Positions 1-64,000 of a stretch of DNA of 64,000 nt are shown here, piece after piece. A model generated the notes under the pieces. That model searched no databases. It was not told the origin of the DNA and worked only from the letters and a program-made list of their open reading frames with translations. The position numbers and the translations under genes are program-made. Positions within the stretch are counted from its first letter, which is position 1, and the number at the start of each line of letters is the position of its first letter. Source of the stretch: Neolewinella xylanilytica (lineage in GTDB: Bacteria; Bacteroidota; Bacteroidia; Chitinophagales; Saprospiraceae); NCBI RefSeq assembly GCF_002934605.1, contig NZ_PTJC01000007.1:186001-250000 (forward strand), in the 5' to 3' direction.

Positions 1-1155
1 TGCGAAGAAATGCTTGCTGAAACCGAATTTCTCCAACTCTCCCAACAGGAATAGCAGGGGGACGCTGATCACGCCGCAAACGAATACAAAGAGGAAGATC
101 GATGAGGCCAGCAGGTGAACCGTAGCGTGGATCTTGGTACCCAGCGCAAGCCCGCTGCGCCAGATGTCGGGCAGCATTTTCCGCGCCGTTTCCGCGCCGC
201 CCTTCATCCACCGGTGCTGCTGGCTTTTGAAGCCGTTCATATCCACCGGTAATTCGGCCGGGCTGCCTTCACCTTCCAGGTAGCGGATTCGGTAGCCGGC
301 CAGTTGGCTGCGGATGCTCAGGTCGAGGTCTTCGGTGAGGGTATCCGGTTGCCAGCCCCCACCGGCGTCGATCGCCTCCCGCCGCCAGATCCCCGCCGTA
401 CCGTTGAATTGGAGCAGATGCCCCCCCTTCATTCGTCCGACTTGCTCGACGGTGAAGTGTACGTTCAGTTGAAGTGCCTGCAGGCGGGTAATGAGGCTGT
501 AATTCTCGTTCAAGTGTTCCCACCGGGTTTGTACCACGCCGATCCGCGGGTCGGCAAAGTGGGGAACCGTGCGGCACAAGAACGTAGGTGGCGGTACGAA
601 GTCGGCATCGAAGATCGCGATAAACTCCCCTTTCGCCTCCCGCATCCCGTCGCGGAGGGCACCGGCCTTGAAGCCTTCCCGGTTGGGGCGGATAATCTGC
701 CGGATACGGTACCCCCGGGCCCGGTATTCCGCTACCTTTTTCGCTACCAGATCGACCGTTTCATCGTCGCTGTCGTCGAGCACGTGGATCTCGTAGCGGT
801 CCTTCGGGTAATCGAAGGCGGCTACGGCATCGATCAACCGACCGATGACGTAATATTCGTTGTAGATCGGCAGCTGCACCGTAACGAAGGGTAAGGGGGG
901 CGCCGCCGGCGCAGGAGCAACGGCTACGTCGTCGGGGTAACGATCCGGCGGAGCCGAAGCCACCCGAGTGGAAGCCGAGCGGCAACCGGGGGTCGTCCAC
1001 AGGGACTCGGAGCGGGTCACCGTCGCAGCGGGCGTCCATGGGCTCTCGCCGTACCGGTAGTGGTATAACAGGTTAAATTGTAGTAAGCAGTAAACCGTGA
1101 TGTAAAGCAGGCTGATCGAATAAATGGCCAACACCAGGAAAGCGAGTATGGTCAT
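1..1155 (-). CDS. Processive family 2 glycosyltransferase, cellulose synthase-like (3' part missing)
   Basis: 385 codons are visible from the ATG at 1155; the gene runs off the left edge. Residues 1-33 form a membrane segment, followed by an Ala/Pro-rich linker to about residue 90. The catalytic domain shows all hallmarks of the CesA/CslA type: a DDSDD motif at about 127-131, DAD at 183-185, TED at 274-276 and QQHRW at 312-316. A further hydrophobic segment starts near 345. Such enzymes polymerise a beta-linked glycan from a nucleotide sugar and extrude it through the membrane; the sugar cannot be read from the sequence. The ATG overlaps the stop of the upstream glycosyltransferase (ATGA, 1152-1155), so the two are probably translationally coupled. 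Confidence 0.9.
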   Translation of the reverse strand, partial: MTILAFLVLAIYSISLLYITVYCLLQFNLLYHYRYGESPWTPAATVTRSESLWTTPGCRSASTRVASAPPDRYPDDVAVAPAPAAPPLPFVTVQLPIYNEYYVIGRLIDAVAAFDYPKDRYEIHVLDDSDDETVDLVAKKVAEYRARGYRIRQIIRPNREGFKAGALRDGMREAKGEFIAIFDADFVPPPTFLCRTVPHFADPRIGVVQTRWEHLNENYSLITRLQALQLNVHFTVEQVGRMKGGHLLQFNGTAGIWRREAIDAGGGWQPDTLTEDLDLSIRSQLAGYRIRYLEGEGSPAELPVDMNGFKSQQHRWMKGGAETARKMLPDIWRSGLALGTKIHATVHLLASSIFLFVFVCGVISVPLLFLLGELEKFGFSKHFFA

Positions 1156-1862
1156 GATCGGATCAGTTTGAAGATGGTCCAGAGGATTTTATGCCCGGCC
1201 AGCACCGTCCCCCTCACGGTTCCGGAAATCTTGGAAACCCCGATGCGGCGACGGTAGCCAACCGGTACCTCCGTACACTTCAGGCCGGCCTTGGCGGCGC
1301 GGACCTGCATTTCCACGGTCCAGCCAAAGTCGGGATCTTCCATCCGCAAAGCTACGAGGGCCGGGTAGCGGATGGCGCGAAACGGACCGAGGTCGGTAAA
1401 CTCATAACCATAAAACACCCGAATAAGGTTTGTCGCCAACCAGTTGCCGAAGATCTGGGGGAAGGTCATGCTGCCCCTTTCGGCTTTTCCCAGCGCCCTT
1501 GACCCGATGACCAGATCGTAACCGAACCGCTCGATTGGAGCAAGGAGTTCCGGCAGCTGCCCGGGATAATCGCTATGGTCCCCGTCGATAAAAACCACCA
1601 CGTCGGGTTGTTCCGCGGCGGGTCGGGTGGCGATATGCGACATTCCCCGTAGGCAGGCCGAGCCGTACCCTGGCCGGTTTTCCCGGACTACCGTTGCTCC
1701 TGCGTCCGCGCCCACCTGCGCCGTCCGATCCGTGCTGTTGTTGTCGCACACGATGACCTCCCGAATGAGGTGGCGCGGCAGCTCGTCGATCACCAAACCG
1801 ATACTCCGCTCCTCGTTAAACGCGGGAATAATTACGTCGATGACCAAGGGACCGGCAGGCAA
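1152..1862 (-). CDS. Family 2 glycosyltransferase, dolichyl/polyprenyl-phosphate mannose-synthase type
   Basis: This 236-residue GT-A protein probably transfers a sugar from a nucleotide donor to polyprenyl phosphate at the cytoplasmic membrane. The N-terminus carries the nucleotide-binding strand DVIIPAFNEE, then the metal-binding stretch VFIDGDHSD and a GSR motif; the C-terminus is basic and has no membrane anchor domain. No ATG precedes the first conserved strand, so the start is TTG at 1862 or TTG at 1847. It lies 45 bp downstream of fabG and overlaps the next glycosyltransferase by 4 bp. A promoter-like TATCTTTA (one mismatch to TAnnTTTG) lies at 1878-1885 on this strand. Donor and acceptor are unknown. 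Confidence 0.85.
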   Translation of the reverse strand: MPAGPLVIDVIIPAFNEERSIGLVIDELPRHLIREVIVCDNNSTDRTAQVGADAGATVVRENRPGYGSACLRGMSHIATRPAAEQPDVVVFIDGDHSDYPGQLPELLAPIERFGYDLVIGSRALGKAERGSMTFPQIFGNWLATNLIRVFYGYEFTDLGPFRAIRYPALVALRMEDPDFGWTVEMQVRAAKAGLKCTEVPVGYRRRIGVSKISGTVRGTVLAGHKILWTIFKLIRS

Positions 1863-1907
1863 AGCGAGGGTTTACGGTAAAGATACGCCGGGGGCGGCCG
1901 CGTGTTG

Positions 1908-2639
1908 TTAGCTCAGTCCGCCGTCGACACTTAGCACCTGACCGTTGACGTAGCTGCTCATGTCGGACGCCAGGAAAATGCAGGCATCGGCGATCTCCTC
2001 TGGCCGGCCCAGTCGCTTAAGCGGAATGGTGGCCAGATAGGATTGTTTCACCTGTTCCGGCAGTTCGTCGGTCATATCGGTTTCGATGAATCCGGGAGCG
2101 ATCACGTTGCACCGGAGGTTCCGGCTCCCCATTTCCTTGGCGATGGATTTGCTGAAGCCGATGATCCCGGCCTTGCTCGCCGCGTAATTGGCCTGGCCGG
2201 CGTTGCCCTGGATGCCGACGATACTGGACATATTGATAATGCTGCCGCCGCCGCGCATCATGCCGCGCATGGCGTGCTTGGTGAGATTGAAGACCGACTT
2301 TAGGTTGTTGTCCAGCACCGAGTCCCACTGCTCTTCATTCATCCGCAGCATCAGGGTATCGCGGGTGATACCGGCGTTATTGACCAGGACGTTCAGGCCA
2401 CCCATTTCTTCCGTGACCGTTTTGATCAGTTGCTCGGCTCCGGCGTAATCGGAGGCGTCGCTCTGGTAGGCGCGTACGTTCTCGCCGAGTTCGCCGACCA
2501 GGGCTTCGGCGGGGCCGGCCGAGCTGCGGTAGGTGAAGGCGACTTTCGCGCCGGCCCCGTGAAAGGCGCGGACGAGCGCGGCACCGATGCCGCGGGAACC
2601 TCCGGTGATAAGTGCGATTTTTCCGTCGAGTAGTGCCAT
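1908..2639 (-). CDS. fabG: 3-oxoacyl-[acyl-carrier-protein] reductase
   Basis: 243 residues, the usual length for FabG, a cytoplasmic SDR enzyme that reduces beta-ketoacyl-ACP with NADPH in fatty acid elongation. Visible motifs: TGGSRGIG nucleotide-binding loop at 12-19, NNAG at 87-90, and the catalytic set N111, S139, Y152 and K156 (YAASK). The C-terminus ends in VDGG, as in other FabG proteins. The ATG at 2639 gives the full Rossmann strand. A consensus Bacteroidota -7 box lies 26 nt upstream (2666-2673). Two glycosyltransferase genes follow on the same strand. Confidence 0.93.
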   Translation of the reverse strand: MALLDGKIALITGGSRGIGAALVRAFHGAGAKVAFTYRSSAGPAEALVGELGENVRAYQSDASDYAGAEQLIKTVTEEMGGLNVLVNNAGITRDTLMLRMNEEQWDSVLDNNLKSVFNLTKHAMRGMMRGGGSIINMSSIVGIQGNAGQANYAASKAGIIGFSKSIAKEMGSRNLRCNVIAPGFIETDMTDELPEQVKQSYLATIPLKRLGRPEEIADACIFLASDMSSYVNGQVLSVDGGLS

Positions 2640-2665
2640 GGATGACTTATTTTTTGGTAGGCGGC

Positions 2666-2673
2666 CAAAGGTA
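2666..2673 (-). promoter_or_regulatory. Bacteroidota -7 promoter box for fabG
   Basis: TACCTTTG on the minus strand matches TAnnTTTG fully and sits 26 nt before the fabG ATG. The same intergenic gap must also hold the promoter of the divergent ybaB gene, for which I see no clear box. Confidence 0.6.
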
Positions 2674-2726
2674 GGGTAAACTTAAAAGCCCGCCCCCGCC
2701 TTTTATTCCCTCAAAACTACCTAGCC

Positions 2727-3038
2727 ATGTTCGGAGATATGATGAAGCAAATGGAAGAGATGCAGGCCAAAATGCAGCAGCAATTGGCCCAGGAATCCTT
2801 CGAGGCGGAAGCCGGTGGCGGTGCCGTCAAGGTCACCTGCGACGGTACCCGTACCGTACAGAACATCAGCATCGATCCGGATCAGGTCGACCCCTCGGAC
2901 GTAGAGGCACTCGAAGACCTGCTGGTGGTGGCCACCAACCGCGCCCTGGAAAAGGCGGCCGAATTCGAAGCCAAGCAGGCCGGTGGCATGATGGACAATA
3001 TGCTTCCCGGCGGATTGGGGGGGCTTCTCGGCGGATAA
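2727..3038 (+). CDS. YbaB/EbfC family nucleoid-associated protein
   Basis: 103 residues, typical for this family of small dimeric DNA-binding proteins. The N-terminal helix is Met/Gln/Glu-rich (DMMKQMEEMQAKMQQQ), followed by the beta core with the GGGAVKVTCDG turn and a C-terminal helix ending in a Gly/Leu-rich tail. In many bacteria ybaB lies between dnaX and recR; here it stands alone between divergent fabG and an antiporter gene. Function is by family only: nucleoid binding with a modest effect on gene expression. Confidence 0.88.
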   Translation: MFGDMMKQMEEMQAKMQQQLAQESFEAEAGGGAVKVTCDGTRTVQNISIDPDQVDPSDVEALEDLLVVATNRALEKAAEFEAKQAGGMMDNMLPGGLGGLLGG

Positions 3039-3076
3039 TGCTACTTTATCGCCTGATTTAGGCCATTCAATTTTTT

Positions 3077-4969
3077 ATGGAAGAACTCGCAGGGATCATT
3101 ATCCTGGGAATTTTCGCCCAGTGGTTCGCCTGGCGGGTGAAGATCCCCGCTATTCTCCCCCTGATCGTGATCGGCCTGCTGGTCGGCCCTATTTCCGCGC
3201 TTTTCACCGCGGACGGGGAGAAACTGATCAGCCCGATCTACCACTTGGTGGGGGAAGACGGGGAGGGGCGGGGGCTCTTTCCGGGGCAGTCGCTATTCTA
3301 CTTCGTAAGTCTGGCCATCGGCGTCATACTCTTCGAGGGAGGGTTGACGCTGCAGTTCCGGGAGGTCCGGGAAACCCAACGATCGATCCTACGGCTTATC
3401 TCCATCGGGAGTCTGGTCACGTTCGTGGGGGCGGGCTTAGCCGCGCACTTTATCATGGGGCTGGGGTGGAGCATCAGTTTTTTGTTCGCCGCCCTGATCA
3501 TCGTAACCGGTCCGACGGTGATCGCGCCGATCTTGCAGAACATTCCGCTCAACCGGAACGTGAGTACCGTCCTTAAATGGGAGGGAATCCTGATCGATCC
3601 GCTGGGTGCGCTGGTGGCGGTACTGGTTTTCGAATTTATTCGCTCGACGGACCACGGAATCGGCTTTACGGGGGAGGCATTGCGCACCTTCGTTCAGATC
3701 ATCATCTACGGCGGTACCCTGGGGTTCCTAATGGGGTACGCCCTTTTCCACATCATCAAACGTGAGCTGGTGCCCCACTACCTGCTCAACGTATTTATCC
3801 TGGCTTACGTCCTGTTCATCTTTGTCGTGAGCGATCAGTTAGCCCACGAATCGGGCCTGCTTGCGGTGGTGGTCATGGGGTTGGTACTGGCTAATAAAGA
3901 CGTGCCCCGGATCAAGGAGATATTGTCATTCAAGGAATCGCTCAGCGTCCTCCTGATCTCCATTCTGTTTATCCTGCTGGCCGCTAATATGAATATGGAT
4001 GAGCTGCGCCTGCTGACGGAAGACTGGCGCCCCCTCGCGTTGTTCGGATTCGTCATTCTGGTCCTTCGTCCCCTCAGCGTTTTCCTGAGCACCGCCCGAG
4101 GCAACCTGAGCGTGAACGAGAAAGTGTTTATCAGCTGGGTAGGGCCGCGGGGCATCGTTGCGGCGGGTATCGCCTCGCTTTTTGGCTTGAACCTGGTGGC
4201 CGACGGCGTGCCTGGGGCAGAATACATTACGCCGCTGGTTTTCATGATCGTTCTCGGTACGGTGCTGATTAACGCGACTACCGCACGCCTGGTGGCGCGC
4301 TTACTCGGGGTTATCCAGGATACTTCCAGTGGCGTATTGATCCTGGGAGCGAACGACTTCGCCGTAACCATCGGAAAGTACCTGAAGGAACAGGGTCGAG
4401 AAGTCTTCATGGTCGACAGTAACGGCAGCAACATTCGCCGCGCCCAGGATCAGGGTTTGCGGGGCATCGTCGCAAACATTTACAACTCCGACCTCAGCGA
4501 TGAATACGATCTCCTGGATGTCGGGTACATGCTGGCCCTTACGGGGAGCAACGACGTGAACGCTTACGCCATTCGCCGCTACGAAGACATCTTCGGCGAA
4601 CGCGGCGCCTTCCGCCTCATTACCGCCGAGGAAATGAAATCCCGGGGTGCCACCGAAGACAGTGCGCACATATTCAGTCACGCCGACGACTTCATCAACC
4701 TCAGCGAGGCCCACCGGGAAGCCGCCAAAATTCACGAGCACGAATTGTACAGCCAGCGGGAATTGCTGGACCTGCTCGTTATCGCTCGGGAAGAAAAGTA
4801 CTCCATTCCGTTGTTCATCAAATCGCCCGACGGGCAGTTGAACCCCATACCCTACGATGTGGAATCCATTGACGTAGACAGTGGTAATTATTCCCTGGTC
4901 TATCTGGGTGTCGAACTCCCGGAAACGGCCTCCCAGCCGCAGGTGGAGGAGGGGAAGAAAGCATTGTAA
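3077..4969 (+). CDS. Cation/proton antiporter (CPA1) with a C-terminal TrkA-N domain
   Basis: 630 residues. Residues 1 to about 400 form roughly a dozen membrane helices with antiporter motifs such as GPTVIAPIL, AHESGLLAVVVMG and GPRGIVAAGIASLFG. From about residue 416 a Rossmann-type TrkA-N fold begins (GVLILGANDFAVTIG), which in related proteins binds NAD(H) or nucleotides and gates transport; the last 60 residues resemble a small TrkA-C-like domain. It likely exchanges Na+ or K+ for H+ across the inner membrane. A paralogue with the same architecture lies at 28530-30398. It starts 38 nt after ybaB and may be co-transcribed with it. Confidence 0.85.
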   Translation: MEELAGIIILGIFAQWFAWRVKIPAILPLIVIGLLVGPISALFTADGEKLISPIYHLVGEDGEGRGLFPGQSLFYFVSLAIGVILFEGGLTLQFREVRETQRSILRLISIGSLVTFVGAGLAAHFIMGLGWSISFLFAALIIVTGPTVIAPILQNIPLNRNVSTVLKWEGILIDPLGALVAVLVFEFIRSTDHGIGFTGEALRTFVQIIIYGGTLGFLMGYALFHIIKRELVPHYLLNVFILAYVLFIFVVSDQLAHESGLLAVVVMGLVLANKDVPRIKEILSFKESLSVLLISILFILLAANMNMDELRLLTEDWRPLALFGFVILVLRPLSVFLSTARGNLSVNEKVFISWVGPRGIVAAGIASLFGLNLVADGVPGAEYITPLVFMIVLGTVLINATTARLVARLLGVIQDTSSGVLILGANDFAVTIGKYLKEQGREVFMVDSNGSNIRRAQDQGLRGIVANIYNSDLSDEYDLLDVGYMLALTGSNDVNAYAIRRYEDIFGERGAFRLITAEEMKSRGATEDSAHIFSHADDFINLSEAHREAAKIHEHELYSQRELLDLLVIAREEKYSIPLFIKSPDGQLNPIPYDVESIDVDSGNYSLVYLGVELPETASQPQVEEGKKAL

Positions 4970-5042
4970 ACGCTATCTTCGTCCCGAATACGCAAACTTT
5001 CAGCGGGAGGCACGATTAGGCCCCCGATTTTCGTTTCGGGAA

Positions 5043-5050
5043 TAACTTTG
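5043..5050 (+). promoter_or_regulatory. Bacteroidota -7 promoter box
   Basis: TAACTTTG matches TAnnTTTG fully and ends 13 nt before the ATG of the small secreted protein at 5064, implying a very short leader. A weaker TATCTTCG lies further upstream, near 4973. Confidence 0.55.
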
Positions 5051-5063
5051 GAATCTATACACC

Positions 5064-5483
5064 ATGAAATTTTTCTTCACGCTGGCCCTATTGGGCTGGG
5101 CAGTAACGTCCTTTGCACAGGACCCTGCCGACATTTTTCACAAGACGGTTGACGTAGATCGCGTAAACGCGATTTCTTTCGACATCTACAACAAAGACCA
5201 GGTGGAATACCGTACCTGGCCGGGCGATGACCTGCTCATCGAGACGTCCGTGGAAATAAAGAACGTCCAGCAGGATATTCTCGATTTCTACATGAAACAG
5301 AATCGTTATGTACTCGAACCCCAGGTCAGCGGCGACCAGATGGCCCTCGTGAGCTACGACAAGACCCGCCGTACCGTAAAGGGGACCGAGGGTAGCGCCT
5401 TCGAGGATGTGATGATTGTCGTTTACATGCCAGAAGATTTCGCCGCCACTGGCGATGGCCGGTATACGCGTACCAGCCGATAA
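5064..5483 (+). CDS. Small secreted protein of unknown function
   Basis: 139 residues with a clear signal peptide (MKFFFTLALLGWAVTSFAQ). The mature part is a predicted beta-rich domain of about 100 residues with charged surface strands; it vaguely resembles the start of putative adhesin (DUF4097-like) domains but is much shorter than those. The C-terminus ends abruptly in a basic GDGRYTRTSR tail. It has its own promoter box at 5043-5050 and ends 36 nt before the FAD oxidoreductase ATG. I do not recognise the family. Confidence 0.65.
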   Translation: MKFFFTLALLGWAVTSFAQDPADIFHKTVDVDRVNAISFDIYNKDQVEYRTWPGDDLLIETSVEIKNVQQDILDFYMKQNRYVLEPQVSGDQMALVSYDKTRRTVKGTEGSAFEDVMIVVYMPEDFAATGDGRYTRTSR

Positions 5484-5505
5484 GCCAAGCTCCCGCCGGA
5501 GTGCC

Positions 5506-5513
5506 TACCTTTG
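5506..5513 (+). promoter_or_regulatory. Bacteroidota -7 promoter box, near-leaderless start
   Basis: TACCTTTG matches TAnnTTTG fully. Only 6 nt separate it from the ATG at 5520, so transcription would begin about at the start codon. This also argues against the TTG at 5511, which lies inside the box. Confidence 0.6.
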
Positions 5514-5519
5514 CACTCC

Positions 5520-7091
5520 ATGCCGACTACCCTGGAAATCAAGCTTGCCCCCTCTGAGCTGCACGATGCGGCCGCCCTTCGTCGTGCCGTCAGCCGCAAA
5601 GGAAAAATCGCCGAGGAAGACATCGGTATGCTTACCGTTAGCCGGCGCAGCATCGATGCCCGTGGCGGCCGGCCGGTATATCGGTTACGCGTAGAAGTTA
5701 CCGACAGGAACGACCCCCCCGAAGCGGAAGCCCCCCCGGCTTTTCAGCTTCAGGACGTATCCGATGCGCCGACGGTGGCCATCGTCGGCTGTGGTCCGGC
5801 GGGGATGTTTGCCGCCCTGGAACTGATCGAGCTCGGTCTGCGTCCGGTGATCATCGAACGGGGGAAAGACGTTCGGGCGCGGAGACGTAGCCTGCGGGCC
5901 ATCCAACAAGCGGGAGAGGTCGATCCGGACAGCAACTATTGCTTCGGAGAAGGCGGAGCCGGCACCTATAGCGATGGCAAACTGTATACCCGGAGCCTGA
6001 AGCGGGGCAATTACCTTAAGGCCTTGCAAACCCTGGTGGCCCACGGTGCGCAGGAGGATATCCTGATCGACGCCCACCCGCACATCGGATCCAACAAGTT
6101 ACCGGGGGTCGTGGGTAATATGCGGGAAACCATTCTGGCCTACGGTGGCGAGATCCGCTTCGGCCACCGCTTGGAGGACGTGGAGCTTTCCGGCGACCTC
6201 CGCGCCCTGATCGTTCGGGACGAGCAAGGGCGGGAATACCGGCTGGCGGCCGAAGCGTATATTCTCGCTACCGGTCATTCGGCGCGGGACGTTTACCAAC
6301 TCCTCCACCAGCGGGGCGTACGCCTGGAAGCCAAACCTTTTGCCCTGGGCGTGCGGATCGAGCATCCGCAGCCCCTGATCGACCAGATCCAGTACGGACA
6401 GTCTCAGCGGGAAGCGAACCTGCCGGCCAGCAGCTATAAGCTCGTCACCCAGGTAAAGGGTAGGGGCGTCTTCAGTTTCTGTATGTGCCCCGGCGGTTTG
6501 GTCGTGCCGGCGGCGACCGCCCCCGGCGAGATCGTCGTCAACGGGATGAGCCTGAGCCGCCGCGACAGTCCGTTCGCCAACTCCGGCACGGTAGTGGCCG
6601 TCGAACTCGAAGACCTCGCCCCCTTCGGCGCCCACGGGGTGTTTGCCGGACTGGCCCTGCAGCAGCGTATTGAGCAAACCATGTTCGCCAGTGGAGACGG
6701 TACCCAACGCGCGCCCGCCCAGCGGCTTACGGACTTCGTCGACCGGCGACTATCCACCGACCTGCCCGCGACCAGCTACATTCCCGGCCTGCACTCCGCC
6801 GCCCTCCATACCTTACTCCCCGACAGCATCTATTCACGACTCCAGCAGGGCGTACGTGATTTCAGCCGGAAGATGAAGGGCTATTACACGGGCGAGGCCA
6901 ACGTGATCGGCACGGAAAGCCGGACCTCCTCCCCCGTTCGGATTCCCCGGGACCGGAAGACCTACGCCCATCCGGAGTTGCCCTCCCTCTATCCCTGCGG
7001 GGAGGGGGCAGGCTTCGCCGGCGGAATCCTCAGTGCGGCGATGGACGGCCAAAACGTAGCCCGGGCGGTGGCGGCAAAGGTGCTCGGGTAG
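5520..7091 (+). CDS. FAD/NAD(P)-dependent oxidoreductase (COG2509 type)
   Basis: 523 residues from the ATG at 5520. After a basic N-terminal domain of about 80 residues comes a dinucleotide-binding motif, VAIVGCGPAGMFAALEL, near residue 85, then the FAD family motifs GEGGAGTYSDGKL and ATGHSARD. The second FAD-binding stretch near the C-terminus reads PCGEGAGFAGGI. This is the widespread 'uncharacterised FAD-dependent dehydrogenase' family, with a cytoplasmic fold and unknown substrate. Its stop overlaps the GTG start of the next gene by one base (7091), so the two genes are probably coupled. Confidence 0.85.
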   Translation: MPTTLEIKLAPSELHDAAALRRAVSRKGKIAEEDIGMLTVSRRSIDARGGRPVYRLRVEVTDRNDPPEAEAPPAFQLQDVSDAPTVAIVGCGPAGMFAALELIELGLRPVIIERGKDVRARRRSLRAIQQAGEVDPDSNYCFGEGGAGTYSDGKLYTRSLKRGNYLKALQTLVAHGAQEDILIDAHPHIGSNKLPGVVGNMRETILAYGGEIRFGHRLEDVELSGDLRALIVRDEQGREYRLAAEAYILATGHSARDVYQLLHQRGVRLEAKPFALGVRIEHPQPLIDQIQYGQSQREANLPASSYKLVTQVKGRGVFSFCMCPGGLVVPAATAPGEIVVNGMSLSRRDSPFANSGTVVAVELEDLAPFGAHGVFAGLALQQRIEQTMFASGDGTQRAPAQRLTDFVDRRLSTDLPATSYIPGLHSAALHTLLPDSIYSRLQQGVRDFSRKMKGYYTGEANVIGTESRTSSPVRIPRDRKTYAHPELPSLYPCGEGAGFAGGILSAAMDGQNVARAVAAKVLG

Positions 7092-8425
7092 TGCGGTCCG
7101 GATCCCGGATCGTGGGCGCGCTCTTGCTTTCCGGCGGCGTTCTCTATCTGGGCTTCGGTGTCGACCGCACGGAATTCTGGTCGCTCTTCACGGCCTTCAC
7201 CGTTGCCTTTGCCGGGTACGCGCTCCTTATCGGTTCGCCCACCGACCGGCTGCTCCGACCCTTGCTCGTATTTGGCTTGTTACTCCGCCTGGCGCTGGTG
7301 TTTGCCTTCCCCCGCCTTAGCGACGATGTTTACCGCTTCATTTGGGACGGTGACCTTATCCTGGCGGGGGATAACCCTTACGTGCACACACCCGAAGATT
7401 ACCTTATCGGTGGAGCGGACTTTGTCGATCCGCAACTGTTCGAAAAACTCAATTCTCCCACTTACCATTCCATTTATCCCCCGGTGGCTCAGGGCGTATT
7501 TACGCTGGCAGCATTCGTGAGCCCGGGTAGTTGGTACGGTGCCGCCGTGGTAATGAAACTTTTCCTGCTGATTACCGAACTCGGCTCCGTATACCTGCTT
7601 TATCGCCTGCTACGGGGTTTCGGGCTACCTCCCGGGAGAAGTTTGTTGTACTGGCTCAACCCCCTCGTCTTAGTGGAGGTGGTGGGCAACATCCACTTCG
7701 AAGGAGCGATGGTGTGCTTCCTCCTGCTCGCCCTCTTTTGGCTGAACCGGAGCGCCTACGGCCGGGCCGGATTTGCCATGGCCTACTCCGTAGCCAGCAA
7801 ATTGCTGCCACTGATGCTGCTTCCCTTTTTACTGGGACGACTCTGGCGGCGCGCTTTCTGGCGATTCGTGGGGGCACTGGCCGTTAGTCTGGGCTTGTTG
7901 TTTCTGCCGGCGTTGGTGGGGAGCGGAGTGGTGGAGGGCTTTGGGGGGAGCCTGGAGCTATACTTCCGCAAATTCGAGTTCAATGCCAGTCTGTACTACC
8001 TCCTTCGTAGTTACGGTTACTATGCGGTGGGGTACAATCAGATTGCCGAATACGGGCCCCTCCTGGCCCGCGTTGCGGCCATGACCATATTCATCGTGGC
8101 CCTGTCCGACGAGCGAACGGACTGGAAGTCCCTGCCCGGTCGCTGGCTGGGTGCTTTCGTGATTTATCTCCTGTGTGCCACGACGGTCCACCCCTGGTAC
8201 CTTACCGTTCCCATTGCGCTGTGTTGCCTTACGGATTGGCGGTATCCGTTGGTGTGGTCTTATCTCATTATGCTGACGTATACCAGCTACACGACCGTAC
8301 CCTACCGGGAAGATCTTTTTTTGGTTGGTTTGGAATATTTCGCCGTCTTGGTTTATTTTGTAGCCGAACGACGCGGGAAAATTAAAAAAGGCCCGCACGG
8401 TGTACGTGCGGACCTTGTATTGTAG
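7091..8425 (+). CDS. Multi-pass membrane glycosyltransferase, GT87/mannosyltransferase-like
   Basis: 444 residues with about ten hydrophobic helices. The loop after the second or third helix carries the DDVYRFIWDG signature seen in polyprenol-phosphate-dependent (GT-C fold) mannosyltransferases, with NPYVHTPED next to it; acidic residues in this loop are catalytic in GT-C enzymes. A second loop has YPPVAQGVF. The start is GTG at 7091, overlapping the previous stop. Lipid-linked sugar transfer on the outer face of the inner membrane is the likely role. The last 12 codons run through a hairpin (8388-8416) that acts as terminator for the opposite strand. Confidence 0.7.
   Translation: MRSGSRIVGALLLSGGVLYLGFGVDRTEFWSLFTAFTVAFAGYALLIGSPTDRLLRPLLVFGLLLRLALVFAFPRLSDDVYRFIWDGDLILAGDNPYVHTPEDYLIGGADFVDPQLFEKLNSPTYHSIYPPVAQGVFTLAAFVSPGSWYGAAVVMKLFLLITELGSVYLLYRLLRGFGLPPGRSLLYWLNPLVLVEVVGNIHFEGAMVCFLLLALFWLNRSAYGRAGFAMAYSVASKLLPLMLLPFLLGRLWRRAFWRFVGALAVSLGLLFLPALVGSGVVEGFGGSLELYFRKFEFNASLYYLLRSYGYYAVGYNQIAEYGPLLARVAAMTIFIVALSDERTDWKSLPGRWLGAFVIYLLCATTVHPWYLTVPIALCCLTDWRYPLVWSYLIMLTYTSYTTVPYREDLFLVGLEYFAVLVYFVAERRGKIKKGPHGVRADLVL
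8378..8416 (-). terminator. Rho-independent terminator for the cca transcript
   Basis: A 12-bp stem with one mismatch (8388-8399 with 8405-8416, 5-nt loop) is followed on the minus strand by a T-rich run (TTTTTTAATTTT). It lies 265 nt beyond the cca stop and inside the 3' end of the rightward membrane protein gene. Confidence 0.7.
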
Positions 8426-8622
8426 CTTTCAGACTACCGAAATAACTGGAATCTAGTGCGCCCTGGGGCGCAGGGATTATAATATAAACCTTCAAAAGTG
8501 CGGGAGGGAAAACCAACAATCCCATCCGCTATAGTGAACACGCTTTTTGGAAAGAATCGAGGAGATGTTGCACCACCTCCTTGCGATATGACAAAGATAG
8601 GCGTGGGGGTAGGGGGTGTCAT

Positions 8623-8640
8623 ACCCCACGATCGTGGGGT
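8623..8640. promoter_or_regulatory. Perfect 18-bp palindrome downstream of cca
   Basis: ACCCCACGATCGTGGGGT is fully self-complementary and lies 40 bp beyond the cca stop, in a 255-bp gap otherwise without a recognisable gene. No T-run follows. It could be a protein-binding site or an RNA hairpin; a second short palindrome (GCGCC-CTGG-GGCGC) lies near 8458-8471. Confidence 0.45.
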
Positions 8641-8680
8641 GGGCCTCAGAAAGTACGTTAATTTTAGTTAAAACCCGGCC

Positions 8681-10099
8681 TCACTTGGCTTGGGGGTGAA
8701 GGGAAAGCGCCGCCGCTACTTCCACCATCTTGTTGTAGGCCGCGTCGTACTCATTAGGGATGTCGCCGTCGAGGATGGCTTCGCGCACCCCATCCTTGAT
8801 TTGGCCTACTTGCCGGCTGGGGGGGATGCCGAATGTCTCCATGATCAATTCTCCGGTGATGGGGGGCTGCCAGTTCCGCAGGTGGTCTTTTTCCTCGATC
8901 TCCTGCATGCGTTCCCGCAGGCGGCCGTAATTATCGAGGTACCGCTGCACCTTATTGGGGTTCTTGCTGGTAATATCGCTCTCGCAAAGCGTCATGAGGT
9001 CGTCGATGTCTTCACCCGCGTCGAAGAGGATGCGTCGCACGGCCGAGTCGCTGATTTCCTCCTGGGTGAGGGAAATGGGGCGCTGGTGGAGTGCCACCAT
9101 TTTCTGGACGTACTTCTGTCGGTCGTTGGGAAGCCGGAGGCGGCGGAAGATCTTGGGCACCATACGTTCTCCAACGGCGTCGTGGGCGTGGAAGGTCCAG
9201 CCGGCATCGGCCTCCCAGCGCTTCGTCTTGGCTTTGCCGATGTCGTGCAGCAGGGCCGCCCAACGAAGCCAGAGATCATTGCTGCGATCGGCCAGGTTGT
9301 CGACTACTTTCGTCGTGTGGATGAAATTATCCTTGTGCTTCCGGCCATTCCGGCTTTCGACGCCGCGCAGGGCGGCCAGTTCGGGGAGAACGTAAGCAAG
9401 TAGGCCGCTGGCGTCCAACAGCCGCAGGCCAACGCTCGGCGCGGAAGACAGCATGATTTTATTCAGCTCGGTGGCGATGCGTTCCCAGCTGATAATCTTA
9501 ATGCGCTCGCGGTGGTCCTTGATGGCCTGAAAGGTGACCGGGTCGATGCGAAAGCCGAGCTGGCTGGCGAACCGGATGGCGCGCAGCATCCGCAGGGGAT
9601 CGTCACTGAAGGTCTTACCCGGCTCGAGGGGGGTGACGATCCGTTTGGCTTCCAGGTCTTCCAGTCCGTTAAAGGGGTCGATGATGGTGCCGTAGTCCCG
9701 GTCGTTGAGGCTGATGGCCAGGGCGTTGATCGTGAAGTCGCGGCGGTGCTGGTCGTCGCTGAGGGTGCCGGACTCTACCGTCGGCTTCCGGCTATCGCTG
9801 CGGTAACTTTCCTTGCGGGCACCGACGAACTCGATTTCCAGATCGCGGTGCTTGAGGGCGGCCGTGCCGAACCGCTTGTACACCGTCACTCGGCTGCGGG
9901 GGTGGAGGTTATCCCCTACGCGCTTGGCGAGTTCGATGCCGCTGCCTACGCAAACGATATCCAAGTCCTTACTCGGCCGGGCCAGCAAGCGGTCCCGGAC
10001 GTACCCCCCCACCACGTAAGTCGGGAAGCCCAACGCGCCCGCCGCCTGGCCGATCACCTCAAAAATTTTGCGCTCGTCGTCGCGGATCTGAAAAATCAT
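8681..10099 (-). CDS. cca: tRNA CCA nucleotidyltransferase (poly(A) polymerase family) with HD domain
   Basis: 472 residues. The N-terminal nucleotidyltransferase head shows GGYVRDRLL and the metal-binding pair in KDLDIVCVG, then RRDFTINALA and DPLRMLRAIRFASQLGF, all diagnostic of class II CCA-adding enzymes. The C-terminal half holds an HD phosphohydrolase motif (LLHDIGKAKT) near residue 290. It adds or repairs the 3' CCA of tRNAs in the cytoplasm. The start at 10099 is 7 nt from a promoter-like TATCTTCG (10107-10114 on the same strand). Confidence 0.92.
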   Translation of the reverse strand: MIFQIRDDERKIFEVIGQAAGALGFPTYVVGGYVRDRLLARPSKDLDIVCVGSGIELAKRVGDNLHPRSRVTVYKRFGTAALKHRDLEIEFVGARKESYRSDSRKPTVESGTLSDDQHRRDFTINALAISLNDRDYGTIIDPFNGLEDLEAKRIVTPLEPGKTFSDDPLRMLRAIRFASQLGFRIDPVTFQAIKDHRERIKIISWERIATELNKIMLSSAPSVGLRLLDASGLLAYVLPELAALRGVESRNGRKHKDNFIHTTKVVDNLADRSNDLWLRWAALLHDIGKAKTKRWEADAGWTFHAHDAVGERMVPKIFRRLRLPNDRQKYVQKMVALHQRPISLTQEEISDSAVRRILFDAGEDIDDLMTLCESDITSKNPNKVQRYLDNYGRLRERMQEIEEKDHLRNWQPPITGELIMETFGIPPSRQVGQIKDGVREAILDGDIPNEYDAAYNKMVEVAAALSLHPQAK

Positions 10100-10106
10100 A
10101 GGGGCG

Positions 10107-10114
10107 CGAAGATA
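10107..10114 (-). promoter_or_regulatory. -7-like promoter box for cca
   Basis: TATCTTCG on the minus strand, one mismatch to TAnnTTTG, 7 nt before the cca ATG. The same octamer precedes the genes at 5064 and 30481. Confidence 0.4.
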
Positions 10115-10170
10115 ATTAACACGACTCTCACCACAGTAGAGTGACCAACTCTACCTATGCGGGAAAAAGT

Positions 10171-12027
10171 ATGCGACGTATTTACTCCTTATTCCCGTGG
10201 TCCCTGTTCGTGGTTCTAATCCCTTGCACCCGCGCTCCGGCGCAAACCATATACTTACAGCAGGGCTTCGAGGAGGCGGCGGAGGAAAATTTACCCTACG
10301 CACCCGATATCACTCCCTACGGCTCGGGCGCCGTGCCCACCTGGAATCGGGTGGAGCAACTACCCGGTATCACCGCCCCCGCCAACGGCAATTTCTTCTG
10401 GGCGGCCCGGGACGTAGACAACGCCACCTCCGGCCGGGAGGTCGCCAGGTTGCGGTTCGAGGCCGGAAACATCTGTTCCCTGACGAGTGCCCGCTTTGTC
10501 TTCGCCTATAACGTGCAAGGTTACGATGCCGGCGACGACTTTGGCTACGAGCTCTTCCTCGATGGGTTTCCCGCCCAAAAAGAAGTCCTGATCGACGGCA
10601 AGAACGGCGGCGGCATCAGCACCGACGGCTGGGTGTACCATGCCGTTGCCATCCCCGGCACCGCCCAGACCGCGGCGCTGGAAATTTTCTTCGACCAGAA
10701 CGGCGACGACGTGGCCGCCGTAGATCACGTACAGGTAATCGCCAGTGGTGACGACGGAAACTGCCAGCCGGTATGCGGTATCCGGCTCGGACAGCCACGC
10801 CTCAACTGCCTCAGTTTTACGGACGACCCGGATGTGATCCGATTGAGTCTGCCCTATTCCGGCGCGGAAATCGGCGCGGTAGTCTACTCCAGCGCGGGCA
10901 CGGTAGGCGGTGACGATCCGGCCGTTCAGCCCGACGGAACCATTATAGTTGATGGCTACACCGAGGGCGGCTATGCGTTGCTCCGTATCCGCGGGGGCGA
11001 TTGCGAAATCGACCTGCCCCTCGAGTTCCTCACGGATCAGTGCCTGCCCAGCGACGTCGTGATCAACGAGGTGCTTGCCGCTCCGGCCCACGACGCGAAC
11101 GGTGACGGGGTAGTGGACGGCGGCGACGAATTCGTGGAAATCTATAACACGGGGGCGGGGCCCTTCGACCTGTCGGGGCATACGGTCCATGACGGGTCGA
11201 ACAGCGGCCCGCGCTTCACCTTTCCTGCGTCGACTGAATTGGGAGCGGGCGAAAGCTTCGTCATTTTCGCCTCGGCCGCCGACGCGGGCAGCCTGCAGGA
11301 CGGGTGCCGTTTCGGCACGGCCAGCGGGTTCCTCGGACTCAACGATGACGGCCCGGAGTCCGTGATCCTGCGCGACGCAGACGGCCGGGTCGTCGCCCAG
11401 GTGGATTTCGACGACGCTCCCGACGGAGAATCGCTGACGCTGTCGCCCGACGGCAATCTCGCCGGGGGGTACCACCCGCACGGCGCTATCGATGGGGGTG
11501 CCGCTTCGGCATGTGGCAGCTTCTCCGGACTGCCGGTGGTCCTGAAACGATTCTCCGCCACGCCACTCTACGACGCGGTGCGCCTCGACTGGGAAACGGC
11601 GGTCGAGGTCGATAACTGGCACTTCGTCGTCGAACGCAGCAAAGCGGGGGTTGCCTTCGAAGCGATCGGCCGCGTACCGGCCGGCAAGGGAAGCTACGTC
11701 TACGTAGACGAGAACCCCTACCCCGGTCAAAACTACTATCGGCTCCGGCAGCTGGATATGGACGGCCAGGAAACCCTGTACGGGCCGGTCAGCGTGCGGT
11801 TGGACAGTGGCCTGATCCGGCTGTTCCCCAATCCGACCAGTGGACGGATGCGCATTAGCGGAGACATCGACGAGGCGCAGGTATACGAGGTGTTCTACGC
11901 CGACGGGCGGCGTGCTCTGACCGGACGGGGTAACGTCCTCGAGGTTGCCCACCTGCCAGCGGGGGTGTACTACCTGCGTTTGCCCCGTAGGTCGGACGTA
12001 GCTTCCTTGCGGTTTATGAAGGAATAG
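10171..12027 (+). CDS. Secreted lamin-tail-domain protein with T9SS sorting domain
   Basis: 618 residues from the ATG at 10171, which starts a signal peptide (MRRIYSLFPWSLFVV...APAQ); an in-frame GTG at 10141 would place ten residues ahead of it. The N-terminal 190 residues resemble a jelly-roll module. Around 290-400 lies a lamin-tail domain (DVVINEVLAAP, FVEIYNTG, FDLSGHTVHD). The last 75 residues are a type A T9SS sorting domain (LFPNPTSGRMRISG, LPAGVYYLRL). It is therefore predicted to be exported by T9SS and attached to or released from the cell surface. The 3' end overlaps the convergent serine hydrolase gene by 58 bp. Confidence 0.82.
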   Translation: MRRIYSLFPWSLFVVLIPCTRAPAQTIYLQQGFEEAAEENLPYAPDITPYGSGAVPTWNRVEQLPGITAPANGNFFWAARDVDNATSGREVARLRFEAGNICSLTSARFVFAYNVQGYDAGDDFGYELFLDGFPAQKEVLIDGKNGGGISTDGWVYHAVAIPGTAQTAALEIFFDQNGDDVAAVDHVQVIASGDDGNCQPVCGIRLGQPRLNCLSFTDDPDVIRLSLPYSGAEIGAVVYSSAGTVGGDDPAVQPDGTIIVDGYTEGGYALLRIRGGDCEIDLPLEFLTDQCLPSDVVINEVLAAPAHDANGDGVVDGGDEFVEIYNTGAGPFDLSGHTVHDGSNSGPRFTFPASTELGAGESFVIFASAADAGSLQDGCRFGTASGFLGLNDDGPESVILRDADGRVVAQVDFDDAPDGESLTLSPDGNLAGGYHPHGAIDGGAASACGSFSGLPVVLKRFSATPLYDAVRLDWETAVEVDNWHFVVERSKAGVAFEAIGRVPAGKGSYVYVDENPYPGQNYYRLRQLDMDGQETLYGPVSVRLDSGLIRLFPNPTSGRMRISGDIDEAQVYEVFYADGRRALTGRGNVLEVAHLPAGVYYLRLPRRSDVASLRFMKE

Positions 12028-13289
12028 ATCAGCGAATGGATGCGGGGGCGAATGTTGAGCGTATAAATGGCCCGGCGGTCGCGGCTGGGGTGCACCCGGT
12101 TGCTCAGGAAGATGTAGAGCAGGTCGGCCTCCGGATCGGCCCACACGAAGGTTCCGGTGTACCCGCTGTGCCCGAAGCTGGCCGGAGAGGCCGCCTCGGC
12201 CACCGAGCTGCTGGCCGCGTCGTAGGTCAGCAGGGGCTTGTCGAAGCCGAGGCCCCGGTGGCTGCCTTCTTCCGGATACTGGTAGCTGGTAAAGGTGTCT
12301 ACGGCCGCCTGCGTCAGATAGCGCCGGCCGCCGTACTCGCCGCCGTTGAGCAGCATCTGATATAGTTTCGCCAGGTCTTCGGCGGTGGAGAACAGGCCGG
12401 CATTAGCACTCACGCCGTCCATCATGGCCGCGCCTTCGTCGTGGACCACCCCGTGCAGGGTATCCATACGGAAGAAGGTGTCTACCTCGGTAGGTACGAT
12501 GCGATCGAGGGGGATACCGCGGTCGAGCGGCCGGTAGCCCAGTTCGTCGGCGCCTAGGGGATCGTAAAAGTGTTCCCGCAGGTAAGTGCGGTAGTCCATT
12601 CCGGTGGTGCGCTCGACGTAGTCGGGGAGGAGGTAAAACAGCAGGCCCGAATAGACGTAGTCCCCCGGAGCTTTCACCGGCGATTTACGGATGGCCCGGT
12701 AAATGCTCCGCTCCCGAAACTTGCGGTGCAGCCACAGGTCGTCGGTGAGTTTGATGGGAAAGCGGCCGGTGCTGTCCCGTCGGATCGTGCGGTTTCGAAA
12801 GCGATAGTCGTTGATTCTGCCGGCGTCCCAGCGTTCCTGCCAGGGGTAACGGCCGTGGCCCCGGAGGGTGGTTTGCCAGTAGGGTACCCAAGGTAGCAAT
12901 CCGGCCCGGTGGGCCAGGGCCGACCGGAGCGGGATCCGCTGTTTATCCGTACGCTTGAGTTCGGTGAACAGCAGGCCGAGGGGGGTATCCAGGTCTAGGT
13001 CACCTTCCCCGTATTGCTTCATCAGTACGAGCAGGGCGGAGGTGGTTTTCGTCACCGAGGCGAGGTCGTAGACATCGTCGGGACGCGTAGGCCGTAAGCG
13101 GTCGTAGGTGTGGTAGCCGGCGGTGACGTGTACCAACGGTTCCCCCTTGTGCCATACGAGCACCTGGCCGCCCGGGAAGGCACCGCCCTCGATACCTTTA
13201 TTCAGCACCGACAAAATGGAGTCTTGGAGGTCCTGTTGAGCGTTAAGCGGGGCGGTCAGGAACAGCAGTAGCGGGAGCAGCAATCGCAT
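11970..13289 (-). CDS. Secreted serine hydrolase, beta-lactamase/class C penicillin-binding protein family
   Basis: 439 residues from the ATG at 13289, which begins a signal peptide (MRLLLPLLLFLTAPLNAQ). The open frame extends upstream to 13463, but that part covers the end of the thioesterase gene and lacks sense. Motifs: SVTK (SxxK nucleophile), YSG in the YxN position with Gly replacing Asn, and HSG for the third motif. Family members are periplasmic esterases or D,D-peptidases; without the Tyr-x-Asn asparagine an esterase role is more likely. It lies 49 bp after the thioesterase on the same strand. Its last 58 bp overlap the convergent T9SS cargo gene. Confidence 0.83.
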   Translation of the reverse strand: MRLLLPLLLFLTAPLNAQQDLQDSILSVLNKGIEGGAFPGGQVLVWHKGEPLVHVTAGYHTYDRLRPTRPDDVYDLASVTKTTSALLVLMKQYGEGDLDLDTPLGLLFTELKRTDKQRIPLRSALAHRAGLLPWVPYWQTTLRGHGRYPWQERWDAGRINDYRFRNRTIRRDSTGRFPIKLTDDLWLHRKFRERSIYRAIRKSPVKAPGDYVYSGLLFYLLPDYVERTTGMDYRTYLREHFYDPLGADELGYRPLDRGIPLDRIVPTEVDTFFRMDTLHGVVHDEGAAMMDGVSANAGLFSTAEDLAKLYQMLLNGGEYGGRRYLTQAAVDTFTSYQYPEEGSHRGLGFDKPLLTYDAASSSVAEAASPASFGHSGYTGTFVWADPEADLLYIFLSNRVHPSRDRRAIYTLNIRPRIHSLIYSFINRKEATSDLRGKRR

Positions 13290-13338
13290 GGGGTACATTT
13301 GGGCGCCGGAGCGCGGGAGCAACGAAAATACGCCAGCG

Positions 13339-14160
13339 TTAAACGATCGGGGTCCACCGGGTAGCCATGGAGGCCAGCAGCTCGCCTTCGCCCCGGTAGA
13401 GGCCATGGGCAAAGTGGCCGGAATGGGCGGCTTTGGCAGTAACGGCGGTGAGCAAGTCGCCATAGCGGGCCTCGCGGTGGTAGATCATATCGGCCCGAAC
13501 CGGCAGGTGGGTGCTCAGGAAGGGCAGGTCCAGCGGTTCGAGCATCAGCTCGGGAAAGGCGGGGTTGGTCAGGTGATTGTTGAAGTCGAGGTGGGCGAAC
13601 TGCACGCGGAACGTTCGCTCCGCCGTGGGAGATTCCGGCGGGGCGGGTTTCTCGCCGGGCACTGCCAGTCCGCTGCCGGCCGGTGGCAGATCCTGCAATT
13701 TGTCCGTAACCCGTTGCGGGATCGGTCGGATGCGCCGGCTGTTGAGGTCCATCACCGACCAGGTGGATGACGAGCAGGCCATGACCCGCTTCGCCGCGTC
13801 GAGGAGGTAGAAGTCGCGGTAGGTGATGAGTCCTCGTTGGATAAAGGTGGGGAGGGTAACGACGGAGACGGCATCGCCTAGCGCCGGCCATTCGGTAGCC
13901 TGGATGGATTGGCGGTGCAGTACCCAGGTAAGACCGAGGTCACGGGAGAGTGCATGACTGGAAATACCGAGGCGGTCGGTATTGCGCAGGGCCGCCTCCT
14001 GGAATAGCCGGATGAGGTGGGGGAGGGTTAGCCGGCCGTGCGGACCGACGGTAGCGGCGGCCACCCGGTCGTGCAGCGTCTCCGAAAGGGGTGAGGTCGG
14101 GGGAGCGGGCAGGGTATCAATGGTACGGGGGTTGTGGGGATCTTCCTGGCCGGCAATCAT
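13339..14160 (-). CDS. Acyl-ACP thioesterase (FatA/FatB-like, double hotdog)
   Basis: 273 residues with two hotdog repeats. The second carries HLDFNNHLTN, matching the DxNxHxxN active-site motif of plant-type and bacterial acyl-ACP thioesterases. The first contains DRLGISSHALSRDLGLTWVLHRQ, the usual start of the family. It would hydrolyse acyl-ACP to end fatty acid synthesis in the cytoplasm. It is divergent from the gene at 14209; a perfect inverted repeat (14167-14183) lies 6 nt before its ATG. The serine hydrolase follows in the same direction. Confidence 0.85.
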   Translation of the reverse strand: MIAGQEDPHNPRTIDTLPAPPTSPLSETLHDRVAAATVGPHGRLTLPHLIRLFQEAALRNTDRLGISSHALSRDLGLTWVLHRQSIQATEWPALGDAVSVVTLPTFIQRGLITYRDFYLLDAAKRVMACSSSTWSVMDLNSRRIRPIPQRVTDKLQDLPPAGSGLAVPGEKPAPPESPTAERTFRVQFAHLDFNNHLTNPAFPELMLEPLDLPFLSTHLPVRADMIYHREARYGDLLTAVTAKAAHSGHFAHGLYRGEGELLASMATRWTPIV

Positions 14161-14166
14161 GATTTT

Positions 14167-14183
14167 CTAAACTTTTTGTTTAG
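14167..14183. promoter_or_regulatory. Inverted repeat in a divergent promoter region
   Basis: CTAAAC-ttttt-GTTTAG is a perfect 6-bp inverted repeat with a T5 spacer between the thioesterase gene (leftward) and the gene at 14209. It touches the -7 box TAGTTTTG (14181-14188) of the rightward gene, so a bound protein could control both. Confidence 0.45.
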
Positions 14184-14188
14184 TTTTG
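14181..14188 (+). promoter_or_regulatory. Bacteroidota -7 promoter box
   Basis: TAGTTTTG matches TAnnTTTG fully and lies 20 nt before the ATG at 14209. Confidence 0.5.
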
Positions 14189-14208
14189 CATAACTCAAAA
14201 CATACGAC

Positions 14209-14649
14209 ATGGCGCTAAGGGCGGTTTCACGACGACCGGTGTTCTTGGCATCTTACGACGATCCTGCTCCGGCGGAGGTGGAAAAGGTAAGGTTAAGGCA
14301 GGACTTTCCGGAAACGGGCAGCGATCGGTACGGCGGTTTGTCCGACGGTTACTGTTTTCGCATCGTATTTGCCGCCGGGCGGTTGGAGCGGAGTTACGAC
14401 CTGCTTCGGCAGTTTTTACAGGAAGAAGGTTACGAAGCCGTACCGGTGCCGGCCGACGCCGACGAACTGAAAAAGTTCCGGCTGCCGCCTAAGCTCAGGC
14501 ACCAGCTATCCTTATTCGGGGAGGACGGATACGTGCATAACCCCCTCAAGATCCTTTTTCCCCCCCAGGGCGGTAAGCGCGGAGCGGTCATCCTGGAGAT
14601 CTACAACGAGGCGGAAGCGGGGCATTTGCTCAAATTTCACCGTCGGTAA
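14209..14649 (+). CDS. Uncharacterised 146-residue protein
   Basis: No signal peptide or membrane segment; the protein is basic and soluble, with a central helix (RLERSYDLLRQFLQEEGYEAVPV) and a C-terminal strand-rich part (KILFPPQGGKRGAVILEIYNE). I do not recognise the family. It is transcribed divergently from the thioesterase gene and has a consensus -7 box at 14181-14188. Its codon use matches its neighbours. Confidence 0.6.
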   Translation: MALRAVSRRPVFLASYDDPAPAEVEKVRLRQDFPETGSDRYGGLSDGYCFRIVFAAGRLERSYDLLRQFLQEEGYEAVPVPADADELKKFRLPPKLRHQLSLFGEDGYVHNPLKILFPPQGGKRGAVILEIYNEAEAGHLLKFHRR

Positions 14650-14761
14650 TCGGAAAATACGCGCGAAAAGCCGAGTATTTTCAACATGTTTGGACCAAAA
14701 GTTAGCTACAATACGGGATTAAGCCCTAAAATTGCACCTTGAAACTTACCGCCCTGAACAA

Positions 14762-14815
14762 ATCGCTTTGCTAAGCGATAAAGCGGTAGACATCTCCGAG
14801 CCATCTGGCTGGGAG
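14762..14815 (+). ncRNA. Structured 5' leader of the ompA-like gene (candidate regulatory RNA)
   Basis: Two hairpins can be drawn in the leader. The first is ATCGCTT-tgct-AAGCGAT (14762-14779). The second is CTCC-g-AGCC-atct-GGCT-g-GGAG (14794-14815). The 3' arm of the second is the purine run GGGAGG (14811-14816), so a Shine-Dalgarno-like stretch is paired with CTCC. Ten nt later comes ATG directly followed by TAA (14827-14832). The real gene begins at 14859. I match it to no known riboswitch class. Confidence 0.4.
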
Positions 14816-14858
14816 GAAACCAACTAATGTAAAACAACCACACGTCAAACCCGAAAAT

Positions 14859-16538
14859 ATGCTCAAGCAGTTATTACTCTTTTTCGTGGTACTCACTTGT
14901 ATCAATGTATATGGGCAGGATATGCCTGCCAGTACGGAAATGCCCGAAAGTGCTTATCCGTGGGAATTCGGTCTCAAATTGGGAGGAACTTCCATGGGAG
15001 GCGATCTCAACGACAATAGTTTCCCGCTCATCGATCAGATCAGCCCCGCCGGAGGTATCTACCTGCGTCGCCGCCTTGGCAACGTGATCGCGCTGCGCCT
15101 CCAGCTGATGTACGGTTTTCTGCAGAACAATACGGACAAAGCCGACGACGCCGAGCTCACCGCCCTGGATGCTTCGATCGAGACGACGGTCTTCGAGCCC
15201 AGCCTGAGCTTCGACATCGAGCCCTTCTTCGCTAGCCGTTTTAACGACGACTATACCTTTAAGCCCGGCTTTTCTCCCTACATCAGCGCCGGTGTCGGCT
15301 ACGGTCTGTGGGGCGACGATGAAGCTGAGTACGGTGCAGGCACCAGTGCCGTCCAAACCGACATCAACACGGACATCGAGGATCGCGCCGACGAAAGCGG
15401 TGGGCTCGTGATTCCCGTAGGTGTAGGTCTTCGTTACTACTTCTCCCCGAAATCCTCGCTCGGGCTGGACTATCGCTTCCGGTTCTCTAGCTCCGACCTG
15501 ATCGACGGTGTCTCCGCCGCTTACGGTGATCCGGAAGAGAACGATCAGTACGCATTTCTCGGCCTGACCTACTCGGTCGGGTTCGGAGCCCGCGATGCTG
15601 ACGGCGACGGCGTGAAAGACATGGAAGATGCATGTCCTACCGAAGCCGGCCCCGCCGCTACTAACGGTTGCCCCGATTCCGACGGTGACGGCGTTGCCGA
15701 CCGCGACGACGAGTGCCCCAATGAAGCCGGTGTTGCTAACCTGAACGGTTGCCCCGACGGTGACAGCGATGGCGTAGCTGACAAAGACGACGATTGTCCT
15801 ACCGAACCGGGTACTGCTGCCACGAACGGTTGCCCCGATGGCGACGGTGACGGTGTTGCCGATAAAGACGACGAGTGCCCCAACGAAGCCGGACTGGCGA
15901 GCCTGAACGGCTGTCCCGATGGTGACGGTGACGGTGTGGCCGACAAAGACGACGAATGCCCCGCCGAAGCAGGCCCCGCGGCTACCAATGGTTGCCCCGA
16001 CCGCGACGGTGACGGTATCGCCGACAAAGACGACGAATGTCCCGATGAAGCCGGTGTTGCCGAGCGTAACGGTTGCCCCGTTCCCAACGACCGCCCCGAG
16101 AACCTCGAAGAGCGGATTGCCCGCTACGGCCAGCTGCTCGAAGGTCAAGACTTCCAGCACATCCGGATCGACAGCATCAACGGTACGATCGAAATCGATC
16201 GGATTTACTTCCCCACCGATATCTCTAGCCTGAACCGCCCCGATCGCATGGTCCTGGAAGAAATCGATCGCTTCCTTGCCCTCGATGGTGCTTCGGACTT
16301 CGATATCCGTTTCGAAGGTCACGCTGACCGCCGTGCTTCCGACGAATACAACCAGGCACTCTCCGAGCGTCGCGCCAGTTCCGCCATGGAGTACACTGCC
16401 GACCAGGAAGGCGCTAAGGCCGAAAACCTGACCATGATCGGATTCGGTGAAAACCAACCGGTGGGTAACACCCTCCGCGAGAACCGCGTAGTTATCCCGG
16501 TTGCTACCGAGCCTACCCGCATGATTGAACTGGACTAA
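14859..16538 (+). CDS. OmpA-family outer membrane protein with thrombospondin type 3 repeats
   Basis: 559 residues. Signal peptide 1-20; residues 30-245 look like an eight-stranded barrel (alternating strands, GVGYGLWG, VGVGLRYYFSP, LGLTYSVGFGARD). Residues 247-410 hold six calcium-binding TSP3 repeats of the form DGDGVADKDDECP...NGCPD. Residues 430-559 are an OmpA-type peptidoglycan-binding domain (IRFEGHADRRASDEYNQALS) whose final stretch NRVVIPV departs from the usual NRRVE. It should tie the outer membrane to the cell wall. A structured leader precedes it and a strong terminator follows. Confidence 0.9.
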   Translation: MLKQLLLFFVVLTCINVYGQDMPASTEMPESAYPWEFGLKLGGTSMGGDLNDNSFPLIDQISPAGGIYLRRRLGNVIALRLQLMYGFLQNNTDKADDAELTALDASIETTVFEPSLSFDIEPFFASRFNDDYTFKPGFSPYISAGVGYGLWGDDEAEYGAGTSAVQTDINTDIEDRADESGGLVIPVGVGLRYYFSPKSSLGLDYRFRFSSSDLIDGVSAAYGDPEENDQYAFLGLTYSVGFGARDADGDGVKDMEDACPTEAGPAATNGCPDSDGDGVADRDDECPNEAGVANLNGCPDGDSDGVADKDDDCPTEPGTAATNGCPDGDGDGVADKDDECPNEAGLASLNGCPDGDGDGVADKDDECPAEAGPAATNGCPDRDGDGIADKDDECPDEAGVAERNGCPVPNDRPENLEERIARYGQLLEGQDFQHIRIDSINGTIEIDRIYFPTDISSLNRPDRMVLEEIDRFLALDGASDFDIRFEGHADRRASDEYNQALSERRASSAMEYTADQEGAKAENLTMIGFGENQPVGNTLRENRVVIPVATEPTRMIELD

Positions 16539-16562
16539 GCCGTCCACGACCATCTGCCCATC

Positions 16563-16603
16563 GACAGGGGGTGCTTCCCAGCGGGGAGCACCCCCTGTCT
16601 TTT
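16563..16603 (+). terminator. Rho-independent terminator
   Basis: Perfect 13-bp stem (16563-16575 with 16587-16599) followed by TTTT, 25 nt after the stop of the OmpA/TSP3 gene. Confidence 0.9.
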
Positions 16604-16717
16604 AGAATTCCTTAACTTTCCTCCCCGGCCGGCGCACTTTTTATCCTTTACGGTGTTCCAAATAACTGATTAGAAGCAAATCCGGGGGGATTCTTACCTT
16701 TTAATTGGTAATACTAT

Positions 16718-16725
16718 TACGTTTG
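16718..16725 (+). promoter_or_regulatory. Bacteroidota -7 promoter box
   Basis: TACGTTTG matches TAnnTTTG fully; it lies 106 nt before the TPR gene at 16832 and would give a leader of about 100 nt. Confidence 0.45.
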
Positions 16726-16831
16726 CACTCCTTCTACCGGGTACCTCATTCGGTCGGGTTGGCGTGTGATCTGGCGTAACACGCGGAGGTCGGGTACGCG
16801 TAACTGAAATTTTGCAAAAGCACTTCGGGAA

Positions 16832-17776
16832 ATGTCTGAGTATAAGGTCATCATTGCGGGACAGCTCGAGTTCGGGTCTGAACGAGCGTATAATCAGGTT
16901 ATGGAGCAGTACGCGCACCGCATGGAGAACTACTATAAAAACGACATTTTACTCAAACCCGAATCCATTTTTAAGGAGGACGAGATGACCCTCGACGTAC
17001 CCCGCACCGTGATGCCGAGTACCGAGCGGTTGTGGTTGAACACCCTGAATTTACTCGAGCGCGTAGTCACCTTCAGTATCGCTGGCTCGCTCAATCTGTG
17101 GCGGCTGGATGCCGGCGTGATGATCGACCACTATAAGCTAGAGCCTAAGAGCGATCGCACCACGGTCCAGCTATTCAATCGCGGTAGAGAACTGGTCGAC
17201 CAGCAAGACAACGAGGAAGAAGCCTTGAAAATGATGACCAAGGTCGTCTCCCGCTTCGAACGACACGCCCAGGCTTACGAACGGAGAGGCTTCGTCAATT
17301 ACCGATTGGGAAATGACGAGGATGCTTACTACGACTACACGAAAAGCATCTCCATCAACCCGCTGATGCCGGAAAGTTTCTACGGTCGCGGACTGGTTAA
17401 CGTCCGGCGTGGCGACGCGGTCAAGGCATCCGAGGATTTTGAGGCGGTGACCCGCAACAGCATTCCCCACCAGGCGATTTACTGGATGGCGCAGGTAGCC
17501 CTGGGCGATGCCTATATGGAAATCGGCCGGCCGAACGACGCCATGCGCATCTTCAGCATGTTTACCAAGCGCAAACAACGGATCGCCAGCCTCGAGCGCT
17601 ACGATCGCCGGGTTGCCTACCAACTCGGTCAACTCTACATCAAGGCCGGTAGGCCCAACGACGCGGCACGGGCCTTCGAACTCTCCCTGAATGCGGCCAC
17701 CGATCCGAAGGCGCCGAAGAAAGAGCAGATAGAAAGTGCGTTGGAGAGCTTACGGGCGACTCCTTCCAGCGGATAA
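16832..17776 (+). CDS. Tetratricopeptide-repeat protein
   Basis: 314 residues without signal peptide, so probably cytoplasmic. The first 130 residues form an unrecognised domain. From about 125 to 300 lie four or five TPR units (AYERRGFVNYRLGNDEDAYYDY, SFYGRGLVNVRRGDAVKASEDF, ALGDAYMEIGRPNDAMRIF, QLGQLYIKAGRPNDAARAFE). It should act as a protein-interaction scaffold. It sits between two OmpA-type envelope genes; the PorE-like gene starts 60 bp after its stop, so they may share a transcript. Confidence 0.8.
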   Translation: MSEYKVIIAGQLEFGSERAYNQVMEQYAHRMENYYKNDILLKPESIFKEDEMTLDVPRTVMPSTERLWLNTLNLLERVVTFSIAGSLNLWRLDAGVMIDHYKLEPKSDRTTVQLFNRGRELVDQQDNEEEALKMMTKVVSRFERHAQAYERRGFVNYRLGNDEDAYYDYTKSISINPLMPESFYGRGLVNVRRGDAVKASEDFEAVTRNSIPHQAIYWMAQVALGDAYMEIGRPNDAMRIFSMFTKRKQRIASLERYDRRVAYQLGQLYIKAGRPNDAARAFELSLNAATDPKAPKKEQIESALESLRATPSSG

Positions 17777-17836
17777 CCCGCCATCCCTAACGAACACTAA
17801 GGAGGGAATGGTAGCGTTATAGTAGCTACACTAATC

Positions 17837-19783
17837 ATGCCGGTCATGCGCTTTATGGGACCGTTGCTGTGTATGCTCCTACTTTTGGGCACCACGGTTG
17901 GCTACGGACAATCCGCTCAGCGGGAAATGAAGAAGAGCGAGCTCAAGGAATTGGCCGCTACCCAATCCCTCATGACGTTGCGGAAGTATCCGGAAGCAAA
18001 AGAGAAGCTGGCTAAACTGATTAAGAAGTACGATGAGGTAGCGGAATTGTACTACCTCGATTCGGAAATCAGCCGGGGCCAGGAAAACTACCCGGAGGCC
18101 ATCGCGTCCCTAGAACGGGGGCTGGAGCTGGAGGGGCGTAATGCCTCTGTTGCCTATCGCAAAGTCGCGGAGCTCTACACCCTCAACCAGGAGTACGAAA
18201 CGGCTCTGACCTACTACGAAAGGTATCTGGATGCCCTTCAACAAGCGGGACGGAATGATCAATTGGTGGATAAGGCCCGAAACCTGGTCGAATCCGCCCG
18301 GGTGGTCTCCGATTTGGCCGCCAACCCCTATCCCTACGAACCTACTCCGCTCGGGCCCGGCGTCAACACCACCCACAGCCTGGAATACTTTCCGAGCCTG
18401 AGCGTGGATGGCCAGCGCCTCATCTTCACCCGCCGGGTCAACAAACAACAGGAAGACTTTTACCAGAGTGACCGGCAGCCCGACGGCTCCTGGTCGACCG
18501 CCGTGCCGCTTACCGGCGTCAACACCCCCATGAACGAAGGTGCCCAAACCATCACGGCGGACGGCAACTACCTCATCTTTACGGGTTGCGGGCGCCGGGA
18601 TGGTATCGGATCCTGTGACCTGTACTATAGCGAACGGATTGGCGACCGGTGGGGCGAAGCGCAAAACATGGGTCCCACGGTCAACACCCGGGCTTCCGAG
18701 AGCCAACCGAGTTTGTCACAAGACGGCTCCCTACTCTTTTTCGCCAGCAATCGGGAAGGCGGGCTCGGCGGCGACGATATTTACGTTTCCGGCCGTCGCC
18801 CCGATGGGCAGTGGAGCCGGCCGATCAATCTAGGCAAGACGGTAAATACCAACGGTAACGATCGCTATCCCTTCTGGGCGGCGGACAATAAGACGCTCTA
18901 CTTCACCTCCACCGGCTGGCCGGGAATGGGGGGAGCCGACCTGTTCATGACCTCGGTTGACGAGAACAACAACTGGCAACAACCGAAAAACCTGGGGTAT
19001 CCCATCAACACGCCCGGCGAGGAAACGAACCTGTTTATCGGCCTTGATGGCCGTTCCGCCTACTTTAGTAAGGGTATCGCAGACGGTATCGATATCTACA
19101 CCTTCGAACTGCCGGAGGAAGCCCGGCCGGCCCCCGCCACGTACGTCGAAGTACAGGTAGTCGACGATGAAACCGACCGGCCGCTGACCGCTAAGGTGCG
19201 CTTACAAGCGCAACAACGCGGGAGCCCCGTTACCGTCCGCAATACGGACACCCGTGGCCGGTACCTGACCGTCCTCCCTACGGGCCTGGATTACGGGTTC
19301 AGCGTCGAGAAAGAGGGGTATCTCTTTTACTCCGACCGCTTCATACTCGCCGGCGAACACTCCGCCAGTGAACCCTTCCAGTTGCGGATCCGCCTGCAGC
19401 CCATCGAGGAGCACGCCCTAGCGGAAGAGGCGGAAGCAGACGGGGCGATCGTACTCAGGAACGTCTTTTTTGAAACGGGCAGCGATGAGCTCCTCGAGTT
19501 CTCCACCGAGGAGCTGGATCGACTGGTTACTCTCCTGGAAAGCCAGCCAACGGTCGGGGTGGAGATTGCCGGACATACGGACGACGTCGGCTCCGACGTC
19601 GACAACCAGCGGCTCAGTGAACGACGGGCCGCATCGGTAAAACGCTACCTGGAATCCCAGGGCATAGCCGCCGACCGCATCCGTTCGGTGGGGTACGGGG
19701 AGAGCCGCCCGGTGGCCTCCAACGACAGCGCGGAGGGCCGGGCCAGCAACCGGCGGACAACCTTCCGGCTGCTCTTCGAATAG
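17837..19783 (+). CDS. PorE-like envelope protein: TPR, PD40 propeller, regulatory domain, OmpA domain
   Basis: 648 residues. Signal peptide 1-25, TPR units at about 35-155, then five or so PD40-type propeller repeats (LSVDGQRLIFTRR, ITADGNYLIFTG, LSQDGSLLFFASNR, WAADNKTLYFTS, GLDGRSAYFSKG), a carboxypeptidase-regulatory-like domain at about 435-510, and an OmpA domain at about 530-648 with intact peptidoglycan-binding residues (GHTDDVGS, LSERRA, NRR). This order is the same as in PorE, the T9SS component that anchors PorP to peptidoglycan. No porP-like gene is adjacent, so a direct T9SS role is inferred from architecture; T9SS cargo is encoded nearby. Confidence 0.8.
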   Translation: MPVMRFMGPLLCMLLLLGTTVGYGQSAQREMKKSELKELAATQSLMTLRKYPEAKEKLAKLIKKYDEVAELYYLDSEISRGQENYPEAIASLERGLELEGRNASVAYRKVAELYTLNQEYETALTYYERYLDALQQAGRNDQLVDKARNLVESARVVSDLAANPYPYEPTPLGPGVNTTHSLEYFPSLSVDGQRLIFTRRVNKQQEDFYQSDRQPDGSWSTAVPLTGVNTPMNEGAQTITADGNYLIFTGCGRRDGIGSCDLYYSERIGDRWGEAQNMGPTVNTRASESQPSLSQDGSLLFFASNREGGLGGDDIYVSGRRPDGQWSRPINLGKTVNTNGNDRYPFWAADNKTLYFTSTGWPGMGGADLFMTSVDENNNWQQPKNLGYPINTPGEETNLFIGLDGRSAYFSKGIADGIDIYTFELPEEARPAPATYVEVQVVDDETDRPLTAKVRLQAQQRGSPVTVRNTDTRGRYLTVLPTGLDYGFSVEKEGYLFYSDRFILAGEHSASEPFQLRIRLQPIEEHALAEEAEADGAIVLRNVFFETGSDELLEFSTEELDRLVTLLESQPTVGVEIAGHTDDVGSDVDNQRLSERRAASVKRYLESQGIAADRIRSVGYGESRPVASNDSAEGRASNRRTTFRLLFE

Positions 19784-19787
19784 TCCT

Positions 19788-19795
19788 TATTTTTG
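19788..19795 (+). promoter_or_regulatory. Bacteroidota -7 promoter box, near-leaderless start
   Basis: TATTTTTG matches TAnnTTTG fully and ends 4 nt before the ATG at 19800, overlapping the 3' spacer of the PorE-like gene. Confidence 0.55.
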
Positions 19796-19799
19796 CGGG

Positions 19800-20489
19800 A
19801 TGTCCGCAGATATTCAGGTACCCGAATTATCCTCTTCCCGGCACTGGCCCGCGTTGGCCATCAGTGGGCTGTTCCATCCCCTGCTGATCCCTACCTATAG
19901 CTTTCTGATTTTGGCGGGCGTTAATCCCTATCTGTTCGGTACCTCCGACCTGGGCGAACCGAAGGCCATGAGCCACCTCATCCTGATCTTTCTCGACACC
20001 TTCGTCATCCCGGTCATCGCCGTGCTGATTATGGCTAAACTGAACATGATCAACAGCGTCATGATGCACGAGAAGTCCGAGCGCATCGGCCCGCTGCTGC
20101 TGGTCATGGTGCTCTACTTCTGGATTTTCTGGAATTTTAATAAGAGCAGCCAGACCCCGACGATATTTTCATCCTTTCTGCTGGGCGTGGTCATCGCCCT
20201 CATCCTCGTCTTCGTAATCAATCTGGTTGATAAGATCAGCCTGCACGCCACGGGGATGGGGGGACTGTTGGGCGTATGCATCATCATGCTCGGTCTTTTC
20301 GGGCCCAACGGCATCGCTATCGGTAGCCTGACCCTGGGCCTTCCCCTGCTGGTGGCCACCGTCCTCATCATTGCCGGCCTGGTCGGATCGGCGCGTCTGG
20401 CGCTCGGCGGGCACTCGCCCATGCAACTCTACGCCGGATACATGGTCGGATTCGTGGCCCAGTTCGTCGCCCTGAAATTTTACTTCTGA
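19800..20489 (+). CDS. PAP2-like integral membrane protein
   Basis: 229 residues with six or seven hydrophobic segments. The stretch KISLHATGMGG at about 147-157 and GGHSPMQLYAGYMVG near 203-217 resemble the second and third phosphatase motifs of the PAP2 family (SxH and H in a Ser/Gly context). The first motif (KxxxxxxRP) is not evident, so catalysis is uncertain. If active it would dephosphorylate a lipid in the inner membrane. The stop TGA overlaps the ATG of the next gene (TGATG at 20487-20491). Confidence 0.6.
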   Translation: MSADIQVPELSSSRHWPALAISGLFHPLLIPTYSFLILAGVNPYLFGTSDLGEPKAMSHLILIFLDTFVIPVIAVLIMAKLNMINSVMMHEKSERIGPLLLVMVLYFWIFWNFNKSSQTPTIFSSFLLGVVIALILVFVINLVDKISLHATGMGGLLGVCIIMLGLFGPNGIAIGSLTLGLPLLVATVLIIAGLVGSARLALGGHSPMQLYAGYMVGFVAQFVALKFYF

Positions 20490-21478
20490 TGCAGAGCAAA
20501 CCCGAACCTTCCGCTCCCGACCCGCTGGGGGAAAGTCCCCGCGTAATCGGTCACTACATCGGTGAGGAACCCGGTCCGTTGGTCGTGGCCATCGGCGGTA
20601 TTCACGGGAACGAGCCGGCCGGCGTCCAGGCGCTGGAGCAACTATTCGATCTGCTTAAAGAAGAGCCCCGCCTCAACCCCGGATTTACCTTCCGGGGTGA
20701 ACTGCTGGCCCTGCGCGGCAACCTGGAGGCCCTACGGGTGGGCCGGCGTTACGTGGACATCGACCTTAATCGGATCTGGAAGCCCTACGTCCGGGGTACC
20801 GACAACACCTTTCCCACCGTGGAGGCCCGCGAACTGGACGGCATGCTTGCCGCCATCGAAAACGCCCTGGAAGATTCTTCCGCCCAGGAGCTCGTACTGA
20901 TCGACCTGCATACCACCACCGCCACCGGGGGAATTTTCGCCATCACGGGCGATGACGCGCCGAGCCTCCTGCTGGCCGCCGAACTCGGGGTGCCGGTGAT
21001 CAAGGGAATGTTAAGCGGATTGCAGGGGACGACCCTCAGTTACTTCCGGTCGGGCGAATACGACTTCGAGCATCCCTGCCGGGCCATCACTTTCGAGGCC
21101 GGTGCGCACACGGATGAGGAGTCCGTCGACCGGGCCCTGGCCGCCACCGTCAACCTGCTCCGATCCGTAGGATGCGTGCGGGAAGAAGACGTCAGTACGC
21201 ACCACGAGGAGACGCTACGACGGGCGGCTGTGCCGGTACCCACCCTACTGGAACTCACCTACGTACACCACATCGACCCGGATGACCGGGCCGGCTTCAC
21301 CATGCGACCGGGTTACCGCAATTTTCAGTCGGTCGAGGAGGGAACCATCATTGCCGAAGACGCCAACGGACCCATCGCGGCGCCCTGCTCCGGCTACATC
21401 CTCATGCCACTTTATCAGGACCAGGGGGACGAGGGATTCTTCATCGTTGCGGCCTACGAGGGCGGTACCGCTTATTAA
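20489..21478 (+). CDS. Succinylglutamate desuccinylase/aspartoacylase family zinc hydrolase
   Basis: 329 residues of the AstE/AspA (M14-like) fold. The zinc and substrate motifs are present: GGIHGNEPAG near residue 33, DLNRIW near 93, and LIDLHTTTATGG near 138. The C-terminal third (HHIDPDDRAGFTMRPGYRNF, then a barrel-like lid with APCSGYILMP) is typical. It probably removes an acyl group from an N-acyl amino acid in the cytoplasm; the substrate is unknown. It is translationally coupled to the PAP2-like gene, and nadD starts 9 bp after its stop. Confidence 0.82.
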   Translation: MQSKPEPSAPDPLGESPRVIGHYIGEEPGPLVVAIGGIHGNEPAGVQALEQLFDLLKEEPRLNPGFTFRGELLALRGNLEALRVGRRYVDIDLNRIWKPYVRGTDNTFPTVEARELDGMLAAIENALEDSSAQELVLIDLHTTTATGGIFAITGDDAPSLLLAAELGVPVIKGMLSGLQGTTLSYFRSGEYDFEHPCRAITFEAGAHTDEESVDRALAATVNLLRSVGCVREEDVSTHHEETLRRAAVPVPTLLELTYVHHIDPDDRAGFTMRPGYRNFQSVEEGTIIAEDANGPIAAPCSGYILMPLYQDQGDEGFFIVAAYEGGTAY

Positions 21479-21487
21479 AGGAAGCAC

Positions 21488-22069
21488 ATGAGCAGGCGTC
21501 AAGTGGGGCTATTTTTCGGATCGTTCAACCCCGTCCACATCGGACACATGATCCTGGCCAATTTCATGGCCACGCGCACCGAGTTGGACGAGGTGTGGAT
21601 GGTCGTCAGTCCGCAAAATCCCCTCAAGCAACGGGGCAGCCTGGCCCGCGACCACGATCGGCTCCACCTAGTGGAATTGGCGATCGGTGACAACCCGAAT
21701 CTGCGGGTGAGCCGCGTCGAGTTCGACCTGCCTAAGCCTTCCTACACCGTCGATACCCTGGCCGTGCTGCGGGAAAAGCACCCCAACTACGATTTCGCGC
21801 TCATCATGGGGAGCGACAATCTGGTATCCTTCGCGAAGTGGAAAAACCACGATATCATCTTGCGCGATTTCCGTATTCTCGTTTACCGGCGGCCCGGTTA
21901 TGCCGACGGTCCTTTTGCCGAACACCCCTCCGTGCTCATCTACGACGCGCCGCTGATGCAGTTGTCGGCAACATACGTCCGCGACTGCCTGAAAAACGGC
22001 ACCAGCGTTCGCTACCTGGTTCCTGCGGCGGTGGAGGAAGAACTGCTAAAATCGGGGATGTACCGCTAA
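21488..22069 (+). CDS. nadD: Nicotinate-nucleotide adenylyltransferase
   Basis: 193 residues, normal for NadD. The nucleotidyltransferase signature GSFNPVHIGH is near residue 12, MVVSPQNPLKQ near 38, and SATYVRDCLKNG near 163, corresponding to the family's SSTxIR motif. It converts nicotinate mononucleotide and ATP to deamido-NAD in NAD synthesis. A purine-rich AAAGGAAG precedes the ATG. It is third in a tight run of genes (19800-22069) that is probably one operon. Confidence 0.93.
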   Translation: MSRRQVGLFFGSFNPVHIGHMILANFMATRTELDEVWMVVSPQNPLKQRGSLARDHDRLHLVELAIGDNPNLRVSRVEFDLPKPSYTVDTLAVLREKHPNYDFALIMGSDNLVSFAKWKNHDIILRDFRILVYRRPGYADGPFAEHPSVLIYDAPLMQLSATYVRDCLKNGTSVRYLVPAAVEEELLKSGMYR

Positions 22070-22170
22070 GCAAAACCGCCGGTGCAACCGACATTCTGAC
22101 AGGCGGCAGTAGGTGGAACAAAACTTGTCCTTTGCATGGGGGGCGGATCACGTCCGTAAAATTAACAAGT

Positions 22171-24057
22171 ATGCAAAAAGGCAACATATCCGTACAGACG
22201 GAGAACATCTTTCCGATCATCAAGAAGTTTCTCTATTCCGACCAAGAGATCTTTTTGCGGGAGCTCGTATCCAACGCCACCGACGCTACCAGTAAGTTAG
22301 CCACGCTGGCTCGCAAGGGGGAAGCGAAGGGTGACTACACCGACAAGACCATCGATATCGTGGTGGATAAGGAAGCCGGAACGCTCACCATTCGCGACCG
22401 GGGCATCGGCATGACCGAGGAGGAAGTAAAAAAATACCTCAACCAGGTAGCCCTGTCCAGCGCCCAGGAGTTCGTGGATAAGTACCAGGATGATGCGTCC
22501 ATCATCGGCCATTTCGGACTCGGGTTTTACTCCGCGTTTATGGTTGCCGAAAAGGTGGAGGTCGTAACCAAGTCTTATAAAGAGGATACGGCGGCGGTGC
22601 GCTGGATCTGTGAAGGCGATCCGAGTTACGAAATCGGAGAAGCCGAACGGCCCATGCAGGGTACCGACGTCATTCTCCACATTGGCGCCGATAGCAAGCA
22701 ATACCTGGAAGAAGACGAGATCGAAGGGCTACTGATGAAGTACTGCCGCTTCTTGCCATACCCCATCCGTTTTGGTACGAAAACCGAAACCACCTACGAA
22801 GAAGTAGAGGACAGTGCGGAAGAGGGAGAAGAAAAGCCGAAACCCAAGAAGATCGAAACCGAGGTCGACAACTTCATCAATAACACCGACCCGCTCTGGA
22901 AAAAGGCGCCCGCCGACCTCACCGACGAGGACTATCGCGCTTTCTACCGCGAACTCTACCCGATGGGGGAACCCCCGATGTTCTGGATCCACCTCAATAT
23001 CGACTATCCGTTTAATCTTACCGGCATTCTGTACTTCCCCAAGGTGAGTGGAAAGCTGGAGCTACAGCGGAATAAGATTCAGTTGTACAGCAACCAGGTG
23101 TACGTTACGGACAACGTCACCGATATCGTACCGGAATTCCTCACGCTGCTGCACGGGGTGATCGACTCGCCCGACATTCCGTTGAACGTTTCCCGGAGTT
23201 ACCTCCAGGCGGATACGAACGTGAAGAAGATCACGGGATACATTACGAAAAAAGTCGCGGAAAAACTTAACAGCCTTTTTAAGGACGATCGCGAAGCTTA
23301 CGAACAAAAGTGGCCCGACTTGGGAGTTTTCGTTAAGTACGGTATGGTCTCCGAGGAGAAATTCTACGATCGCGCCACGAAGTTTGCCCTGCTGGAAAAT
23401 ACCGACGGGAAGTTCTTTACCATTGAAGAGTACCGCGAGCGGATCAAGGATACCCAGACGGATAAATACGATCGGTTAGTGGCGATCTATACCGCGGATG
23501 CCGACCGCCAGCATACCCTGATCGAATCGGTGCGGGAACGCGGTTACGACGTCCTGCGGTTCGAGCACGCCATCGATGCGCCTACCATGCAGACGTTGGA
23601 GCAGAAGGAGGACAAACTCAACTTCGTACGGGTAGATTCGGCCACCCCGGACCAACTCGTTCAGAAAGACGAGGAAAAGGAAAACCTGCTGAGCGAGGAA
23701 CAACAAGAAGTGGTCACGAACCTCTTCACCGGCGTCGTGCATCCCGGCAACAACGTCGAGCTGAAGCCCCTGGCCGTTCAGGATGCCCCCGTACAGATCG
23801 TGCGCAACGAATTCATGCGCCGCATGAAGGAAATGCAGATGATGCAGGGAATGGACGCCAATATGTTCCCCGACAGCTATCAGGTTGTGGTGAATGCCAA
23901 CAGCCCGGTCGTGAAGGAGCGCCTTTTGGAGGTGGAAGATGAGACCAAGCGTACCGAAAACGCCAAATATCTGTACCAACTGGCACAGCTCAGCCAGCAG
24001 ATGCTGAGTGGCAAGGAGCTAAAGGAATTCATCGACCGGTCCATGAAACTGATGTAA
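22171..24057 (+). CDS. htpG: Chaperone HtpG (Hsp90)
   Basis: 628 residues from the ATG at 22171 (MQKGNISVQTENIFPI). The open frame extends back to 21838, but that extension overlaps nadD and has no Hsp90 similarity. GHKL ATPase motifs: ELVSNATDA (E and N for Mg-ATP), DRGIGM, GHFGLGFYSAFMVA. The middle domain has the charged linker SAEEGEEKPKPKK and NVSRSYLQAD. As in all bacterial HtpG there is no MEEVD tail. It is an ATP-driven cytoplasmic chaperone. It ends 13 bp from the convergent glyoxalase-like gene. Confidence 0.96.
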   Translation: MQKGNISVQTENIFPIIKKFLYSDQEIFLRELVSNATDATSKLATLARKGEAKGDYTDKTIDIVVDKEAGTLTIRDRGIGMTEEEVKKYLNQVALSSAQEFVDKYQDDASIIGHFGLGFYSAFMVAEKVEVVTKSYKEDTAAVRWICEGDPSYEIGEAERPMQGTDVILHIGADSKQYLEEDEIEGLLMKYCRFLPYPIRFGTKTETTYEEVEDSAEEGEEKPKPKKIETEVDNFINNTDPLWKKAPADLTDEDYRAFYRELYPMGEPPMFWIHLNIDYPFNLTGILYFPKVSGKLELQRNKIQLYSNQVYVTDNVTDIVPEFLTLLHGVIDSPDIPLNVSRSYLQADTNVKKITGYITKKVAEKLNSLFKDDREAYEQKWPDLGVFVKYGMVSEEKFYDRATKFALLENTDGKFFTIEEYRERIKDTQTDKYDRLVAIYTADADRQHTLIESVRERGYDVLRFEHAIDAPTMQTLEQKEDKLNFVRVDSATPDQLVQKDEEKENLLSEEQQEVVTNLFTGVVHPGNNVELKPLAVQDAPVQIVRNEFMRRMKEMQMMQGMDANMFPDSYQVVVNANSPVVKERLLEVEDETKRTENAKYLYQLAQLSQQMLSGKELKEFIDRSMKLM

Positions 24058-24070
24058 TCAGCGGCAGGCA

Positions 24071-24652
24071 TCACAGGGTGAATTCCCCTTTCGGTCCGCG
24101 GATCACGGCCTCGATTTTCGGGGCGGGTCCGCGGATCACTTTTTGGGGCAGTCCCAGTGCTGCGAGTTCGGCGTTGATACCGTCGGGAGCCGGGTGGTAG
24201 AGCCGCAGGGCGCCGAGCTGCAGCCCGAGATCGGGGAGGCCGTCGGCGGGATGTAGCCCATCCGTTCCCCAGTCGATAAGGAAGGGAAGGACGGCTACCG
24301 GAGGATCGGTTCCCGGATCGGTGAGGGTCCAGCGAAGGGTTGTTCCACCGGGCAATTCGCGGCTTCCGGACACCACCGGTCGCCCGTCGTGTATGGCACC
24401 CGCGCTCGCCGCCCACCTGCTGATGCGCGATTTTGTCGTGCGATCGACACCCATCCACCTGGGTGGAGGGATATCCGTTACCGGATCCACGGCCAACAGC
24501 TCCAGGTATTGGCGGTTGCCGAGGCGGAGTAGGGCGTTGTAGGTACCCCGCGAAAGGTGGCGCCCGCCTGGGGAAGGGGGGTAGCCGAGCGCGGTAAATC
24601 GGGTTACGGCAGCGGGAAGGTCGGGGACCAGGTAAACCAGGTGATCTAACAT
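24071..24652 (-). CDS. Glyoxalase-like (VOC superfamily) protein
   Basis: 193 residues starting MLDHLVYLVPDLPAAVTRF, the opening of glyoxalase-like proteins related to PF13468, where the His and later Glu residues can bind a metal. GRHLSRGTYNALLRLGNRQYLELLAV matches the second strand pair. The substrate is unknown. Its ATG lies 4 nt from TACCTTTC (24657-24664), a one-mismatch -7 box. Confidence 0.75.
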   Translation of the reverse strand: MLDHLVYLVPDLPAAVTRFTALGYPPSPGGRHLSRGTYNALLRLGNRQYLELLAVDPVTDIPPPRWMGVDRTTKSRISRWAASAGAIHDGRPVVSGSRELPGGTTLRWTLTDPGTDPPVAVLPFLIDWGTDGLHPADGLPDLGLQLGALRLYHPAPDGINAELAALGLPQKVIRGPAPKIEAVIRGPKGEFTL

Positions 24653-24656
24653 TTCC

Positions 24657-24664
24657 GAAAGGTA
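24657..24664 (-). promoter_or_regulatory. -7-like promoter box, near-leaderless start
   Basis: TACCTTTC on the minus strand (one mismatch to TAnnTTTG) ends 4 nt before the ATG of the glyoxalase-like gene. Confidence 0.4.
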
Positions 24665-24743
24665 AGTGCTAACTTAGCGCCGCTTTCCGTTGATCTTCTT
24701 ACTACGGGTCAGCGGGCGGCGGACTACCCCATAATCTCACATT

Positions 24744-25331
24744 ATGCGTTGTATTCTTTATTTGTTCTTCTTGTTTCTCTGTGTCAACGTTTCCGCTCAG
24801 CGGCGTGGTAATCCGGCGGCCGCTACCGAAGCTCCCCTGCAACAGCAGTTTGACGAGATGCTCGATGCCTCCAATCGCTATCAGGAATTTAAGGTGGTAC
24901 GCCAGGAATTCCTGGATGCGTTCATGGTCAACGTGAGTGACTCCATCAGCGGCTACACCGAGCGCATTTCCCAGCTAGAAGGTGAAATGGCCGAGTTGCG
25001 GAACGAAATCGACGCCAACTCCAACGAAGTCGCCGAACGCGATGCGACGATCGCGGAGCTGAACGACGAGCTGGACACGGTGAGCCTGCTGGGGATCCAA
25101 CTTAGCAAAGGAACCTACAGCTTGATCATGTGGTCGCTGGTCATCGGTTTGCTGATTGCCCTGCTGGTCGCTTTGGCCAGTACCCGGATCGCGGCCGCCA
25201 ACAATACCGAATTGAAGCGGGAGCGCGATAAGCTGGCCGCCGAACTCGAACAAAGCCGGAAGAGCCGCTTAACGGTGGAGCAGGATTTGCGCCGGCAGCT
25301 CCAGGATGAGATCAACCGCCGCAACGACTAA
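24744..25331 (+). CDS. Envelope coiled-coil protein with one membrane helix
   Basis: 195 residues. Signal peptide (MRCILYLFFLFLCVNVSAQ), then a coiled coil at about 65-120 (ISQLEGEMAELRNEIDANSNE), a membrane helix at about 128-151 (LIMWSLVIGLLIALLVALA), and a second charged helix to the end (ELKRERDKLAAELEQSRK). The long N-terminal helix would be periplasmic and the basic C-terminal helix cytoplasmic. I do not recognise a named family. A 207-bp gap separates it from gldJ; no clear structure was found there. Confidence 0.65.
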   Translation: MRCILYLFFLFLCVNVSAQRRGNPAAATEAPLQQQFDEMLDASNRYQEFKVVRQEFLDAFMVNVSDSISGYTERISQLEGEMAELRNEIDANSNEVAERDATIAELNDELDTVSLLGIQLSKGTYSLIMWSLVIGLLIALLVALASTRIAAANNTELKRERDKLAAELEQSRKSRLTVEQDLRRQLQDEINRRND

Positions 25332-25538
25332 TTTGTACCTTAATAGAGCGGATAAGTCCGCGGAGCGCAAGGAAGCCGACAAGGTTGGTTCAACCCCGGA
25401 CCGGGCGCAAATATTAAGATTTCGAACACAATAGTTCGTCTGGCGATTCGGTTTAGTTAGCCGTAGGTCGGTGATGCACGCCGTATCCGACCGGACCGCC
25501 TCCACAAACCGACTTTAATTCAGGACGACCACCGCAAT

Positions 25539-27050
25539 ATGAAAATATTTTTCAAGACGCTTCCCTACCTCTGCCTCGTGCTGCTGGTAGCGAGCTGTAA
25601 CCGCAACAACGACCGTTCCCGTACGACCAACTGGAAGTACAACGACGAGAAATGGGGCGGCTACGAACGGAACAATGACTTCGAGGGACAGGAAACTCCG
25701 CCCAACATGGTGCTGATTCCGGGCGGAACGTTCGTAATGGGATTCACCGAAGAGGACGTTCCCTACGACTGGGATAACATTCCCCGCCGCGTTACGGTCT
25801 CCAGTTTCTACATGGACCAGACCGAGATCAGCAACGAGGATTATCTGCTTTATCTCCACCACACGGCAGACGTTTACGCCGATTATCCCGAGGTACTTCA
25901 GGCCGCCTTGCCCGACACCCTCGTTTGGCGGGACGAGTTGTCCTACAACGAGCCCTACGTGACCGGTTACCTCCGGCACCCCGCCTACGCACAGCACCCC
26001 GTCGTGGGAGTAAGCTGGGTACAGGCCCGTGAATACAGCCGGTGGCGGACCGACCGCGTGAACGAAGCTATTCTAATCGACCGTGGCTACCAGGAGCAAC
26101 GCCCCGACCAGTCCGGATCCGACGTATTCGTCACCGATGCCTATCTCGCCGGACAATACGAAGGCGTAGAGCGTAAGGGAATGAAGGACCTCCAGACCGG
26201 AGAAACCCGCCCGATCCGTCTCGAAGACGGTATCCTGCAGCCTGATTTCCGCCTGCCGACCGAAGCCGAGTGGGAATACGCGGCACTGGCACTCGAAGGC
26301 CTGCAGTCCAACGAGAAGGACGAGAACTACACCGACCGCCGCATTTACCCCTGGAGCGGTACCAGCATGCGCTACCGGGTGCACGACAAGAATCAGGGCA
26401 AGATGTACGCTAACTTCAAGCGTCGGGGTGGTGACTACAGCGGTCTGTCCGGTAAGCCGAACGACGAGAACATGATCACCAGTAACATCTGGGACAACTA
26501 CCCGAACGACTTCGGTCTCTACAACATGGCGGGCAACGTCAACGAATGGGTACTGGACCTGTACCGCCCATTGACCACCCAAACGCTGGTGGACGTGGAG
26601 AACCACGACCTCAACAGCTTCCGGGGTAACGACTTCCAGGACCTGAAGCGCGACCAAGACGGTCGCCCGGTAGAAAAGGACAGCCTGGGTCGCCTGGTAT
26701 ACGTACCCGTCAACGACGCTGACGTAGCCGAGCGGGACAACTACAACCGCGGTCGGGTATACGACTACCTCGACGGCGATGAAGAGAGTGGTGCGGATTA
26801 CGCCACCAACGAGCACACCCTGATCAGCGACAAAGCACGCGTATACAAAGGAGGAAGCTGGGCCGACCGTGCCTACTGGCTCAGCCCTGGAACCCGCCGC
26901 TACCTCGACCAGGATCGCGCCTCCCGTACCATCGGTTTCCGCTGCGCTATGGTTCGCGTGGGCAACAGCCAGGGTATCGACGATCCGCAAGCCAACCGTT
27001 TCGGCATGAAGCCTGGAAAAGACAAAAACCGTCGCCGTTCGCGTCGGTAG
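25539..27050 (+). CDS. gldJ: Gliding motility/T9SS lipoprotein GldJ-like
   Basis: 503 residues. Lipoprotein signal with the modified cysteine at residue 20 (LLVASC). The rest is a formylglycine-generating-enzyme-like (sulfatase-modifying factor) fold: MVLIPGGTFVMGFTEE, PRRVTVSSFYMDQTEISNEDY, RLPTEAEWEYAA, NMAGNVNEWVLD, and KGGSWADRAYW with IGFRC. In GldJ and GldK this fold is structural rather than catalytic. The neighbour murF favours GldJ over GldK, as gldJ-murF adjacency is seen in gliding Bacteroidota. It stabilises the T9SS/gliding machinery on the periplasmic side of the outer membrane. The C-terminus is a basic Lys/Arg tail. Confidence 0.85.
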   Translation: MKIFFKTLPYLCLVLLVASCNRNNDRSRTTNWKYNDEKWGGYERNNDFEGQETPPNMVLIPGGTFVMGFTEEDVPYDWDNIPRRVTVSSFYMDQTEISNEDYLLYLHHTADVYADYPEVLQAALPDTLVWRDELSYNEPYVTGYLRHPAYAQHPVVGVSWVQAREYSRWRTDRVNEAILIDRGYQEQRPDQSGSDVFVTDAYLAGQYEGVERKGMKDLQTGETRPIRLEDGILQPDFRLPTEAEWEYAALALEGLQSNEKDENYTDRRIYPWSGTSMRYRVHDKNQGKMYANFKRRGGDYSGLSGKPNDENMITSNIWDNYPNDFGLYNMAGNVNEWVLDLYRPLTTQTLVDVENHDLNSFRGNDFQDLKRDQDGRPVEKDSLGRLVYVPVNDADVAERDNYNRGRVYDYLDGDEESGADYATNEHTLISDKARVYKGGSWADRAYWLSPGTRRYLDQDRASRTIGFRCAMVRVGNSQGIDDPQANRFGMKPGKDKNRRRSRR

Positions 27051-27071
27051 GACGTAAGCACCTACGATCAG

Positions 27072-27112
27072 AAATGCCCCGGCCCGTTTATCGGTGCGGG
27101 GCATTTCGTTTT
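27072..27112 (+). terminator. Rho-independent terminator
   Basis: Perfect 10-bp stem AAATGCCCCG/CGGGGCATTT (27072-27081 with 27097-27106), then CGTTTT, 21 nt after the gldJ stop. It isolates gldJ from murF. Confidence 0.85.
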
Positions 27113-27194
27113 GGGTGTCCCCGGATCCTGTTACTTGCCCCGGCCACCGCTTACTTCCCCGGCGGGATGCATCCGAAAAATTCAAACAAGCATG

Positions 27195-27202
27195 TAGCTT
27201 TG
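27195..27202 (+). promoter_or_regulatory. Bacteroidota -7 promoter box, near-leaderless start
   Basis: TAGCTTTG matches TAnnTTTG fully and ends 4 nt before the murF ATG. Confidence 0.6.
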
Positions 27203-27206
27203 TAGC

Positions 27207-28526
27207 ATGGAGATACCCCAGGCAAGCCTACCGGAGATATACCGGATTTACCTCGATCACCCTACGGTGGTCATCGATAGCCGGAAGGCTACAGCGGGTT
27301 GTCTGTTTTTTGCCCTTCGGGGAAGTACGGACGGAAACCGCTACGCCGCTTCCGCCCTCCGGGCGGGGGCGGCGTATGCGGTAGTAGACGACGCCAGCGT
27401 GGTGGAAGCCGGCGATGGCCGGTATCTGCTCGTAGCTGATTCACTGGCGACGCTACAGGCCCTCGCCAAGCGACACCGCGACGACTTCCGCATGCCGGTG
27501 CTGGCCATTACCGGTAGCAACGGTAAGACCACTACGAAGGAACTGATCACGGCGGTGATGTCGCGGCAGTATCGAGTACACGCTACACCGGGGAATTACA
27601 ACAACCACATCGGCTTACCGCTGACCATCCTTTCGATGCCGCAGGGTACGGAATTGCTGGTACTCGAAATGGGGGCTAACCACGTCGGCGAGATAGCCCA
27701 ACTCTGTGAGATCGGTCGGCCGACCCACGGTATCGTGACCAATATCGGGGAGGCACACCTGGAAGGCTTCGGCGGGAAAGCCGGTATCATCAAGGGAAAA
27801 GGGGAGTTGTACGATTTTCTCGGACTCACCGGTGGGGTGGCTTTCGTTAATACGGACGAGGACCATCTAGTCGATATGGCAGCGCGGGTGAAGCGGGTGA
27901 TTCCTTACCTAACCAGTGAGCAACCTTCGCCCCTGGTACCGGGCCTGGAAATCAAGACGGTAGCCGTCCACCCACGGGTGGAGGTGGTATTTCTTTCCTC
28001 CGGCGAGCCGTTTCCGGCGGTAACCCAACTCAGCGGCCGCCACAATTTACAAAACATCAAATCCGCCATCGCGGTAGGTAAATACTTCAAGGTGCCGGGT
28101 AGCGCCATTGCCGAGGCGCTGGCCGCTTACCAACCGGCCAACCACCGCAGCCAGTGGCTCACCCACCGCTCCGTCGATTTTTACTGGGACGCTTACAACG
28201 CCAATCCGAGTAGCGTTCTGGCAGCTCTGGACGCGTTTGCCAGTTCCCATTCGGCGAACGACAGCGTGGTCGTGCTGGGGGAAATGCTGGAACTGGGAGT
28301 GGATAGCCAAGCAGCCCACCGTCGGGTGGTGCTGCGTGCCGGACAGGTGGCCCGTATTGTACTGCTGGTGGGAGAAGAAATGAAACCGGTCGCGCTGGAA
28401 CTCGGCCGGCCTCATTTTGCTGACGTCCGAGCACTGGCCGAATGGTTTTGGGCACAGGACTGGTCGGGAAAAAAGATCTTCGTCAAAGGGAGCCGCGGTA
28501 ATAAGCTGGAAGGACTGCTGGCCTAG
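27207..28526 (+). CDS. murF: UDP-N-acetylmuramoyl-tripeptide--D-alanyl-D-alanine ligase
   Basis: 439 residues. ATP-binding P-loop TGSNGKTTTKE near 101-111, then NYNNHIGLPLTIL, VLEMGANHVGEIA and TNIGEAHLEGFGG, all typical of MurF; the C-terminal domain has DAYNANPSSVLAAL and LGEMLELG. It adds D-Ala-D-Ala to UDP-MurNAc-tripeptide in the cytoplasm. It has its own promoter at 27195-27202 and ends 3 bp from the stop of the convergent antiporter gene. Confidence 0.95.
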   Translation: MEIPQASLPEIYRIYLDHPTVVIDSRKATAGCLFFALRGSTDGNRYAASALRAGAAYAVVDDASVVEAGDGRYLLVADSLATLQALAKRHRDDFRMPVLAITGSNGKTTTKELITAVMSRQYRVHATPGNYNNHIGLPLTILSMPQGTELLVLEMGANHVGEIAQLCEIGRPTHGIVTNIGEAHLEGFGGKAGIIKGKGELYDFLGLTGGVAFVNTDEDHLVDMAARVKRVIPYLTSEQPSPLVPGLEIKTVAVHPRVEVVFLSSGEPFPAVTQLSGRHNLQNIKSAIAVGKYFKVPGSAIAEALAAYQPANHRSQWLTHRSVDFYWDAYNANPSSVLAALDAFASSHSANDSVVVLGEMLELGVDSQAAHRRVVLRAGQVARIVLLVGEEMKPVALELGRPHFADVRALAEWFWAQDWSGKKIFVKGSRGNKLEGLLA

Positions 28527-28529
28527 CGG

Positions 28530-30398
28530 TTAGGCTTCCACCTCCCTGGCTACCTGCCGGGCGGAGCGCTCGTCCAGGTGCGTCAGCGGTTCCCCGATGT
28601 AATAGAGGGTATCGCCGGCTGAGACCGAAAGGGGGCGATCCTCCCGGGCCGTTACGAAAGTGATGTCACCGTGCTCGGTGCAGCGCAGGTAGAGGGGAAT
28701 GGCCCGCTCTTCCCGCAGGCGTCCGAGCAGGCTGAGGAGATCCTCGGGTTTGAGGAGTTCGATGGCGTTTACGTTGCCGAAGTTGCGGGCGGCCCGGTTG
28801 AAGAGCAAATAACTGACGTAGTGCCCGAAGAGTGCCTCCTTACTGTAGCGCTGTACTTGAATCTCCTTGCGGGAGGGTAAGCGGTAAGCACCGCGGATGC
28901 CCTTGCGGCCCCGATAGTTATTGAGCAGGTAAAAGTTGTCCTCGTCGTTGCCGGTCATTGCCAGGATGTATCCGATATCGGTGAAGTCGAGCTTACTGTC
29001 TATTTCATCCGAGTCGAGCTGGGCCTGCACGGCGGTGAGGTTGTTTTCCTCGGCGATGTCGCATTCCGCGCGGTTGGCGGATACCAGGACGACTTCGCGG
29101 CCGGAATCTACCAGGGAGTGGGCCAACTGCCGCGACCCCTCGGAGGCGCCGAAGATGAGTACGCCGCTACCCTTGGGCAGGCTGACCTTCAATTTGTGGG
29201 CGATCAGGCCGGCTAGCGTCGCGTTAAGTAGTACGGTACCCAGCACGATGAGAAACACCAGGGGCGTAATGTATTCGGCGTAGGCTACGTTTTGTTCCGC
29301 GAGCTGAATCCCGAACAGGGAAGCGACCCCCGCGGCGACGATACCCCGCGGCCCCACCCAGCTGATGAAGGCTTTATCGCGCCAGGTCAGGTCAGAGGTG
29401 GCCAGGCTCCAAAACACGCCCAGGGGCCTAGCCACGAATACCACGATGAGAAACACCCAGAGGCTTTGCTCGTTCAGGACGAGCAGAATCTGGTCTACCG
29501 TCATATTCGCCGACAACAGGATGAACAGCAGGGAAATCAATAACAGGGTCAGGCTTTCCTTGAAGTCAAGAATGTCGTGAATGAAGGGCACTTCCCGATT
29601 AGCTAGGTAAGCACCCATGACGACCGTGGTCAGCAAGCCGCTTTCGTGGGCGATGGTGTCGGAGATGAGGAAGCCCGCGACAACGAATCCGAGAGTTACG
29701 ATATTCAGAAGGAAACGGGGAACATAAAATCGGGAAATCAGGATAAACAAGAGGTGCCCCAGCACGAAGCCGAGGCCGATACCCACCAGCCCGGACTGAA
29801 AGAACTTGATCAACGAGTTATACACGGTGGCCGCCGGATCGTAGTAGGCGATGATGAAGTTGTAAAACAGCACCGCGAGAAAGGCCCCGACGGGGTCGAT
29901 GATGATGCTTTCCCACTTCAATACGGTGGCTACCTGGCGCTTGACGTTGATCTGCCGCATGATCGGCGTAATGACCGTCGGGCCGGTGACCACGATGAGG
30001 GTAGAGAACAGAAAGGCGATCTGCCAGCTCAGCCCCATGATGAAGTGGGCGGCCAATCCGGCGATGATCGTGGTGGTGAAGGCCCCGTAGGTGGTGAGGC
30101 GCAGGATACTGTCCGCCATACCGCGGATCTCCTTCAGCTTGAGCGTCAGCCCCCCTTCGAAGAGAATGAGTCCGATAGAAAGGGAAACGAAACTATACAG
30201 CAGGTTGCCGGGAAAGAGGCCGGTGCCGGATTCTCCGTCGAAGCGGGGATTAAGCAGGCGGTGTCCGGAATACCATTCCCAACCGGGGCCGATAAGAATG
30301 CCCGCCAGGATAAGCGGTAAAATGGCCGGTACCCGCAGCCGCCATGCGATCCACTGCGCTAGCACGCCGATGATTATCAGGCTTCCGATTTCGTACAT
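28530..30398 (-). CDS. Cation/proton antiporter (CPA1) with TrkA-N domain, second copy
   Basis: 622 residues, same architecture as the protein at 3077-4969: about twelve helices (AILPLILAGILIGPG, GPTVITPIMRQI, AHESGLLTTVVMG, GPRGIVAAGVASLFG), then a Rossmann TrkA-N domain (GVLIFGASEGSRQLAHSLVDSG) and a short C-terminal ligand-binding-like domain. Long stretches are near-identical to the first copy, so this is an in-genome duplication or a pair kept for different ions. It is an inner-membrane exchanger; ion choice is unknown. Converges with murF. Confidence 0.85.
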   Translation of the reverse strand: MYEIGSLIIIGVLAQWIAWRLRVPAILPLILAGILIGPGWEWYSGHRLLNPRFDGESGTGLFPGNLLYSFVSLSIGLILFEGGLTLKLKEIRGMADSILRLTTYGAFTTTIIAGLAAHFIMGLSWQIAFLFSTLIVVTGPTVITPIMRQINVKRQVATVLKWESIIIDPVGAFLAVLFYNFIIAYYDPAATVYNSLIKFFQSGLVGIGLGFVLGHLLFILISRFYVPRFLLNIVTLGFVVAGFLISDTIAHESGLLTTVVMGAYLANREVPFIHDILDFKESLTLLLISLLFILLSANMTVDQILLVLNEQSLWVFLIVVFVARPLGVFWSLATSDLTWRDKAFISWVGPRGIVAAGVASLFGIQLAEQNVAYAEYITPLVFLIVLGTVLLNATLAGLIAHKLKVSLPKGSGVLIFGASEGSRQLAHSLVDSGREVVLVSANRAECDIAEENNLTAVQAQLDSDEIDSKLDFTDIGYILAMTGNDEDNFYLLNNYRGRKGIRGAYRLPSRKEIQVQRYSKEALFGHYVSYLLFNRAARNFGNVNAIELLKPEDLLSLLGRLREERAIPLYLRCTEHGDITFVTAREDRPLSVSAGDTLYYIGEPLTHLDERSARQVAREVEA

Positions 30399-30480
30399 GG
30401 AAGTAAATCGCCTGGGTCGGGAAGTTGTTTTATGCCCGTGGCGCTATCTTCGCCGGAATCCGTTTGAAAACCCTCCACCT

Positions 30481-30771
30481 TTGACCCGCGCCGAATTCGA
30501 TGCTTCCCTAACCGCCGCAGCGCCCCCCGAGGGCCTCTCCTTACAGCTTCAGGCCCTGTGGTGGATCGGAAAAAACAAATGGGACCACGCCCACGAACTC
30601 ATCGATTCCGCCCCGGGATCGGACAACGCCTGGGTGCACGCCCACCTCCACCGCATTGAAGGCGACGAGAGCAACGCCGGGTACTGGTACCGTCGCGCGG
30701 GGCGGGATAAACCGAACTACGGACTGAGCAAGGAACGCGACGTACTTCTGGCATACTTTTTAGACAAGTAA
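30481..30771 (+). CDS. Small conserved hypothetical protein with TTG start
   Basis: 96 residues from TTG at 30481; no ATG lies in frame nearby. The sequence LQALWWIGKNKWDHAHELIDS followed by WVHAHLHRIEGDESNAGYWYRRAG is a recognisable short helical motif seen in small uncharacterised proteins of many bacteria. It is soluble and probably TPR-like. A promoter-like TATCTTCG lies near 30446, giving a short leader. Function is unknown. Confidence 0.7.
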   Translation: MTRAEFDASLTAAAPPEGLSLQLQALWWIGKNKWDHAHELIDSAPGSDNAWVHAHLHRIEGDESNAGYWYRRAGRDKPNYGLSKERDVLLAYFLDK

Positions 30772-30805
30772 GCTCCCTGCTGCGTTAGACCAAAAATACC
30801 CGACG

Positions 30806-31681
30806 ATGCGTCTTCTTTACCTTCTGCTTCCCCTGCTGTGCTTCTCCTACTGTGCCCGACCGGTAGCTAGCTTCGCGGCACCCGAAAAAGCCGTGGAAGC
30901 GGCGGATACCGTTTCCTTCACCAATACCTCCGAAAAGGCTACCACCTACTTTTGGGAATTCGGTAACGGACAAACGAGTACGGAAGCCGAGCCCGCTATC
31001 CGCTACTTCCAGTCAGGCGACTACGCGGTACGCCTTACGGCGACCAATGAAAAAGGAAAATCCAGAACCACCACTCAAACTATCAACGTGACTCCACCCG
31101 AAGAATGCCTCATCCGTATCGAAACACCCCAGGGCGACATGCTCGCCCGGCTGTACGATGCTACGCCGCAGCACCAGGACAATTTCGTCAAGCTGGTACA
31201 GGAAAATTTCTACGATAGCCTCCTGTTCCACCGCGTCATCGAAGGCTTCATGGTCCAGGGCGGCGACCCCGACAGCCGCGGTGCCGGACCGAACGACCGT
31301 CTCGGAAGCGGCGGCCCGGGCCACCAGGTGCCGGCTGAATTCGATCCCACCCTGGCCCACGTCAAGGGTGCCCTCGCCGCCGCCCGGACCAACAACCCCC
31401 AGAAGCTCAGCAGTGGCTCGCAGTTCTACATCGTGCAGGGAAAGCCCGTCACGGAAGCGGAGCTTAACCGCCAGGAAGGGCAAACCGGCGTTCGCTACCC
31501 GAGCGAGGTGCGGGAGGCTTACCTCGACCGGGGGGGCGTACCCTTCCTGGATCAAAATTATACCGTTTTCGGTATGGTGATCGAAGGGCTCGACGTCATC
31601 GACAAAATCGCCGCCGTAGCCACGGGAGCCGGTGACCGCCCCAAGGAAGACGTGCCCATGAAGATTTCGCTCGTTCGCTAA
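30806..31681 (+). CDS. Secreted peptidyl-prolyl isomerase (cyclophilin) with N-terminal PKD domain
   Basis: 291 residues. Signal peptide with a Cys at 16 (LLCFSYC), although Tyr at -1 is poor for a lipobox. Residues 35-97 form a PKD domain (VSFTNTSEKATTYFWEFGNG, SGDYAVRLTATNEKG). Residues 103-291 are a cyclophilin: FHRVIEGFMVQGGDP, GSQFYIVQG, FGMVIEGLDVIDKIA, with the catalytic Arg in FHRV and the Phe/Gln of the peptide pocket. It includes an insertion around residues 210-250 (TEAELNRQEGQTG). It likely folds periplasmic or surface proteins. The PKD/cyclophilin fusion is unusual. Confidence 0.87.
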   Translation: MRLLYLLLPLLCFSYCARPVASFAAPEKAVEAADTVSFTNTSEKATTYFWEFGNGQTSTEAEPAIRYFQSGDYAVRLTATNEKGKSRTTTQTINVTPPEECLIRIETPQGDMLARLYDATPQHQDNFVKLVQENFYDSLLFHRVIEGFMVQGGDPDSRGAGPNDRLGSGGPGHQVPAEFDPTLAHVKGALAAARTNNPQKLSSGSQFYIVQGKPVTEAELNRQEGQTGVRYPSEVREAYLDRGGVPFLDQNYTVFGMVIEGLDVIDKIAAVATGAGDRPKEDVPMKISLVR

Positions 31682-31754
31682 GTCAGCGGCCGGGCTTCGG
31701 CGAAGGTTTTTTCACCGACCCCGGAAAAGCAAACAAGCCCTTATATTCACCCCC

Positions 31755-32552
31755 ATGGGAAAAGACAGCGGACCACAGAGCACGACCATCCTAGGCGTGG
31801 ACGTAGGAGCTACGGGATTCAAGGGAGGACTGGTAGACGTAAAAACCGGCACGATGCTTACCGAACGGCATCGCTTCGATACCCCGCAGCCGGCTACCCC
31901 CGCCGCAATGGCCTACACCTTTCGTAGCCTGGTGGATCACTTCGAGTACAGCGGCATCGTCGGCGTCGGGTTTCCGGCGGTCGTCACCCGCAACGTCGCG
32001 AAAACGGCCGCCAACATCGACAAGGGGTGGATCGGTACCTCCATTTCCGAAACCTTCGGACGGATGCGGGACGTGTCCATTTACGCCCTCAACGACGCGG
32101 ACGCCGCCGGCATCGCCACGATGAACTACGGTACCGGCCGTTCCCACAAGGAAGAGGGAACGGTGGTCATGATCACCATCGGTACCGGCCTGGGGGGCGC
32201 TATGTTTCTCGATGGGGAACTGGTACCCAACTTCGAGCTGGGATCCCTCTATTTGAAGGGGATGGACATCATCGCCGAGAAGTTTATCTCCAACAAGATC
32301 CGGAAGGATAACGAGATGGACTGGAAGACCTTCGGTAAGCGGCTCAACAAGTACCTCAAGCACGTCAATGCCATCCTGAATCCGGATCTGATCATCCTCG
32401 GCGGCGGGGGCAGTAAGTATTTCCTCGACTACAAGAAGTATTTAAAAATCGACTGTGAGGTCAAGCCAGCGGAAATGCGGAACACCGCCGGCACCGTCGG
32501 TGCGGCTGTTTACGCCTACCAACGCCACCAACGGAAGTTGGGGCCGGGGTAG
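31755..32552 (+). CDS. ROK-family polyphosphate glucokinase-like protein
   Basis: 265 residues. ATP/polyphosphate-binding loop GVDVGATGFKGGLVD near residue 14, catalytic Asp in NDADAAGIATMNYG, then GTGLGGAMFLDGELVPN and ELGSLYLKG. This set, with a short length and no zinc motif, fits polyphosphate-dependent glucokinases better than other ROK sugar kinases. It would phosphorylate glucose in the cytoplasm, possibly serving glucose freed by the GH13 enzyme further along. Donor preference (polyphosphate or ATP) cannot be read. Confidence 0.8.
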   Translation: MGKDSGPQSTTILGVDVGATGFKGGLVDVKTGTMLTERHRFDTPQPATPAAMAYTFRSLVDHFEYSGIVGVGFPAVVTRNVAKTAANIDKGWIGTSISETFGRMRDVSIYALNDADAAGIATMNYGTGRSHKEEGTVVMITIGTGLGGAMFLDGELVPNFELGSLYLKGMDIIAEKFISNKIRKDNEMDWKTFGKRLNKYLKHVNAILNPDLIILGGGGSKYFLDYKKYLKIDCEVKPAEMRNTAGTVGAAVYAYQRHQRKLGPG

Positions 32553-32645
32553 GGGAAACGAAGCGCATAAATCGTAACTAAAAGAACAAGCGTTCACGGT
32601 AGCCCATGACCGCTGAGGGAATCATCCGTATTCCGCCGGTTATCC

Positions 32646-34136
<1,491 letters not shown>

Positions 34137-34155
34137 GCATAGTCGGTTGAGGGGG

Positions 34156-34163
34156 CGAAATTA
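34156..34163 (-). promoter_or_regulatory. -7-like promoter box for cysS
   Basis: TAATTTCG on the minus strand, one mismatch to TAnnTTTG, 19 nt before the cysS ATG. Confidence 0.35.
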
Positions 34164-34264
34164 CGGGATTTTGAATGGTTGTCTGCTTGCAGTTAGCGTG
34201 GTGCTTGGTTTCCGAGCTCCGGCTCATAGGTACAGCTTACGTAGATAGGCGGGCTCGCGAGCCG

Positions 34265-34879
34265 CTACAACACCGTAGCCTCCATCTCCCACAAGTACCG
34301 ACTAGCATAGCTGCGGTAGGGTCGCCAGGGCTCGGCGGCCGCGATCATCGCTTGGATCAGCTGTTTCCCTTTCAGGTGGTGGAGGTCGAAGAGGGAGATC
34401 AGGTTACGGCGTACGACCAGGTCGTCGAGCGGCAGGAGGTCGGGGCGGTGGAGGACAAACATCAGCACCATCTCGACCGTCCACTGGCCGACGCCCTTGA
34501 TCTGGGTGAGCAGATCGATGATTTCCCGGTCGTCGTAGCGGCTCCAGTCTTCGTTAATCAGTTGATGCTCGAGCCAGAAGCCGGCCACGTTGTGGAGGTA
34601 GCCGGCTTTGGGGCGGCTCATGCCTACGGCACGCAGGTCGGCAACGGAAAATTCCAGTAGCCGCTCGGGGTGGGGGTAGCCATCCGGGAAAATATCCAGG
34701 AAGCGGCTGAAGATGGTGCCCGCCGCCCGTCCGCTCAGCTGCTGGTAGGTGATGGAACGGATCAGGCCGAAGTAAACGTCGCCGCCGTGGTCGGGGCGGA
34801 CCTTCAGCGTGTGCTTTTTTACGATCGGTGCCAACCGCGGCTCGCGGCTGAGGTGGGCAATGATGGCGGGGTCGGTCAT
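34265..34879 (-). CDS. DNA-3-methyladenine glycosylase, AlkA/HhH-GPD type
   Basis: 204 residues from the ATG at 34879. The open frame reaches back to 34939, but that extension is coded by a 16-bp perfect terminator stem, so the later ATG is preferred. Helix-hairpin-helix IKGVGQWTVEMVLMF at about 124-138, followed by the catalytic Asp in LPLDDLVVRR. SITYQQLSGRAA matches the family's first helix pair. It excises alkylated bases in base excision repair. No Fe-S cluster cysteines are present. Confidence 0.88.
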   Translation of the reverse strand: MTDPAIIAHLSREPRLAPIVKKHTLKVRPDHGGDVYFGLIRSITYQQLSGRAAGTIFSRFLDIFPDGYPHPERLLEFSVADLRAVGMSRPKAGYLHNVAGFWLEHQLINEDWSRYDDREIIDLLTQIKGVGQWTVEMVLMFVLHRPDLLPLDDLVVRRNLISLFDLHHLKGKQLIQAMIAAAEPWRPYRSYASRYLWEMEATVL

Positions 34880-34895
34880 AGGTAGGACAAAATAA

Positions 34896-34930
34896 GACCG
34901 GGCCGAAGAGATCGTCTCTTCGGCCCGGTC
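34896..34930 (-). terminator. Rho-independent terminator of the flavin reductase gene
   Basis: Perfect 16-bp stem with a 3-nt loop (34896-34911 with 34915-34930), followed on the minus strand by CTTATTTT. It lies between the flavin reductase gene and the glycosylase gene. Confidence 0.85.
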
Positions 34931-34934
34931 GGTA

Positions 34935-34977
34935 GCCATTCTCGTCTGCCGAGCTCTGCTCGTCCGCCGAGAATGGC
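34935..34977. repeat. Nested inverted repeat sharing 11-mers with the 43.6 kb array
   Basis: GCCATTCTCG and CGAGAATGGC (34935-34944, 34968-34977) form an outer 10-bp stem. Between them, on the minus strand, TCGGCGGACGA and TCGGCAGACGA occur as direct copies. The same pair occurs in every unit of the tandem array at 43.55-44.61 kb. Confidence 0.55.
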
Positions 34978-34997
34978 CGGGGATTTTCGTATCCGGA

Positions 34998-35534
34998 TTA
35001 ACTCCGTGGGCTGGTCCCCTCGTAGTGCTTGCGGGTATCCGCTTCGGTGATGGGCTGGCCGTCTTTGCTGGTGGCGCTGACGATGCGGCCTACGAAGAGC
35101 AAGTGGTCGCCGGGGGTGGTCAGGGCATCTTCCAGCTTACATTCCAGGGTGGCGATACCGCAGTCGAGAATGGGCGCGCCCGTTTCTCCTTCCTTGTATG
35201 ATATACCGTTGACCTTGCTATTGCTGTAGTCTACTTCGGTCTGCTCGGCGAATTGCTTGATCAGCTTTTCGTCCGATTTTCCCAGAACGGTGAGGGAAAA
35301 AGACTGGGCCTTCTGGATGGTTTCGTTGAGGTCGCTGTCCTTCTGAACGGCGATCGTGATCAGGGGCGGATGGAAGCTCGATTGCATCGCCCAACTCACG
35401 GTGGCGGCGCTGACCCAATCCTCGTCGCGGGTCTCCAGGTCTTCCCCTCCCTTCCGGGTGGCAACGATATAGAATCCGTAGGATAATTGCTTTAGGGCTT
35501 TGTCTAGTTGTTGGTCGGCTACTTTGGTGGCCAT
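34998..35534 (-). CDS. Flavin reductase-like FMN-binding split-barrel protein
   Basis: 178 residues. The N-terminal LKQLSYGFYIVATRKG, VSAATVSWAMQSSFHPPLITIAV and SFSLTVLGK are the core of flavin reductase-like (HpaC/rubredoxin oxidoreductase-type) proteins; DCGIATLECKLE and GDHLLFVGRIV complete the fold. It binds FMN in the cytoplasm and probably uses NAD(P)H or another donor to reduce flavin or a partner protein. A terminator follows its stop within 70 bp. Confidence 0.83.
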   Translation of the reverse strand: MATKVADQQLDKALKQLSYGFYIVATRKGGEDLETRDEDWVSAATVSWAMQSSFHPPLITIAVQKDSDLNETIQKAQSFSLTVLGKSDEKLIKQFAEQTEVDYSNSKVNGISYKEGETGAPILDCGIATLECKLEDALTTPGDHLLFVGRIVSATSKDGQPITEADTRKHYEGTSPRS

Positions 35535-35717
35535 AAATTATGATAGTTTACTTTGGTTATTAAGGTATTCGCTTATGCAACGAATGCAATTTCACGGTTG
35601 TTCGGCACTTTTGTCCGTAGCCACGCCGATAATTACCCGGGTTTTACGAAGCCTTAGCGGAAGATGTCGTGTTCTACTGCCGTTACCAAAAGATGCCGCA
35701 CCCGCGCTCGCCGCCCT

Positions 35718-36476
35718 ATGAAACACCTGTTGCCCCTCCTGCTGTTCCTGCCCCTTTCCGGCTGCCTCGACGACGATGACCTGCTCGAGCCGCTGCGGGA
35801 AAGCCCCGTTACCGTAGCCTTTCGCGCGGAATACGATGAAGCGCCGCTGGCGATCCAGCGGGAAGCCTACGCTTACCCCACGGGCGACTCGCTCAAGGTG
35901 CTGCTGTTCCAGTACTACGTTTCCGACCTCGAACTGTTGCCCGCAGGCGGGGGAGAGGCGGTGCGGCTGGCCGACATTGACCTGATCCGCTGGATGTCCG
36001 CCACCGAAGACGCCACCGTGGAACGTACCTACAGCGTGCCCGCAGGCAGCTACCGCGGACTGCGCTTCGGCCTCGGCGTCAAACCGGAACTGAACGCCAT
36101 CGATCCCAGTGAATTCGCCGCCAATTACGTCCTGAACGAAAACGAATTCTGGGGGGAACAGACTCGTTACGTCTTCGCCAAGATCGAAGCCAACGCCCTG
36201 CTGGAAGCGGACGGCCGCTACGACACCGGCCTGAGCTACCATATGGGCAGCGACTCCCTGTACACCACCGTCACCTTCGACCGGACCTTCACCGTCGACG
36301 GCAGCGGCGTGCCGACCCTAACCGTCGTTGCGGACGTGCTCGAGGCGCTGAGCGGTACCGGACAAACCTTCGACATCACCGACCCGCAGAAGCAAACGGT
36401 TCACGGTGGCAATCAGGCCGTGGCTACCGGTATCTGGAACCGCCTGGCGGGGCAATTCACCCTGGAAACCGAGTAA
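35718..36476 (+). CDS. MbnP-like copper-binding lipoprotein
   Basis: 252 residues from the ATG at 35718; the upstream frame from 35664 has no signal peptide ahead of it. Lipidated Cys16 is followed by LDDDD, an acidic surface-export signal. The body matches MbnP-family proteins: beta-sandwich strands with VPAGSYRGLRFGLGV and NEFWGEQTRYVFAKIEA. In methanotroph MbnP a Trp in this region is oxidised to kynurenine by the di-heme partner MbnH and helps bind copper. Here Trp145 is kept while the neighbouring Trp of the usual WxW is Glu. Two di-heme peroxidases follow without a gap. Confidence 0.8.
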   Translation: MKHLLPLLLFLPLSGCLDDDDLLEPLRESPVTVAFRAEYDEAPLAIQREAYAYPTGDSLKVLLFQYYVSDLELLPAGGGEAVRLADIDLIRWMSATEDATVERTYSVPAGSYRGLRFGLGVKPELNAIDPSEFAANYVLNENEFWGEQTRYVFAKIEANALLEADGRYDTGLSYHMGSDSLYTTVTFDRTFTVDGSGVPTLTVVADVLEALSGTGQTFDITDPQKQTVHGGNQAVATGIWNRLAGQFTLETE

Positions 36477-37523
36477 TTGCGCTACGCGATCGGCCTATTG
36501 CTGTTGCTCCTGGCCTGCGCCGACGACCGGCCGGAAGCCCCTGCGTACGCCGCTATCCTGTATCCCACGGATAATCCGCCGAACGCGGCCGCCGAGTACC
36601 TGGGCCGCCGGCTTTTCTTCGACCCCCTACTTTCGGCCGACGGGACGATCAGCTGCGCCAGCTGCCACCGGCCGGAACGCGCCTTCACCGACGGACGCCC
36701 CATTGCCGAAGGGATCGGCGGGCTGATCGGCACCCGCAACACCCCGGGACTCACTAATATCGGCTATTTCCACCGCCCCCTCTTCTGGGACGGCCGCGCG
36801 GACAACCTCGAGGCCCAAGCGCTGCACCCCATCGGCACCGCCCACGAAATGGGGGGAAGCTGGCCGGCGGTGCTGGAGCGCCTGCAAGCCGACCCCACCT
36901 ACGTACGGGCCTTCCAAACCGCCTTCGGTAATGGACCGATCGATTCGACCCTGGTGGGCCGCGCCCTGGCCCAGTACCAGCGTAGCCTGGTGAGCCGCGA
37001 CAGCAAATACGATCGCGTGCGGCGGGGCGAAGCAAGCTATACGGCGGCGGAAGCCCTGGGGCATGCCCTTTTCTTCGATTTCGGCGACGATCCGAACGGG
37101 CCCTACGCCGGCCTGCCCACGGCGGAGTGCGCCCACTGCCACACGCCGCCCCACTTCAGCAACGAGCGCTTCGAGAACAACGGCCTGGATGAGGCCGACG
37201 ACCTGGCGGCTTTCCCGGATGCCGGTCGCGGGGCCATTACCGGTAACCCTTTCGACAACGGCCGCTTTCGCACGCCCGGCCTGCGCAACGTCGCCCTGAC
37301 CGCGCCCTACATGCACGATGGCCGCTTTGGAACGCTGGCGGAAGTAGTCGACCACTACGCGACAGGCGGCCACTACGCGGAGAACCGGAGCCCAAACGTG
37401 CATCCGCTTGGGCTCGACGCGGAGCAAAAAGCGGCATTGGTCGCGTTCTTACACACCCTTTCGGATACGGCGTTTGTTACTGAGTCGGTTATTGCAGCGG
37501 GCGCCGGAGCGCAGGTGCAATGA
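36477..37523 (+). CDS. Di-heme cytochrome c peroxidase (MbnH/MauG family), lipoprotein
   Basis: 348 residues. TTG start directly after the previous stop (TAATTG), needed to include the lipoprotein signal ending in Cys14 (LLLLAC), which is followed by ADDRPE. Two c-type heme sites: CASCH at 60-64 and CAHCH at 218-222. LTAPYMHDGRFGTLAEVVDHY near the C-terminus is typical of bacterial cytochrome c peroxidases. By position it is the best candidate to oxidise the adjacent MbnP-like protein; peroxide reduction is the alternative. The stop overlaps the next ATG (ATGA at 37520-37523). Confidence 0.88.
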   Translation: MRYAIGLLLLLLACADDRPEAPAYAAILYPTDNPPNAAAEYLGRRLFFDPLLSADGTISCASCHRPERAFTDGRPIAEGIGGLIGTRNTPGLTNIGYFHRPLFWDGRADNLEAQALHPIGTAHEMGGSWPAVLERLQADPTYVRAFQTAFGNGPIDSTLVGRALAQYQRSLVSRDSKYDRVRRGEASYTAAEALGHALFFDFGDDPNGPYAGLPTAECAHCHTPPHFSNERFENNGLDEADDLAAFPDAGRGAITGNPFDNGRFRTPGLRNVALTAPYMHDGRFGTLAEVVDHYATGGHYAENRSPNVHPLGLDAEQKAALVAFLHTLSDTAFVTESVIAAGAGAQVQ

Positions 37524-38659
37524 ATTTCGCGGAACGAATACCCATGACACGACCAGCTTTCCTTCTCGGCCTATTCCTTCTCTTCCTGGCCATCGGCTGC
37601 CGGGAGGAACCGGGCGGTAGTACGGTGGTGGACGAGGGCACGATCACCGGCCCGAATACGCCGACGCCCTACGCCCTGGAGGTGCCGGACTACTTTCCGG
37701 CCCCCGTCGTGGACCCGGAGAACCCGCTGTCGGAGGAGGGGATCGAACTGGGCCGCCACCTCTTTTACGACGCATCCATCTTCAGTACCGAGGGAAATAT
37801 GTCGTGCGCCACCTGCCACCAACAGGAACTGGCCTTCACCGACGGCTTCGGCCGGGCGATCGGGGTACGGGGCGAGCCGGGGCCGCGCAGCGCCATGTCG
37901 CTGGTAAACCTGGCGTTCAATCCCAATGGCTTTAATTGGGACGGCGGCGAGGGGAAACTGTGGGAGCAAGCCATCCATCCCGTGGAGAATATGCTGGAGC
38001 TGGACAACGACTGGCAGGAGGTGATCCGTAAATTGCGGGAACACGGGGACTACCCGGCCCGCTTCCGGGCCGCCTTCGGTATCGATAAGGTGGAGGAAAT
38101 CGACCCGGAACTTACCGTGAAGGCCCTGGCGCAGTTCGAGCGCACGATCATCTCGGCCGACAGTAAGTTCGACCGGGTGGTGTATAAGAATACCGACTTC
38201 TTTACCGAGTTGGAGCAGTTGGGGGCCGACAGCCTCTTTTTCGTGGAGAACGTACCGCCCGGAACCCTGCACCCGGGTTGCGGCCACTGCCACAACGCGC
38301 CCCAGTTCGGCGACAATAAATTCCACAACAACGGCATCACCGACGTGGAGACCATCAATGACTTCGTGGATAAGGGTAGGGGAGACATCACCGGCAATCC
38401 CTTCGACAACGGAAAATTCCGTACGCCTACCTTGCGCAACATCGCCCTGACCGCCCCCTACATGCACGACGGCCGCTTCGAGACCCTGGAGGAAGTGATT
38501 GACGACTACGCCGCCGGTGGCCACGGGGTAGAGAACGAAGACCCGAACATTACCGGCTTTTCGCTGACGGAGCGGGAGAAAGCGGCGCTGCTGGCTTTTC
38601 TGCATACGCTGACCGACGAGGCGTTGCTGACGGACCCGCGCTTGTCCGACCCGAAGTAG
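37520..38659 (+). CDS. Second di-heme cytochrome c peroxidase, lipoprotein
   Basis: 379 residues from the ATG at 37520 (a second in-frame ATG at 37544 also fits the signal peptide). Lipid Cys27 (FLAIGC) is followed by REE. Heme sites CATCH at 96-100 and CGHCH at 254-258; the C-terminal LTAPYMHDGRFETLEEVIDDY aligns closely with the preceding gene, so the two are tandem duplicates. It differs in the region between the hemes. Electron donors are unknown. It is the third gene of the MbnP-peroxidase operon. Confidence 0.88.
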   Translation: MNFAERIPMTRPAFLLGLFLLFLAIGCREEPGGSTVVDEGTITGPNTPTPYALEVPDYFPAPVVDPENPLSEEGIELGRHLFYDASIFSTEGNMSCATCHQQELAFTDGFGRAIGVRGEPGPRSAMSLVNLAFNPNGFNWDGGEGKLWEQAIHPVENMLELDNDWQEVIRKLREHGDYPARFRAAFGIDKVEEIDPELTVKALAQFERTIISADSKFDRVVYKNTDFFTELEQLGADSLFFVENVPPGTLHPGCGHCHNAPQFGDNKFHNNGITDVETINDFVDKGRGDITGNPFDNGKFRTPTLRNIALTAPYMHDGRFETLEEVIDDYAAGGHGVENEDPNITGFSLTEREKAALLAFLHTLTDEALLTDPRLSDPK

Positions 38660-38811
38660 CAGGCTCGTTTGAACGGGTAGCGGGGATAGAAATAGGCGAA
38701 GGAAAAAATTAAGCCGGCCCGGAAAGCAATACATGTTTGCCCGGCGACGTAATCTGGTTGGATTACTTTATAGCAACTCCCAGACCTCGCCTGTCACCCA
38801 TAATTCACCTC

Positions 38812-38829
38812 CCGCGGTATGCACCGCGG
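38812..38829 (+). other. Hairpin in the leader region of the SprB-repeat gene
   Basis: CCGCGGT-atgc-ACCGCGG is a perfect 7-bp stem, about 95 nt before the ATG of the adhesin. No T-run follows. The 38660-38924 gap otherwise shows only a possible -7 element near 38861. Confidence 0.4.
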
Positions 38830-38924
38830 AGGATAGCCGCTCCCGTCCGCTGGTGCGGTAAAGTTTATGGGGGTTCCGGGTTCGGGTTTTCGGCCGTTGT
38901 CCTTTCTCGAACTCAATTCCTCTC

Positions 38925-41900
38925 ATGAAACACCTTTACTTTGTCTTATTCTTCCTGATTTCCGGAGCGGGCGGCCTCTTCGCCCAAGCTGACAAAACGA
39001 TCGACGTCGGCTATGAGGATGATATGGGTCGCCAATTCACCACATCCCTCTTCTATTACGGTGAACCAATTAATGGGAAATATCCGTATTGGGATGGGGC
39101 CAACCTTATAGCCGTTTTCGAAACTGATAGATGGGTTTTGAATTCTCCTGGGGGTGATTACTTCTTTTCGGAAGTAATTTCTGGAGACTACCCACCTGAC
39201 TTGGCAACCGGGAATTGGAAACCCATAAAGATGGGATACGTGCTTACCAAATTTGGGGGTAGCGGTACCATTGAGGGTACCCTGACCCTAGCCCTCGACC
39301 TACAGGTAACCCAAAACGTAGCCTGTTTCGGCACAGCTACCGGTGAGCTTATGGGCACGGTAAGCAACGGCACCTCGCCCTACAGCTTTACCTATACGTT
39401 AGATGGGCAGCCCGCCGGTAGCGGGAGCACCAGTGAAGCGACGGAAACCCTGAGCGGGGTACCGGCGGGTACCTATGCGGTTACCGTTACGGATGCCAAC
39501 AGTCAGACCGCCTCGGCTACGGTTACCATCAATCAGCCAGCACAGCCACTGGACGTAGAGCCTACGGAGAAGACCGACGTAGCTTGCTTCGGTGCCGCTA
39601 CCGGAAGTGCCGCCGCCGTCGGAAAAGGAGGGACGTCCCCCTACACCTATGCATGGTCGAATGGCGCCACCAGCACCAGCATTTCGAACCTCGTGAAGGG
39701 AACCTACACCGTCACCGTCACCGACGCGAATAACTGTACGGCTACGCGAGATTTCACGATCAAGCAGCCGAATAATCCTGTGAAACTAACGGTCACTGCT
39801 TCGGAGGTCAGCTGCAACGGTGGCAGCAATGGCACGGCAAGCGTCGTAGCTAAAGACGGCACGGGACCCTACACCTATCTATGGTCGACCGGCGCTACTA
39901 CGGCCAGCCTTACCGGTCTTTCGGCCGGTGCCTACGGCCTGACCGTAACCGATGCCAACGGCTGTGTGGCCATGACTTCGGCCACGGTTACCCAGCCCAC
40001 GGCCCTTTCGGTTTTCCCGATGAGCCAGACCAACATCGGATGCAATGGAGATGCCACCGGCGCCTTCAGCGTTACCGCCCAAGGCGGCACGACTCCCTAC
40101 ACCTACCTGTGGTCGAACGGCTCCACGATGGACAATCTTTCCGGTGTTAAGGCGGGCGCTTACAGCCTGACCGTGACGGATGCGAACGGCTGCACCGCTA
40201 CGACTTCAACCACGATCACCCAGCCGACGGCCCTGCTCGCCAACCTGCGGAGCCAGACCAACGTCGCCTGTAACGGAGATGACAGCGGTTCGGCCACCGT
40301 AGAGGCTAATGGCGGCATGGTACCCTACACCTACGCTTGGTCGAACGGCGCGGTGACGGCTGAAGCCACCGGACTTTCGGCGGGTAGCTATACGGTGACC
40401 GTCACGGACGATTACGGCTGTACGGCCACCGCATCCGTTACGATCACGGAACCGACTCTGCTGACCGCCTCCGCTACGGCGACGGACGTCAGCTGCAACG
40501 GCGGTAGCAACGGCGCGATTGACCTCACGGTGAGCGGCGGAACGGCCCCGTACACCTACGCATGGAACAACACGGCCACGACCGAAGACTTGAACGACCA
40601 GTCGCCCGGCACCTACAACGTGACCGTCACGGACGCCAACGGCTGCACGGCTACGGCTACGGCAACGATCACCGAGCCTACGGTAGTAACGGCCTCCATT
40701 CAGAGCCAGACCAACGTGAGCTGCAACGGCGGTAGCGATGGCGCGGTCGACCTGCTGGTAAGCGGTGGATCGGCTCCCTACACCTTCGTCTGGTCCAATA
40801 CGGCCACGACCGAAGACCTGACCAACCAGTCGGCCGGCACCTACGGCGTGACCGTCACGGACGCCAACGGCTGTACGGCTACGACCTCGGCTACCGTCAC
40901 CGAACTTCCCGCCATCGATGTGAGCGTTGAATTTACCAATGCCACCTGTAATGGTTCCGCCACCGGAACTGCCTCCGCTTCGGCAACTGGCGGTACGGGC
41001 TCCTTCACCTACGAGTGGACCAACGATAACGATCCCTGCACCATCCTGGGCAAATCCACCGGAAAGTGCGAACCCTTCGTGCTGATCGGTGAGGAAGTCA
41101 CCGGCTTGCCGGCGGGGGCCTACACGCTGCGCGCGATCGATGGAAACGGCTGTGTAGCTACGGAATCCTTTACCATTTCCGAGCCCACCGCGCTGGTAGC
41201 CGAAATCGACACCAAGGAAGACGTAACCTGCAACGGCGGGAACGACGGAGCGGCTGCGATTCAGGTTAGCGGCGGCACGGCCCCCTATACTTACGCCTGG
41301 AGCAACGGTGCTACCGAAGCTAACCTGACGAACGTCAAAGGCGGAACCTACAACGTCATCGTAACGGATGCGAATGGTTGCACCGCCAGTCTCGCGATAA
41401 CGATCAACCAGGCTAGCACGCTCAGCGCCGTGGCCTTCGTAGAGAACAACGCCAGCTGTAGCGGTAAGGCCGACGGAAGTGCCATAGTCAACGGCGTCCG
41501 GGGTAAACCTGGTGATTCGGAAGATTTCACTTACGCCTGGACCGTCGGTTCGGAAACAATCACGGGCGATATCCTCGCTAACGTACCCGCCGGCACCTAC
41601 TCCGTCACCGTGACCGATGGCGTGGGCTGTACCGCCTCGACCGAGGTGACCATCACCGAACCGATTGTACTGACCTCCTCCCCGTCCCAGACCGACGTGA
41701 CCTGCAATGGCGCAACTAACGGCACCGCGACCGTCAGCCTGGATGGTGGCACCGCCCCCTACACCTACGTTTGGTCCAACGGTGCGACTACCGCTACGAC
41801 CACCGAACTGGCCGCCGGCATCTACAACGTAACGGCAACCGATAAGAACGGCTGTTTCACCACGAACGCCGTGACCATCACCGAGCCCACTATGCTGGCC

Positions 41901-42794
41901 GCCACGCCGGAAGCTACCCCGGACAACGGAATGGGTGACGGCACCGCCAGCATCACCGTCAGCGGTGGTACGACCGACTACACCTACCTGTGGAACGACG
42001 CTTCCGCTTCGACCACGGCGGAAATCGGCGACCTGTCCGCCGGTATCTACACCGTCACCGTGACCGATGCCAACGCCTGCATCCTGACCGATAGCGTCAC
42101 CGTCATCCTGGCCGGCGATACCTGTACCACTGCCATGAGCATCGACAGCCTCTTCGGCGGCGAGCTCGACGTAATGGAATACAGCCGCTCCTACACCAAC
42201 GGCGCCTACGGAATGGACAGCCTCTCCGACGAGGACCTCATCGCCTACTTCGGCACGGATACCCTCTACCACCCGGTATGGTTCCGCTTCACCGGCGACG
42301 GCAATATCTACCACATCCGTACCTCCGACTGCGACGACGATAGCGCCCTGGTCGATACCCGTGCCATCCTCTACGCCGGTGGTTGCAGCATCGACTCGCT
42401 GATCCGTCGTAGCGACAACTACTCCGCAACCGACTCCATGCCCCTCATCGAGGTGCAGACCAAAGAGGGAGAGGAGTACACCCTGCTGATCGACGGAGCG
42501 GACACGACCATGGGAAGCTTCTGCCTTTCGGTCATGCAAATGGCTACCGTCCCGACCCGGGAAGTTCGTCCACGCAACCTGGCGATCTACCCGAACCCCA
42601 CCAGCGGAACGATCCGCTTCGGCCGTATCGAGGTGCGTGACGTGAGCGTGTTCGACGGCTACGGTCGCCGCGCCGCCCACTACACCAACCCCGGCAACGA
42701 AGTGGATATCGCCAACCTTCCGGCCGGCATCTACTACCTCCGGATCACCGACGTGGATAATGGCTTGTACACCTCACGGGTAATCAAGCAGTAG
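38925..42794 (+). CDS. SprB-repeat surface adhesin with T9SS sorting domain
   Basis: 1289 residues. Signal peptide 1-21. Residues 22-125 form an unrecognised domain of noticeably more AT-rich coding sequence. Then about 12 SprB-type repeats follow, each with a V(S/A/T)CNG start, a GTxPYTYxWSNG strand and a VTVTDANGCTA end; the twelfth lacks the cysteine. Residues about 1080-1200 are a separate acidic domain, and the last 75 a type A sorting domain (IYPNPTSGTIRFG, LPAGIYYLRI). SprB is the mobile adhesin of gliding Flavobacterium; this protein is far shorter. It is expected at the cell surface as T9SS cargo. Confidence 0.9.
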   Translation: MKHLYFVLFFLISGAGGLFAQADKTIDVGYEDDMGRQFTTSLFYYGEPINGKYPYWDGANLIAVFETDRWVLNSPGGDYFFSEVISGDYPPDLATGNWKPIKMGYVLTKFGGSGTIEGTLTLALDLQVTQNVACFGTATGELMGTVSNGTSPYSFTYTLDGQPAGSGSTSEATETLSGVPAGTYAVTVTDANSQTASATVTINQPAQPLDVEPTEKTDVACFGAATGSAAAVGKGGTSPYTYAWSNGATSTSISNLVKGTYTVTVTDANNCTATRDFTIKQPNNPVKLTVTASEVSCNGGSNGTASVVAKDGTGPYTYLWSTGATTASLTGLSAGAYGLTVTDANGCVAMTSATVTQPTALSVFPMSQTNIGCNGDATGAFSVTAQGGTTPYTYLWSNGSTMDNLSGVKAGAYSLTVTDANGCTATTSTTITQPTALLANLRSQTNVACNGDDSGSATVEANGGMVPYTYAWSNGAVTAEATGLSAGSYTVTVTDDYGCTATASVTITEPTLLTASATATDVSCNGGSNGAIDLTVSGGTAPYTYAWNNTATTEDLNDQSPGTYNVTVTDANGCTATATATITEPTVVTASIQSQTNVSCNGGSDGAVDLLVSGGSAPYTFVWSNTATTEDLTNQSAGTYGVTVTDANGCTATTSATVTELPAIDVSVEFTNATCNGSATGTASASATGGTGSFTYEWTNDNDPCTILGKSTGKCEPFVLIGEEVTGLPAGAYTLRAIDGNGCVATESFTISEPTALVAEIDTKEDVTCNGGNDGAAAIQVSGGTAPYTYAWSNGATEANLTNVKGGTYNVIVTDANGCTASLAITINQASTLSAVAFVENNASCSGKADGSAIVNGVRGKPGDSEDFTYAWTVGSETITGDILANVPAGTYSVTVTDGVGCTASTEVTITEPIVLTSSPSQTDVTCNGATNGTATVSLDGGTAPYTYVWSNGATTATTTELAAGIYNVTATDKNGCFTTNAVTITEPTMLAATPEATPDNGMGDGTASITVSGGTTDYTYLWNDASASTTAEIGDLSAGIYTVTVTDANACILTDSVTVILAGDTCTTAMSIDSLFGGELDVMEYSRSYTNGAYGMDSLSDEDLIAYFGTDTLYHPVWFRFTGDGNIYHIRTSDCDDDSALVDTRAILYAGGCSIDSLIRRSDNYSATDSMPLIEVQTKEGEEYTLLIDGADTTMGSFCLSVMQMATVPTREVRPRNLAIYPNPTSGTIRFGRIEVRDVSVFDGYGRRAAHYTNPGNEVDIANLPAGIYYLRITDVDNGLYTSRVIKQ

Positions 42795-42817
42795 TCTTAA
42801 CTACCCCTGATTACGGC

Positions 42818-42858
42818 AATGGCCGGTACGGTTGATCCCAACCGTACCGGCCATTTTT
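42818..42858 (+). terminator. Rho-independent terminator
   Basis: 16-bp perfect stem (42818-42833 with 42840-42855) and a T5 run, 24 nt after the adhesin stop. Confidence 0.9.
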
Positions 42859-42946
42859 ATTCGTGGCATCGGTGTTGGTCGGATAGCGGGACTGAGTTAT
42901 TCGCCGGCAACCTATCTTCCAATTCCTAAAGAATCCTTCCCTTCAC

Positions 42947-43549
42947 ATGCAGCAACTCCGCTATCCCATCACCTTCACCTTCAAGGTCGCCACCCTGGCC
43001 AACGACTTCACGGCTACGGATGCCACGGGCCAGGTAGTCGCCTACGTACGGCAGAAGATGCTCAAGTTCAAGGAGGATATCCAGATTTACAGCGACGAAA
43101 GCCGCAGCCGGGTGGTATACAACATCCGCGCCGACCGCTGGCTCGACTGGTCCGCCGCTTATGCCTTTTCCGACGAGGGCGGCCGGGAGTTCGGGAAGGT
43201 AGCCCGCAAGGGCTGGCGCTCGCTCTGGAAAGCGGAATACGAGATCGTCGACCAGCACGACCAGGGGCAGTACACCATCCGGGAAGAAAACGGCTGGGTC
43301 AAGGTGCTGGACGGACTGGTGGGCGAGATCCCCGTGCTGGGCTACTTCACCGGTTACTTTCTTAATCCGACCTACGTGGTCACCGACCGCCGCGGCCGGG
43401 AAGTGGCCCGCCTGAGCAAGGAAGCCTCCTTTCTGGGCCGGAAGTTCGTGGTGGAGAAGCTCGTCCCCTTTGACGGAGGCAACGACGATGACGACCGCGT
43501 GATGCTCGGCTTGATGATGATGATCCTGCTGGAGCGGCGGCGGGGGTAG
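42947..43549 (+). CDS. LURP-one-related (tubby-like) protein
   Basis: 200 residues of alternating strands: YVRQKMLKFKEDIQIYSDE, AYAFSDEGGREFGKVARKG, YTIREENGWVKVLDG, YVVTDRRGREVARLSKEAS. This matches the twelve-stranded tubby/scramblase-like fold of the LURP-one-related family, of unknown function in bacteria. The C-terminus ends in a Met-rich hydrophobic stretch (MLGLMMMILLE) and a basic tail. No signal peptide. Its stop lies at the left boundary of the tandem repeat array. Confidence 0.65.
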   Translation: MQQLRYPITFTFKVATLANDFTATDATGQVVAYVRQKMLKFKEDIQIYSDESRSRVVYNIRADRWLDWSAAYAFSDEGGREFGKVARKGWRSLWKAEYEIVDQHDQGQYTIREENGWVKVLDGLVGEIPVLGYFTGYFLNPTYVVTDRRGREVARLSKEASFLGRKFVVEKLVPFDGGNDDDDRVMLGLMMMILLERRRG

Positions 43550-44616
43550 GGGCCTTGGCCCGCCCAGCGCTGGCTGGTCTGGCGGGTACTATATCGAGGG
43601 TAGTTTCGATCCACGTCGGCAGACGAACTCCGCTTCGCTGCGTTCGGCGGACGACGTTGGTGAGCCCTGGTCCGCCCAGCGCTAGCTGGTCTGGCGGGTA
43701 CTATATCGAGGGTAGTTTCGATCCACGTCGGCAGACGAACTCCGCTTCGCTACGTTCGGCGGACGACGTTGGTAAGGCCTGGTCCGCCCAGCGCTAGCTG
43801 GTCTGGCGGGTACTATATCGAAGGTAGTTTCGATCCACGTCGGCAGACGAACTCCGCTTCGCTACGTTCGGCGGACGACGTTGGTAAGCCCTGGTTTGCC
43901 CAGCGCTAGCTGGTCTGGCGGGTATTATATCGAGGGTAGTTTCGATCCACGTCGGCAGACGAACTCCGCTTCGCTGCGTTCGGCGGACGACGTTGGTGAG
44001 CCCTGGTCCGCCCAGCGCTAGCTGGTCTGGCGGGTACTATATCGAGGGTAGTTTCGATCCACGTCGGCAGACGAACTCCGCTTCGCTACGTTCGGCGGAC
44101 GACGTTGGTAAGGCCTGGTCCGCCCAGCGCTAGCTGGTCTGGCGGGTACTATATCGAGGGTAGTTTCGATCCACGTCGGCAGACGAACTTCGCTTTGTTG
44201 CGTTCGGCGGACGACGTTGGTGAGGCCCTGGTCCGCCCAGCGCTAGCTGGTCTGCCCAGGGTGCTCTATAGCGGGTGCTTTTAATCCACGTCGGCAGACG
44301 AACTTCGCTTTGCTGCGTTCGGCGGACGACGTTGGTGAGCCCTGGTCCGCCCAGCGCTAGCTGGTCTGCCCAGGGTGCTCTATAGCGGGTGCTTTTAATC
44401 CACGTCGGCAGACGAACTTCGCTTTGCTGCGTTCGGCGGACGACGTTGGTGAGCCCTGGTCCGCCCAGCGCTAGCTGGTCTGCCCAGGGTGCTCTATAGC
44501 GGGTGCTTTTAATCCACGTCGGCAGACGAACTTCGCTTTGCTGCGTTCGGCGGACGACGTTAGTATCCACGTCGGCAGACGAACTCCGCTTCGCTACGTT
44601 TGGCGGACGACGTTAG
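43550..44616. repeat. Tandem array of a 112-115 bp structured unit
   Basis: Ten copies of a CCACGTCGGCAGACGAAC core occur at 43611, 43723, 43835, 43947, 44059, 44171, 44286, 44400, 44514 and 44567. Spacings are 112 bp (five times), then 115, 114 and 114, and finally 53 for a truncated copy. Each unit has a hairpin CCAGC-GCTA-GCTGG with flanking CCGCC/GGCGG, and two direct 11-mers, TCGGCAGACGA and TCGGCGGACGA. The first six units and the last three differ in the segment before the core (GGCGGGTACTATATCGAGGG against CCCAGGGTGCTCTATAGCGG). The array fills the whole gap between two convergent genes; the stop of the leftward gene lies in its last copy. Confidence 0.9.
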
Positions 44617-45536
44617 CTCTTTCCCATCATCTTCTTGATGCCCGCCCCCGCGGCCACCAGGGCGATCATCACCAGCTTCCAACCCTTGAGCAGGAAGATA
44701 CCGATACTGGCCAGCAGACCGGTTTTGGCCAGCACCTTGCCGGCTACCAGGGCGGCAATGCCGTAGCCGGCTACCTCGTCGATGCCGGGGCTAAAATCGG
44801 CGTAGCGGTGGCCTTCGTTGTAGGCCACGCTGGCCAGGATGCCATCCAGGTTTTCGTTGACGCGGGGCAGGTCGGAAATGCCGCCAATGACGTTCATCGT
44901 CAGGTAGCCACGGCGGCCCAGGAAGCGGACGTTGTAGTTTAGGGTATTGCCTTCCTCGCCTTCGAAGTACAGTTCCTTGGCCCAGTGCAGCCGCTTATTC
45001 ACCGCGTCGTAGCTCGGCGCTTGTGCCCAGCCGATGAGTTCGATGGTTTGGTAACCGGCTTCGGCGCGGGCTTCGTTTTCGGTCGCCATATCGTCCCGCA
45101 TCTGGTCGAGCAGATCAGCATAGTCGATATCGGCGGCGTCGGCATCGTCGACGTAGCCGTCCTCGGTGAAGTAAATGTGGATACCGTAACAGGCGTCGTC
45201 CAGCACGGACAGGCTATCGGGAAACAGCATCCCGTACGAACCGTCGGCGATGCCGGGCATGTTCCCCCATAGGTCGACCAGCACCGTCTCCGCATCCGCC
45301 GCGTTCACGTAGCGATAGCCCGCCGGAATGGCCAGCGCGGCCAGGTTATCACCCAATTGAACGGTCGTATCGGCGAGGAAAGTAAGGGTCGACTCGATGC
45401 TGTCCGTGTGCCGCTGATAAGCAAGCATCATGGAATCGATGGACGTGACGGCTTCGGTAGAGCCAACTTCCTGGGCGTTGGTAGAAGCGGGGAGCAGCAA
45501 CATCGCGCACGTGGCCAGGTACAGTAAATTCTTCAT
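44613..45536 (-). CDS. DUF2167 family membrane protein
   Basis: 307 residues. Signal peptide (MKNLLYLATCAMLLLPASTNAQ), then a long extracytoplasmic domain with the family's strings VQLGDNLAALAIPAGYRYVNA, LLDQMRDDM, YDAVNKRLHWAKEL and NYNVRFLGRRGYLTMNVIGG, and two hydrophobic segments near the C-terminus (GYGIAALVAGKVLAKTGLLA, GWKLVMIALVAAGAG). The family is widespread but uncharacterised, with an inner-membrane location likely. Its stop codon lies inside the terminal copy of the tandem array. Confidence 0.8.
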   Translation of the reverse strand: MKNLLYLATCAMLLLPASTNAQEVGSTEAVTSIDSMMLAYQRHTDSIESTLTFLADTTVQLGDNLAALAIPAGYRYVNAADAETVLVDLWGNMPGIADGSYGMLFPDSLSVLDDACYGIHIYFTEDGYVDDADAADIDYADLLDQMRDDMATENEARAEAGYQTIELIGWAQAPSYDAVNKRLHWAKELYFEGEEGNTLNYNVRFLGRRGYLTMNVIGGISDLPRVNENLDGILASVAYNEGHRYADFSPGIDEVAGYGIAALVAGKVLAKTGLLASIGIFLLKGWKLVMIALVAAGAGIKKMMGKS

Positions 45537-45836
45537 GGTGAGTGTAATGAAGGGAATAAAAATTCCTGGTAAACCGCCAACGATTAATGTGTGCCTGGTT
45601 TTTTGGCATGCCGAAGTACGCTAGCAACTATTGCGGCGGAGCGCAGGAAAAATGCAATTCAGGCGAATGAGCGGGTCGGGTAACTTTACTCCTCGCTCGT
45701 GGCCATCCACTGATTTAAAGCGATACCTCCCACCCGGCGTACACCCCCCCGGCCCCATTAACACTTTGCGGTTGGGGCCGTGCCTGCTGGCTACCGTGCT
45801 TTTCACCTGCGCTCCGGCGCCCTATCTTGCCAAACG

Positions 45837-47567
45837 ATGAAACGAATCTGCGCACGCTTCGCCGCCGGCCTGCTGCTGGGGGTGCTTACTGCCTGTACCA
45901 GCGGACAAACGCCGAGTACCGCGACGGTCAGTGCCGGCGGGGTCGAGCCCGAATGGTGGAAGGAGATTATCGTCTACCAGATCTACCCCCGCAGCTTTCA
46001 GGATACCGACGGAGACGGAGTCGGCGACCTGAACGGCATCATCGAGCGGCTGGACTACATCGAAAGCCTCGGCGTTAGCGCGGTGTGGCTCAATCCGATC
46101 TACGCATCCCCCAACGACGATAACGGCTACGACGTCAGCGACTACCGCGACATCATGGCCGATTTCGGGACGATGGCCGACTTCGACCGGCTGCTGGTGG
46201 GCATGCACGAACGGGATATTAAGCTTATCATGGATATCGTGGTCAACCACAGCAGCGACGAGCATCCCTGGTTTCAGTCGGCCCGATCGAGCCGCGACAG
46301 CCCCTACCGCGATTATTATCACTGGTGGCCCGCCGAGCGGGGAAAACCCAACCACCGCTACAGTCTCTTCGACTCGGAGGGGGATGCCTGGAAGTACGAC
46401 TCGACCACCAACAGCTACTACCTGCACTATTTCGCCGAAGGGCAACCCGACCTGAACTGGGAGAACCCCGAACTGCGGCGGGAAGTGTACGACATCCTGC
46501 GGTTCTGGGCCGAGAAGGGCGTGGACGGATTCCGGTTGGATGCCTTCCAGTTTGCCGCCAAGGATACCACCTTCCCGAAATTTCCGGACGACCTGGACGA
46601 GAACTTCATGCAGTATTACGCCATGCAGGACGGCCTGCACGACTATCTGCGGGAGATGAACGCCGAAGTCCTGAGCCGGTACGAGGTAATGAGCGTGGCC
46701 GAGGGAGCGGGCCGCAACTTCCGGGAGGCCCACGAACTGGTGGACGCCGACCGCAACGAATTGGATATGGCCTACGCCTTCGACGGGGTGGACATCCCGA
46801 AATACGGCGGCTACGCACTGACGACGATGAAGGAAGTTTTCAGCCGCTGGGATGCGGAGTTCGCCGAAAAGGGCTGGCTGTCCATCTTCCTGAGTAACCA
46901 CGACCAAGCACGCATGGTAAGTCGCTGGGGAAATGATCGCCCCGCGTACCGCGCCGCCTCCGCCAAGTTGCTAAATACCTTCCTACTGAGCATGCGGGGA
47001 ACCCCCTATGCCTACTACGGCGACGAGCTGGGGATGACCAACATCGACTTCGACGCGATCGAGGACTACCAGGATATTGCCGCGATCAACGGCTACAAAA
47101 GGGCCCAGTCGCAGGGGCGGGACATGGATCAATTCCTCGAAGAACTCAACTTCACCTCCCGCGACAACGGTCGTACGCCGATGCAGTGGAGTGACTCGAC
47201 CTACGCGGGGTTCTCCAGCGCCGCGCCCTGGCTGCCGGTCAACGACAACTTCGAATCCGTAAATGTGCGGGCCGAGGACGCCGACCCGGAATCGGTACTG
47301 AACCACTTCCGCCGCATGACGGCCCTACGCAATGAGAACAAGGTGCTGGTCTACGGCGACTACGAGCTGCTGCTTCCCGATCACGAGCAGGTGTACGCCT
47401 ACACCCGCACGCTGGGGGAGGAGCAAATGCTGGTATTGCTCAACTTCTCATCGGAAACGGTGACGATCGAACTGCCGCAGCTGGAGCAACTGACTGAGGT
47501 TGCCATCAACAACTACCCGGCTTTTACCGGCGAATTGGCGCCGTGGCAAGCGGTGGTCCTGCAGTAA
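45837..47567 (+). CDS. GH13 alpha-glucosidase/alpha-amylase lipoprotein
   Basis: 576 residues from the ATG at 45837, with a lipoprotein signal (GVLTAC). The barrel shows the GH13 regions: DIVVNHSSDEHPW, GFRLDAFQF (Asp nucleophile), VMSVAEGAG (Glu acid/base) and LSNHDQAR (transition-state Asp). The QIYPRSFQDTDGDGVGDLNGI opening and RTPMQW motif fit oligo-1,6-glucosidase or alpha-glucosidase subfamilies rather than endo-amylases. It is expected in the periplasm or on the outer membrane, releasing glucose from alpha-glucans or oligosaccharides. The Sus pair follows 1.5 kb downstream. The residues after Cys (TSGQ) lack the acidic surface-export pattern, which favours the periplasm. Confidence 0.92.
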   Translation: MKRICARFAAGLLLGVLTACTSGQTPSTATVSAGGVEPEWWKEIIVYQIYPRSFQDTDGDGVGDLNGIIERLDYIESLGVSAVWLNPIYASPNDDNGYDVSDYRDIMADFGTMADFDRLLVGMHERDIKLIMDIVVNHSSDEHPWFQSARSSRDSPYRDYYHWWPAERGKPNHRYSLFDSEGDAWKYDSTTNSYYLHYFAEGQPDLNWENPELRREVYDILRFWAEKGVDGFRLDAFQFAAKDTTFPKFPDDLDENFMQYYAMQDGLHDYLREMNAEVLSRYEVMSVAEGAGRNFREAHELVDADRNELDMAYAFDGVDIPKYGGYALTTMKEVFSRWDAEFAEKGWLSIFLSNHDQARMVSRWGNDRPAYRAASAKLLNTFLLSMRGTPYAYYGDELGMTNIDFDAIEDYQDIAAINGYKRAQSQGRDMDQFLEELNFTSRDNGRTPMQWSDSTYAGFSSAAPWLPVNDNFESVNVRAEDADPESVLNHFRRMTALRNENKVLVYGDYELLLPDHEQVYAYTRTLGEEQMLVLLNFSSETVTIELPQLEQLTEVAINNYPAFTGELAPWQAVVLQ

Positions 47568-47570
47568 AAC

Positions 47571-47612
47571 GCTGCCTTCCGGTAGCGCGAGCAAAATGCG
47601 GTCTCCGACCGC
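47571..47612. repeat. Short palindromes with TCC loop
   Basis: GCTGCC-ttcc-GGTAGC (47571-47586) and GCGGTC-tcc-GACCGC (47598-47612) lie between two convergent genes. The second is the exact reverse complement of the palindrome at 57827-57841. Confidence 0.6.
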
Positions 47613-47627
47613 GCTGGAAATAGCCGC

Positions 47628-48797
47628 TCAAGTCTCATCTCCCGCAAACAGCACATTCCGCACCACCGACCGCGAATCCGCCGAGCCGCCCAGGGAGCCC
47701 GAAAGCACACCCACCGCGGCCAGAAAAAGGACCAACCGCAGGTGCGCATCGGCGGACGATCCGTCCCGCGCCGAGGTCCAGGTACTCATCAAGGGATCCG
47801 GAAAGACGAAGATCACCACCCCGTACATGAGCAGGGCGAAGAATACGAAAAGGCAAAGGAGGGTCAGGATCAGCGCCAGCCCCGTTGCCCCGGCCGTGAC
47901 GACGGAGCTCTCCGAAATATCGCCCCGTCGGGTCGCCACGAGGTGAAAGGAGAAGGCCCGGTACAGCACGAAGGTGCCCGCGAGAAAACTGGCGATTACG
48001 AAGACGGTGAGCTGAGTCGGGGAGACCGAGGCGGCGAAGTCCCAGGTTTCAGCACTGAAAATCAGGATGACGATGGCGGAAAGCGCCGTAGCGATCATGC
48101 GCGGCAGCCGGGTGGCGAGCCGGAGGGGGTTGGCCCGCCAGGCTCCCCGCAGGATGCGCGGAAGATTCACCAGCGACTGTCGGAGAAAAAACAGGAAATG
48201 ATTCCCGCTCGAGTACCGATCGTTGGCTTCCCGGGGCAGCCGGTCCGCCATTTGCTGAAACTGGCGGTCGGTGAAGTGGCGCATTCGGTCCAGATCGGTC
48301 GGAACCTGGATGCGCGCCATGTAGTTGGTGGTATCCGCCCGGTAGCCCAGATTCAGCAGCCGGCCGAAGCAGTGCAGCATGAGGGTGCCGAGGCGTTCGG
48401 CCATTAATTGGTCGTCTTTCCAGTTAGCCGACCCGTAGTCGGATAACCGGCGGGTAGACAGGATAGCAACGTTCGTCAGTTGGGAGGGAAGCCCGAGCAG
48501 GTAGGCGAGCGAAGGGGCGGCAATTTCCACTTCGGTGACGATAAGGAGGAAAGCCAGGCGCCGTTCGGTCTTCTCCTGGATGCCGAGTTGCACGAAGTCG
48601 AGCGCGCGAAAGCCGTGTTCCCCGGGAGTGAGCGGCGGCCCGTCGAAGGTAAGGGAGGTGATCTTCAGGCGGGGCTCCCGATCGACCACATGGGTGAAGC
48701 GCTCGGTGGCCAGGCGGGTGAGTGCACCCAGGTCGCGGGCATCCCGTCCGGCGACGTCCATCTTCATAATGCCCACCACGATCGACTCCGCTTCCAT
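47628..48797 (-). CDS. Uncharacterised membrane protein
   Basis: 389 residues from the ATG at 48797 (MEAESIVVGIMKMD); the longer frame from 48833 adds an unlikely 12-residue lead. The N-terminal 230 residues are soluble, with strands such as RLAFLLIVTEVEIAAPSLAYL and a helical stretch TDRQFQQMADRLPREANDRY. Four membrane helices follow (ATALSAIVILIFSAE, LTVFVIASFLAGTFVLY, GATGLALILTLLCLFVFF, LVLFLAAVGVLSGSLGG). No family recognised. It is on the strand opposite to the GH13 and Sus genes that flank it, with its 5' end in a palindrome-rich gap. Confidence 0.6.
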   Translation of the reverse strand: MEAESIVVGIMKMDVAGRDARDLGALTRLATERFTHVVDREPRLKITSLTFDGPPLTPGEHGFRALDFVQLGIQEKTERRLAFLLIVTEVEIAAPSLAYLLGLPSQLTNVAILSTRRLSDYGSANWKDDQLMAERLGTLMLHCFGRLLNLGYRADTTNYMARIQVPTDLDRMRHFTDRQFQQMADRLPREANDRYSSGNHFLFFLRQSLVNLPRILRGAWRANPLRLATRLPRMIATALSAIVILIFSAETWDFAASVSPTQLTVFVIASFLAGTFVLYRAFSFHLVATRRGDISESSVVTAGATGLALILTLLCLFVFFALLMYGVVIFVFPDPLMSTWTSARDGSSADAHLRLVLFLAAVGVLSGSLGGSADSRSVVRNVLFAGDET

Positions 48798-48847
48798 ACC
48801 GGTGAAGATCGGCGTAAACGGGCAATACGCCACCGCCCCAGTAAAAC

Positions 48848-48899
48848 GCTGCCTCCCCGATAGCTATCGGGGCGCAAGTACAATGCTGCCTCCGGCAGC
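48848..48899. repeat. Palindrome cluster upstream of susC
   Basis: CCCCGATAGCTATCGGGG (48855-48872, perfect 18-bp palindrome) and GCTGCC-tcc-GGCAGC (48885-48899). The first is identical to 57766-57783, about 9 kb away. Confidence 0.65.
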
Positions 48900-48964
48900 G
48901 CCCCGGCAAACCAGAATTCACCTAAACTTAATAACACCCGCAGTGGGGCATGCCTCCGGCACCC

Positions 48965-48972
48965 TACTTTTG
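48965..48972 (+). promoter_or_regulatory. Bacteroidota -7 promoter box for the susC-susD operon
   Basis: TACTTTTG matches TAnnTTTG fully, 53 nt before the SusC-like ATG. Confidence 0.6.
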
Positions 48973-49025
48973 CGCCACCGGCGGAAAACTACCCCAGGCA
49001 ACCCCGCCGCGCTCGCTACTACCGT

Positions 49026-52000
49026 ATGAAACACCCCATCGCACCCGGCCGGCCGCTACGGCAGTTGGCCCTCTTGGTTCTTTTCCTCGCCGCAGCGGGG
49101 CTCTCCGCCCAGGTCACCGTCACCGGGCGGGTCACCGAAGCGGCCGGGGGGGAGGCGCTGATCGGCGTATCGGTGGTCGAGCAGGGCACTGCCAACGGTA
49201 CGGTCACCGACATCGATGGCAACTTCCGACTTACCGTCAGCGAACCGGAGGCTACCCTGGTCACCACCTATGTAGGCTACGAGCCCCAGGAAGTAGCGCT
49301 GGCCGGCCGCAGCCAGTTGGAGATCACCCTGCGCGAAGGCGTGAACCTCGATGAGGTGGTCGTCACCGCCCTCGGACTGAAACGCGAGAAGAAAGCCCTG
49401 GGCTACGCGGTGGAGGAAGTCAGCGGCGACGACATCGACGCCGTCCGCCCCGTCAATATGCTCAGCGGCCTGTCGGGCAAGGTGGCCGGCCTGACCGTTA
49501 CCAACGCCAGTAACGGACTCACCAGCAGCTCCCGCGTGGTGATCCGCGGGGAGAACAGCCTCAACATCAACGCTAACGGTCCGCTGATCGTGGTCGACGG
49601 CATCCCCATCAACAACGAGATCTACGGCGTCGGCGGCGGCAGCACCTCCCAGAGCGACCTGCCCAGCGACTATGGCAACGGCGCCGCCGAGATCAATCCG
49701 GCCGATATCGCCTCCGTATCCGTGCTGAAGGGGGCGGCCGCCTCGGCCCTGTACGGATCGCGGGCCGCGAACGGCGTCCTGCTCATCACCACTAAGAGTG
49801 GCGAACGGCAGGAGGGGCTGGGCATCAACTTCAGCAGCAATACCACCTGGAGCAGTCCGCTCGTGCTGCCCGACCAGCAGACGCAGTACGGCGGGGGTTG
49901 GGGATTGGCATACGCCTCCGACTTCGGCACCAACTTCGGTCCGGCCTTCGACGAGGGGTTACAGATCGAGCAGGACGGCTCGCCATTGCCCGGCGCGCAA
50001 CCCTTCGTGCAACGGTACAATATCGCGGACTTCTTCCAGACCGGCTTCACCACCACCAACCAACTGGCGATCAGCGGCGGCTCCGACCGCGGTAACTTCC
50101 GCCTCAGCTACGGCAACAGCCAGAGCGAAGGCATCGTGCCGAATACCGACCTGGACCGCAACACCATCAGCCTCAATACGGAATACCGCCCCGCCGACTG
50201 GCTGACGATCGACCTCAGCGGCAACTACATTAAAAGCGAGAGCGGCAACGTGCCGGTATCGGGCTACGGCAGTCAGGGCCTGATGTATGTCCTCCTGTGG
50301 AACTACAACAACGCCGACATGGACTGGTACCGCGATTACTGGGCCGAGGGCGGCGAGGACCGGGAGCAGACCTACATCTTCACCTGGGCCGACAACCCCT
50401 ACCTGATCGCCTACGAGAACCTGAACGGATTCGAGAAGGACCGGCTGTTCGGCCGTATCTCGGCCACCGCGCAGATCACCCCCGACCTGAGCCTGCTGCT
50501 ACGCGGCGGTACCGACTACTTCGACGACCTGCGTACCAGCCGCCGCCCGGTGGGTGCTCAGCGCTACGCCAACGGGATGTACCGCGAGCAGAACGTCAAC
50601 TTCCGGGAGACCAACCTGGATTTCCTGCTTACCTACACCAAGCGCTTCGGGGAATTCAGTGCCGTAGTCAGCGGCGGGGGCAACCGCCGCGACGAGGAGT
50701 ACCGCGAGAACTTCATCGAGGGGCGCGGCCTGGCCGTCCCCGGCATCTACAACCTCCAGAACATCAACGTCAACCCCACCACGCGGCGCATCCTGCTGCC
50801 CAAGCGGGTCAACAGCCTCTACGCCTTCGCCAACCTGGGCTACCGCGACTTCCTCTACCTGGACGTCACCGCCCGCAACGACTGGAGCAGCGCCCTGCCC
50901 GAGGCCAACAACAGCTACTTTTACCCCTCCGCTTCGCTGAGCTTCCTGCCTTCGGAGATCTTCGACCTGGGCGATGCGGTAGACTACCTCAAGCTGCGGG
51001 CGAACATAGCGCAAGTAGGGAACGATACCCGGGCCTTCAGCCTCATCAAAACCTACGAATTCGCTACCCTGCCGAACTCGGTGAGCAGCCCCTCCGAACT
51101 GCCCAACGCGAACCTCAAACCCGAGCGCACCAACAGCGTCGAAGTGGGCCTGACCACGGAACTCTTCGAACGCCGGCTGCGCTTCGACTTCACCTACTAC
51201 AATAGCCTGACCAAGGACCAGATCATCCGGGCGGGCATTAGTCCGGCCTCCGGCTTCAACTCTACCGTCGTCAACGCCGGCGAGATCGAAACCAACGGCG
51301 TGGAGGTCGCCCTTGGGGTGAGCCCTTTCCGCAACCCCGAAGGCTTCAGTTGGGATTTGAACGCCAACTTCACCCGTAGCCGCAGCGTGGTCAACGCCCT
51401 GGCGCCGGGCATCGAAACCTTCATCGTTGCCAACGGCCCCGATGGCACCACCGTGGAGGCCCGGGTCGGCGGCCGGATGGGCGACATCTACGGCCAGGTC
51501 TTTAATCGCACCGAGGACGGCCGGATCATCTACGGCAGCAACGGATTGCCGGAAGTGTCTACCGACCGGCGGACGATCGGCAACTACAATCCGGACTTCA
51601 CGGTGGGCCTTTCCACCGACCTGAGCTACCGCGGCGTTTTTGCCCACGCGCTACTGGACATCCGCAGCGGCGGCCGCATTTACTCCTACACCAACGCCAT
51701 CGGCGCGGAGACCGGCCTGCTGCAGCACTCGCTGCCGGGGCGGACCGAAGGCATCGTAGGCGATGGCGTCACCCGCGACGATGATGGCAACTTCGTGGAG
51801 AACGCCACCGTAGTGGCTCCCGAAACCTGGTACTACGGCGGCTACTACCGCCGCGATAACGTGGAGGCCAACAGCTTCGACGCCAGCTTCGCCAAACTGC
51901 GGGAGGTAACCCTGGGGTACCGCCTGCCGCAGCGGTGGCTGGAGGGCATCGGCGTCGCCAACGCCAGCATCGCCTTCGTGGGGCAGAACGTGGCCCTCTG

Positions 52001-52127
52001 GACGGACGTCCCCAACATCGATCCGGAGGCCTTCGCCCTGAACGGCGGCACCCTGGTGCCCGGCTTCGAGGTGACGCAACTGCCGTCGACCAAATCCTTC
52101 GGGTTTCGGCTTAATCTAGGTTTTTAA
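49026..52127 (+). CDS. SusC/RagA-like TonB-dependent outer membrane transporter
   Basis: 1033 residues. Signal peptide, then a carboxypeptidase-regulatory-like domain at about 30-110 (VTGRVTEAAGGEALIGVSVVE, GTVTDIDGNF), then the TonB-box region and plug (LSGLSGKVAGLTVTNASNG, VVIRGENSL, VLKGAAASALYGSRAANGV), and a large barrel ending in the aromatic terminus RLNLGF. SusC proteins import oligomers bound by the SusD lid. The substrate is not determinable here, but the GH13 gene and PHP-domain gene nearby hint at a glycan or a phosphorylated ligand. susD follows at 41 bp. Confidence 0.95.
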   Translation: MKHPIAPGRPLRQLALLVLFLAAAGLSAQVTVTGRVTEAAGGEALIGVSVVEQGTANGTVTDIDGNFRLTVSEPEATLVTTYVGYEPQEVALAGRSQLEITLREGVNLDEVVVTALGLKREKKALGYAVEEVSGDDIDAVRPVNMLSGLSGKVAGLTVTNASNGLTSSSRVVIRGENSLNINANGPLIVVDGIPINNEIYGVGGGSTSQSDLPSDYGNGAAEINPADIASVSVLKGAAASALYGSRAANGVLLITTKSGERQEGLGINFSSNTTWSSPLVLPDQQTQYGGGWGLAYASDFGTNFGPAFDEGLQIEQDGSPLPGAQPFVQRYNIADFFQTGFTTTNQLAISGGSDRGNFRLSYGNSQSEGIVPNTDLDRNTISLNTEYRPADWLTIDLSGNYIKSESGNVPVSGYGSQGLMYVLLWNYNNADMDWYRDYWAEGGEDREQTYIFTWADNPYLIAYENLNGFEKDRLFGRISATAQITPDLSLLLRGGTDYFDDLRTSRRPVGAQRYANGMYREQNVNFRETNLDFLLTYTKRFGEFSAVVSGGGNRRDEEYRENFIEGRGLAVPGIYNLQNINVNPTTRRILLPKRVNSLYAFANLGYRDFLYLDVTARNDWSSALPEANNSYFYPSASLSFLPSEIFDLGDAVDYLKLRANIAQVGNDTRAFSLIKTYEFATLPNSVSSPSELPNANLKPERTNSVEVGLTTELFERRLRFDFTYYNSLTKDQIIRAGISPASGFNSTVVNAGEIETNGVEVALGVSPFRNPEGFSWDLNANFTRSRSVVNALAPGIETFIVANGPDGTTVEARVGGRMGDIYGQVFNRTEDGRIIYGSNGLPEVSTDRRTIGNYNPDFTVGLSTDLSYRGVFAHALLDIRSGGRIYSYTNAIGAETGLLQHSLPGRTEGIVGDGVTRDDDGNFVENATVVAPETWYYGGYYRRDNVEANSFDASFAKLREVTLGYRLPQRWLEGIGVANASIAFVGQNVALWTDVPNIDPEAFALNGGTLVPGFEVTQLPSTKSFGFRLNLGF

Positions 52128-52167
52128 GCTTTGCACCTGCGCTCCGCCGCTATTCAAATACCTATCC

Positions 52168-53568
52168 ATGCGCATCTGCTTTTTCCTCCTCTCCCTGCTC
52201 CTCCTGCACAGCTGCACCGACGATTTCGCGGAGATCAACACCAATCCCAATGAAGCGGAGCGGGTGACCGGCGACCTGCTACTGCGCACCGTGACCTTCG
52301 ACCTGGCCAGCAACCACGTGAATAACGTGCAGGCCTTCGGCGACGTGGTAGCCCAGTACGCCGCCAACTACGAATTCAACGATATCGACATTTATCAGTG
52401 GGGGGCCGACGCCCGCTTTTGGGGGCTCTACGCGGTGATCCAGGACGCGCGGGATATCCAGGCGTACGGCGTGGAAACCGGTCAGCCGGACTACGAGGCC
52501 GTGGCCCTGACCCTCCAGGCGTACATGTTCTCCATCCTCACGGATGCCTACGGGGACGTGCCGTATACCGAGGCCGGACGGGCCGAATCCGACGGCATCT
52601 TCGCCCCCGCCTACGACCCGCAGGAAGATATTTACGCCGGCCTGCTGGCGGACCTGGCCCGGGCCAATACCCTCTTCACCGGCGCTACGATCGCCGGCGA
52701 TAACCTCTTCGGCGGCGACACCGGCAAGTGGCGGCGCTTCGCCAATTCCCTGCGGGTACGGCTCCTTCTGCGCGCTTCGGAGGCGATGGATGTAAGCGAC
52801 GAGCTCACTACGATGCTGAACGATCCTACTACCTATCCGCTCTTCGCCGGCAATGCCGACAACGCGATCTACGACTTCACCGGCACCCTGCCCAACGTCG
52901 CCCCGATCGCCGCCCCGGTGGGCCGTACCTACGAGTACTTCCTGCGCATTCCGACGACGAACCTGGTAGAGCTGTTGAAAACCTACGAGGATCCCCGCCT
53001 CCAGGAGTGGCTGGACCCGAACGGCTTCCCCGACTACCTGGGCGTCGACCCCGGGCAGACCCTGGGCGACATCGGCCGGCCGGATGCCTTTAGTACCAAG
53101 GATACCAGTTACTTTTCCGACCCCGGCAAACTGGACGCCATCTTCATGACCTACAGCGAACTCAATTTTTTATTGGCGGAGGCGGCGGAGCGCGGGTTAA
53201 TCGACGATGACCCCGAAGCGTACTACCGGAGCGGGGTGGCGGCTTCCTTCGACCAGTGGGGCGTGGCCCTGCCGGCGGATTACTTCAGCGGAGCGGCGGC
53301 CTGGATCGCGGACGACGCCCTGGAGCTCATCGCCCGACAGAAGTGGCTGAGCCTGTGGCACAATACGACCGAAGCCTGGTTCGACTGGAAGCGGACCGGT
53401 CTGCCTTCCTTTATCGCGGCCGGCCCGGGGACGGTGAATGCCGGCGCGGTGCCGGTGCGGTTACTGTATCCCAGTATCGAGCAGTCGGTTAATCCGGAGA
53501 ACTACGCCACGGCGGCGGAGCGGATCGGGGGGGATGACATTAATTCGCGGGTTTGGTACGATCAATGA
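52168..53568 (+). CDS. SusD-like nutrient-binding outer membrane lipoprotein (SusD-like_2 type)
   Basis: 466 residues. Lipid Cys16 (LLHSC) followed by TDDF, an acidic surface-export signal. The opening EINTNPNEAERVTGDLLL and later SILTDAYGDVPYTEA and YSELNFLLAEAAERG are typical of the SusD-like_2 family. It forms a lid on the SusC barrel and captures the ligand at the cell surface. The first in-frame ATG at 52168 gives a complete signal peptide. A short palindrome-rich gap follows. Confidence 0.92.
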   Translation: MRICFFLLSLLLLHSCTDDFAEINTNPNEAERVTGDLLLRTVTFDLASNHVNNVQAFGDVVAQYAANYEFNDIDIYQWGADARFWGLYAVIQDARDIQAYGVETGQPDYEAVALTLQAYMFSILTDAYGDVPYTEAGRAESDGIFAPAYDPQEDIYAGLLADLARANTLFTGATIAGDNLFGGDTGKWRRFANSLRVRLLLRASEAMDVSDELTTMLNDPTTYPLFAGNADNAIYDFTGTLPNVAPIAAPVGRTYEYFLRIPTTNLVELLKTYEDPRLQEWLDPNGFPDYLGVDPGQTLGDIGRPDAFSTKDTSYFSDPGKLDAIFMTYSELNFLLAEAAERGLIDDDPEAYYRSGVAASFDQWGVALPADYFSGAAAWIADDALELIARQKWLSLWHNTTEAWFDWKRTGLPSFIAAGPGTVNAGAVPVRLLYPSIEQSVNPENYATAAERIGGDDINSRVWYDQ

Positions 53569-53580
53569 TCCGCTTCAGGG

Positions 53581-53707
53581 TTGCCTGCGGCAAGCGGGTT
53601 TCAACCCGGATGGCCACGGATGGACTTCGCCGAACGTTGTTTCGCTTCGCGGCTGCCCGCGGCGGTTTGGGCACGGATTTCTGTTGCCTGTGGCAACGGC
53701 AGGTATA
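53581..53707. repeat. Cluster of short hairpins between susD and the PHP gene
   Basis: TTGCC-tgc-GGCAA (53581-53593), CGGGT-ttca-ACCCG (53595-53608) and GTTGCC-tgt-GGCAAC (53693-53707). They could reduce readthrough or stabilise the upstream message. Confidence 0.5.
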
Positions 53708-53757
53708 CCTTAATAAAATAGATCGGGTAGCTTTACCCGACGTACAAGCACGATGAT

Positions 53758-54897
53758 ATGAAAGGATTTTTAGCGGTATACACCCTCTTATTGATGAGTG
53801 TGGGGGTGATGGCCCAGCATACCCACGGAAACGGGCTTGCCCATAGCCATACTTATACGCGGGTCATTGACTTCCCGGATACGGAGGAATACCTGACGCT
53901 GGCCTGCGATTTTCATATTCATACGGTATTCAGCGACGGTAGCGTATGGCCGGATATTCGGATCCAGGAAGCGCTGCGGGATAGCGTGGACGTGGTGGCC
54001 ATGACCGAGCATCTGGAATACCAGCCCCACGCCGATGATATCCCGCACCCGGACCGGAACCGCAGTCACCACATCGCTACGGAGTCGGCGGCGAACACCG
54101 ATATGCTGGTCATCCAGGGGGCGGAGATCACCCGCAGTATGCCGCCGGGCCATAGCAACGCCATCTTCATCGAGGATGCCAATGCACTGTTGATAGAGGA
54201 TAGCCTGGCCGTCTTCGAAGAGGCCAACCGCCAGGGGGCCTTTACCTTCTGGAACCACCCGAACTGGACCGCTCAGCGGCCCGATGGCGTGGCGACCCTC
54301 ACCCCCTTCCACGAATACCTGATCGCCAACGACCTGCTCCACGGTATCGAGGTGGTCAACGATCTGACCATCAGCGAAGAGGCCCTCCAGATCGCCCTCG
54401 ATAACGATCTCACTATCATGGGAACATCGGATATCCACGGGCTGGTCGATTACCAGTACGGCATCGCCGAAGGCGGGCACCGCCCCGTCACGCTGGTCAT
54501 GGCCGCAGCGCGTACTCCGGAAGCCATCAAGGAGGCCCTCGTGGCCGGACGTACGGTGGCCTGGTTCGAGAATACGCTGGTAGGCCGGGCGGAACACCTG
54601 GGGCCGATCGTGCGCGCCAGTCTGGACATCATCGATGCCAGCTACGGGGATGACACCGCCGTGGCCGAGATCAGCATCACCAACGCCAGCAATGCCGAAT
54701 ACCTACTGGAGAACATCGGTGCGTATTCCTTTCAGAGTGACCTCGGGCTGGTCCGCGTGCCGCCCCACGGCCGTACCACCATCAGCGTGATGACGGGCGA
54801 AGTGCTGGACAGCTTCGAGCTGCGCTTTCGGGTGCTGAATGCCGTCACCGCTCCGAAGGAACGGCTGGAGATCGGGCACACCGTGACGGTGGACTGA
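53758..54897 (+). CDS. Secreted PHP-domain metal-dependent phosphoesterase
   Basis: 379 residues with signal peptide (MKGFLAVYTLLLMSVGVMAQ). Metal-binding PHP motifs: DFHIHTVFSDG at about 57-67, MTEHLEYQPH near 82, GAEIT near 120, HPNW near 167 and GTSDIHG near 222. The C-terminal 100 residues are a beta-sandwich. PHP proteins hydrolyse phosphoesters using two or three metal ions. Following SusC/SusD and secreted, it suggests the locus takes up a phosphorylated glycan or related molecule. A -7-like TAGCTTTA lies upstream (one mismatch), so it may also be transcribed alone. Confidence 0.85.
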   Translation: MKGFLAVYTLLLMSVGVMAQHTHGNGLAHSHTYTRVIDFPDTEEYLTLACDFHIHTVFSDGSVWPDIRIQEALRDSVDVVAMTEHLEYQPHADDIPHPDRNRSHHIATESAANTDMLVIQGAEITRSMPPGHSNAIFIEDANALLIEDSLAVFEEANRQGAFTFWNHPNWTAQRPDGVATLTPFHEYLIANDLLHGIEVVNDLTISEEALQIALDNDLTIMGTSDIHGLVDYQYGIAEGGHRPVTLVMAAARTPEAIKEALVAGRTVAWFENTLVGRAEHLGPIVRASLDIIDASYGDDTAVAEISITNASNAEYLLENIGAYSFQSDLGLVRVPPHGRTTISVMTGEVLDSFELRFRVLNAVTAPKERLEIGHTVTVD

Positions 54898-54918
54898 GCC
54901 GGGCCCCTGCCCACTCGC

Positions 54919-56121
54919 TTACGGCAAGGTGTACCCGGTCGTAATTTGTAGCCCCGAGGTGCTGCTGCGCAACGCTTCCCCACCCAGGCCGTTCCCCTGT
55001 GCTTCGTAGCCGATGGCCAGGCTCCACTGATCCCGGTAGCGAACCCCGATATCGGCGGTGGCCGAAAGGCGGCTCTTCAGCTTGAGCACTTGCTGGCCGT
55101 TTTCGTACAGCTCTCCGAAGGGTACGATGACGCCTATCCCTCCCGTAGCGTAGGCTTTTATGTCCTCGCGCACGGAACGGTAATAGCGGACCGCCAACGG
55201 AAGATCGAAGGCGCTGTAATCCATGACGAATTGCGACGCTTCCGGGGCACTGGCGTAGCCGGACGCGTAAAAGTGGTAATAACTGGGTCGAAACAGGACC
55301 GAAAGCATGTTCTCCGCGTAGGGAGTCACGTATTCCGCTTCCACACCCAGACGGAGGACCGTACGATTTTCTGAGTTCACTCGCACCGAATTATCCTCCC
55401 GCTCGATCAATTTGAAATCGGTACGATAGATGCCCTGGAGCAGGGTAATGCGATAGGGTTTTGTGGCTGGGGGAATGTTCTCGTAGACGGTCCGGGAGCC
55501 TCCCTCCATGCAGGAGTTGTAGTCGAGGATGACCTCCCGGAGTTCGGCGATCCGGTACTTCAGTTCGGAAGGGACGGAAAAATTACCATCGCAGGCCAGC
55601 AACCGGTCCAGCTGCCTTACGAAGGTCCGGCTTTCGGAAATGCTCCCGTCCGGAGCCCGGGTAATGGTGTAGACAAGCTGCTTCGGTAATCCGCTGTCCA
55701 ACGAAAGGAAATATTTCTTCACCTTAGGGGCGAGGTAACTATACATACCGGCTTTCCCTTCGACCTCTACCCGTAAGAGCACCCGTTCGACTTGCTGCAT
55801 CGGTGGGGTAGTCTCGCGGGTCGTGCGGCTAACGGAAGACTTTTCAATCGCCACCTCGAAGTTAACGTAACGGGATTTTCCCGGGATGGAAAATTCCCGC
55901 AGGGCTTCGGTGGGCACACTGATGCACTCCTGATCGTTTCCACGGCGGATCTGGATTTCCGAGGGATTATACCGCCAGTCCTTTTGCAGAATCTGCACCT
56001 CCTCCCGCTTGCCGTTGCGATCGATGAGGTAGCCGGGCGCGTAGGCGTCCTGAGTAAACAGGGTCAAGGGAAGCCCGAACAACAGGAACAGGATAAGGGG
56101 CTGGACGAAAGGGGTACGCAT
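54919..56121 (-). CDS. Uncharacterised secreted protein with C-terminal barrel-like domain
   Basis: 400 residues with signal peptide (MRTPFVQPLILFLLFGLPLTLFTQ). The first half is mixed; the second half has strong amphipathic strands (YRTDFKLIERED, RLGVEAEYVTPYAENML, YHFYASGYASAPEASQF, AYATGGIGVIVPFGE, ATADIGVRYRDQWSLAIGYEAQG) ending GLQITTGYTLP, which suits a small outer membrane barrel. I do not recognise the family. Convergent with the PHP gene. Confidence 0.65.
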   Translation of the reverse strand: MRTPFVQPLILFLLFGLPLTLFTQDAYAPGYLIDRNGKREEVQILQKDWRYNPSEIQIRRGNDQECISVPTEALREFSIPGKSRYVNFEVAIEKSSVSRTTRETTPPMQQVERVLLRVEVEGKAGMYSYLAPKVKKYFLSLDSGLPKQLVYTITRAPDGSISESRTFVRQLDRLLACDGNFSVPSELKYRIAELREVILDYNSCMEGGSRTVYENIPPATKPYRITLLQGIYRTDFKLIEREDNSVRVNSENRTVLRLGVEAEYVTPYAENMLSVLFRPSYYHFYASGYASAPEASQFVMDYSAFDLPLAVRYYRSVREDIKAYATGGIGVIVPFGELYENGQQVLKLKSRLSATADIGVRYRDQWSLAIGYEAQGNGLGGEALRSSTSGLQITTGYTLP

Positions 56122-56295
56122 ATCGTGGAAGTGGAAATCTACCTGTCTGAAACGGGGCAGTTGCCCTCCTTGTACCGGGCACGGAAACCTTAAGAGAAAA
56201 GGGAAGGCCGGTTAGGGCGCGAAGCGATGGCGGTTAGCGGACCTGCCGCTCTACGAACGCCCGTACTTCCGCTTTGTAGGCTGCACCGCCGGGGC

Positions 56296-56311
56296 CGGGG
56301 TACGTACCCCG
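56296..56311. promoter_or_regulatory. Perfect 16-bp palindrome in the 56.1-56.4 kb gap
   Basis: CGGGGTACGTACCCCG is fully self-complementary. It lies upstream of the barrel-like gene and downstream of the ATPase gene, both leftward. No other structure was seen in this 272-bp gap. Confidence 0.35.
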
Positions 56312-56393
56312 ATGGCCGCTTTGTCCCGTTGTACGTCCAGCTAGTGTTCCTTGCAGCCGGCCGCGAAAACGATCAACCACCGGAAAACACCCG

Positions 56394-57536
56394 CTATCCC
56401 CATTTGCCAATCCAGTCGCTCAGGTTATCTCGGTTGATAACCTCAAAGCTCGCCGCCGGATACGCCTTCGCCCACGCCGCGGGTGCTTGGGGCTGTTTTT
56501 TCGGATTCCATTTAAGCTCATAGGCGTACAGCTGCCCCCCACGATCCTCGATCCAGTCGATTTCTTGCTGGTCGTAGGTGCGCCAGAAGTAGTTATAACT
56601 GAGCATTCCTGTATACGACTGGTACTTTAGCCGCTCTGATAGGGCGTAGTTTTCCCAGAGCGCGCCTACGTCCTGGCGGGTAGCGAGTGGGTTCAGGTTT
56701 CCGGCCAGGGCATTGCGGATACCATTGTCGTAGAAGTACCAGCGTTTGCTCTTTACCACTTCCTTACGGAGGTTACGGCTGAAACCGCTGACTCGATGGA
56801 TGATGAACACCTTGGTTAGTAGGTCTAGGTATCGGTCGACCGTTTTTTTGTCGAGACCCAATTGTCGACCGAGTTCGACATTGGATACTTCCGAACCGAC
56901 CTGCAGGGCCAGCAAGCGAAGGAGTGAAAGTAGCTTGTCACTGTTCCGGATGCCCTCGAAGGTCAGGATGTCTTTCAGTAGATAGGTATTGACCAATTCC
57001 TGTAAATACAGCTGTCGTTCCTGGTTGGAGTCCATCTGGACTAGCTCGGGATAGTTGCCGAAGACCATCCGTTGTTCCAGTTGATCCCGGGCATCGAGCC
57101 GTGTTTCCACCTGCGTTAGCTCCTTTTCGGAGAGGGCGAAGAGGCGGAGGGTGTATTTTCTACCCGTCAACGGTTCACCGGTGAGGTTTTCAATATCGAA
57201 GGCTGACGAACCGGTGGCGACGATGCGCAAGCCCTCGATTTCATCGATCATCAGCTTGAGGATCAGTCCGATTTCGGGCACCTTCTGTGCTTCATCAATA
57301 ATAAGAAGACGTCGGTCGCCCAAGAGGGACCGGTAGTTTGCCGGCGTTCTGCGTGCCAGTACCTCGGTGGTACTCATCGATTCTCCATTCAGCAACAAGT
57401 GGGGTTCCCGTAGCTCGTCGATGAGTTGCCGGAGCAGTACGGTCTTACCTACGCGACGGGGACCTACCAAGACAACCACCTTGTTTGGCCGTAAGCGATC
57501 TTGCAGGTTTGCTAATTGGAGGCGGCGCAGAAGCAT
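56394..57536 (-). CDS. AAA ATPase with DUF4143 domain
   Basis: 380 residues. Walker A VLVGPRRVGKTVLLRQ near residue 23, Walker B LLIIDEAQKVPEIG near 78, sensor-like IVATGSSAFDIENL, then DUF4143 in the C-terminal half (NTYLLKDIL, LGLDKKTVDRYLDLLTKVFIIHRVSGFSRN, AYELKWNPKK). These are stand-alone ATPases of unknown function, scattered among prokaryotes and often horizontally moved. Its sequence is visibly less GC-rich than its neighbours. A perfect inverted repeat lies 12 nt before the ATG. No partner gene is present. Confidence 0.9.
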   Translation of the reverse strand: MLLRRLQLANLQDRLRPNKVVVLVGPRRVGKTVLLRQLIDELREPHLLLNGESMSTTEVLARRTPANYRSLLGDRRLLIIDEAQKVPEIGLILKLMIDEIEGLRIVATGSSAFDIENLTGEPLTGRKYTLRLFALSEKELTQVETRLDARDQLEQRMVFGNYPELVQMDSNQERQLYLQELVNTYLLKDILTFEGIRNSDKLLSLLRLLALQVGSEVSNVELGRQLGLDKKTVDRYLDLLTKVFIIHRVSGFSRNLRKEVVKSKRWYFYDNGIRNALAGNLNPLATRQDVGALWENYALSERLKYQSYTGMLSYNYFWRTYDQQEIDWIEDRGGQLYAYELKWNPKKQPQAPAAWAKAYPAASFEVINRDNLSDWIGKWG

Positions 57537-57548
57537 AATTAGGAGATT

Positions 57549-57582
57549 GTAATCCCCTAATTAACGTAAATTAGGGGATTAC
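57549..57582. promoter_or_regulatory. Perfect 14-bp inverted repeat at the start of the DUF4143 ATPase gene
   Basis: GTAATCCCCTAATT at 57549-57562 and its exact reverse complement at 57569-57582 enclose a 6-bp spacer. Position 13-46 nt before the ATG suits an operator overlapping the promoter, possibly autoregulated. As RNA it would form a stable hairpin in the leader. Confidence 0.65.
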
Positions 57583-57765
57583 GTTACCTAAATTATAGCT
57601 TATAGGTAGAATATGGCAGTGGAATTCCATAGATGGTGCTTTGGGATATAGCGTAAACGTATAAATCTGGCGATGAAGAGAGCGCTTGCATGGCTGTCGC
57701 CCCGCTACCGTATGGCGCCAAACGAAGTACGGTGGAGTTCGTCTCCTATTTGAGTGGTGATGTCG

Positions 57766-57868
57766 CCCCGATAGCTATCGGGGGAAACCGGGTTTTACTG
57801 CGCAGCCGGAGGCTGCTTCCTACTTCGCGGTCGGAGACCGCATTCTACTGCCGCTGCCGGGAGGCAGC
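57766..57868. repeat. Array of short palindromes downstream of the BNR gene
   Basis: CCCCGATAGCTATCGGGG (57766-57783), GCAGCC-gga-GGCTGC (57802-57816), GCGGTC-gga-GACCGC (57827-57841) and GCTGCC-ggga-GGCAGC (57853-57868). The last ends 3 bp from the stop of the 1096-residue gene. The 57583-57765 part of the gap shows nothing recognisable. Confidence 0.65.
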
Positions 57869-57871
57869 ATC

Positions 57872-60800
57872 CTACTCGCGGGACCAGTCGGGCCAGCGGC
57901 CGGGCGTGTAGGGGGCCCCGCCCGCTTCCAAATCCTGCTCTAGGTCACGGACGTCGGCATCGATGGCTTTGAGCTCGTCCAGGAGGGGCGCGAACTGTTC
58001 CGCTGCCACGCGGTAGCTTTCCTTGAAGGTCTCGGTGGGGTCGGAGGTCACGTTCCACATACCGTATTCGATGCTGCCGATGCGGCCGGCCACCGAGGGT
58101 AGGGTCTCCATTTCGAGCGAGCTGCGGGTACGGTCGCCGTAGAGTTTGGTGGTGAAGTCGGCAAGACGGTCGCGAAGATCGTATAGGGTGGTGAGGGCGG
58201 CTTCCGGGCTACCGGTGGTCTCCAGTGCGGCCGTTTCCAGGGCCTCCAGGCGGTCGCTGAGGTTGCCGCGAATGTCGGCGGCGGCGCTGAGAGCCTTGCT
58301 GAGGTCCATCACGTCGCGGACGAAGGCGTCGTACTCATTCCAGTCTTCCGTGGGCAAAGTAGCCTGATCGAGGTACTTGACGCGGAAGGCGACCGGCTCG
58401 GCCAGCTCGGTGAGTTCCCCGTCGAAGAATTGACTCATGGCGACGGTGTAGTTACCCGGAGGCACGAGAGGTCCCGCGGAGGCGCTGCCGAAGAGCTGAT
58501 CGGGTGCCGGGGTGTAGCGACGATTGACCGGGTCCGCAGGGGGATAGCGCAGGTCCCAGTGGAAACGGCTCATTCCTGCGCTCGCCGCCCGCTTAATTTG
58601 CCGGACGACTTCGCCCGCCTCGTTGCGGATGGTGAAGAGGAGGTAGGGGTCCTGCTGCCGCTGCTCGAGGCGGAAGGAGTCGACGCTGGGGTAGTAGACG
58701 GATTCCTTGCGGTCCATGATCTCGCGCTCGCGCTCCTGGCGGAGTTCCTTGATTGTTTTCGGCTTTTCCTTGACGTAGTAGGTGAAGGCGGCGCCGAAGG
58801 GCGGGTTATCGGAGCGGAAGTAGCTGCTGCCGAGGTGGCCCTTGTCGCGGAGGCCGAGCGGCGCGCGCTCCACGTAGAGCCAGGGGTCGCGGGTGGGCAT
58901 GAGGACGGCCTCTTCCTCGAAGGTCTGCTCGTCGATATTGCGCAGGCTGCTGTAGTCGTCCAGGACGTAGAAGCCGCGGCCGAAGGTGGCAATCACCACG
59001 TCGTTCTCACCGCGCTGGATCTCGATGTCGCGCACGGCTATGGTGGGCAGACCACTGCCGAGCTCGACCCAGTTTTCGCCGCCGTCGGGGGAGAAGTAGG
59101 CGCCGAACTCGGTACCGCAGAAGAGCAGGTTGGGATCCTCATGGTCCTCGGCGATGGTGTAGACGCTACCGCGCTCGGGGAGGGTACCGGCGATGTTGGT
59201 CCAGGTGGCGCCGCCGTCGCTGGTTTTGAGCAGGTATGGCTTGAAGTCGCCGTATTTATGGTTGTTGTAGGCGACGTAGGCCACGTCGCGGTCGTGGAGA
59301 CCGGCGATGACCTGGTTGACGTAGCTCATGTCGGGAATGCCGGTGAGGTTATCGTAGGCTTCCCAACTGTCGCCGCCGTCCGTGGTCTTGTGCAGCAGGC
59401 CGTCGTCGGTACCGACCCAGAGCAGGTTCTCGTCCAGGGCGCTTTCGGCGATGGTGGTCGTCTGTCCGAAGATGGAAGTGGAGCCGTTCTTGGCGATGGC
59501 GTCGACGCTCCAGACCTGGTCCATGACGGGCAGGGTATTGCGGTCCACGCCGCGACTGAGGTCGGGGCTGATTACCCGCCAGCTGTTGCCGCGGTCGTCG
59601 GTGCGGAAGACCTTATTAGCGCCGTAGTACAGGCGCGTCGGCTGGTGGCTGCTGATGGTCAGCGGCGCATCCCAGTTCCAGCGCAGCGGCTCGTCGTCGG
59701 GGCCTTCGGTGGGCTGAATGAACAGGTACTCGCCGCTGCGGCGGTCGAAGCGGCGCAGGCTGCCGTACTGCGCCTGGGCGTAGATGATGTTCGGGTCGGT
59801 GGGATCTACCTGCGATTCGAAGCCGTCGCCGGTGCTGGTGATGTACCAGTCGGCGTTCACGATGCCGTTGATGCTGGTATTCTTATTGGGGCCTCCCAGA
59901 CTGAGGTTATCCTGGGTACCGCCGTGGACGTGGTAGAAGGGCCCGGACTGGTCGGTAGCCACCTTATAGAACTGCGTGACCGGGAGGTTTTCCTTGAAGT
60001 GCCAGGTACCGGCGAAATCCCAGGTTTCGTAGATGCCGCCGTCGCATCCGACGATGAGGTGGTCGGTATCGGCGGGGTCGATCCAGATGGCGTGGTTGTC
60101 GATGTGCTTGTTGAGCTCGCCGAGATTGCGGACGGTCTTGCCGCCGTCGTCGCTGACTTTGTAGTAGGTATCGGTGATGAAGATGCGGTCCACGTTGACG
60201 GGGTCGCAGGTCAGCTCCTGGTAGTAATTGCCGCTGGTGAAGGTGCCGCTCTGCTTGCTCCAGCTGGCGCCGCCGTTGTCGCTGCGGTAGATGCCGCCCT
60301 TGCCGTCGGGGGCTTCGACTACGGCGTACACCACATCGGGGTTGACGGGGGATACGTCGATGCCGATGCGCCCGAGGTCACCGCCGGGCAGTCCACCCTT
60401 GAGCTGGTTCCAGGTGGCGCCGCCGTCGGTGGTCTTGTAGAGACCGGATTCCGGTCCGCCGCCGAGGTAGGTGTACACCTTGCGCTGCCGCTGGTGGAAG
60501 GCGGCGTAGAGCACGTTGGGGTCGCGGGGGTCCATGCGCAGGTCGTTGCAGCCGGTGTATTCGCTGATCTGCTTGCTGGCTTCCCAGGTCTCGCCGCCGT
60601 CGGTGGATTTGTAGACGCCGCGGTCACCGCCGTTGCTCCAGACGGGGCCGTAGGCGGCTACCCATACGATGTCGGAATCAGTGGGGTCGACAATCACGTT
60701 AGCGATGTGCTCGCTCTCCTTCAGCCCCATATTCTTCCACGACTTCCCTCCGTCGGTGGATTTGTAGACCCCGTCGCCGTAGCCTACGGAGCGCTGGTTT

Positions 60801-61162
60801 TGGTTCTCCCCGCTGCCTACCCAGACCGTCTGCGAATTATTCGGGTCCAGCGATACGCAGCCGATGGAGTAGGAGCCCTGTCCGTCGAAGAGCGGTTCGT
60901 AGGTGGTGCCGCGGTTGGTAGTCTTCCAGACGCCGCCGGAGGCGGTGGCTACGTAGTATTCGCTGGGGTTGGTGGGGTTTACGGCGAAGTCGGCTACTCG
61001 GCCGGAGGTTACTGAGGGGCCTATGCTGCGCCATTTCATCGCGCCGTACGTGCCGGATTGTAGGTGGGTGGGGGTTTCTTCCTCGGGGGTGGCTTTTTTG
61101 CTGCGTTGGGCGGTGGTGGGTAGGGTTAGGAGGAGGGCGGTTAGGAGGAGTAGGAGGCGCAT
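57872..61162 (-). CDS. Secreted BNR/sortilin-type beta-propeller protein
   Basis: 1096 residues with signal peptide (MRLLLLLTALLLTLPTTAQ). About ten Asp-box/BNR motifs follow (GVYKSTDGGKSWKN, GVYKSTDGGETWEA, GLYKTTDGGATWNQ, GIYRSDNGGASWSK, LLHKTTDGGDSWEA, LLKTSDGGATWTN, YFSPDGGENWVEL), building one or two propellers similar to VPS10/sortilin and sialidase-like folds to about residue 760. The C-terminal 300 residues include a beta domain and a helical tail. The family is often labelled 'glycosyl hydrolase', but no catalytic sialidase residues are evident; binding is likelier. No T9SS sorting domain is seen. Confidence 0.85.
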   Translation of the reverse strand: MRLLLLLTALLLTLPTTAQRSKKATPEEETPTHLQSGTYGAMKWRSIGPSVTSGRVADFAVNPTNPSEYYVATASGGVWKTTNRGTTYEPLFDGQGSYSIGCVSLDPNNSQTVWVGSGENQNQRSVGYGDGVYKSTDGGKSWKNMGLKESEHIANVIVDPTDSDIVWVAAYGPVWSNGGDRGVYKSTDGGETWEASKQISEYTGCNDLRMDPRDPNVLYAAFHQRQRKVYTYLGGGPESGLYKTTDGGATWNQLKGGLPGGDLGRIGIDVSPVNPDVVYAVVEAPDGKGGIYRSDNGGASWSKQSGTFTSGNYYQELTCDPVNVDRIFITDTYYKVSDDGGKTVRNLGELNKHIDNHAIWIDPADTDHLIVGCDGGIYETWDFAGTWHFKENLPVTQFYKVATDQSGPFYHVHGGTQDNLSLGGPNKNTSINGIVNADWYITSTGDGFESQVDPTDPNIIYAQAQYGSLRRFDRRSGEYLFIQPTEGPDDEPLRWNWDAPLTISSHQPTRLYYGANKVFRTDDRGNSWRVISPDLSRGVDRNTLPVMDQVWSVDAIAKNGSTSIFGQTTTIAESALDENLLWVGTDDGLLHKTTDGGDSWEAYDNLTGIPDMSYVNQVIAGLHDRDVAYVAYNNHKYGDFKPYLLKTSDGGATWTNIAGTLPERGSVYTIAEDHEDPNLLFCGTEFGAYFSPDGGENWVELGSGLPTIAVRDIEIQRGENDVVIATFGRGFYVLDDYSSLRNIDEQTFEEEAVLMPTRDPWLYVERAPLGLRDKGHLGSSYFRSDNPPFGAAFTYYVKEKPKTIKELRQEREREIMDRKESVYYPSVDSFRLEQRQQDPYLLFTIRNEAGEVVRQIKRAASAGMSRFHWDLRYPPADPVNRRYTPAPDQLFGSASAGPLVPPGNYTVAMSQFFDGELTELAEPVAFRVKYLDQATLPTEDWNEYDAFVRDVMDLSKALSAAADIRGNLSDRLEALETAALETTGSPEAALTTLYDLRDRLADFTTKLYGDRTRSSLEMETLPSVAGRIGSIEYGMWNVTSDPTETFKESYRVAAEQFAPLLDELKAIDADVRDLEQDLEAGGAPYTPGRWPDWSRE

Positions 61163-61548
61163 TGGGAGGGAGGCTGGTGACTAAGGGGCGGAACGTCAGT
61201 AGTTTGGGTCAAACTTAAGAATTGCCGGGCAGTTTCCTCTCTCTACGGTAGCAGACAGACAAGGATAGCGGGTACTGCTCGGCTTTTCCTGTGCCTTCAT
61301 TTTTTTGGCGACGGTGCGCAGGAAAAGGGGTATTACTGAAAGGCATCTGGATATATACTGGACTTGCCAGAGCTGCTCGAGAAGCCCCATCTTCACCTTC
61401 CTTTAAGGTAAATAGATGAGGCTCATTATATATAGTGATTGTTGAGGTTAACTTCCTTTGGCTTAGGTTAGTAGCGTGGGAACCCTTATTATTGTTAATA
61501 TGAATTGACTTCTCGATAAACTTATCTCTATATTATAACCAGGTACAC
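61163..61548. other. Intergenic region, boundary to AT-rich DNA
   Basis: 386 bp without a recognisable gene. The left part is GC-rich like the preceding gene; the right part, from about 61.4 kb, becomes strongly AT-rich. A promoter-like TATATTAT precedes the next ATG, but no TAnnTTTG is present. No repeat or integration site is visible. Confidence 0.6.
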
Positions 61549-62808
61549 ATGAATAATATACTCCTCCTACGTTCAAAAATACTCGTGCTCATTGTATGCT
61601 CAGTTTCGTCACTACTTGCGCAGGGCGAAGTTGAACAGCCTACACCGGAGGAGGTCACCACAGAACTAGTCAAAGCGCTAGATGAAGATAGGCAACAGAC
61701 GATCGAAGCCTTGTCTGCTCAAGCCCAAGAAATTAGGAATAAAGTCAGCGAATCTGAAGCGGAAATTGAAACACAACGGAATATATTGGAAGAGTTGAGA
61801 GACAATACTGAAACCACTTCCAATGATTTAGCTGGCTTGAGGACCAGGATGGCGAGATTAGAACAAAAATTTCAAGCCCTTGAGGCTATTCAAGAACAGA
61901 CAAGGTTGATTCAGGAGCAACAAGAAGTCTTAAAAGATAAGGCAAATGAGGTCTACTTAGCATCGATCCTCAATAGGTATGGTCATGCATTAGCAATTTC
62001 AACAAGAATTGAGGATGAAAGTGGAGATCTACTAACCGCCTTCGATTGGGGCGATGCGATGTCAGCAGTTTCGGAGTTGAGTAATCCTACTAATTTTGAG
62101 GCGTTCACAACTGGGTTGACTTATTTGAAAGACAATCAGAAAAAAGCGTTTAAATTGCCAGATAATATTCCAATACTCACTAATCCATATGTAAGTACCG
62201 TAGTCAGCTTTATCGGAGCTTTGGCGCCCAAAGGAGATTTAGAAGAGAGAAACAATAAGTTAGGGCGGTTAAATTGTATATTGACATTTGCTATGGAGGC
62301 TGACAAGCAAATGAACTTCATAGCGACAGAGCAGGAATATCTCAAAAAGCTTAGTACGGATCTAGCTGATCGGGCAGATAATGTGAAGGAAAACATGTTT
62401 GAATTGGTAAATATAGATCCATTATCCATTGATCTTCTTAGCGAATTAAGAGAGGTTATGGATCGAGAGTTTATCGATGACAACATTAAGCAACTGGAGC
62501 AGAACATGTATGATGTACTCGATCTATACGAGGACTACCAATTTATGGTAAATTCCGCCGTCGAGTCTCTTCAAAAAGCTGACTATGCCCTTCAAAACAT
62601 AAAAGATACTTGCCCGGTAGATACAGATGGTGATCTTGAGGAATTATTAAGTTCTATTGATGACCGTAAGGATGAATTAAGTAATAAGCTGTTATCTGCC
62701 AGAGATAATACTGTTCAAAACTTCCAAAATGAACTCCGGAAGTTAAAAGCCTATAATGTCTTGATAACTCCCCTCAAAGCTTCAGTAGTAATTAATGAAA
62801 CGCCATAG
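61549..62808 (+). CDS. Secreted coiled-coil protein of unknown function
   Basis: 419 residues. Signal peptide 1-25 (ILVLIVCSVSSLLAQ). Coiled coil at about 45-140 (RQQTIEALSAQAQEIRNKVS, RARLEQ-type heptads), a mostly helical middle, and further helices at 240-400 (EYLKKLSTDLADRADN, DIDDRK-like acidic heptads). Two cysteines only in the mature part. I recognise no family. Codon use is AT-rich (many AAT, ATA, TTA), unlike all genes before 61 kb, suggesting acquisition. The next gene also has a coiled coil and one membrane helix. Confidence 0.7.
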   Translation: MNNILLLRSKILVLIVCSVSSLLAQGEVEQPTPEEVTTELVKALDEDRQQTIEALSAQAQEIRNKVSESEAEIETQRNILEELRDNTETTSNDLAGLRTRMARLEQKFQALEAIQEQTRLIQEQQEVLKDKANEVYLASILNRYGHALAISTRIEDESGDLLTAFDWGDAMSAVSELSNPTNFEAFTTGLTYLKDNQKKAFKLPDNIPILTNPYVSTVVSFIGALAPKGDLEERNNKLGRLNCILTFAMEADKQMNFIATEQEYLKKLSTDLADRADNVKENMFELVNIDPLSIDLLSELREVMDREFIDDNIKQLEQNMYDVLDLYEDYQFMVNSAVESLQKADYALQNIKDTCPVDTDGDLEELLSSIDDRKDELSNKLLSARDNTVQNFQNELRKLKAYNVLITPLKASVVINETP

Positions 62809-63446
62809 TGGGTGCCGCGTTTAATATAGTGGTTTATTAGATTTGACAATGGCAGTTTGTAGGATTAGGAGATAGTCTGGAATATTAATTCAGGGGCCAT
62901 AAGTTAATTGAACTTGTTATTTTGACGTAAGTGCTTTTCTTCTTCCTGTTATTATAAATATTAGAAGCTCTAATGTTAAGTAAGCAGCAGATGGAATATT
63001 GGTATCAAGCTAAGCAGCCTGGCCTACAATCTGGTTCGATTTTGGCGAATAAAAGTGCATGTGGCGAATGTCTAGCACGGAATTTTCGACTTTGTGTTGA
63101 TTTAATCTGATATCATTCCGCAATTACCTCGGACAACCAAGTTGTTGTCCAACAGCGCCTACCCCCCGGCCGGTTAAAAGACTTCATGAAGCGGTTGGAC
63201 TTGGTGATTTTTTGTACTACGGTGCATGATTCTAATCGGCGGGGTTTTTTTTTGGAGGCTAATCGCTGGATAAGTAACTGGACCGTTGATGGAGCAATTG
63301 GTATCGAGGAATAAAGTAGGACTTTGAGCGAACAGTTGAAAATTTGGCGCTCTCCGGATCAGTAGCAAACATCCAAATGGTATTATTGTCATTAGTAACC
63401 GCTGTAGCTAAAATTTTAACATACAATTGGAACTTATACTTGCATT
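62809..63446. other. AT-rich intergenic region with a possible decayed gene
   Basis: 638 bp with no convincing gene. Visible structure: a hairpin GGACAAC-caagtt-GTTGTCC (63131-63150) and a run of nine T's near 63245. A leftward 72-codon frame at 63174-63392 has no recognisable similarity. The stretch could hold remains of a degraded gene or a small RNA; I can support neither. Confidence 0.5.
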
Positions 63447-64000
63447 ATGGATGCGAATAAAAAAAGAGAGGAAACTTCTTTTCTAGAAGAAGAATTATCA
63501 AACCTTTCTAAAAGAATGCTTCAGTTGGAAAATAGTCTAGCTGAAAGAAAGTCAAAATCGTCGAGTTCACAATTAAAAAGCAGAGGGGAGGCTCAGGAAG
63601 GTAATTTAACCTCAACTTATAATAAGTCAATTAATGCTCAGGCTATATTGGTACTAGAATTTGTAACCGTTTTAACCGCTATTGCGACGGTCGTTTTCTT
63701 ATATATTCAGAACGGACAGCTGGTTGAATCTAATAGATCTATCGGACAGCAGACTGAGTTATTCAGAAAACAGAACCTTCAACAAGTCGTATCAACAAAT
63801 AGCCAGATGGCCTCGGATTTGATTAGAGATTTATACGAGGCTAAATTGGCAGATCCTAAGGTAGGGCTGTATGATGTTTGGGAAGTCCCGCAGCCGCTCG
63901 TGCATAGGATAGCAACAGTATCTGAGGCTTTGGCGCCTTACGACACCGTTAAATATGAGATGGTGCTAAGCGATACTATTATAACAGGGAAAACTTTTGC
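63447..64000 (+). CDS. Membrane protein with N-terminal coiled coil, 3' part missing
   Basis: 184 codons are visible from the ATG at 63447, open at the window's right edge. Residues 1-50 are charged with a coiled coil (LEEELSNLSKRMLQLENSLAE); a membrane helix lies at about 72-91 (FVTVLTAIATVVFLY); after it come NGQLVESNRSIGQQTELFRKQ and an extracytoplasmic or cytoplasmic helical domain (SDLIRDLYEAKLADPKVGLYDVWEV). This arrangement resembles uncharacterised membrane proteins with a short helix pair preceding a soluble domain. A one-mismatch -7 box (TATACTTG) ends 4 nt before the ATG. AT-rich codons, as in the gene before. Confidence 0.6.
   Translation, partial: MDANKKREETSFLEEELSNLSKRMLQLENSLAERKSKSSSSQLKSRGEAQEGNLTSTYNKSINAQAILVLEFVTVLTAIATVVFLYIQNGQLVESNRSIGQQTELFRKQNLQQVVSTNSQMASDLIRDLYEAKLADPKVGLYDVWEVPQPLVHRIATVSEALAPYDTVKYEMVLSDTIITGKTF

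What the first reader, a model, noticed from the sequence alone, without database searches (positions are those of the whole stretch)
43550..44616. Tandem array of 112-115 bp structured units with higher-order duplication
Ten copies of the core occur with near-constant spacing and no variable spacers. Small differences show how it grew. Units 1 and 2 match units 4 and 5 at the variable sites (TGCG/GTGAGCCC, then TACG/GTAAGGCC), consistent with a three-unit (336 bp) block duplication; units 7-9 are a second subtype with 114-115 bp spacing. Each unit contains a hairpin (CCAGC-GCTA-GCTGG) and two direct 11-mers, so it may be a REP-like element, a multi-terminator between convergent genes, or a protein-binding array. 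It fills the entire gap.
Basis: seen in the sequence. Interest (0 to 1): 0.75.

Follow-up and report, generated by a model that had tools for sequence, protein, structure and literature searches.

The report
Amplified REP hairpin array in Lewinella
The repeated DNA between two genes looks like a locally multiplied pair of small hairpin elements (a REP family) that is scattered through this bacterium and also flanks a hard-to-recognise, probably matching, transposase gene.

Summary
The array is real: ten B hairpins and nine A hairpins alternate and fill the gap between two convergent genes. A and B share one grammar, read on opposite strands: outer stem P1, GTCYGCC, inner stem P2, short loop, P2', GTCYGCC, P1'. 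Stems vary with compensating changes; the heptamers stay fixed and face each other with mismatches at positions 2, 4 and 6 (2 and 6 in relatives). A covariance model finds 102 matches in this genome, 78 in Lewinella sp. IMCC34191, 1-10 in five other same-genus genomes and none in fourteen. On the contig examined in full all copies are extragenic; near genes the foot side faces the gene end, often with the TAG stop codon inside the foot. A divergent REP-associated transposase without a significant Pfam match is flanked by these elements here and in three relatives that form one clade; six related transposases outside it lack complete elements. The congener has the same gap with one A element and one collapsed B, so the array grew locally. 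I read it as a new REP family and the array as a BIME/REPIN-like tandem cluster. A terminator role is not supported; protein binding and transposition were not tested.

The parts
42947..43549 (+). left flanking gene, 200 aa, no Pfam or NCBIfam match at E 0.01; its stop TAG (43547-43549) lies just before the first A element
43550..44616 (.). tandem array: nine A-B units plus one extra B, filling the gap
43554..43581 (+). A element, unit 1 (left heptamer altered, right heptamer truncated)
43666..43693 (+). A element, unit 2 (right heptamer truncated)
43778..43805 (+). A element, unit 3 (right heptamer truncated)
43890..43917 (+). A element, unit 4 (left heptamer altered, right heptamer truncated); placed by eye
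44002..44029 (+). A element, unit 5 (right heptamer truncated)
44114..44141 (+). A element, unit 6 (right heptamer truncated)
44226..44261 (+). A element, unit 7, intact: P1 CCCTG, GTCCGCC, P2 CAGC, loop, GCTG, GTCTGCC, CAGGG
44340..44375 (+). A element, unit 8, intact
44454..44489 (+). A element, unit 9, intact
43613..43657 (-). B element 1 (GTCYGCC strand is minus, foot to the right)
43725..43769 (-). B element 2
43837..43881 (-). B element 3
43949..43993 (-). B element 4
44061..44105 (-). B element 5
44173..44217 (-). B element 6
44288..44332 (-). B element 7
44402..44446 (-). B element 8
44516..44560 (-). B element 9
44569..44613 (-). B element 10; its foot (minus strand CTAA) contains the stop codon of the right gene
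44613..45536 (-). right flanking gene, 307 aa, DUF2167 (PF09935, E 3.7e-82)
34934..34978 (+). solitary member of the same family in the window: foot GTAG, about 10 bp P1 (AGCCATTCTC/GAGAATGGCC, one G-T or mismatch at its outer end), GTCTGCC and GTCCGCC

Best explanation
The array is a BIME/REPIN-like tandem cluster of a new REP (repetitive extragenic palindrome) family. Its unit is an inverted pair of two elements, A (plus strand) and B (minus strand), with feet pointing outward towards the two convergent genes. Each element is an imperfect hairpin: foot (mostly YA or YAG), variable outer stem P1, heptamer GTCYGCC, inner stem P2 (mostly GAGC, CAGC or GAAC), short loop, then the second halves. 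The two heptamers are same-sense, so they oppose each other with fixed mismatches. Mechanism, partly inferred: a divergent RAYT encoded on contig C1 (G000 C1:1123211-1123789, minus strand), itself flanked by these elements, recognises the folded single strand by the mismatched heptamers, and new copies are placed 3' of a YAG/TAG target, which is why TAG stop codons often sit in the foot. After two elements had settled at this gap, the pair was multiplied in place by tandem duplication (unequal exchange or replication slippage). Shown: grammar, dispersal, covariation, extragenic and 3'-end placement, RAYT association, growth relative to a congener. Inferred: RAYT activity, strand choice, target rule, duplication mechanism.
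For: Own genome: 134 exact heptamer pairs against 21 for the reversed pattern; 102 covariance-model matches. Covariation on 18 copies chosen for diversity: 97.4% of cells paired against 80.4% shuffled, 44 double-change cells against 16.8, covariation score 0.450 against 0.143, each with 0 of 500 shuffles as high; the three mismatch positions pair in 0 of 54 cells. A scan of 400 kb for the pairing pattern alone, naming no sequence, returns 22 hairpins; 20 carry these heptamers, 13 in the array and 7 elsewhere. On contig C3 29 of 29 rows (14 in the array, 15 outside) are extragenic with coding fraction 0.85. Stop codons within 60 nt: 45 genes on the foot side, 7 on the tail side; TAG in 31 of 45 against 92 of 256 C3 genes; where the stop starts within 3 nt of P1, TAG in 15 of 16. 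RAYT flanked by the family in 4 of 4 members of its clade (G000, G017, G010, G009; support 0.961) and complete elements in 0 of 6 related RAYTs outside it. The syntenic gap in G001 holds one A and a collapsed B.
Against: Two of the five covariation measures do not exceed shuffles (pairs with a double change 6 against 5.2, 188 of 500 as high; further pair types 13 against 11.0, 63 of 500). The foot is not the canonical GTAG: YA precedes P1 in 53 of 79 short-P1 elements. G001 has 78 matches, but in what I held of it the best relative of this RAYT is only 29% identical; its NCBIfam search is of borderline sensitivity, since the 58%-identical G010 protein scored only E 0.001, so absence is not shown. 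The RAYT scores below the NCBIfam cut-off (43.6 of 80 bits) and has no significant Pfam match. A RAYT outside the clade (G011, L398) has single heptamers near both ends (GTCCGCC and GGCGGAC), so the clade boundary is not sharp. In nine orthologous comparisons printed I found no empty site with exact ends. In G001 the A element has the opposite orientation.
Confidence: 0.85

Rival explanations
1. The elements act mainly as RNA: 3'-end hairpins of messages (terminators or exonuclease stops), multiplied to insulate two convergent genes.
For: They sit at gene 3' ends in a preferred orientation (45 against 7 genes) and here between convergent genes.
Against: One terminator-like site against 1.4 expected. 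RNA folding of units and cores is within the shuffle range in five of six cases (one minus-strand unit has z -2.25). With RNA parameters the two strands are about equally stable (56 against 53 of 110). Selection for RNA 3' ends does not by itself predict TAG inside the foot or elements around a RAYT.
Confidence: 0.08
2. A DNA-level binding array (gyrase, IHF or a chromosome-organising protein), with the copy number itself selected, as proposed for E. coli BIMEs.
For: Regular 112-114 bp spacing, inverted pairs, convergent genes; gyrase targeting of E. coli REPs is reported (PMC3733652, passage seen).
Against: Nothing here tests binding. Stems vary widely, which favours recognition of the folded strand, and arrays at other loci have other periods (56 to 308 bp).
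Confidence: 0.15
3. The array is an assembly artefact of a shorter locus.
For: Not excluded; no reads available.
Against: Units differ at defined sites and the arrangement is ordered. TRF finds arrays at 10 of 12 other element loci chosen in this genome.
Confidence: 0.03

Closest known systems
GTAG-tagged REPs (Di Nocera et al. 2013, PMC3733652; abstract, outline, section 6 and passages seen)
   Same: Short extragenic palindromes with an unpaired foot, dimers, tandem clusters, placement at gene ends; GTAG termini 'often provide' a TAG stop codon to flanking ORFs.
   Different: Here the foot is mostly CTA, TTA, CCA or TCA before P1. The conserved blocks are same-sense heptamers in both arms with fixed mismatches, and the stems vary. 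No paper of the held library has both 'Lewinella' and 'repetitive extragenic palindromic'.
E. coli BIME (Y/Z REP pairs) and Pseudomonas REPIN tandem clusters (PMC8266576, PMC3116915; passages seen)
   Same: Inverted REPs in tandem clusters including flanking sequence; E. coli REPs have conserved stem mismatches (a bulge) needed for TnpAREP activity.
   Different: Two or three separated single mismatches at heptamer positions 2, 4, 6 instead of one bulge; nine units in one array here.
REPtrons of TnpAREP/RAYT classes (PMC6006769; passages seen)
   Same: HuH (HFH) and Y motif (YIHYNP) with REPs flanking the gene; Bacteroidetes subclass 2.6 is said there to have atypical flanking structures.
   Different: This RAYT has THFH, GSLFR where a W motif is expected, YIHYNP, 192 aa. 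It could not be placed in a subclass here. From the motif table I guess it is nearer to 2.1, for which that paper found no REP, than to 2.6. The words Lewinella and Saprospir* do not occur in that paper's main text.

Membership tests
REP (repetitive extragenic palindrome) | short imperfect palindrome of about 20-45 nt | tested here: met
   cores with P1 and P2 stems, about 35-45 nt
REP (repetitive extragenic palindrome) | high copy number, dispersed | tested here: met
   102 model matches in G000, 78 in G001
REP (repetitive extragenic palindrome) | extragenic | tested here: met
   29 of 29 rows on C3 outside genes predicted by my own codon model, 15 of them outside the array; other contigs not scored this way
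REP (repetitive extragenic palindrome) | GTAG (or CGTC) foot | tested here: inconclusive
   YA before P1 in 53 of 79 short-P1 elements; commonest CTA 18, TTA 12, CCA 11, TCA 8; GTAG is a minority
REPtron (REP with cognate RAYT) | RAYT gene flanked by the same REPs | tested here: met
   G000 L052, G017 L401, G010 L400 on both sides; G009 L399 on one side by the scan, on the other only by eye with a damaged heptamer
REPtron (REP with cognate RAYT) | RAYT binds and cleaves its REP as single-stranded DNA | not testable with these tools
   no biochemistry
BIME/REPIN tandem cluster | inverted REP pairs repeated in tandem with their linkers | tested here: met
   nine A(+)-B(-) units plus one B; six of the nine A are damaged
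REP families of the genome's other RAYTs (L064, L065) | same hairpin as those flanking these RAYTs | tested here: not met
   their flanks carry GCTGCC/GGCAGC or GTAGCGACGGCTTCAGCCGTC hairpins; no GGCRGAC heptamer occurs in the 5 kb of L064 or of L065
intrinsic terminator | stem-loop followed by a T run | tested here: not met
   one site in 43300-44900 against 1.4 expected
Rfam RNA families | match at the gathering score | tested here: not met
   0 matches in the window

The most novel reading that the evidence does not exclude
A REP family recognised by shape plus a same-sense heptamer placed in both arms: the outer stem carries no fixed sequence, and strand identity is written only in two to three single mismatches. 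The outer stem would be rebuilt at each locus (up to 12 bp, locus-specific, and changed on both arms at an orthologous site) by copying one arm onto the other through hairpin-primed synthesis, while the RAYT keeps the heptamer mismatches from being corrected. A divergent RAYT clade without a significant Pfam match has co-evolved with it, the centre pair switching between a mismatch (G000, G001) and a Watson-Crick pair (G017).
Probability: 0.25. Interest if true: 0.65.

Novelty: new variant of a known kind. Interest (0 to 1): 0.48.

Why it matters
It would give a Bacteroidetes REPtron with a compact, readable recognition code (fixed mismatched heptamers, variable stems) and a RAYT that Pfam misses. 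It also gives species whose elements differ at the centre position of that code. RAYT-REP co-evolution and recognition of folded single-stranded DNA could be tested with few oligonucleotides, and the window shows how a REP pair grows into a regular array.

Tried and rejected
Pfam PF01797 in the own genome found an IS200-like remnant and two RAYTs with other REPs, so I first thought the family had no cognate transposase; the NCBIfam RAYT profile corrected this. 'One arm A, the other G' at heptamer position 4 (106 of 110 structured unique copies, four with G twice) looked like an A/G code. Several relatives carry GGCGGAC with GGCCGAC, so I now read it as one arm GGCGGAC and the other GGCAGAC or GGCCGAC; exceptions exist (G010 L341 has GTCCGCC twice; TGCGGAC and TGCCGAC arms in G000). 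Stable DNA loops (cGNAg, cGNNAg; recalled, no paper seen) were considered as a sign of a single-stranded DNA form, but the heptamers favour the other strand (DNA parameters: GGCRGAC strand more stable in 109 of 110), so the active strand stays open; a literature search for such loops gave nothing useful. The reversed-sequence control is uninformative, because a reversed hairpin is still a hairpin. One search used a mistyped structure; one search replaces it. Six rows flagged as junctions between neighbouring elements were left out of the 116 unique copies behind, but not out; one of the six (C1:813537) looks like a true element. In one search G015 (103 against 42), G005 (77 against 40) and G010 (39 against 19) are above control and were not followed up; most of the others are near or below it.

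Full report
The observation. The array at 43550-44616 is real and as described. Tandem Repeats Finder reports 9.0 copies of a 112-bp unit at 95% match, and a 53-bp duplication at its right end. The B core occurs exactly ten times. Units 2 and 5 are identical, units 1 and 4 differ at 2 of 112 sites, and units 7 and 8 are identical over 114 bp. The gap lies between a plus-strand gene ending at 43549 and a minus-strand gene ending at 44613. The left protein has no Pfam or NCBIfam match at E 0.01; the right one is DUF2167.

What the unit is. Each unit holds two hairpins, A and B. Read on the strand that shows GTCYGCC (plus for A, minus for B) both have one grammar: outer stem P1, GTCYGCC, inner stem P2, loop, P2', GTCYGCC, P1'. 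The heptamer is not palindromic: the same sense sequence stands in both arms. Its positions 1, 3, 5 and 7 pair across the hairpin while 2, 4 and 6 oppose each other as T.C or C.T (on the other strand G.A). In the array three A copies are intact and six have a truncated right heptamer, while all ten B copies keep both heptamers.

Dispersal. In the own genome (5.38 Mb) the pattern GGCRGACN{6,36}GGCRGAC has 134 matches against 21 for the reversed pattern. Among 20 same-genus genomes only G001 stands far above its control (107 against 31; next is G017 with 26 against 7, whose listed hits look mostly unstructured). A scan of genome contigs (84,980 species by the tool's description) with a narrower pattern returned 34 stretches, 32 from Lewinella sp. 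IMCC34191 and two from unrelated metagenome bins; the window's own genome may be left out there. Equal contig lengths identify G001 with that strain. A covariance model from 18 short-loop copies found 102 matches in G000, 78 in G001, 10 in G008, 5 in G017, 3 in G011, 1 each in G009 and G010, and none in 14 others, of 21 genomes searched; at most 150 candidates per genome were scored.

Constraint. On the 18 aligned copies, chosen for diversity, 97.4% of pair cells form a standard pair, 44 cells show changes on both sides against 16.8 in shuffles, and the covariation score is 0.450 against 0.143, each with 0 of 500 shuffles as high; two further measures do not exceed shuffles (188 and 63 of 500). 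The three mismatch positions form a standard pair in 0 of 54 cells. In 152 unique exact heptamer pairs taken without regard to stems, P1 positions 1-3 pair in 89.5-92.8% and P2 positions 1-4 in 87.5-91.4%. These loci were mostly chosen because they carried the heptamers, except contig C3. A scan of C3 that specifies only the pairing pattern found 22 hairpins, 20 of them with these heptamers: 13 in the array and 7 elsewhere. Of 110 structured unique copies 106 have one arm GGCGGAC and the other GGCAGAC, and four have GGCGGAC twice. Members in G017, G008, G011 and G009 show GGCGGAC with GGCCGAC, so that the centre is a Watson-Crick pair there and the mismatches at 2 and 6 remain; other members in G008 and G011 have the GGCAGAC form, and the one in G010 has GTCCGCC twice. 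With GGCS in place of GGCR G017 has 335 matches against 29 in the control.

Position and orientation. On C3 (400 kb, 85% coding by a simple codon model of my own) 29 of 29 rows are extragenic; 14 of them are the array, one of these a junction between neighbours. Over the fetched loci of G000 and G001 the stop codon of a predicted reading frame lies within 60 nt on the foot side for 45 genes and on the tail side for 7. The stop is TAG in 31 of 45 against 92 of 256 C3 genes (a baseline from G000 only), and TAG in 15 of the 16 cases where it starts within 3 nt of P1. The last B of the window array carries the stop codon of the right gene in its foot, and so does the collapsed B in G001. That GTAG REPs often provide TAG stop codons is already in print (PMC3733652, passage seen). 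The foot here is looser: YA precedes P1 in 53 of 79 short-P1 elements, and GGRT follows P1' in 53 of 79.

Cognate enzyme. The NCBIfam RAYT profile found a gene missed by Pfam Y1_Tnp. It is 192 aa with MPTHFHLQ and YIHYNPVKAGLV (HuH and Y motifs by my reading). Its only solved-structure match at E up to 1 is TnpArep 4er8 (E 5.9e-4, residues 138-165). It lies at L052 2712-3290, minus strand, with family elements on both sides, and its own TAG stop is the foot of the next, partly decayed, element. Homologues in G017 (63.5% identity), G010 (58%) and G009 (56%) also have GTCNGCC hairpins at their borders; for G009 one by the scan and a damaged one by eye. The four form a clade with support 0.961 in a ten-sequence FastTree; the six others, at 40-49% identity, have no complete element within 900 bp by the same scan, though the G011 gene has one single heptamer near each end. 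The two other RAYTs examined first in this genome have their own, different REPs.

Growth of the array. G001 has the same two genes with a gap holding one A (11-bp P1) and a B reduced to one heptamer between its P1 arms, as expected from deletion between the two direct heptamers. So the locus probably held elements before the array grew. TRF finds arrays with periods of 56 to 308 bp at 10 of 12 other element loci of G000 chosen for it; units were not compared systematically between loci, but their linkers and stems differ. This speaks for local duplication rather than repeated insertion. At the orthologous site C3:318566 / G001 C1:28601 three neighbouring P1 pairs differ on both arms (CTTTTTG/CAAAAA against CTCCCTG/CAGGGAG). 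In the nine orthologous comparisons printed there was no clean empty site with exact ends.

Other readings. A terminator role is not supported. RNA parameters favour neither strand, and DNA parameters favour the GGCRGAC strand in 109 of 110, while the foot defines the other strand, so the active strand is open. A gyrase or other protein-binding role was not testable. Searches of the held library for Lewinella with REPs and for REPs and RAYTs with Bacteroidetes listed no paper whose title or abstract start points to this family; the papers listed were only read in passages or not at all, and subscription journals are largely missing there.

Noticed in passing
window 47563-47616, 48836-48902, 57780-57881: Another short REP-like family (GCTGCC-TCC-GGCAGC hairpins and variants), with many related copies in G017; the same hairpins flank the RAYT of L064, so that is probably its enzyme.
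   Followed up: partly
L065 1764-3546 (G000 C1:1076500-1081500): A RAYT flanked by paired GTAG REPs (GTAGC-GACGGCTTCAGCCGTC and GTAGC-GTCCACTTCAGTGGAC), so the genome holds at least three REP/RAYT systems.
   Followed up: partly
L404 (G000 C2:1201500-1206500), L402 (G000 C3:363500-369500), L395, L396, L397: Further RAYTs of the same subfamily, some with other hairpins nearby (for example ACCGTCCAACG/CGTTGGACGGT at L395), suggesting RAYT-REP co-evolution. L395 and L404 have no significant Pfam match; the others were not scanned.
   Followed up: partly
G017 (for example C1:8844-9081, C3:100135-100701): A sister family with GGCGGAC/GGCCGAC is more expanded there (335 pattern matches against 29), with dense clusters.
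   Followed up: partly
window 15632-16080 and 39853-40903: Tandem repeats of 81/162 bp and 228 bp; the latter lie in a 1289-aa reading frame.
   Followed up: no
L211 (G001 C43:394000-402500): Arrays of about 223- and 232-bp units that overlap elements of the same family in the congener.
   Followed up: no
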